A stretch of DNA of 64,000 bases from Amphirosellinia nigrospora (Eukaryota; Ascomycota; Sordariomycetes; Xylariales; Xylariaceae), in contig SCHM01000002.1 in the NCBI GenBank assembly GCA_004123355.1, positions 9,149,569 to 9,213,568 on the forward strand, read 5' to 3'. How positions within the stretch are numbered: the stretch's first letter is position 1; each line of letters begins with the position of its first letter. The notes beneath the pieces are model-generated. The model ran no database searches. It saw only the letters and a program-made list of their open reading frames with translations, and was not told the origin of the DNA. Below are positions 1 through 64,000 of the stretch, piece after piece. Position numbers and translations under genes: made by a program.

Positions 1-1718
<1,718 letters not shown>

Positions 1719-2152
1719 ACACCTCAGGTTTTTTAAATTAAAAAAAAGGCTTGGGATGATCTACTTTATGAGGAATGTCATGACGGATCGGCGCTTTGAT
1801 AACGGTATTTCGTTCGCACGTTCTGTTGATATCGGCCGGGAATGATTGCGGACGGGTTCAGGGAAATATCTGTCACTTTTTCTCGTCCATGTGCTTCTAG
1901 CAAAATAGAGTCGTAGACCGTGTTCATCTTGTGCCATCTGGTTTTATGTGATATGATATAATGACTTACGTACTGAACAGGGAATCGTATTGTAATATTG
2001 CCGGTGATGTGATGATACTCGCCACTTCACACACTAAGTTCATAATATAATAACATTGCACTCTTCCTTCGCCGGACTGGTATATCCTAGTGTACTTGTA
2101 TTCTACAATAGGATTACATATTCTAATATGGTACAGATATTCAACAGCAGGT
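1719..2152. other. Convergent intergenic region after TEF1
   Basis: This stretch lies between the TEF1 stop and the SLS1 stop, so it should hold the 3' untranslated regions of two convergent genes. It is T/A-rich with an A run just after the TEF1 stop. I see no further gene or structured element. Confidence 0.5.
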
Positions 2153-4877
2153 TTATCGCTTCGGGTCATTTCCAAACCATAAAGTGCGATCCGCAACCAT
2201 TTTGGAGCAGCATTCCAGAAAGTTTTCTTGCAGGGTACCATCGTCTACCGCTCCTGTCGTGGACGTGGTGGAGTGAGGGGAACCTGTAGGCTCGAGTGTG
2301 ACTTCAACGCGACGGCCGCCGCCCTGGCCCGCCTCGATTGACGTATATGTCAATTGATGACCTTTGTAGGGTATCGTGGCGGAACGATGGAATTCCAAGC
2401 CGACGAACTCGTAGGATACGCTGACGAGATCATCGGAATCCTTCTTGGGTTTTCCTTTCTTGTGTTGTCGTAGGGTTTTGACATTAAAAACCGGCTTGGG
2501 CAGGTCTGTGGAGTCGGTACTCTCCTCAGACGGGTCTGTCATAGCGGATGGGGGGAGGGTTCCGAAGCGAGGAGGCGTCGTGGGATAGGAAAACGATGTC
2601 GCGGCGGCATCTCCAGTTTGCCTTTCTCGAGATCGATACGCGCATGCTCGAAGAAGTCGGCGAGGGGTTGCCAAGTCGCGAGCGCCTGTTCGTCAGCCCC
2701 CGAAGCGTCTCGTGCTGCGTCTGCGTGAAGCGGACGTCGACGAGAGATGACGGTAGCAACACATCCGTGTGATGCGTGCGGGTTATGGCGCGTAAGCTCT
2801 CGATTCCGAGGACCTCTGTTTCGGATACCGCGAGCCGCAGCTCGAGGATCGGGGCCGGAGGTGTGTCGCCGGCGGATGCTTTGCTGGACGGCTTCGATTC
2901 TGGGTTCGAGCTCGGAGATGGCCAGAAGCGAAGGACTACTGTCGTCTTCATGTTGACGAGAGGACGAGTTTCTGAATCTTCGAATTTGGAGAGGTACAAA
3001 GGATGTATTGTCGTGGGAACAAATATACGTCTATCGGCGCTAACTAATAGATCGGAGAGGAGTGGTGTTGGGTTAGTGGAATGGAATGGGTGCAAGACTT
3101 GGCCGAAGCAGGCGACAGTCGAAGTCCGAAGCACATTAGTCCACTTCACTCCATGTAAAGGAAACTTGGTTTCGTGGAAAGATTCATATTCTTCCTTGAG
3201 GGATTCTGTTCTCTCGAGAGGCTCAAAGGGTAGTTCGAATTCCTTGACGGGTAAGGATGAGTTTGTAATACTTTCTTTTGCTGTCAAGGGATGTACGAAA
3301 CGTGCCCATTGTGCTAATCTATCTTTCCACTGAAGCTTATTTTTACACGTAGGATCGACGATAAGCCGACCGGAACGCACTCCTGATATTATAGGCGAAA
3401 GTATAGTGGAGGTGGTCCGCGGAGATCCTGAGGCAGTAAGTAGAAGACGAAGGACGACATGAGCTAAGTCTTCGAGACCAGTAAGACCACGAGCGGTTCG
3501 CGACTTGACTTCGATCCAAGTAACATGTAGCTGTTTTCAGAACTATTAGCACGTACACAATGAGAAGCGCATTAAATCTACGACTAACCCTTCTTGATGT
3601 GTGGCTTGTTCTGATGTGGGTATTCGTTATTCGGCCAAGCTCCTCCAAGATAGCCTCATCAGGGGCTTCGGAGCCCACGAGAGTAACTGGGAATGTCCTG
3701 GTACGGACGTTCCCCAGCGTCTCATCGAGATCCCTGATGAGCAACTCTGCTGTTGCTGGGTGGTGATAAGCCGTAGTGTGTTCTGGCTACGAACCGCTTC
3801 GATCTTTTGGCCAGGCTGAAGCCAAGTCTTGGCTAGGGTTTTCATGAAACGTTGTTGTCCTCCTATTGGAAGGTGCTCTAACGTTAGTATGCAATTACAT
3901 GTAGTAGAGGTTTAGATCTAGTCTATAAATAGTGAGACTTACGCATTAGCAAACTGAACTCCCTGGCGCGCACCTTGATCTGGATCTCCCCTAGCTCATT
4001 TTGTAGCTCGGCGATAGACAACCCCCAGCACGTGCGCATCAAATGAACGACGAGTTTCTGCTTGGGGGGTCAGTCTCTGAGACATAATCAAGTAGCAGAT
4101 CTTGTGATGGAATTTGGTTCGATAGGAGACGCCGTTCTTCCTCGGAAGCGAGCTTTGTCAATGGCACCCAGGGGTGCCTATGTAAGATCCAGGGAAACTC
4201 AGGGGACGAGGTGGCCTCCAGCGCCTCGCGCTCAGCATCAGACTTGCGCCATTGCCTATGCCATCCGAAGTATTCTGCCAGTTGAGTATTTTTAAAACCG
4301 TCGTGCAAGAGACGTTGAAGTTTTCTGAAATCTTTCTCTAACAAGTTCTTGTCGCCCTGTGGCTGTAGACCATGGATGCCAAGCATGACGTCCTCGTGGG
4401 CAACGGGTTGCCGCTGGCTTTCAACTAGGTCCTCGATAATGGCGACCTCGGATTTATGATCAGACTCACCCTCAACAGAGTCTGAGGGTATTTCCTTTTT
4501 TTGCACGTTGCCGCCGTCTCTCATGACAATGACGTACGCCGGCTTCCCGAGCATCTCGGAGTCCAACCTCACTGCTGTTTCCTTCAAGATTCTGTTGCCA
4601 GACAGGTGTCCCTTGCGGAATTTGAGCTTCCTGTAGCCCATACGCTCTCTGTCCCCTGCTTTAGAGCTCGAGGCCTGATCCGCGTCCGGGCAACATATGC
4701 GTCGTCGATTCGACTGCCGGCTCCATCATCAGCAGCGGCGGCGGCGGCGGTGGTGGTAGCAGTGGTGGGGGTGCTGAAGGCATCGCTCGTAACGTAGCGG
4801 ATGGGCGTTGGTTGGCGGAGGAGTCGTAGTCGGCATCTGAGGCACACGGCGCTGATGGGCCCCCCTCTTGCGATCAT
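2153..4877 (-). CDS. SLS1: SLS1-like mitochondrial inner-membrane regulator
   Basis: In yeast, Sls1 sits in the mitochondrial inner membrane and couples mitochondrial transcription to translation. The chosen ATG (4877-4875) opens a presequence rich in Arg and poor in acids (MIARGGPISAVCLRCRLRLLRQ). Downstream are GKPAYVIVMRDGG, a segment around WGLSIAELQNELGEIQIKVR, GGQQRFMKTLAKTWLQPGQK, LIRDLDETLGNVRTRTFPVT, WQPLADFFEHARIDLEKGKL and a C-terminal YTSIEAGQGGGRRVEV. This order fits the fungal SLS family. Introns are at 3878-3942 (GTAAGT...GTTAG) and 3531-3588 (GTTAGT...AACAG). The coding frame breaks about six times, often in G or C runs (near 4655, 4067, 3735, 2690 and 2550), while each piece stays conserved. 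I read this as assembly error in a functional gene. The total length of about 865 codons is longer than the yeast protein. It is convergent with TEF1 and divergent from NSE3. Confidence 0.8.
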
Positions 4878-5364
4878 GAAGGCGAATGCGATTCAACAAT
4901 GCTTCTCTTTGAAAAATGCGTACTTGGTGTCATTCTATGGCAAAGTCACGAGCCATCTACTACATGTATGCAAACTGTCGGGTAGGTCCGTGGGAATTTT
5001 TGTTATCTTATCTCCCCGCATCCTTGGCCCCAGTAGGTACCTAGGTAAGCTAGGTAATCAAGTCTAACTGAGATAGGTCAGTTTAGGTCAATTAAAGTTC
5101 TACGTCGTCCCTACCTGACAGAATCTGGACGCGACTAGGAAAACGCGCCTACATATACTACCTACCCTAGACCTTACGTATAGCCACCTCTGGTGCACAG
5201 CTACGATTCAACGCCTGCAACGCCTTAACTATAATCATATTCCAGATCAATACAACCGTCACCCAGACGGTTTCATTTAAGACAAAATTACCTAAGTGAC
5301 ATCTCACTGCTAAACTGCCACAGTCCTTCCCATCTAATTTGTCGTCAATACACATTCTATTATT
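4878..5364. promoter_or_regulatory. Divergent promoter region SLS1/NSE3
   Basis: This interval of 487 bases between two divergently transcribed genes must hold both promoters. It contains a cluster of the motif family GTAGGTACCTAGGTAAGCTAGG around 5034-5060, which recurs in other intergenic regions of the window. No defined operator is recognised. Confidence 0.45.
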
Positions 5365-6480
5365 ATGCCCCCCAAAACCAGAAACGCAGGCGGACGGGCC
5401 GCCAAGGAGAAGAAAGAGACGAGGAAGACAACACACGCCATCGGCGGCAGACAAAACGTGCCGTGGAATCTGATGATGAGCCTGACCCTTCTGATAACGA
5501 CGAGGAGCAAGACATAGACATGGACTTGGGCGGCCCGCTGGTGCTGAAGGTACCTCTGATAATCAGCTTGTTAAGAAGCTCGTGCGTTATGCCCTGGCCT
5601 GCGAATACGCTAGGATACCTATCAAACGGGATGGGATAAGGGATAAAGGTACTTAAGCTATGTGCCTTTGGTTAGCGCATGGCTCACTGATGATCGCAGT
5701 TCTCGGTACTCAGGCGAGATCCTTTAGACGAGTGTTCGACGCTGCACAAGAGCAACTGCAGAGCGTCTTCGGCATGGAGATGGCTGAGTTGCCCGTCAGG
5801 GAGAAACGCACATTGAAAGACAAGCAAAGTAAGTCGTCCTCCTCGCATAAGTAGTTATAATTTTTCTTTTCATTCCTTTTCTGGAGCTCATAATCCATCT
5901 ATTTGGGTCGACAGACTGATCAATGCATCACCCTCACTTTAGAAGCTGTGAAGAGAGGCGCCTCGCAGGCTTCTGCATCCTCCCGTCAATACATTCTTAT
6001 CTCATCCCTACCACAAGAGTATAGAACACGGCCTATCATCGGCCCTCACGTATCCCTAGCACTGCCGAAGAAGCTGCCTACGTTGCCTTCTATACCATTA
6101 TCATCTCTATCATCACACTGGCCAGCGGCGAACTCAGCGATATGAAATTGAGACGATATTTGACCCGTCTCAACGCAAGCCAGAACCTTCCCATGGACAA
6201 GACCGATCACGTATTGCAGAAGTTGATCCGGCAGGGGTATCTTGACAAAGTAGTGGAGAGGGTTGAAGGGGATGAAGACGCGATTACATGGTGTGTTGGG
6301 CCGCGAGGTAAGGTCGAGGTGTCGCCTCACAGTATCGCCCAGGTCGTGAGTGAGGTCTGGGGTGATCTGCCAGATGATTTTGACACAAAGTTGGAGAAAA
6401 GTCTGGGCGTACAGAGGACAGCACAGGCTCCGGCCGCCAACCAGCCTGTGGCGGAACAAGAAGAAGAAGAAGACGAGTAG
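5365..6480 (+). CDS. NSE3: NSE3/MAGE-domain subunit of SMC5/6 complex
   Basis: Nse3 is the MAGE-family winged-helix protein that, with Nse1 and Nse4, bridges the SMC5/6 heads and supports DNA repair and replication-fork stability. The N-terminus is basic then acidic and looks disordered. The MAGE domain is clear: LVKKLVRYALACEYARIPIKRDGIRDKVLGTQARSFRRVFDAAQEQLQSVFGMEMAELPV, later YILISSLPQEYRTRPIIGP and LASGELSDMKLRRYL, then MDKTDHVLQKLIRQGYLDKV. The protein ends in a short Glu-rich tail. Introns are 5649-5699 (GTACTT...TCGCAG) and about 5829-5914 (GTAAGT...CGACAG). One-base frame breaks occur in the N-terminal exon, near the second splice junction and near 6047. All pieces remain conserved, so they look like sequence errors. 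The ATG at 5365 opens MPPKTRNAGGRAAKEKK, a typical start for this family. Confidence 0.85.
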
Positions 6481-6729
6481 CCGTCGGAAGGGTCTGATAC
6501 GACTTGTGTTGTAGATAGAGTGGTAATGAGCCATCGTGTTTTCTGTTATGCCAGATCATGCGCCGAAAAGCAGGCATTCATTTTTTAAATAGACTCCACC
6601 AGCGTAGTAGAAAGTACTACTCGTACTGATGACCCATGTGAGCTTTCTTCTGGCATTTCGTTGTCTCCACTGCGCCTCCTCTGTATGACACTATTGGGTA
6701 GCCGCGACTGGTATGCGATGCGGATGAGA

Positions 6730-7087
6730 TCAAGAATGATCGTTTCGCCCGTTCTGCACCATATGCTCCTCTCCTTCGCGCGGGGGCGGCGGACCACATG
6801 GCTGGATCATTTTGCGGATGAGCTGGGCGCGTACTTTGGCAGCGGGCTCGTTCTGTGCGAGGGATATATAGGCCAATTGTGGCGGGTGGCCAACGAGGCT
6901 GGAGTATGTGTCGCGCGCGATGTTCGTCCGCCATTCCCATGATGTCGTGTCTGGGTGCCCCGTTCCAATGTACTTGGCTTGTAGCCGCTCGAGCTCTTGT
7001 TGCGTGCGTAGTTTGTCGGCCTAGATTCATCAGCAACACCGTAGTCAATTGGAGTGGAGCGTAGAATCGAGATTTGTGGCTTACCAT
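6730..7087 (-). CDS. YSF3: Splicing factor 3B subunit 5 (SF3B10/Ysf3)
   Basis: This is a small scaffold subunit of the SF3b complex of the U2 snRNP, which recognises the intron branch site. The protein reads M-ADKLRTQQELERLQAKYIG, then GHPDTTSWEWRTNIARDTYSSLVGHPP, YISLAQNEPAAKVRAQLIRKM and GPPPPREGEEHMVQNG. This matches the family almost end to end at 97 residues (the human protein is 86). The first coding exon is only the ATG (7087-7085), followed directly by an intron, 7021-7084 (GTAAGC...AATCTAG), and then exon 7020-6730. Because the main exon has no in-frame ATG, simple ORF scans miss it. The frame is intact. The gene is tail-to-tail with NSE3 and head-to-head with the unknown gene at 7626. 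Confidence 0.95.
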
Positions 7088-7625
7088 GATGTAGTGATCT
7101 ATGTGTGTCTGTAGATTGAGAGAGGGATGAGAAGGTCGTGGTTCGAAGCAGTCGCCCTGAAAGCTTAAATGGAGTTTTGCAGAGCGCAACTAACTGGACA
7201 TGGGTAGGTACCTGGCACCCCACTAGCGGCCTAGCCTTAGGTACCTAAGGTAATTAGTATTTCCCGTCTTGTAGCTCTCATCCTGGAGCATTCGCCGGCC
7301 GTCAAAAATTCGCGAATAGTTATTGCGACAACTATTTGCATATTAGTCAGTGCAATCCAAGTAAAATATCATCACGGTATAATTCTAGATGCTCATTCCA
7401 ACAGTTTATTTCTAGTGTCGCTTGAGTATTAGGGGATTGGCCATATTAGCCATCGTACGAGCTCCTAAGACACAAACCATTGAAGCCTATTAGAAACCCA
7501 GTTGTTTACTGCCTCATACCCTGAAGGATTTCTGGACAGTTGGCGCAAGACGGAGGGTCGCACACCAGGGCAGGGCTTCTAATCAATTTTATCTTGCGAA
7601 TACCTGGGTGGGCCTATCCGCTGAG
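7088..7625. promoter_or_regulatory. Divergent promoter region with 16-bp palindrome
   Basis: Upstream region shared by the SF3B5 gene and the Cys-rich gene. It contains a perfect palindrome CCTTAGGTACCTAAGG at 7235-7250, the same motif family seen elsewhere in the window. No other structure is recognised. Confidence 0.5.
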
Positions 7626-9015
7626 ATGTTAGACCCGTGGGATGAACTTGAGACTCTACAAAAAGGGCGGCGGGATTCGCTCACGTGTGCCCGGGATCTA
7701 GAGGTTATTCGCGACTCCTGCGTCCGAGAGCATGGCCAGCGTCACGTGGTAGAGTGCCCCGAATGCTGGACGCGTCTCATCAACCGGCTGAGGGATCGCT
7801 ATCTAAACTCCGCCATCAAGGAATGGTTTTCGGGGCGACGACCTTTTCTTCAAGAACTCGATGACCTATTTGCCAAGGCTCGACAACATGAGGTCGATTT
7901 TAAGACTATCGAGCAGCGAATAAACGATGAGAAAAAGGAATGGTTTCGGGACAAAGTCCGTAATCTTGGCCTACATTTAGCAACCAGATCCCACCTGAAG
8001 CGCGAGCGCTTCAGCAGAAAATAAACGACCGAGATATCCGGCTGACCAACTTGTGTCTGAATTGAGAGAATGCCTGGGCGTGGAAGCGGAGCTATACGAC
8101 GAGGTATTTAACACATTTCGAGGCAGGTGAAACCTGCCCAACCGCCCACAGCGCGGATTCATGCATACATCGACGCTTTATTTGAGGCTGAGCGTGACCC
8201 AGCTGGAGCCGCCAAGTCGCAGAAATATATCGACATGATTGCGGATGGAAAGCCGGTTGCAGAGGTGACGAATGCCATGGCCCGTGATCGTCAATCAGCC
8301 AAAGGAGACTTGGATCAAAAACACAACCTGCAGAAGAAATTGGAAGAGCTTCGACGGGCTAGAGCAGCCCATGAACTTGACAAGAATAAGAGGGACCAGA
8401 TACGGCAAGAAAAGGCCCGAGCAGCCATGAGGGATACGGTGGACAACCTGCCTCCGTGTTTCGTGTGCAGCAAGACCGTCAATGCGCGAAAGTTTCTAGC
8501 TTGTCCTCTCTGCCAATTACTCGCCGACCACTTCAAAGTTTTGGATGAGCCAACATTGTTCTGCTCAGAGATATGTCATGACGAAGGCTATGTGAGGTTC
8601 CCCTGTCCTGGATATGTTTAATCCGTACTAACGATGTACCACGCAGGACTCTCATCTGAAGAATTCACACGAGTGTTCGTCAGGTCCGAACTGCTTGAAT
8701 CTGGATGACCCAGGCTCAAAGATGGACGTTGATGAGCCTCTAGTTATATTTTGTCGAGAATGCGTAACGGCTCTGGGACAGGCCTCCATCTTCTGCTCCC
8801 CCCATTGTTACGATGGGAATTTCCAACAGCATCGGGACGGGGTGCATATTCCGGGACGGGAAAGAAGAAACCATGAGATAGATGACAAGGGCCAACTAGA
8901 ATTCTATCCAGGGGATGAGACGAGATACTCGGCCAGGAAAATAGAGGAGCACATTGTTAGTCTCCGTGACGCTATGATGGACTGGCAGCAGAGGACAGAA
9001 GCAATCATATCTTGA
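7626..9015 (+). CDS. Unknown fungal Cys-rich (putative zinc-binding) protein
   Basis: I do not recognise a named family. The start is set at ATG 7626 (MLDPWDELETLQKG); upstream the frame opens only with GTG. The first half is helical and charged (KEWFSGRRPFLQELDDLFAKARQHEVDF). A second helical part (ELRRARAAHELDKNKRDQIRQEKARAAM) leads into two Cys clusters: CFVCSK-x8-CPLCQLL...LFCSEICHDEGY, and ECSSGPNCLNLDD...FCRECVTALGQASIFCSPHCYDGNFQQHRD. The spacing suggests paired zinc ribbons or a degenerate MYND-like fold. An intron at 8592-8646 (GTGAGG...CGCAG) joins EGY to DSHLKNSHEC. Frame breaks near 7980, 8045 and 8120 resemble the assembly-type errors in neighbouring genes. No function is assigned. 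Confidence 0.6.
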
Positions 9016-9076
9016 CATGTCTGGGATCTCTTGCTAATAGGTTGATGTTGGCTGTATTTCCCCTGCAATAGATCAC

Positions 9077-9128
9077 AATACCGTCTGTTCAATACCGTCT
9101 GTTCAATACCGTCTGTTCAATACCGTCT
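9077..9128. repeat. 14-bp tandem repeat, 3.7 copies
   Basis: The unit AATACCGTCTGTTC occurs three times in full (9077-9090, 9091-9104, 9105-9118) and once as ten bases (9119-9128), with no mismatches. It lies about 60 bases after the stop of the Cys-rich gene, probably in its 3' untranslated region or just beyond. Perfect copies imply recent expansion. Confidence 0.9.
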
Positions 9129-9644
9129 AAGAATCTGGGACATGACATTTTTATATCTTTTCTTCCTTGTATTATCTTTAGCATGTGCATCTAAGGTAAG
9201 GTAAGTTTCAAGATAGCGGCTGTATGCTTCTTTTTTATGCTCATCTGATGTTGCATGAAAGCCTAGTGAGTATGTACCTAGGATTACTTATAACTAGGAG
9301 AGTACCTAGTATATATGGACGTTGAGAATTCTAGAATATGATAGATAATGTAGTGACTAATTCCCTTCGCAATAGTAAGAGGTTAGATAGATTTACTAAA
9401 CCTGTCGTGCGTTGCGCCGAGACGGCCGACCGACGGATGCGTGCTCGGCGCCGGTGACCGTTAGGACCGAGCTTTAGTGGGAGCTCCAGAAAAAGGGCCG
9501 GTGGTTTGGGGACTTTGCCATCCGTTGCATCACCCGCGCCCTACCAACACCACCAAACCCACTGCCGACTATTCACAAAACCTCTGCATCACTGCCTCCT
9601 CCAAGCGGACGAATACCAAGAAACAGAGACCTCGAATCATCGGC
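9129..9644. other. Intergenic region upstream of ISD11
   Basis: Contains AAGGTAAGGTAAG and TACCTAGGATTAC variants of the recurrent motif. Otherwise nothing is recognised. The ISD11 promoter should lie in the right half. Confidence 0.4.
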
Positions 9645-10329
9645 ATGTCCATCGTGTCCGCCCTCAAGGGCGACCTGCCGCAGCAGGCCCGGTCACTGGT
9701 AAGCCAACAATACTCTTTGACTGCCTTGTCGCCCATGCGCGGCGCAGCACTTCTCCCAATCGTTGTGTGCGGAATAGGCTATTGCCGTAAGTAAGGGAGA
9801 GGACCCTAGGCTAATTCAATCTGCGCGCTTGCGCAAATATAGTACCGACAACTGCTCCGCACCAGCGACCACTTTCAAGCCTACAACTTCCGCGAATACG
9901 CGAAACGCCGGACGAGAGACGCATTTCGGGAAAGTAAGGGTGTCGAGGACCCCAGGCAAATACAGGATCTCATTCAAAAGGGACTGAAGGACCTACAGAT
10001 CATGAAGGTGCGACTATTTTCGGGAGAACACTTGTGTTGCGTGGTCTTCATATCGCTAGGAGGGGTTATAGTGTGGCTAACGAACTCCTTGCAGCGGCAA
10101 ACCGTTGTTAGCCAGTTCTACCAGATCGACCGGCTCGTTGTCGAAGGAGGCATGTCGGTATGTGTCGAATCCACGCCTGGGATATCTCTAGCAAGGGCTA
10201 ATGGGCTATTTCATCTACAGGGCAAGCAGAAGGGCAATTCCGGGGATCGATCGCGGCAAAAGGACACAGGGTAAGAATACAGCCTCGATCGCCGGCTCAG
10301 CTGCTAACTCACAGACCAGATGGGACTGA
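9645..10329 (+). CDS. ISD11: ISD11 (LYRM4), iron-sulfur cluster assembly factor
   Basis: This LYR-motif protein of the mitochondrial matrix binds and stabilises the cysteine desulfurase Nfs1 together with acyl carrier protein, supplying sulfur for Fe-S clusters. Five exons give 113 residues: 9645-9698, 9843-10007, 10095-10157, 10221-10270 and 10320-10329. The LYR motif spans the first splice ([32 protein letters not shown]), followed by [38 protein letters not shown] and a C-terminal QKDTGWD. All introns are GT-AG; the last exon codes for only part of G plus WD. Length and order match the family. The frame is intact, which contrasts with many neighbours. Homoaconitase (LYS4), encoded further right, is a client of Fe-S assembly, but nothing suggests co-regulation. 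Confidence 0.95.
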
Positions 10330-11320
10330 ACCTCCCCTGCCTTGAATAATGGGGATAAATTGGTTGGGCCGTTGGTCTGGCAGGATAAGCATTATCAAGA
10401 CCCTGATGCGCTCCCTGTACTATCACTACCATATACATAATTGTACATCACGCAAGTCATCAGATGCCTCTGCTTCGGCGAGGGCGAGGGCGAGGGCGAG
10501 GGCGAGGGCGAGGAAGTATAGACTCAAGAAGACAAATCACTTCTCACGAATGCCTACTATATGAAAAGGAATGAAACGGTTGTTGAACTCCATGCTACGA
10601 GGTGGTTGTACCGGAGCCTAGAGGAAGAGTATGATAGCCAAGTCAGCCCTTTTTGGAGAAATAGCACACCAGAAATGCCTTCGATTGTTTGGATGCAATT
10701 GAGTTCAGCCCCAGAGCCTGTCAGTTAGCTAGACACAGTGCGTCACTCGTCACATTACGTACCTACTGCATTCTAGTGGCTACACCAATTCGAGCCGTTT
10801 ATCTCTATCATATGCCAAAAAAAAAGTTAAGATGGTAGGTAGTTAGACCATCTCGTTCTATATCATTTTTTATTGTGTCATTATCAATCGTTTTAAGAAA
10901 GGTCTAGTCTATAAGGTAAAGGCCTGAAACAATATTAGACTTATAGCATTAACTGCCATACAGTACATATTATTATTAACACAGTGACTATCCCTAACAG
11001 GCTACCATGGCTGACAGGAAGATCGCGACTCGCAAAAGCTGACAACATCATCATCATAATCGCATTTGCGATAACAGCGCCAACGCCGGCACCGCATGGT
11101 TTCGCCCGAATATCATGATCATATGGCCGTCTTTGTTGTTCCTCCCTAGATCACACCCCAGTACATAGTACATTACCTCTGTATCTTGCTGCCATTGGAA
11201 GCGCATCGCTTATTACCAGGTGCCGAGTCATGATTATTGCTCCTCACAACTGTCAACCTTCGTCTTAATTATATCGCGTCGCGTGTTATATATCTTACCG
11301 AGCTCTATTTCGCTAGCCTC
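10330..11320. other. Intergenic, about 1 kb
   Basis: Holds the GGCGAG hexamer repeat (10477-10513) near its left end and otherwise mixed-composition sequence with A/T runs. I see no gene, RNA gene or mobile element. The right part should hold the promoter of the gene starting at 11321. Confidence 0.4.
10477..10513. repeat. (GGCGAG)n simple repeat
   Basis: About six uninterrupted copies of the hexamer, which read as alternating Arg/Ala on the plus strand. It lies downstream of ISD11 and is probably a non-coding microsatellite. Confidence 0.9.
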
Positions 11321-13443
11321 ATGGCTCCAAATGTAAGAAATATGCCTATTTTAATGCGATTTGAGCGACGCTGATGTGCGCCTTCATCCCCATAGTTCCG
11401 CCAGAACACGCAAACGCGTCGTGGTAACCGCAGTGCATATGCCGAACACGACGACTATGAGAGTATGTCTCGCAGGGCCGAAGCAGCATAGCTGCGATAC
11501 TCGTTTGTTTCTGACTATGACCATCAGGCTTGCCCATCCGCGAATGGCGCCATGTGGTGGTAACCATCACGCCGCCACCGCCGCCCGACCCTACTCGCAA
11601 GAACGACATCTGGGCGATGGAACTACCCCATGGTATGCCCAAGGACTCGCATCTACTGCAGAACCACACCCAGGAACTTTTGCGAGCCACTCGCTCCGGC
11701 CGGAGGTGGAAGCGCCCTCTCCCCGCCGAGGATGAAGAGGCCGAAGCTGATTCCGCCGTCGCCGAGAAGGCGGACAAAAAGGAAGAAGATTTTAGCAACA
11801 AGGGGTTTCAAATAAGGACCTGGAAGCAGATTCCTCGCAATGCCGAAGGGCAGAATATGTCACATCTAGCTAAGCGAAGGAAAGGTGTCATCACCCTGTC
11901 GTCCGATCTCCCCGCTGGTGCTGCTCCTGGTCCTACCATCACCAAAGCCACTGTTCGTCGTATCGATGCCGCTGGGAACCCTTATAATCAAGAAGTCACC
12001 CTCAGCGAGGGCCAACCGGTTGACGGCGTCATCATATCTACAACGGTCGTAGCGGCGCCAGCTCCCAACCTCAATCCAGAAGCGTCTATAACACCTGTCC
12101 GGAGGCGTCCGCCGCCCCCTAAAAGAAAGCCCAAGGGACCGGGTAGAGGCCGAAAGAAGAAGCTGCCGTTGCCAGTCAGTATACATACTAATGCAGCTAA
12201 CTCTGCTGCTACAGGGCTTGCGCCAGGCCTTCAAGTTGACGGGCCCAAGGTATGTGTCTGTCATGCATTGTAACATATCTTGTACCCCTTTCTAACGACG
12301 GCTCAGGGACCGAAATCAGAGGACAACGATTCAAAACAACATGATGTCGAAATGGCTGACGACGACGAAGGCGAAGAAGGCGAAGACGGTGAAGATGACG
12401 GCGAAGAAGGAGACGACGATGACGAAGACGGGGACGGCGCCGATGGAGAAACTAGTTTTGCGTCGCGTGCCGATAGCGAAACTAAGTCCGATCAGGTAGA
12501 TGTTACCCCCTCTGAGAATGAGGCTGGGGAAACAGCTGAGACTGTCCATCCACAACCTGGTCCAGAACTACCTGCGGCAAACACCAACCTATCTGCTCCA
12601 CTTCAACCCCCTTCGCATGTTGAAGGAAGCCCTCTCAAGCACGTCGTCTCAGCCCAATCTCCTGGGACTCTAGATCCGGATCACGCTTCCCAAGAGAGCA
12701 CAACCATGGCCTTGGCTAGTCAAGATGCTCTTGAGCAAAACCCCCCTCAGGCCGAATCAGCACCTGGTCCGCTTCCGATTGCGAAGGAAAGCACTCTTTC
12801 CGAGGCCCTAGGCGCTGACAATATGCCGACGGTTGTCAAGGTTGATACGGACGACATCGACGTGGAAATGAAAGATGTCGCTCCTGCGTTTTCAGATAAA
12901 TCTACCGAGAACATGCCTTCGGCTAGTCCGGATCACTCTACAGCAACAGATGTACAAAATCCGACATTGGTAGAGTCAATCGAACCCGGCCCCCTAGCTC
13001 CTCCCATGATGCTCATAGATGAGGAGGCTCGGAATCAGGTGAACAACCCGGAACCGCCTCCGGAGAATATAGACATCGTGGAAGCTAGTCTCACCTCCGC
13101 GAGCGAAATACGAACCTTTGAGAATGTCGCGGAGGCAGATGCCTCAGCGGAGCCCCCGACCGAACCCTCAGTAGTTCAGATTACGGATTCATCCTCCACA
13201 GTTCAAAACACGGATCCCGCCCCCGTAGATGAACAACTCATTTCTAACCCTGAAGTGATTGAGTCGCGAGAGGAGCAGCCTATGCCACAGACGCAAGAGG
13301 AAAACGCGGCTAATAGCCCGGATCTGTTTAGCGGTCTGGAGGCAGCGTTAAATCAACATGGTCACAGCAGCAGCAGTGAACCGATCCCGGAGAAATCTGA
13401 GGCCGCGGTATCTCAACCCGAAACTTCGTTTCAATCAGAGTGA
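11321..13443 (+). CDS. Hypothetical acidic, disordered protein with AT-hook-like motif
   Basis: No family is recognised. Four exons, 11321-11332, 11396-11462, 11528-12249 and 12307-13443, give an open frame of 645 residues. The N-terminus reads MAPNFRQNTQTRRGNRSAYAEHDDYESLPIREWRHVVVTI, which looks like a short folded or binding segment. A Pro- and Lys-rich stretch, PPPPKRKPKGPGRGRKKKLPLP, resembles an AT-hook (GRGRKKK). It is followed by a nearly pure Asp/Glu/Gly run, about residues 285-315, and a long Ser/Pro/Glu-rich low-complexity tail. These traits suggest a nuclear, chromatin-associated protein, but that is inference. A 40-base candidate intron, 12174-12213 (GTCAGT...CTACAG with a CTAAC branch), exists, but removing it breaks the frame, so I left it as coding. 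All predicted introns are GT-AG. Confidence 0.75.
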
Positions 13444-14435
13444 GGGAGCCAGTCCAGGCCCATGTAAAACCATGTTAAGATTACCATATGTGAGAAAATT
13501 ACATCTACGACTGTCAGCATGGGGAATCATTAGGGGGGTGTATTTATTAGTTAGGAGCGGCGTGTTAGATATGAGCTGGAATAAGAAGCGGCCTTGTTTG
13601 AGGAATTTCTAACCCATGTACACTCTTTTACGACACCTAAACCCGCAAATAGTTTCAGATAAAGTATAACCCAAACTCTTTTTCCCATGAAAGAGCATCG
13701 CAGCCTGGGTACGTAAGAGTGGGTTTTACGTGACGTATTTTTAGAAAATATGTTGCGTTTTATTATGTAGGCCTCGGAGGGGATGATCACTGGTAACCCC
13801 GGCTAAAAGTCCACCCCCAACGCGCCTTTTAGGATCTCGCTCCTACTTCTTGCCATCACAGGTTGTTGATCAGATAGCAGGACGAACTACCAACCGAAGC
13901 CAATGGCTCGATATTGGAGTCATTTTGTCTTTGAAGGATTGTAAAGTTAGGCTTTGGCAACGGCGATACTTCGCCCCAGCAATCGATGACGGCTCTCGCA
14001 ACGGCCCATTTTACATCTCAGCACACAATTGTTGGCAAGCAGATTTGGATAACATCAGATGATTTTTTAATCTAATTATCTAAACTAAGTTGGTGACGTA
14101 CCCTTATTGGGTACAAACAATGAAACCGACAATGCGCGGGCACTATGCACTAGATAGGAGGCCATGCGACGCTGAAGAAACTCCAAAACACCTCGCCGTC
14201 AAAGACAAAAAACGTCCCCTCAGCAGGACTGGGGTAAACAAATACTCCGCACCACGCATCACCTTTTTTATGCGATCTATTATCGTATCGGAAATGCTAA
14301 CAAAGATGCCACCTGAAATGCAAGTCGTTGAATCGTGATAAAATCAAGCGCCCGGCCTGGATGGCACAGGGATCGCCAGCGGGGGTTCCCCTGGAGCGGG
14401 AAGGGCAAGGTGAAAGGATGGAATAAGATGCGCAG
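13444..14435. other. Intergenic between two convergent genes
   Basis: About 1 kb between the stop of the acidic protein and the stop of PAPS reductase. Open frames at 13850-14062 and 14090-14338 are short, lack splice support and show no familiar sequence, so I do not call them genes. Confidence 0.4.
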
Positions 14436-15562
14436 CTAGCATAGCACAGGCACCCAGCGGCCGGTAGCAAAGTCTTGCCTCAGCTCCTGCTGCTGCTTTT
14501 CTTGACGCTCTCTCTCCTCGGCCTCCAGCTGTTCTCTCTCGACTTTCTCGAGCGCCGAAGCAAGCTGCTGTTCGACGTCCACGATCGTAGCCGTAGCCGA
14601 TGACGCAGTGATGGCATCGCCGGCTGCGGCGGCGGCGGCAGCGGTCTCCTGGAGCTTCTGCTGAAGCAGGAACTGGGCGTAGCGGGAATGCTTGTTGTGG
14701 ATGCCGCACTCGGTCTTCTGCTGGCCCTTCCAGCGGCCGGCGCGCTCGTCCTCGCCGCGGCCACGGGCGACGTCGAGTGCCAGTCGCCGACCGACTTGTA
14801 CCCGCGGTCCAGCAGGTCGTTGTACGGCACGTCGTGCTCGGCTATGTACGCCTTGACCTGGCCGAAGGACCAGTCGAGCAGCGGGTTGATCTTGACGATG
14901 CCCCGCTCCTCGTCCACCTCGAGGATCGGGATCTTGTCCCGCTCCCCGCCCTGGCTGCGCCGCCGCCCCGTGAACACGGCGGCCACGCGCAGGTCGCCGT
15001 ACGCGCGCTGCTGCGGCTCCACCTTGGCGATGTAGTCGTACAGCTCGGCCGCCGTGTCGTACAGCCCCTCGCCGTACAGCGACTCGAACTCGGCCGCCGT
15101 CGACGCGCCCTCGGGCTGGTACACGTGCAGCCGCACGGCCGGGTACCGCTCCCTCACGCGCGAGACGAGGTCGTACGTCTCCGGGAAGTGGTACAGCGTG
15201 TCCAGGAAGATGGCCTCGACGGCGGGCAGCGCGGGGTCCGAGGCCGCGAGCCTCGACAGCATGTCGATGGTCACGAGCCCCGTGAGCCCGAAGGCCGTCG
15301 TCTGATACAGGTTGGGGAACAGCTGCATGGAGAACCGCAGACGCTCCATCGGCGTCATCGTCTCCATCCGCTCGTTCAGGTACCGCAGATGGGGCTTGGT
15401 GAGCATGATCTGGGGCAGGTTGGGGGTGGTACTTGTCGTCGACGACGACGAGCTCGCTGAGGCGTAGCCGGATTCTAGGTCCTCGGGTTTTGTGTGCTTC
15501 ATTGTGTCCAGAGGTTGTAGCCGGGGCGAGGAGGCTTTGGATGAGTACGATATTGAGCTCAT
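14436..15562 (-). CDS. MET16: Phosphoadenosine phosphosulfate (PAPS) reductase
   Basis: Reduces PAPS to sulfite with thioredoxin in cytosolic sulfate assimilation. The start is taken at the ATG at 15562 (MSSISYSSKASSPRLQPLD); the frame stays open further upstream but looks like leader. Landmarks are FGLTGLVTIDML, VEAIFLDTLYHFPETYDLV, GRRRSQGGERDKIPILEVDEERGIVKINPLLDWS, YKSVGDWHSTSPVA, GEDERAGRWKGQQ and the catalytic Cys motif KTECGIH. The frame shifts once near 14760 (GCCGCGGCGAGG, one G short of GCGGGCGAG), consistent with a sequence error. After ECGIHNKHSRYAQFLLQQK there are about 85 extra residues: an Ala run, then a Glu/Gln/Arg-rich coiled-coil stretch (LEKVEREQLEAEERERQEKQ). That is longer than most members I know. 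The gene is very GC-rich at third positions. Confidence 0.92.
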
Positions 15563-18231
15563 TGTGTTGTTTGTGTGTGGGAATGTGCGATGAGGTGGAA
15601 GAGTACAGTATAGTACTCTGCACGCTACTCTATGCGAGAGGCCGTCAAAGGGGCGAGAACTGTACTTGATCGGCCTTAAGCGTGTATATTGGTGAGTATA
15701 TATGAGACTCTTTTGTCTAGGATAAAAGTAGTGACTAGGGGTATATGAAAGCAATGAATGTAGAGTCTAGAGTATGTGTATGATGTTGAGTAAGGCAAAA
15801 CTATTTTCTAGGAGGGTATAGAGATACAAAAAGTCAAGAGCAGCTGGGGAGACTATATTAGCCCTTTGTTTTCTCCCTGGTTGTGGTGTAGTCGTTCTCC
15901 CTGATTCTCGGTTTGTAATAGCACCAGGGCGCACTTTACAGATCCCGCTGTAACCTTCCGACTGACTAATTAGCTCTCGAGCACATCATACATGAGCAGT
16001 GGTCTTCCACGTCCCCGGTTCCCCAGGCCCCATCGTCTCTCGCTATATTAGGCCGATGATACACCTTTCAGGAATTTGCCGGCGACGCCAAACACCAATG
16101 GGACTGCCGCCCTTTGCGGTGTTTGGGGCCCAGGAGGCAAGCGGCGTTCGAGAGAAATTTTAGAAGAGAATCACGACATCTGCACTAGCCGGTAAGGCCG
16201 AGACCCTGATTGGACGGGCAGACCTGACGTTGGGAGTCGAGACTTGATCCGCGTCCAGCTATAGATGGGGACCGGCTATGGCGACATCTCTAGAGCCGCA
16301 TCCCGCATCACCGATACCCTAAGGAGAGGGCGCGCGGGAATGTTGTGATTCAGGCCATTTCGTCATGAAATGTTCCATGTTCAGTCCACTTTTTTTCTTG
16401 TCTTGGACGAACTTCCTTTTGCCACGCCGTGGCGTTTGAGCTCAACGTTTGCGATGGGTTTGTGAAGGGCCCTGATCCTTCGCTCTTAAGCTCGCATTGC
16501 GTGCTATGAGATGCTTCTTAAGTAACCTCATATCTACATTCATGGGTGCATATCTCTTATCTATCTTTATATAACTTTTTACTTTCCTGATATGAACTCG
16601 TTTCACTCAGATGACTCACTGCGATAGCATGGCCCAATGGAGCGGCGTAATTGCGTGATGTCTTAGTCTCGTTGCTAAATTGGCATCACCAGTGAGCCAG
16701 CCCTCCTCCGCCCAGCCGTGGGTAGAAGTACCTAGTATACCAGCCCCGATAAGGCGAGACCGACTCTAATTTTTTGTTCGCCTTGATTCGCGGATTCTAC
16801 ACTGTTAAACGTACCGTCTGATGTTCCTACAATCCGTATAAATGGCGAGCTTGCCGCCCCTATCTAAGGCCATAGCGACCTAATTCATACCACGGCGGTA
16901 CTCACCCCGATATCGACTATCCCAGGAAACGGCGGGGTTAGAAGTTGCGGTTATCGATTTCACAAGATAGCTGCCTCGAGTTAGCATGCTGCCTTGTTGT
17001 CGTCTTCCTCTATGAGAAGACATGGGCCATGACTTGAGCACTAGCAGGCGTCACGCTTATTCAGGAATCATGAAAAAATGGCTCTATAAGTATAAGATCC
17101 TGGGCGAGCGCAGCGTACAGACTGGTCTGCGAGCCACACCGATTTTCAATAGATTGCAGAAAGTGAGACATCGCTTCCACATGAACGTATTGGTAGGTAG
17201 ACAAAGTACAACATGCCAGCTCTCACGACGATGTGGGGGGACGTCGATGTCGCCATCGATGGGACTAATGGTGCGCGCCGCCATCAAGATTAAAGCCCCG
17301 AAGATTTCTGGCGGTTGTCGGAAGGCTTACCTGAATTACCTATCTAAGGCGGAGAGAGCCTTTGTTTTGGGTGGTATGGCGTTATGGGCGTATGGCGATG
17401 TTGCACGCAATCGCCCGGATGTCGGTTGCCAAAAGAGCCGCCCGATTGCCGTTTTCGGAAATGTCGTTAGGCGGTTTTTGGACCCGGCCAGACCAGACCA
17501 GACCAGGCACAGGACATGTCGGAGTTAAGCTGCAGATCGAGCCTTTCCGGCTCGCACCTGTCTGTCTTTGCGCTAGCCGCCATGCCTTATGCGAGAGCCG
17601 CCAAGATGCGACTTAGCCTCTTTGATGCCACGCTTTTAGCCCTACATACCGTTAGACTCTAATAGTTCAAGGCCGCCGCTCGGTCTTAGTGACAGTACTT
17701 TTTTTAAAGGCAAATTTCATGTGGAATGTCCAGCAGATAATCAATTAGTTCACAGAGATGTCACTCGTGTACTATAGATATAATAGTCCCAGCTATTATC
17801 CGAAAGTCCAAAATATTTCGGTAAATTTTGCTAATGCTGGGAACGAGGTTTAATTTGTTAGTGATCGTTGCCATTAGAGGATGGGAGTTGTTGAGAAAAG
17901 CTGTTATTCTTACAATATCTCATAAGAAACTACAAGATGACGGATATTGAAAGCCGGAAGAAATCTTGCAAGATTTCGAGTTGAGAGACGAGGTTGTTGT
18001 ATTTGTTTTCTTGATATTGCTATTGGTCGAAGCTACAAGGTGCAGAGTGCTGTGGGCTAGTACTATTGGTGGGGTGAGTATTCCATTGGAAATGATGTAA
18101 CCTTACCTAAGGTAGTGTATATATGTTCCTGGTGCCGAGACCGGCGGCCGAACTCTAAATTTATTTCGAGAAGAGCCCTTAACACTGACCTCGACAACTA
18201 CTACAGCCTTGCGATCCGCCCTTAGCACGCC
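15563..18231. other. Long divergent intergenic region (2.7 kb)
   Basis: Lies between the divergent PAPS reductase and LYS4 genes and must hold both promoters. It contains an inverted repeat (CCAAACACC at 16088-16096, GGTGTTTGG at 16118-16126) and a short (GACCA)n run near 17489-17503. The open frame at 17022-17528 has no recognisable sequence and no splice support. I see no RNA gene. Confidence 0.45.
16088..16126. repeat. Inverted repeat with 21-base spacer
   Basis: CCAAACACC and its exact reverse complement GGTGTTTGG flank a 21-base GC-rich spacer. It lies about 530 bases upstream of the PAPS reductase start. It could be a hairpin or a dimeric protein-binding site; nothing more can be said. 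Confidence 0.55.
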
Positions 18232-21200
18232 ATGTCGCTTAGAGCAGTGGGTGAATCCCTATTATAACCTATGGTTTGTTGAATTGCCCCAGGATGCTAA
18301 CTATGCCAAGGTCACGGCCGCCCCGTGGGCTCGATCGCTCGGTCGAGCGGGCTATCGTATCTCGAGTCAACGCCTACTGAGCCAACGTCTTCCACGTACA
18401 TCATTCTCTCGGCACTCATACCACCGTGTGATAAGTACGACCACCGCCAATCGAGCGACGATATCAAATGACCGCGAGGCGGCATTTCCCTTTACAGACG
18501 CCCCAATTGAGGTAGGACGCCGCAGACCTTAACAGAGAAGATCGTGCAGCGACATGCTGTCGGCCTTCCAGATGGGAAGGTCGTCCGGAGCGGCGATTAC
18601 ATACAAATCCAGCCCGTGAGCAGTTCTCAAAGCCATTTACTTGTCATAATCTCAGAGCACTGCATATCGTTGCGGGACAAGAGACGCCCCAAATGGAAAT
18701 GACGATAACTGACACCGTTGTAGTACCGGTGTATGTCCCACGATAACAGTATGCCACCCTCACATTAACATAATTTTCTGCTATTTTCATTAAACCGGTG
18801 TTGATCTTAGCACAGGCATGCCTATTATGAGCAAGTACGTTTAATAGTGCCATACATATTTTATTTATATATTCATTCTGCTTACACTCTGTTATAGGTT
18901 TTCTTCCATGGGTGCTACTCGGGTCCGGGATCCAGACCAAATAGTAATTGCGCTCGATCATGACGTACAGGTCAGTCGTTGGACTCTTTCGTCCCTCTCT
19001 TTCACATGTCTCGGAAACACGAATTGCCTTAGAAGGCGTATTAGACTCCCGCAAGCTGCCGAATCCCTGAGTACTCGTTATGAGAAGTGGGAATTATTAA
19101 CTCCAATCTATATATAGAACAAGAGCGAAGCCAACCTCAGGAAGTATAAACTAATCGAGGCGTTCGCGAAGAAGCATGGGATACCTTTTTTCCCAGCAGG
19201 TGAGTATTAAAAAACCTCCCATGCCTGATCCCGTAGTCTGCTTGTTTTGTATGGCCAAGAAAGTTCTATGACGTGAGACTTAGAGATTTCGACTAACATG
19301 AACGAAAGGCCACGGAATAGGACATCAAATCATGGTAAGCGTTCATATAGTCCGAAAAACGAACTTTTTTGCATACTAAAAGCTTATTCAGATCGAAGAG
19401 CTGTTTGTCTGGCCGGGCACGATGTGTGTAGCATCAGATAGTCATGCCAATATGTATTCTGGCTTAGGATCGTTAGGAACCGCCTTAGGTACATTGTTTA
19501 GGTCCATTGAATTATCGACGCCTTCAAAAACTAATGTTTTTTTTAGTAAGGACAGACGCCGCTTCTATATGGGCTACAGGAAAGAGCTGGTTTCAAGTCC
19601 CTCCAGTTGCAAAGGTGACATTCACGGGGACGTTACCTCCTGGTGTTACGGGGTAAACCATCTCCCATCTTCCTCGCTTGTCTCCTCCTTCCCTTGCATA
19701 TTGCTAACTTCACGCGAAGAAAAGACGTTATTGTGGCACTCTGTGGACTTTTCAAGAGTGACGTACTTAATCATGCCGTCGAATTCGCGGGCTCCGAGGA
19801 AACAATGGCCAGCATTTCAGTAGATGTGCGTAATTCTCAGAGTTTTCTTCTTCCTGTTTTGGTACCTTTTTTCTGCCACCCTCACTATTCACGCTATAAA
19901 CAGGAATTACTGACTCCGAGTGTTTTAGAATAGGCTTACTATTAGCAACATGTCTACGGAATGGGGAGCACTTTCTGCAATCGCAAGTGTCCTTGGTCTA
20001 TAGGTGTCTACGTACCCACGGGCATAATCTAACTTCATATGTTCTATAGTTTCCCGTCGACCAGACTCTAGAGCGCTGGCTGCGTTATAAGGCAACGGAA
20101 GCGGCAATGCTTACAGATCGAACGACTAAAGAACGGATTACGCACGAAAAGGTGGACGAGCTCTACGCTGATCCTGTCAGAGCCGACCCCGAAGCAAAAT
20201 ATGCAAAGCAATTATTCTTGAATTTGCAATCGCTTTCGCCTTACGTTTCAGGTCCTAACTCGGTAAAAGTCTCGACACCATTGAATGAGCTAGCTCCCAA
20301 GAAAATCAAGGTAGACAGAGCATAGTAAGTAGTTTACAGCGTTATTTCGCTTTCCGATAACTTTGCGGGTATCGAGTATCCTTTCTAGATTAAATGTATG
20401 TGCTAATTGCCCCTACAGTATCGTATCTTGTACAAATAGTCGAGCGTCCGATTTAGCCGCAGCCGCCAAAGTTTTCCAGGATGCCGCAAAAGCTAATGGC
20501 GGGAAAACCCCTAAAATAGCTGAAGGCGTTAAGCTCTACATCGCGGCGGCTTCAGCGCGCGAGCAAGAGGTTGCTGAAGATCAAGGCAGCTGGCAGACTC
20601 TTGTAGAGGCTGGAAGTACGGTACTGCCAGCATCTTGCGGGCCTTGCATCGGCCTCGTACGTAGTCACTGCTCCCGTGTGGACTTTCGTTTGGAATTTAT
20701 GCTAAGTATTATACGTAGGGCACGGGCCTGCTAGAGGATGGCGAGGTGGGCATTTCTGCCAGCAACAGGAACTTTAAAGTAAGGAATTCACGGGAAATTT
20801 TCTTCGAATCCCTTATAAAGTATACTCCTAATGCAAGTAACTGACTCCAAGTGTTTTAGGGTCGGATGGGATCTCGTAAAGCGTAATTAGGGACCAATTT
20901 CTTCTACTTTTAATACCCTTCAGAAGGCGAGGTTTTCTCTTTGGCCAAGAGAGTGCCTGGAGGCTTCTGAAACCCACCAAGTCTCACTTCGAATATCATA
21001 ACTAACTCTGAGAATTGTAGACAGGCATACTTGGCGAGCCCGGAAGTAGTCGCGGCAAGCGCCCTTAGTGGCATGATCTCGGGCACAGGTGTATATAAAA
21101 CCCGGAAAACTACTCTGGTGTGGAATTTGGCTACGGCACTGGTTTACCTGTGACCACAGAAAGCGAGCTTGGTAATGTCTTGGAACAACTTGAGTCACTA

Positions 21201-22294
21201 ATTGACCGGGTCGAGTCCTCCGCAGTCGATGGCACTTCAGAAGCTACTGCTAAGACGGAGATTATTTCGGGTTTCCCCAGCAAGATAAGCGGAGAGATTG
21301 TATTCTGCGACATGGATAACTTGGACACGGTAAGAAAATCCTACTACCTGCTTTCTTGCCTCAGCAACTCGTAAAGATTCTTCGCTCTCTGGGCCAACGA
21401 AGTGCCCAGAAGCTCCTAAAAACTTCACAAATTAAGCTTAGTGTAGTGATAACTAATTTTGACTGTTCTAGGACAACATCTACCCTGGAAAATAGTGAGC
21501 AATTCTTGGAACTATTCCTACTTGTTTTGGCAGCTTTTTGAAGGCGAGGTTTCTTTCGTTGGGATAGGAGAGTGCCCAGAAGCTTCTAAAACTCTCCAAA
21601 CCAACCCCAAATGGCGATAACTGACTCCGACTGTCGTAGTACGTATCAAGATGATATCACGAAGCAAGGAATGGCCGAAGTGTGCATGTCGAACTACGAT
21701 CCTGATTTTAAGTCCATTGCTAGGCCCAATGATATCCTCGTCTCAGGGTTCAACTTTGGCTGCGTAATTCTTCCTCTCGTAATCTTATTAGAAGAAGCAA
21801 AGTCTAATCTAACATAGGGATCCTCAAGAGAGCAAGCCGCGACAGCGATTCTAGCTAAGGAAATAAACTTAGTGGTGTCGGGTTCTTTTGGCAACATTTT
21901 CTCGCGGAACAGCATCAACAATGCCCTTCTGGGGCTGGAAGTTCCTCGCCTTATTGAGCGTCTACGTACTACTTTCAACTCGGACAAAGTATTAACACGA
22001 CGACGGGGTGGACTTTGACGTGGGATGTCGCACGAAGTGTCGTCGAAGTGCAAGAGGGCGAGAGTGGGAGCGTTGGGAGGAGAAAGTTGGCGAGTTCGCA
22101 GAGAACCTGCAGTAAGTAATTCTCGGTGCCGTTTTCTTCATCTTTGGACAGCGTTGAGAGCAAAAGGCCGCTAAAAAAAACATTTATTTACAAGCAAAAT
22201 GGCCACAACTGACTCCGAGTGTTCTAGATCGATTATCGCGAAAGGTGGCTTAGAAAATTGGGTGAAGCACGAGATCGCGAAGACAGAGGCATAA
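18232..22294 (+). CDS. LYS4: Homoaconitase, mitochondrial, intron-rich
   Basis: Converts homocitrate to homoisocitrate via homoaconitate in the alpha-aminoadipate lysine pathway and carries a 4Fe-4S cluster. Landmarks are [187 protein letters not shown] and a final [20 protein letters not shown]. Introns: 18247-18292, 18616-18723, about 18750-18899, 18971-19117, 19200-19308, 19335-19391, 19499-19546, 19653-19719, 19826-19928, 19996-20049, 20325-20418, 20657-20718, 20779-20859, 20876-21020, 21330-21471, 21495-21639, 21764-21817 and 22112-22227. Exons can be tiny (16 bases at 20860-20875, 23 at 21472-21494). The WPVALKF segment normally following HDNS is not seen. One-base breaks near 18520, 20053, 21098 and 22050 look like assembly errors. 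Third positions are less GC-rich than in neighbours. Confidence 0.9.
18616..18723 (+). repeat. Introner-like intron 1 of LYS4 family
   Basis: This intron starts GTGAGCAGTTCTCAAAG and ends CGATAACTGACACCGTTGTAG. Both ends resemble those of six other introns in the same gene, including the AAATGG block before the branch site. Confidence 0.6.
19826..19928 (+). repeat. Introner-like intron 2 of LYS4 family
   Basis: Begins GTGCGTAATTCTCAGAG and ends ACTGACTCCGAGTGTTTTAG, nearly identical at the 3' end to the introns at 20779 and 22112. Confidence 0.7.
20779..20859 (+). repeat. Introner-like intron 3 of LYS4 family
   Basis: Begins GTAAGGAATTCACGGG and ends ACTGACTCCAAGTGTTTTAG. It is shorter (81 bases) and lacks the central core seen in the 142-145 base members. 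Confidence 0.7.
20876..21020 (+). repeat. Introner-like intron 4 of LYS4 family (long form)
   Basis: 145 bases. The core GAAGGCGAGG, then GAGAGTGCC and GGCTTCTGAAAC, aligns with the intron at 21495 over about 60 bases. The 3' end is TAACTAACTCTGAGAATTG plus TAG. Confidence 0.75.
21330..21471 (+). repeat. Introner-like intron 5 of LYS4 family (long form)
   Basis: 142 bases. Shares GAAGTGCCCAGAAGCTCCTA with the core of the intron at 21495, and ends GATAACTAATTTTGACTGTT plus CTAG. Confidence 0.75.
21495..21639 (+). repeat. Introner-like intron 6 of LYS4 family (long form)
   Basis: 145 bases. Begins GTGAGCAATTCTTGG, carries GAAGGCGAGG and GAGAGTGCCCAGAAGCTTCT, and ends GATAACTGACTCCGACTGTC plus GTAG. 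It is the clearest member because it contains all three shared blocks. Confidence 0.8.
22112..22227 (+). repeat. Introner-like intron 7 of LYS4 family
   Basis: Begins GTAAGTAATTCTCGG and ends ACTGACTCCGAGTGTTCTAG, preceded by AAATGGCCACA. It is the last intron before the C-terminal exon. Confidence 0.7.
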
Positions 22295-47000: not shown

Positions 47001-47830
47001 AGCTATAAAATTTATAATTTATATAGCGGCTAGTAGTTTTTAAATTATAATAATATTTAAGCAAAAAATTAATAAATATTAAATTAATATAACGTATTAA
47101 TATTTACTTATATTTTTATTATTATAATTATATATAATATTATATAATTTATTAAAAGTTTTAATTATATTAATAATAAAGTAGCTATAAAGCTGCTTAT
47201 TAGTAATAAAAAATAAAAATAAGTATAAAATATTTATAAAAATATATATATTTTAATTTTTTATTTAAGCTAGTATACGTTATAATATTTATTAGTATTT
47301 AATACGTTAATAAAAAAAACGGCTTTAAAAAAATAAAGTTTAAAAGCAGTTAAAAGTATTAAATAAACTATTATTTTTAGCGTTAATATAAAAGCCTAAG
47401 GTTTTTAGTTAAATAAAAATATATTATATATTATATAAATAAATATTAAGCGGATAAAAAGCGGCTAAATAGCTATTTTATAGTATAGAAATTTTAAGCT
47501 TTATTAAATAGGTGGGTAAACGGTTTATAAGCTAAAAAAAGCTATTTAAGCTTATAGCGATTGGTTTTTTTTTAAAATAAAAATAGAAATAAATAGAAAT
47601 AAATAAGAATAATTAATAAATAGCTAATTAATAGCTATATTAATTTAAAGTATATATTTATTTAAAATATATTAAAATAAATAGCTTTTTACTGTTTAAT
47701 ATAATAAAAAGCAGCTTATATTTTAATTATAAGCTAAGCGTTTAAAAATAATAAAATTTATAAAAATAATAAGTTAAAAAAAAAAAAAAAAAAAAGCTAA
47801 GAAAAAGGATTTTTTTTTTTATATAATTAA

Positions 47831-50800
47831 TGTAATAGATACAACATAAGTAAAAGGTTTAAATACTTAATTTACCTTATATTAAAAGCTAATATTTATT
47901 TAAAGAAGAAAAAAAAAGTACTAGTACATTAACCTATAAATAGTAATAAGTATTTATAAGTATATGCCTTATACCGCCTAGTACTACCGTTTATATTGCT
48001 TAGCCTAATATTGCTATATATTCTTTATAGGGTAGCCATAGTATAGCTATAACGTAAATAAGTAGGTTAAAAAAATAGGGCTGCGATAACTTCCCTTTTT
48101 TAAAAAGGACTCGACCTAAGTTTATTAATACGTATAGGGCTTTAGAACCGTAGGTTTATTTGTTTTATATACGGGAATTAAATAGTAAGTTTTAAAATTA
48201 ATATTTTTAAGCTAAAAAATTCTTTTCAGTTTTTAATAATTATAAGATTTATAAAGCTTTTTATATCTTTGTTATATTATTAGCTATTTAAATAATCGAT
48301 TATATAATAATTATACTGTTTAATATTTTATTAGCTATTACATAAGCCCTATATCTTTTTTTATATTTTTTATACGCTTATCCCTTGTAAGGTAGCTTTA
48401 TTATTATTTTTATTTTATTATAAATTTGTTTTTTTTTAGCTTTTAGCTATTTTTTAATCGTAATAATAAATTTATTATTTTTAGGTTTGTTTTATAATAT
48501 TTTTTAGTTTTTTTATAAAGTTTTTTAAGTTTGTAATTAAATATTATTTATGTTATGCTTTTAGTTTTTTATATTATTTGTAGTAGTTTATAATAATAAA
48601 TACATAAAAAAATATATTTTTAACTTTTTATTTTTTTTTTCGAAATTAAGGTTTTATTTTGTTTTTTAATTGTTTATACTTTTAGCCTAGTAAAAAGTTG
48701 TTTAGGTATTTATATAAGCGGTTAGCGTAAAATTATTTGCTTTTGCGTTAGCTATTAGGTAGTTATAGCTAAAAAGTATTAAGGTTATTTAGTTATTTTT
48801 TCGATTTTATAATAATTTTTTGTTATAAAATAATTTAACTTATTTTAAAACAGTTAGTTTGTTTATTTTTTTATATAATATAAATATAGTTTTTAATAAT
48901 AAAATTAAGGTTTTTTTATGCTTATTAGTTTAGGTAACTATTTTTTGCTGTGCTTTTTTATATTTTGTTTAACGATTTCGATATATTTTCATACGTGTTA
49001 TACAAATGTTTAGGCTTTTTTTTAGTTTAACCTCTCTTTAGTTAAGCGGTCGATTAGCTTTTTAGTTTTAAATTTTTAATTAAATATTATTTTATTAGTT
49101 AGCTTATAAAAACCTTTTTTAGCGTTAAATTACCGAAGAACTTATAAGGTAAGAATATTTATTTATGTTTAAGGCAAGTAGCGTTTTCGATTAATTTTTT
49201 AAAATAGTTTATAAAAAGTCGTAGTTTTTAGTTTATTTATTAATATATAATTTCGATTTGCCTAGCAGTTTATTTATATTTAGTAAAAAAAAAATTTAGT
49301 TTTATTTTATATTTTAAAAAGTTTATCTATAAAATCGGCTATAAATTACGATTTTTAATTGTTCGTAAACAATTTTAGCTATTTAAAACTTAATAAAAGT
49401 TTTAATAATATATTTCGGTTGCTTTTTTAGCAATAATTTTATTTTTATACGTAGTTATTTAAGAAATTTAGTTAATTAATTAATAATATAAAAGTTATAT
49501 TATTTTATATTTATTTTTAAGGAAACTTTTAAAATCGATAATAATATATTATTAATACTTTAAGACTTTTAGCAGTATTAGTTTTTTAAAAGTTTTATTG
49601 CGCGGTATTTTAAACAGCTAATAATAATAGTTTATAATATAACGTTCAATATTACTATATAACCTTAGCTATTAATATTTTATATAATATAATATGTTTT
49701 ATTTTACCCGGGTGCGCTATTATTAATTGGTTATATATTTTTTTAATAATATATATTTTTAAGTTTAGTTTTAAAACTACAAGTTTATTTTTATATAAAA
49801 ATAAATCGCCTAGTATTGTTTAGTTAGGGTATATATTAGTACAAGCTTAAAGCTAGTATTTATTAAAGCTAGTATTTATATTAATTAGCGGCTAAAATAG
49901 CGTTAATTAATACTATTTTTAATAGCAGTACTAGTTTAAAATCTTTAAAAGCGTAAATTATTATACTTTTTAGTAGCTATATACTTATAATAAGCTTAAA
50001 AATAGCTATTATTTATTATTTATTTTATATTTATTTTTATATTTTTATATCTTTATAAGGTCAGAATAAATATTAGCTATAGTGTTTTTTAATCTTAGCT
50101 AATAAATAATTACAAAGTTATACTATATAGCTTTACTTATTTAGTTTGTTTTAAGCTTAAAACTTTTTTCGTATTAAAGTACTTTAATACGGCGTAATTA
50201 ATAATAAATAAAAAGCTTTTATTTTTAAAGTTTTATAAGCTTAGCTTTTTAATATAAAAAGTTTTTAATTATTATTAGTAGCTTTTTATTAAGTATATTA
50301 TAATTTTAATTTTATTTTATAGCGTTTTTAAATAAAAAGCTACCGGTTTTTAGGGGTTATTAGGCTATTATTATAATAATACGCTTGCGGTAATATTATT
50401 TAATAAATTAGTTTTATTTAAGTTTTAGATTTATATAAAAAGTATTAAAAATAGGAGTAAAAGTTAGCGCTTTTTTTAACGTATTAAAAGCTTATTAATA
50501 TTTTTTTATTTATATTAAGTTTGCTTTTATTATAGTTAATTTATTTAGTAGCTTAGCGATCTATCCGTATTTTTTAATAAAGCGTTATAAAAATTATAAA
50601 ATCTAAAGAAAAATTGAATTTTTTTAGTATAGCTTATATTTTTAATTAATAGTTATTAATATTAAATAATTTTGATTTTATTTAGTTAATTTAATATTAG
50701 TATTTACGATAAAACTTAGGAATTTTATTCGAGTAACTAAAAATTTGTACTTTTTTAGTTAGTTTATAGTTTAGCTTTCCGAAAGCGGGCTAATACTTTG

Positions 50801-53800
50801 TTTATATATATTTTATGCTTTAGTTTATTATTAAAGTAAATTAAGATATTGTTAATATATATTATGCAAAAAATATTTAGGTATTTTTTTAGCGTATTAT
50901 TAAAAAACGCTAGAACGTAAACGGGCTGTTAATAAGTCCGAATAATAGTACTTTAAACTAGTAAGTATTATATTAGGTACGAAAAGCTATTAATTGTTTA
51001 TTGTTTTTAGTAATATAGATATAGTAAAAATTTAGCGTATATTAATTTTAGTATAAATTTAGCTTAGTAATCAAGATAACGTTTTTTTATTAATAAAAAG
51101 AACTGATTTTTTTAAGTTATATTGTTTAATTTCCGGTAGTTTACGTAGAATTATAATGATCTTGTTTTTATAGTAAATAATATAGGCGTAGCTTATAGTT
51201 ATGTTTATTAGCTTTATAAAGTTTTAAATAAGTTTTTTATATATATTTTTAATACGCTTTGGTTTTATTTAACGATATTTTATATAGTATATTATAGTTT
51301 AAAGATTTTGGTTTTTTTTCGATAGTAATTTATAGTTTATTTTTAATTGCTAGGAAAAAAATTTATTTAAAGCTGCTTTGCTAAAAACGTTTAAATATTT
51401 GTAGTATTATTTAAGTATTTTACGATAAGCTTTTTTATGTAATTTTGTTTTATTTTTAAGTAGTAATTCTTTTTTTTTCCGATTAATTATTTTTTAATTT
51501 CGTATAAAAATATAATATTATACGCTACTATATTATTTAGCGTAGGGTTGCTATAAAAGGCGCGCTAATAGTAGTAATTTATATTAGCTTTTATTTGTAC
51601 TAGTTAATAGCGTTTTTTTTATAACGTATAGTTTATGTTTGTTTTTAATAATTTTTTTAGTTAGTTTATTTATAATTTTTATATAGGGTAGGCTTTATAT
51701 AAGTAGTTTATAATTATTTTTATTTAAAGCTCTCGTTATGTAATTAACTTTTTATTATGTGCGGTCGCTTTTTTTAAAGTTGGCTTGTAAGGGTTATAGA
51801 ATTATAATAAGTACTTTAAAGTGGTAAGCCTTCGGTAGGGGCTTTTTAGAGGTTTTTTAGCTTTTTGTTTTAATTTTATAATTTTATTGCGTAGCTATAC
51901 TATTATTTTAGGTATAAATTTTATATGTTTTCTAGCTTTTTAGCTTTTAGGGTATATTTGTAGCGGGTTTTATTTTGTTTACTAGTTTATAGGGTATTTT
52001 TTAAGTTTATTTTTAATAGTTAATAATAGTAGCTACGGTTTTAAAACAGTATTAGCAGCTTTTTATGCGTAGCGTTTTTAATTTAAGTAACTGTTATAGC
52101 AGCGTTGTTTTTAAGCTTTATTATTTGTTCTTAACGATTTATATTTATTAGTAGCTAGGGTTCCGGATTAAGTTTTTTGCTTTGTTTATAGGTATATTTT
52201 TTAAGTAGTACTTGGGCTTTTAATTAAAAAGAAATAGTAATTTTTTTCGGTAGCTATTTATTAATATATTATAGTAGTGAAAAACTTTTTTTAATAATTA
52301 TATTATGTTTTATATTATTATTAAAAGCGGCGTATTAGATATAATATGTTTTTAAACTTAGAAGTATAATTAAAAGGCTAGGTTTATAGTTTAGGTTGTT
52401 TTTTTATTATATTTAGTAATTATATTAGGCTAGAACTTTGTTATTTTTTTTGGCTTTAAGTATTTTATAATTTATATTATAAAATTTACGCTTATTAATA
52501 GATATGCGTTTATTCTTATATTAGGTAAGGCTAGTATAAATAATATAAATCTATTGTTTATTATTATATATTTTATAAATAAAAAGTTTTTTTTAGGAGC
52601 TTTTTTAAAAAATTATATGGAATTTTTTTATATTTTTTTATTTTTAACGTTAATATTTAGTTATTTTAAGAAAGGAAACTAATTGTTTTAGGCGTTGTTT
52701 TTAGCTGCTTGTTTAGATAAATGTTTTTATAACTTTTACGACGATTTTGTTAATATAAGTAGTATTTAATTGCTTTTAGTCGGCTTTTACAAGATAAACG
52801 CTGCTACGATAATTTTGTTCGTAATAAATAAAGTATTGGCCTTTTATTACTAGTAATTTTATTTGTTTAAAGTTAGGCTTGGCGTATATTTTTATTTGTT
52901 ATTAATAGTTCTTATTTAAGTAATGCTATAGTATTTAAGGTGCGGTCTTTAATAACTATTGCTTTAAGAGTAAGTTTAGGGTATTGTACTAGTTGCGGCG
53001 TTTTTTTTTTTTTGTTAGTAGTTTGTTTTTTTTTTTATTTTGTTGTTATTTTAGAAAGTTTTTTGCTATTAGTAGTTATATATAGTAATATAATCGTAAT
53101 ATTTTAAAAAATATATTTAGATTGTTAAGTTTAATAATGTAAAGTTTGTTTAAATGTTAAAGTAATATATTATATATCGCGCTTATATTTAGTTTTATTA
53201 ATTTATACTAGGCTAGTTTATTAAGCAAATTAAATTTTAAATTTAAAAATTTATCGGAGGCTTTTATTGTAAAGTGTTTATATTATAGACGCGTTTTTTT
53301 GTACTTGTTAAGGTTGTGGTACTAATTATGTAAATATTTTAGGACTTTATTATAAGTTATTATATAGGCGGGCTATTAGGGTTATAGTTTTAAATAAACG
53401 GTATTAGATTTTTAGATATAGTTTTTTTATATAACTAGCGATATAATTAATTTGTTTTTTTTTGTTTAACTAATAGTTAGTATTTTTTTTAAGCTTTTTT
53501 TTTAGGAATATAAACTAATATTTAAATTTAACTTTAGGCTTATTATTTATAGGTTTATTAGAAGTGAAATAAAGGGGTATTCGATTTTAATAGATTAGTT
53601 TTTGTTATTATGGACGCTTTTATTATATAGGTTGCTTTGGTATGGATAGTTATTAGGGTATTTTTATGCTCGAAGTATAACGTGGTAAAAGTAACTATAA
53701 GTCGTTTAATAGTAGGTTTAACTTTTATAGTTTTATAAAAGCGTTAATCGGACTATTTTATTTTTGAGTATATTAATAGTTTTTTTATCTTTATATTTTT

Positions 53801-54930
53801 GCGCAAAATAGTTCGGTTATTTTTTTAAGGCGGTATTACATACTATAGCTTTATTTGCTAAAATTAGCCTTATTTAAATCATAATTTTTTTAAATTTAAA
53901 TAAAATAGCGAGCTATATTATTAAATAATACTTTATATTTATATAATAATATTTATAATTTTATAATATTATATAAGTTTTTAGCAATATTGCTATTATA
54001 GTAAATAAAAAGGATTTAATTTTATATTTGTTAAAAAAAGCGTTAAGGTTTTTTTTAAATATTTTAATAAATTAAATAACTATTATAACCGAATTAAAAA
54101 TAAGCTATGCTTTTTGTCTTAGTATAATAGTAATATAAAAAAGACTATAGCTTTTTTATTCGTTATAAAATGTTTAATAGTATTTTAACTTTTATTTTTG
54201 TATTTTTTTTATTTCGGATAGTTATACGTATAGATTTATTTTTTATAATTGGGGTAATAAATCGCTTATAATATTTTGTGGCTTTATTGTTTAGCAAGGT
54301 ATTATATTTATTGTATTAATATATAAGTTTTAGGTTTAATTAATTATTGTTTTTTTTTTTTTCGCGTTTTTAGTTGCAATATATTCCCGATTAATTATTT
54401 TATTTATTTTTTAACGAACAAATTAATAGAACTTATTTAATAATCGCGCTTAAACGCGCTATTGTTAATGAAGCTTATTTTATGCGGATATTTTTTAGTT
54501 ATATATTTATATTAAATTGTACCGATTGCTAGGATACGGCGATTGTTTTTTTGTTAGGGCTTTTTGGGCATTTTATCGTGTATAGTTAGCTAAACTTAAC
54601 CGATTTAGTTTTTTTCGTTTCGTAAGAATTTATTGTTTTTTTAAATAGTAATATAATCGAAATAAAATATTATAATAAATATAACATAGGCAAAAAGTTT
54701 AAATACTTAATTTACCTTATATTAAAAGCTAATATTTTATTTAAAAAAAGAAAGGAAAGAAGTACTAGTATATTAACCTGCAGGTGGCAATAAGTATTTG
54801 GGTGTGTGCCCACACCGCCTAGTACTGCCGCCTCATACCGCCTAGCCTAGTACTGCCACACATTCCCTGTGGGGCAGCCATAGTGCAGCCACAGCGCAGA
54901 TAAGTGGGTCAAAAGAGTGGGGCTGCGACA
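47831..54930 (-). mobile_element. Nested Ty3/gypsy-type LTR-retrotransposon fossil
   Basis: Terminal repeats of about 258 and 260 bases at 47831-48088 and 54671-54930 share the blocks TTTAAATACTTAATTTACCT and CCGCCTAGTACT. They have TG/CA-type ends (TGTAATAG at left, CTGCGACA at right). On the minus strand a purine tract (AAAAAGGGAAGT) abuts the left repeat. Remnants of the reverse-transcriptase core around the YxDD region (50826-50870) and the LFGL-type block (about 50910-50940) are recognisable, favouring Ty3/gypsy. It lies inside the outer element. It is broken many times over; the right-hand LTR keeps much more normal base composition than the rest. Confidence 0.7.
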
Positions 54931-55480
54931 TGTCACAGCTTTGACTACGGCCTGCGCTGTAGGCATATATACAGTAGCTGTAACCAAGGCTGCTACCTTG
55001 GTTATTCTGATCCCTTTGCAGTATAGCTTAATTGGTTGGTGTGCGCGCCCGGTAGGTCTAGCAGGCTACTCTAGATTTCGTGCTGTTACAATAACCAAGG
55101 TACTTATGGGTCCAGTGTTCGAGCCCTGGACTTGGCAAAAGCGGCACCTGCGCTTTTCCGGATTAGTGGTATATACTAGTTACGAAAGAGCTAGGCCCCC
55201 TCTAAGGTTCCTAAAGACATGCTTGCTTGGGCCCGCCCCGTGAGGCGGAGGCTTAAGGTTTTCGGGACGAAGCCTTAGTAACGCGGGGGGTTGTTATAGC
55301 CTTAACTACGGCCTGCGCTGTGGGCATATATATAGTAGCTGTAACCAAGGCTGCCACCTTGGTTATTCTGATCTTTTTGCAGTATAGCTCAATTGGTTGG
55401 TGTGCGCGCCCGGTAGGTCTAGCAGGCTACTCTAGATTTTGTGCTGTCACAGTTAAGCAAAAACAGTATAAGGCGGCAAT
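54770..55480. other. Island of normal base composition inside the AT-rich block
   Basis: About 700 bases of GC-balanced sequence covering the outer part of one LTR of the nested element and a miniature repeat-bounded element. Everything on either side is AT-saturated. It has evidently escaped or post-dates most of the mutation. Confidence 0.85.
54931..55451. mobile_element. Miniature element with 160-bp direct terminal repeats (TRIM-like, tRNA-related)
   Basis: Two 160-base direct repeats, 54931-55090 and 55292-55451, both run from TGT to ACA and differ at about a dozen sites, nearly all transitions. They flank a 201-base middle, giving 521 bases in total. Each repeat carries TATAGCTYAATTGGTTGGTG, like a tRNA D-arm/A box; the middle carries GGTCCAGTGTTCGAGCCCTG, like a T-arm/B box. 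No protein is encoded. It looks whole, and could be a terminal-repeat retrotransposon in miniature or a tRNA-derived SINE with a duplicated head. It is younger-looking than its surroundings. Confidence 0.6.
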
Positions 55481-56107
55481 ATTAATAAATAAACAGTATA
55501 AAGCAATAATATATTATAAGGTAAAGCTTAACAGCAAAAAATTATTTTTTGCGCCTTACTAGCTATATTTACGCTTATAAGCAAGTAAAAAAAAGGATAA
55601 TATTATAAGTTAGCTAAACTAATAAGCTTATAACCTAGGTTATAGCTCCGGCCTTAAGCTAGAGCTATTATATAGTAGCTTTTTTATATACGCTAGCGCG
55701 TATAGATTTTTTTTTTTTTATTGTAGTTAATAAATAATATTTCCTAGCTTTAAAGCTATAACCCTTTATAAAAAGTTATTAATTTAATAATATTTTTTAT
55801 TTAATTTATTTATTTATTTATTTATTTATTACACTTTTTTATTGCGCTATAATAAAAATACTACTTTTTTACTTTTTAATGCGCCGTAACAACTTAACTA
55901 ATTATTATTTATACCGTTAAAACGCGTTAATTAATTATTACTAAACCTTTATACGTTTATAACCTTATAACTAAAACTTTAATTTTATTGCATAAATAAT
56001 TAATTAATTAATGTTTTTTATTTTATATTTATATTAAATTTAAGCTTATATATTTTAGTTATAAATTAATAATTTTTAATTAAGCAATATTTTTTTTTTT
56101 TATAACT

Positions 56108-59100
56108 TGTGGAAATAATGTTAATACTAGGGGTAATACTAGGTTAGTTAGCTTAATTAGTGTATTTATGCTATTATATTTTTTTAGTTTTCTAGTTATA
56201 AACTAAATAAGCTATTTTTTTATTAAATACTAGAGAATTTACCTAGTAGCTATAGTAGTTTAATATTTTTTTTATTCTGCGTAAAAAGGGCTTTTTTTAC
56301 GCGTGCTACGTAATATTTAACGTATATATAAAACTATATGCTATTATACTATATAGCTATTTAAACATTAGTAATTATATAATTTATTACTAGGTTAATT
56401 AAGTACTAGATTTATATATTAATATTTTTTTTAGCTGTAAATATTATATATTATAAGCTTCGAAAAAAAAATAATAAAAAACTTTAAATTAATTTAGTAT
56501 TATAATTAAACTTTTTTTTTATAACTAAAAGTATATAATTAATTAATTAAACTAATATAATATTTATATATACGTATAAGCTATATATTCTATTTTAAAA
56601 TAAATTTATTTTTTTATTTAGCTTAGGATCGCTATTTATAAACGTTTTTATTGCTATTATAATTTTAGTATAATTTTTATTTATTTTAAAGTTTAAAAAA
56701 AAACTTTTAAAATATTTTTTTTTATAAGGTATATAAAATAAAATAGTATTATTTTTTATACTTATTTAGGTACTTATTAAATAAGTAATTAATAACGCTA
56801 TTTTTTTAAAACTCCGGATTTTTTTTAAATTTAAACTTTTAAAATTTTTTTAGATTTAAAAAATAAATAAATAATGCTAGTTATTTCTAGCTAAATATTA
56901 TTTTTTATTATTTAGTAAGCTTATTATTATATAATAAAATAAATTAAATCGGTTTATATAAAATTTATAAGTTTTAAAGCATTATAAATATTAAAGTATT
57001 AAGTTAATTATTTTTTAAAAAATTAATATATTAATAATCTTTTTTTTTTAGTAATAATAAATAAGTTTAAACTATTAATTATTTATTATATAAAGTTTTA
57101 AAAAAGCTTAGTTTTGTTTTTTTTTTTGTTAATTTTTTAATTTATAAATTAAATAAAAATAAAAACTTTTAATATTTAGCTTTTTTTAATAGTTTAGTTA
57201 ATTTATTAGCTAGATTATTTTTTAACTTTATATATATTAGTTTAATATAATTAGTTTATATTTTTTAGTTAATATAATAATATACTATTTTTATATGCTT
57301 TTTTTACTTTAATATAGCTATATATTTAAATTAATTTATAGTTTTTATATTATTATATAAAAAAATAATAAAACTATTTAGTAATATTTTAAGTTTATTT
57401 AAAAATTCTTTATTTATATTAAATTATTTGCTGCTTATTTATTACGATATATTTATTTTTAATAAAGTTTTTTGCTATAACTAACTATAGTTTAAAATAT
57501 TATAGTACTAGCGCGCTATTTAAAAATATAACGTATTTTATTAATAATTTATTATTTTATAAGTTTAATATTAAAATAATATTAATAATAATAAATAAAC
57601 TTATATTATTATAGATTTTATATAAATAGCTTTTTTTTAGCTTATTATATTTAATTTATATATTTAAAATATTTTTATATATTTAGTTAATTGTTTTATA
57701 TTTTTAATATATTTATTAAAAAATTTGCTATAAATTTTATTTAAATAAAATAATAAAGCTTATATTAAGCTTTATAATTTAAGCAAAAAACTTAATTTAT
57801 TAAATAAAAAAATATAATTAAATATTTTATTTTTAAAAATAAGCTTTTTTTTATACTTTATAGCGTAAATTATTTTTTTAATATTTATAAATATAAAATA
57901 TTCGCGTATTAAATTTAAGCTAATAAAATTAAACGTTTTAATTATATATTATTTTTAATTAAAGCTTATATTATTATTATTTTATTTTTTATAATTTATA
58001 CGTTTAAAAACTAGTTAGTTTAACTTAAATTGCTTATTAAAACTATTTTATTAATTTTTATAGTAATACTTTTTAAATAGTTTAAATTAAGTTTTATAAT
58101 TAAAAAATTATTTATATAAATATTATAACTTTTTTTATTTCGTAGTTAATATATATAGCGTTATTAAAAATTATAAGCTTAAATTTAACTTTATTTACGA
58201 TTTTTTTAGTTTTAATTTATTATTTATATTTTAATTATTTAAAGCTATATAAAAACTTTATTAGTTTAATAATTTTTTAACTAATTAGTTATATTTTTTA
58301 TTTTAATTTAAAAGTTTTAAAATATTTTTTTAGCATTTTAAACTATTTTATAAATATTTTTTTATAAAAAGCTCCGTTAAAGTATACTATTATAAAATCG
58401 ATTTAAATAACGTATTATTTTTAAATAACTATTAAACTATTAGAATTTTTTATAACGTTATTTAAACCGTAAAAACAAAAGTTTTATTATAATTATATTT
58501 TATATTAAATAAACTTATAAATATAAATTTTAGCTTTATATTTATTTAGTTTTTTAATTAATAAATATTTTTTTTAAATATTTACGTAAAATTAATAAAA
58601 TAGCTATAAATAATTTTTATACGTTTTATAAATTTTAAAATATTATATTTAAATAAACTATATATTTTTTTAATATAGCTTTAAGCTTTTTTTTTTATTT
58701 TTTTTTACGAATTTTTTTTAAATAAGTTTATTAAAAAAATATTTTTATTATAAATTTTTTAGCAATTTTTATAAATAATTTATATAAAAATAGCTTTTTA
58801 AAAAATAAATAGTTTAGTTTATTTAATTTAGCTTTTTATAAGCTATAAATATTATATTTTTTTTAAGTTTTAAATTTATTTATTTTAGTTTTATATTTTA
58901 AATCGCTTATAAAATTATTTATATATATTTTGTTTTTTTTAGCTTAATATTATATTTAATATAAATTATATTAAAATAATTTTTATTTGCTTTATATAAT
59001 AAATATAAACTTTTAATTAAGTTTTTTCGAGGTTTTTTTTTGCTACGTTTAATAATAAAAGTTAGTTTTATTGTTTGTTTTTATAGTTAGCTATATTTTT

Positions 59101-62100
59101 TAGTTCGTTTTTATTATTTATAATATTATTTTTAACGATATTATAATTATAGTTTTATATTTAAATAAATTTTTAATTTTTTAATAACGCCGTTTAAATT
59201 TACGCTATATTTTAAAAATAATAAACGTATATATTTTTAAAATTATAAACGTTATTTATATTTTTAATATTTTTATAAAAAGTTATATATAATATATAAT
59301 ATTTTGCTACTTTTAATAAGCTAATTATATAGTTAAATATACTTTTATAATTTAAAAATATAGTATTAATTTTTTTAACTTTTAGCTTTTTAGCTAATAC
59401 GTATATAAATTTATTAATAAATATTATATAGCGTATATTTATTATTTATAAATTATTAAAATTAAGTTTATTATTTTTTTTTTAATTTAAATAATTAAAA
59501 TATTTTTAGTTAAAATTACTTTTTTATTATAAATTAATTAGTTTTATTAAAATATATATAGTTATTAAAACTTATATATTTAAAATATAGTTAGTAATTT
59601 AATTTATAAAAATAAAGCCTTAGCTTTATTTTAAAAAATATATTAATTTTTTAATTATACTATTTTAATATTAATTTATAAATAACGAAATAATAACGGT
59701 TATTTTTATTTTATTATAAAATATTTTTAAATCTTTATACTAAACTTTTTGCTACTATTATATATAAACGTAATATTTTTTTTAATATTTTATTAAGTTA
59801 AATATTTAAAATATTAATTTTTTATTTATTTATTATAAATATATTTTAATAATACTTTTGTTTTATTTTTTGTTTATATATTTTAAAAATATAATATTTA
59901 TTATTATTATTTATTATAAATAAAAAATATTTATATTTTTTAATCGAAACTAGTTTAATTTAGCTAAAGTTTATTTAAGTTATTTTTTTAAATAATTAGC
60001 TTTTTTAATAGCTTTTTTCGAAATATATTTTTAGCTTTAGCCCAATTATAAATAAAGCAAAAAAAATATTTAACTTTTTTAAGTTTAATATTAATATTTA
60101 TAATATATTTAATTATTTATATTAACTTTTTAGTACTAAAATAATATAGCTAACAGTACTAAAAATTAGCTTATTTTAAATTTTAAAAGTTATTTTTATT
60201 TTTTTCCTTAATAATAATTTAAACAATAATTTTTTAATATTTTAATTTTATTTATTATATTTAGCGTAAATTTTTATAGCTTTTTTTAAAGTTAATATAT
60301 TATATAAAGCTTTTTTTTTTTATATTTATAAAAAAAAACTACGCTATTATATATTAAAATTTATAATAGCTTTTTGCGGTTATTTTTTATAATATTTATT
60401 TAAATAACTTTTTTTTATATATATTATTTTTTTAAAAATATATTTAATAAAAATAATAAAATAAATAAAATATATTTTATTTATATTACGTTTATTTTTA
60501 TTAAAAGTTTTAAAGTTTTTTATAATAGTATTAATTTTTTAATTTATATAAGTTTATTTTTTATATAAACTATATATTTTTTTGTTTTTTTAATTAGATT
60601 TATTATTAATTTTTTTTCGAAATCGGCTTTATTATTATATATTTTTATATTTAATCCTATATTAAATAAAATATAACGTTTATATATTAAAATATAATAA
60701 TTTTTTAAAATATAAATATATTTAAAAGTACTATTATTTTTTTATATAATAACTTTAATATTTAGTTTATTATTATTAGTAATTTTAATATTTAATATGT
60801 TTTTTTAATTTAAATTGTTTAAAATTACTATTAAAAAAAGTATAAAAGTAAATATAGTTAAAATATTGCTATTATAGTTTTTTATTTAATAATTAGCTCG
60901 ATAATTAATTTTAAATTATTAATAATAATTAATTTTAAATTATTTTTAAATTTATTATTAAAGCTAACTTTTGCTTAATAAAAAAGTCTATTATTTTTAA
61001 TTAATAAATAAATTATTATAGTAAATAAGTTTATAGTTGTTTTTTTTTTTTATAAAAAAGTTTATAATAATTTTTTTATAAATAAGTTTACTGTTGTTTT
61101 TTTTTAGCTTAGTATAATTATTAAAGCTAAAGCTATTTTTAAATTAAGATTTTTAAATTAAAGTTTTTAAATTAAAGTTTTTTAAATTAAAGTTTTTTAA
61201 TTAAAGTTTTTAAATTAAAGTTTTTTAGCCGTAGTAACTTTTTAGCCTAAATTATTTTTATAACGTAGTTTTATTTATAATTAATATTATAATTATTTAA
61301 AATAAAAAAAAAAAACTAAATATAATAAAAAAAAAATAATATTTTATATTTAAAAATTTATTAAACTTTATAAAATATTTATATTTATATAAATAAAATA
61401 ACTAAAGTTATTTTCGAAGCTTATAAATAGTTTTAACTTTTAATAGTTTATTATAAATATTATAGGTTTTTAATCGTTTAAAGTTTTAATTTAGTTATTA
61501 TTATTTTTATTAGGGCAATTTTTAGCAATATAACTTTATTAGCCGTATTTAAAGCATTTAAGCTTTTTTTTTTATTATAATTTTTTTTTTTAAAATTAAA
61601 TTTAAAGTTTAATTTAATTTTTGCTTTTTTATTGCTTTTATTATAACTTTTATTTTATTAATAATATTATTATTAAACTTTTTTTTTTTATAGTTTTTAA
61701 TTTAACTTTTTTTTTATACGGTTTTTAAAATTATTATTAAATTTATCGACTAAATTTTAAATATAGCATTTTTTATATTTATAATTTAATAATAATATTA
61801 TATTAAATTATTGTTTTATTTTTTACTATAGCTATAAATATTATAACTTATTAGTTTATGCTATTTTTTTTTAGTTTTTATACTGCTTTATATTTTTAAA
61901 AAATTTAAATATAAAAAATACTAGATTTTTTTATTATATTTAAATAATCTATATATTTTTTTAGTATATTTAACTTATTATACTATAAGTTTTACTAAAG
62001 ATTTTAGTATATATAACCTTTTTTTAATGCTTTTAATTAGGTTTAAAAAAGCTAGTTTTAATATACTAATAATTACTTATATTAACATTAGTTTTTATAC

Positions 62101-63311
62101 GAACTAATAAAATTTTAAAATTATATTTAATAGTTTTTATAATAAAATAAATAATTAATAATAATTAATTTTTAAGCTTTTTTAAGTAGTTTTTTTATTA
62201 AGCTTTAGTTTAAATTTATATTATTATAGCTTAGTTTTATTTATAAATAAAAGCTTTTTTAAGTTTTTTATAATAAATAAGTTTATATTTAATATAAAAT
62301 ATTAAATTTTTTTAAATTTAACGATAATAATAATAAATCTAACGAATTTAAGTTTAAATCTAGAATAAAAAACTTTTTTTTTTTTTTTTTTAAACTTTTT
62401 TTAGTAAATTACGCTTCGGTTTTTTTTCTTTAAAATCGATCGATTTAAACTTTTTAAAAAACTTATTTATTTTTACCGCTTTATTTAAAAAGCCTAATAT
62501 TTTTTAATTATTTTTTAATAATATTATTTATTATTAAATATTTCAAATATATTTTTATTAGCTAGATTAGCTTAATTAACTAGATTAACTAGATCGATTA
62601 AAATTAACTTTTTATTTAATTTATTAATTTTTTTAAATTATCGATAATTTATTAAATTTATTTTTTATAAGCTTTATTTTATATTTTAAATTAATAGATT
62701 ATTTTTTAATCTTTTTTTAAAGTTTTTAATAACTTTATTATATTTTTTTCTTTTTAGTATAGTTTATTTTATATATTTTAAAATTATATATTATTTTTAG
62801 TTATTATTAAACGTTAATTTATTAATTAGTTATTTTATTAAATAAATATAATATTTTATTATTTTAATTTTTAAATTATAATAACTTTTTTAATTTTTTT
62901 TAGTTAGTATTTATTAACTTAAATTAATAACTAAAAATAGCTAAAATACGCTAATTAAACGTTTTAAAAATCGATTAATTATAAAATATATTAGCTACTA
63001 TATAAAAATAATATTAATACTAAAAAGTAATATTAGGTTAGTTAGCTTAATTAGTATATTATATTATTATATTTTTAGTTTTTAGTTATAAACTAAATAG
63101 GCTATTTTTTTATTAAATACTAGAAAATCTGCTTAAGCAGCTATAGTAGCTTAATATTTTTTTATCCTACGTAGAAAAAGCTTTTTTTACGCGTGCGCGT
63201 AATATCTAGCGCATATATAAAGCTACGTGCTATTATGCTATATAGCTACCTAGGCACTAGTAATTATATAATCTATTACTAGGCTAATCAAGTACTAGAT
63301 CTATATGTTAT
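56108..63311 (-). mobile_element. Third LTR-retrotransposon fossil
   Basis: Terminal repeats of roughly 310 bases at 56108-56421 and 63001-63311 share AGGTTAGTTAGCTTAATTAG and GCTTTTTTTACGCGTGC; the left copy starts TGTGGAAATAATG. A gag zinc-knuckle-like remnant on the minus strand (61512-61556) lies about 1.5 kb inside the right-hand repeat, so the element reads right to left. Copia or gypsy cannot be decided. It is old, RIP-saturated and broken throughout. Confidence 0.65.
61141..61227. repeat. Tandem repeat of about 14-15 bases
   Basis: About six copies of a unit like AAATTAAAGTTTTT with small length differences, inside the third retrotransposon fossil. Confidence 0.8.
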
Positions 63312-64000
63312 ATATAACTAAATAATATAGTTTTTTATAGTTTTCGTTAAAATTTATTTTAAAACCTTATATTTTTTAAAACTTTATACTTTCCTCGCAA
63401 GTTAACTTAATTAAAAAAAATACTTTAAAAAAATCTAAAAAAAATATTTTTAAAAACAAATAAAACTTAAATTCGGATAAAAAACTAGCTATTTAGCTAT
63501 TTACTTATTTTACTTATATTATAATTATTAACCCTTTACTTTTATTTTAAAAATATTAATTTAAACAATATTTTTGTTTTTAAAAAACTTACTTATTAAA
63601 AGTTATTCTTTAGAAAATTTTATAGCTTTTTTTTTTTACTTTTTTTTTTTTATTTTTTTTTTTTAAAAAATATTTTATTTTTAACAAAAAAAATTTAAAA
63701 ATAAAAACCGCATCCTAATATATTATTTTTTATTAAACCTAATTATATAATATAAAAGCTTTATTAAAAATAAAAAATATTATATTTGTTTTTAATATTT
63801 TTAAAACTTTAAAGTTATAATATATAATATTTTAATCTAACTACTTTTAAAGTTATTATAAATATTTATTAATTAAATATTTTAAATATATAAATAGCTT
63901 TATATTTTATATAATATTATTTAAAAATTTTTTAAAATATAAATTAATAATATCGTTAAAATTTAAACAAATTATAAATATAATATATTATTATACGTAA

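What the first reader, a model, noticed from the sequence alone, without database searches (positions are those of the whole stretch)
18616..22227. Seven related introns in one homoaconitase gene: introner-like elements
Introns at 18616, 19826, 20779, 20876, 21330, 21495 and 22112 resemble each other far beyond splice-site consensus. Most 5' ends fit GTRAGYAATTCTCGG. Most 3' ends fit ACTGACTCCGAGTGTTCTAG, with the CTGAC branch site at a fixed distance. The three long ones (145, 142, 145 bases) also share a core around GAGAGTGCCCAGAAGCTTCT. Ordinary introns in the same gene and its neighbours lack these blocks. Related introns at different sites in one gene are the hallmark of introner-like elements, known from some Dothideomycetes and algae. 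This cluster would be a local burst of intron gain, with long and internally deleted forms.
Basis: partly seen in the sequence, partly recalled or inferred. Interest (0 to 1): 0.85.

Follow-up and report, generated by a model that had tools for sequence, protein, structure and literature searches.

The report
Introner-like introns in a Xylaria fungus
Seven introns in the lysine-biosynthesis gene LYS4 of a Xylaria-like fungus are copies of one intron family that has inserted itself cleanly into many genes of the genome, preferring a short target sequence, which makes it a useful case for asking how new introns arise.

Summary
The seven LYS4 introns are real, related, and members of a genome-wide introner family. 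A protein-guided gene model recovers all seven; one start moves from 20876 to 20883. A family profile finds only these seven in the window at E<=0.01, and nothing in the reversed window. Full length is about 146 nt. The 3' 20-mer has 226 genome matches at up to 3 mismatches, against 11 for the reversed pattern. LYS4 insertions are seamless: no indel near the junction in 84 of 84 comparisons. Elsewhere 10 of 20 spliced products, picked by eye, have a Pfam domain across the junction.

The host is probably a Xylaria. It is not a local burst: copies in one cluster are no more alike than copies from different clusters, and one seems shared with Xylaria longipes. No target-site duplication was found, but insertion favours YA^TG: the downstream exon starts TG in 43 of 83 copies, background 6.3%. 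Sister stwintrons of the same order are reported without such bias. LYS4 itself lacks the preference (0 of 7). How the element moves is inferred.

The parts
18232..22294 (+). LYS4 (homoaconitase) gene, 19 introns in the protein-guided model; four one-base deletions against P0001 near codons 73, 529, 714, 737. Start and stop codons read by eye.
   Evidence: (TIGR00139, 1040.7 bits for the typed spliced product)
18616..18723 (+). introner copy 1, 108 nt, phase 0; lowest profile score of the seven; its X. longipes counterpart seems visible in the mis-annotated protein P0017
   Evidence: E 1.2e-4
19826..19928 (+). introner copy 2, 103 nt, phase 0; internal deletion; 0.86 identical over 103 aligned bases to its nearest compared copy
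20779..20859 (+). introner copy 3, 81 nt, phase 0; shortest, only model positions 92-146 matched by the profile
21330..21471 (+). introner copy 5, 142 nt, phase 0; profile matches from model position 24 on
21495..21639 (+). introner copy 6, 145 nt, phase 2; nearly full length and best-scoring (this copy was in the profile); 0.83 identical to its nearest compared copy
18971..19117 (+). 147-nt intron, possible decayed copy (not counted)
   Evidence: E 0.006 among 19 introns; E 0.88 in the window search

Best explanation
The seven introns are copies of one introner-like family of a Xylaria-type fungus: a spliceosomal intron of about 146 nt, with its own 5' splice site, CTGAC branch site and TAG 3' splice site, that has spread as a GT...AG unit into coding exons of many genes, mostly in sense orientation. 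Each insertion is removed by the spliceosome without changing the protein (inferred from frame and homology; no RNA evidence). Copies then decay by substitution and internal deletion. LYS4 received at least seven separate insertions at different times. Inferred, about 50% likely: the mobile form is the excised intron RNA, inserted at nicks or breaks favoured at YA^TG and copied into DNA.
For: 226 genome hits of the 3' 20-mer at <=3 mismatches against 11 for the reversed control. 40 scored BLAST matches to the 145-nt copy, 12 of them (itself included) edge to edge. 86 of 87 full-length copies read GT...AG (partly built in by the training set). The exon frame continues across the intron: with 60 nt on each side, open in 76 of 86 spliced, 5 of 86 unspliced, 48 of 86 on the other strand; with 90 nt, 60, 3 and 26 of 84. 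84 of 84 LYS4 junction comparisons without a nearby indel. 10 of 20 spliced products have a Pfam domain spanning the junction. Three LYS2 introners confirmed by protein alignment. No site-duplication signal in 55 copies. Exon flanks show little conservation beyond two bases. |TG in 43 of 83 copies, background 6.3%, p 1e-29, and in each subset by 5' splice-site type.
Against: No RNA-seq, so splicing is shown only by frame and homology. No empty site in a close relative was available. Of 86 copies, 33 have flanks open (60 nt each side) only in sense, 43 in both directions, 5 only in antisense and 5 in neither, so some copies may be antisense, in decayed genes or beside other introns. The most similar pair among the 117 compared is 93% identical, so recent activity is not shown. 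LYS4 sites themselves lack the YA^TG preference (T at +1 in 2 of 7, TG in 0 of 7; p 0.011 and 0.006). The RNA-intermediate step rests on indirect signs only, and a sequence-preferring target is not what random break repair predicts.
Confidence: 0.88

Rival explanations
1. The family is a non-autonomous DNA transposon carrying both splice sites, moved by a transposase that cuts at a roughly self-complementary YA^TG site without leaving a target-site duplication; near-terminal inverted repeats would be its ends.
For: Target preference centred on the insertion point and roughly self-complementary (C/T A ^ T G), with A at -1 and T at +1 co-occurring (Fisher p 0.009). The near-terminal segments 6-17 and 132-143 can pair, and an element's own two ends pair slightly better than ends of different elements (-11.37 against -10.29 kcal/mol).
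Against: No target-site duplication. Pairing of the termini is not clearly beyond chance (z -1.83, shuffle fraction 0.056) and shows no clear covariation. Where the two reading directions differ, flanks are open in sense in 33 copies and in antisense in 5, though selection could do this. No autonomous partner was sought.
Confidence: 0.25
2. Copies spread by DNA repair: breaks in genes are patched with sequence copied from existing introner introns, with 1-2 nt of flanking microhomology giving the A|TG bias.
For: Seamless insertions without duplication. The bias is confined to about two bases on each side.
Against: Microhomology would often extend further and vary with the donor; no position beyond +/-2 carries more than about 0.1 bit. 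Repair need not respect both intron ends, yet 86 of 87 copies found as full length do; copies lacking an end would be missed by that count.
Confidence: 0.15
3. A local burst inside LYS4: one introner duplicated within the gene.
For: Seven copies in 3.6 kb where none is found in the remaining 60 kb of the window at E<=0.01.
Against: Same-cluster copies are no more similar than copies from different clusters, and only 2 of 49 clustered elements have their nearest relative in the same cluster.
Confidence: 0.03
4. The seven introns resemble each other only through ordinary fungal splice signals.
For: All carry a GT donor, a branch-site-like motif and TAG.
Against: Homology over about 146 positions with many genomic copies; 12 other LYS4 introns do not match at E 1e-3; the reversed window gives nothing.
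Confidence: 0.01

Closest known systems
Introner-like elements of Dothideomycetes (Fulvia fulva, Dothistroma, Zymoseptoria; abstract, introduction and part 1 of 2 of the results of PMC4457414 read)
   Same: Spliceosomal introns in many similar copies in unrelated genes, sometimes two in one gene, decaying to look like regular introns.
   Different: Host is Xylariales; sequence similarity to those families was not tested; here a YA^TG preference is measured; best pair compared is 93% identical against 98-99% reported for active families.
Sister stwintrons and type-2 cropped sister introns of Hypoxylaceae/Xylariaceae (PMC8469720: abstract, first third of the results, section 3.6 and part of the legends; PMC12403724: abstract, introduction, one results section, discussion and passages)
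   Same: Same fungal order, X. longipes included; seamless insertion without duplications; near-terminal complementary segments; canonical cropped forms also spread.
   Different: LYS4 and LYS2 copies behave as single GT-AG introns and the near-terminal segments differ from the quoted NTIRE-10 sequences; those papers report no exon-border bias and, for Hypoxylon, no phase bias, whereas here |TG is found in 43 of 83 copies and phase 1 in 29 of the 49 with one open frame.
Introners of the Gozashti et al. 2022 survey (PMC9860276; abstract and the results-and-discussion section read; supplement not held)
   Same: Similarity extends to both splice sites, strong bias to genes; ascomycete families said to lack TSDs and TIRs.
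   Different: No xylarialean family is named in the main text (only a reference title names Hypoxylaceae); whether this family is in the supplement could not be checked.

Membership tests
Introner / introner-like element | Introns in unrelated genes similar over their whole length, with similarity reaching both splice sites | tested here: met
   12 of 40 BLAST matches run edge to edge, itself included; 86 of 87 profile full-length copies GT...AG; unrelated Pfam domains
Introner / introner-like element | Tens to hundreds of copies in one genome | tested here: met
   226 against 11 control hits; 114 distinct elements in the DNA held
Introner / introner-like element | Insertion at positions without an intron in relatives | tested here: inconclusive
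Introner / introner-like element | Removed by splicing in mRNA | not testable with these tools
   no RNA data; frame and homology support
DNA-transposon type introner | Target-site duplication | tested here: not met
   no coherent duplicate between the two junctions in 55 full-length copies
DNA-transposon type introner | Terminal inverted repeats | tested here: inconclusive
   near-terminal complementary segments, shuffle fraction 0.056, no clear covariation
[D1,2] sister stwintron | Donor split by an internal intron, element starting GGT | tested here: not met
   six of seven LYS4 introns do not follow a G; the seventh (21330) follows the third base of a Thr codon whose Thr is shared by all 12 relatives; single introns keep the frame in LYS4 and LYS2. 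Genome-wide G is at -1 in 21 of 83 copies, not examined one by one

The most novel reading that the evidence does not exclude
An ascomycete introner family whose insertion is guided by a specific, roughly self-complementary target (YA^TG) yet leaves no target-site duplication, pointing to an undescribed nicking or integrating activity that inserts intron RNA or its copy exactly at its splice ends, and which can pile at least seven copies into one housekeeping gene.
Probability: 0.35. Interest if true: 0.82.

Novelty: new variant of a known kind. Interest (0 to 1): 0.55.

Why it matters
How new introns arise is a long-standing question, and fungal introners are described as outliers because they lack the duplications and repeats that mark DNA transposition. 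A seamless family with a measurable target preference constrains the mechanism: it argues against purely random break repair and gives a sequence to look for in nuclease or integration assays. With at least seven copies of different divergence, LYS4 is also a natural gene for dating successive intron gains across Xylaria genomes.

Tried and rejected
Local burst: rejected by the within-cluster identity test. Pseudogene reading of LYS4: I first took a splice site as lost; the spliced alignment showed a further intron (18749-18815) instead. Four one-base deletions remain, and three frameshifts appear in the paralog model; of seven LYS2 references the two best-scoring show none and one shows one. 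Assembly error and decay cannot be told apart. RNA structure: RNAalifold gave no consensus pair, the consensus folds no better than shuffles (z -0.34), the terminal pairing does not clearly covary (the first attempt used a wrong register). Target-site duplication: none. Dependence of the target bias on profile score: none seen. A scan of 120 LYS4 relatives for leaked introner translation had no power, because P0001, which has no leak, scores 54 as P0017 does; the P0017 result rests only on the stretch where it differs from P0001. Literature searches: 'introner' (67 papers, 40 listed), 'introner'+'Xylaria' (4), 'intron gain'+'Xylariales' (9), the 11-mer CTGACTCCGAG (15, 10 listed, none about introns by title), two of 'introner-like elements'/'insertion site'/'reverse splicing' (87, 15 listed). 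A first tblastn test of the leak printed nothing for query or controls, probably for an invalid option, and was replaced. A numpy version of the aligner was written but not run; only looked for a compiler.
Full report
What was checked. The region 18232-22294 encodes homoaconitase, LYS4 (TIGR00139, 1040.7 bits for the typed spliced product, curated cut-off 529.9). The nearest protein listed is from Xylaria longipes (P0001, 87% identity). A neighbouring sulfate-assimilation gene is nearest to Xylaria scruposa (88%), X. flabelliformis and X. castorea (86%) and X. telfairii (85%), so the host is probably a Xylaria (Sordariomycetes, Xylariales).

Gene model. I wrote a protein-to-DNA spliced aligner and aligned P0001 to the window. 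Against 12 relatives, none of the 84 junction alignments has an insertion, deletion or frameshift within eight alignment steps. The insertions therefore add or remove nothing from the protein. The model also shows four one-base deletions; they may be assembly errors or real decay.

Genome-wide family. The 145-nt LYS4 copy has 40 scored matches at E<=0.001, 12 of them (itself included) edge to edge. From fetched DNA I built a profile of 48 copies of 128-158 nt (146 positions). In 111 sequences (the window and 110 loci, 358,808 bases with overlaps) it finds 87 distinct full-length copies, of which 86 read GT...AG; 64 of the 86 are 142-149 nt. The profile was trained on GT...AG copies, so this count is partly built in. 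In a second count, 114 distinct elements at E<=1e-4 lie in 288,101 unique bases; close fragments were merged, so LYS4 counted as four there. Among 26 non-best members of multi-copy clusters, 13 carry the 20-mer within 3 mismatches, so the true number may be about twice the roughly 215 net hits; this is a rough estimate from clusters only.

They sit in coding exons as introns. With 60 nt on each side, the spliced flanks have an open frame in 76 of 86 copies, the unspliced in 5, the opposite strand in 48, junctions shortened by one or two bases in 59 and 61; with 90 nt the figures are 60, 3, 26, 38 and 37 of 84. By direction (60 nt): 33 open only in sense, 43 in both, 5 only in antisense, 5 in neither. 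Of 20 spliced products scanned (picked by eye from the 45 printed, those with the longest open flanks of 86, so a favourable sample), 14 have a Pfam domain and in 10 it runs through the junction (P450, ABC transporter membrane domain, AMP-binding twice, fatty-acid desaturase, amino-acid permease, ketoacyl synthase C-terminal, S28 peptidase, AAA, MOSC). In three it starts or ends at or within three residues of the junction, in one (a LYS2 junction) it lies 37 residues downstream; six have none. In the gene at C1:608-610 kb, LYS2 by its relatives, three introners are confirmed by protein alignment and a fourth, 148-nt intron is a weak match (E 9e-4 among six introns).

Not a local burst. In an alignment of 117 elements, 48 pairs from the same cluster average 0.642 identity and 6494 pairs from different clusters 0.659 (permutation p 0.87); 2 of 49 clustered elements have their nearest relative in the same cluster; the closest pair overall is 93% identical. 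The LYS4 copies differ in divergence: their nearest compared relatives lie at 0.64 to 0.86. Clustering is nevertheless common: 20 of 88 clusters hold two or more copies within 3 kb, 18 of them all on one strand; 40 of the loci are only 621 bases long, so some neighbours were not seen.

Probably shared with X. longipes. P0017, another gene prediction for X. longipes, equals P0001 up to GDYVQIQP and then reads CLKVFETTLRAMTDSKCC, followed by residues that match an out-of-frame reading of our next exon. That peptide aligns to translations of introner copies with best score 49 (consensus 45), against a maximum of 37 and mean 26.9 for 300 shuffles. The copy at 18616 thus seems to predate the split from X. 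longipes. This is indirect: no X. longipes DNA was read.

Insertion sites. A comparison of the two junctions in 55 full-length copies shows no duplicated bases in any coherent register. The exon bases are strongly biased: among 83 copies outside LYS4, T at +1 in 63, TG at +1/+2 in 43 (background 6.3%, p 1e-29), YA|TG in 19 (background 0.9%, p 2e-21), phase 1 in 29 of 49 with a single open frame. A at -1 and T at +1 occur together more than by chance (Fisher p 0.009). The bias is present in each subset by 5' splice-site type (TG in 12 of 26, 8 of 18 and 22 of 38) and in each third by profile score. The searches used only intron sequence, so the bias is not built in. Of 12 other LYS4 introns none is followed by TG, and of 16 modelled introns in the paralog one is (several modelled paralog introns are doubtful). 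Against the reading: the seven LYS4 introners have T at +1 in 2 and TG in 0 (p 0.011 and 0.006). I have no explanation for that exception.

Ends of the element. In the fold of the consensus, positions 6-9 and 11-17 pair with 140-143 and 132-138, next to the branch site, which resembles the near-terminal repeats described in Xylariales stwintrons. The pairing is not clearly beyond chance (shuffle fraction 0.056 for the consensus; mean z -1.11 over 86 copies, below -2 in 24; own ends slightly better than swapped ends) and shows no clear covariation. I treat it as suggestive only.

Mechanism. Shown: a repeated intron unit, seamless in LYS4, no duplication, coding exons, sense orientation favoured 33 to 5 where the directions differ, biased target. 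Inferred: the mobile form is the excised intron, because exon flanks show little conservation beyond two bases and copies favour sense orientation; but selection against unspliceable insertions could give the same picture, and a DNA route with a self-complementary target is a live rival.

Relation to print. The survey PMC9860276 (results-and-discussion section read) says ascomycete introners lack TIRs and TSDs. PMC8469720 (section 3.6 and parts of results and legends read) and PMC12403724 (abstract, introduction, one results section, discussion read) report seamless sister (stw)introns in Xylariales with no exon-border bias. This family differs from them in its termini, in behaving as single introns where tested, and in having a target preference. 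I found no description of it, whose lists were partly capped; supplements and subscription papers were not searched.

Noticed in passing
window 41000-64000: Very AT-rich stretch (GC mostly 10-20%), looking like a degraded repeat isochore; not examined.
   Followed up: no
G000 C1:1479000-1482200 (L059, L063, L067): A second, diverged homoaconitase gene, only 53-59% identical to the 24 LYS4 proteins compared; no introner was seen in its modelled introns by eye.
   Followed up: partly
window 19983-20049: LYS4 intron modelled with a GC donor (GCAAGT...TAG).
   Followed up: no
window 18232-22294: Four one-base deletions in LYS4 against the X. longipes protein; assembly error or decay.
   Followed up: partly
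G000 C1:608478-610032 (L042) and window LYS4: Two lysine-pathway genes, LYS2 and LYS4, both carry several introners; may be coincidence.
   Followed up: partly
window 18616-22227: LYS4 introners lack the YA^TG preference seen elsewhere (0 of 7 TG); unexplained.
   Followed up: partly
LYS4 protein relatives: The window LYS4 is 81-84% identical to proteins from Zopfia and an Onygenales species but only 70-75% to several Xylariales (others 77-81%); patchy similarity suggests paralogy or transfer.
   Followed up: no
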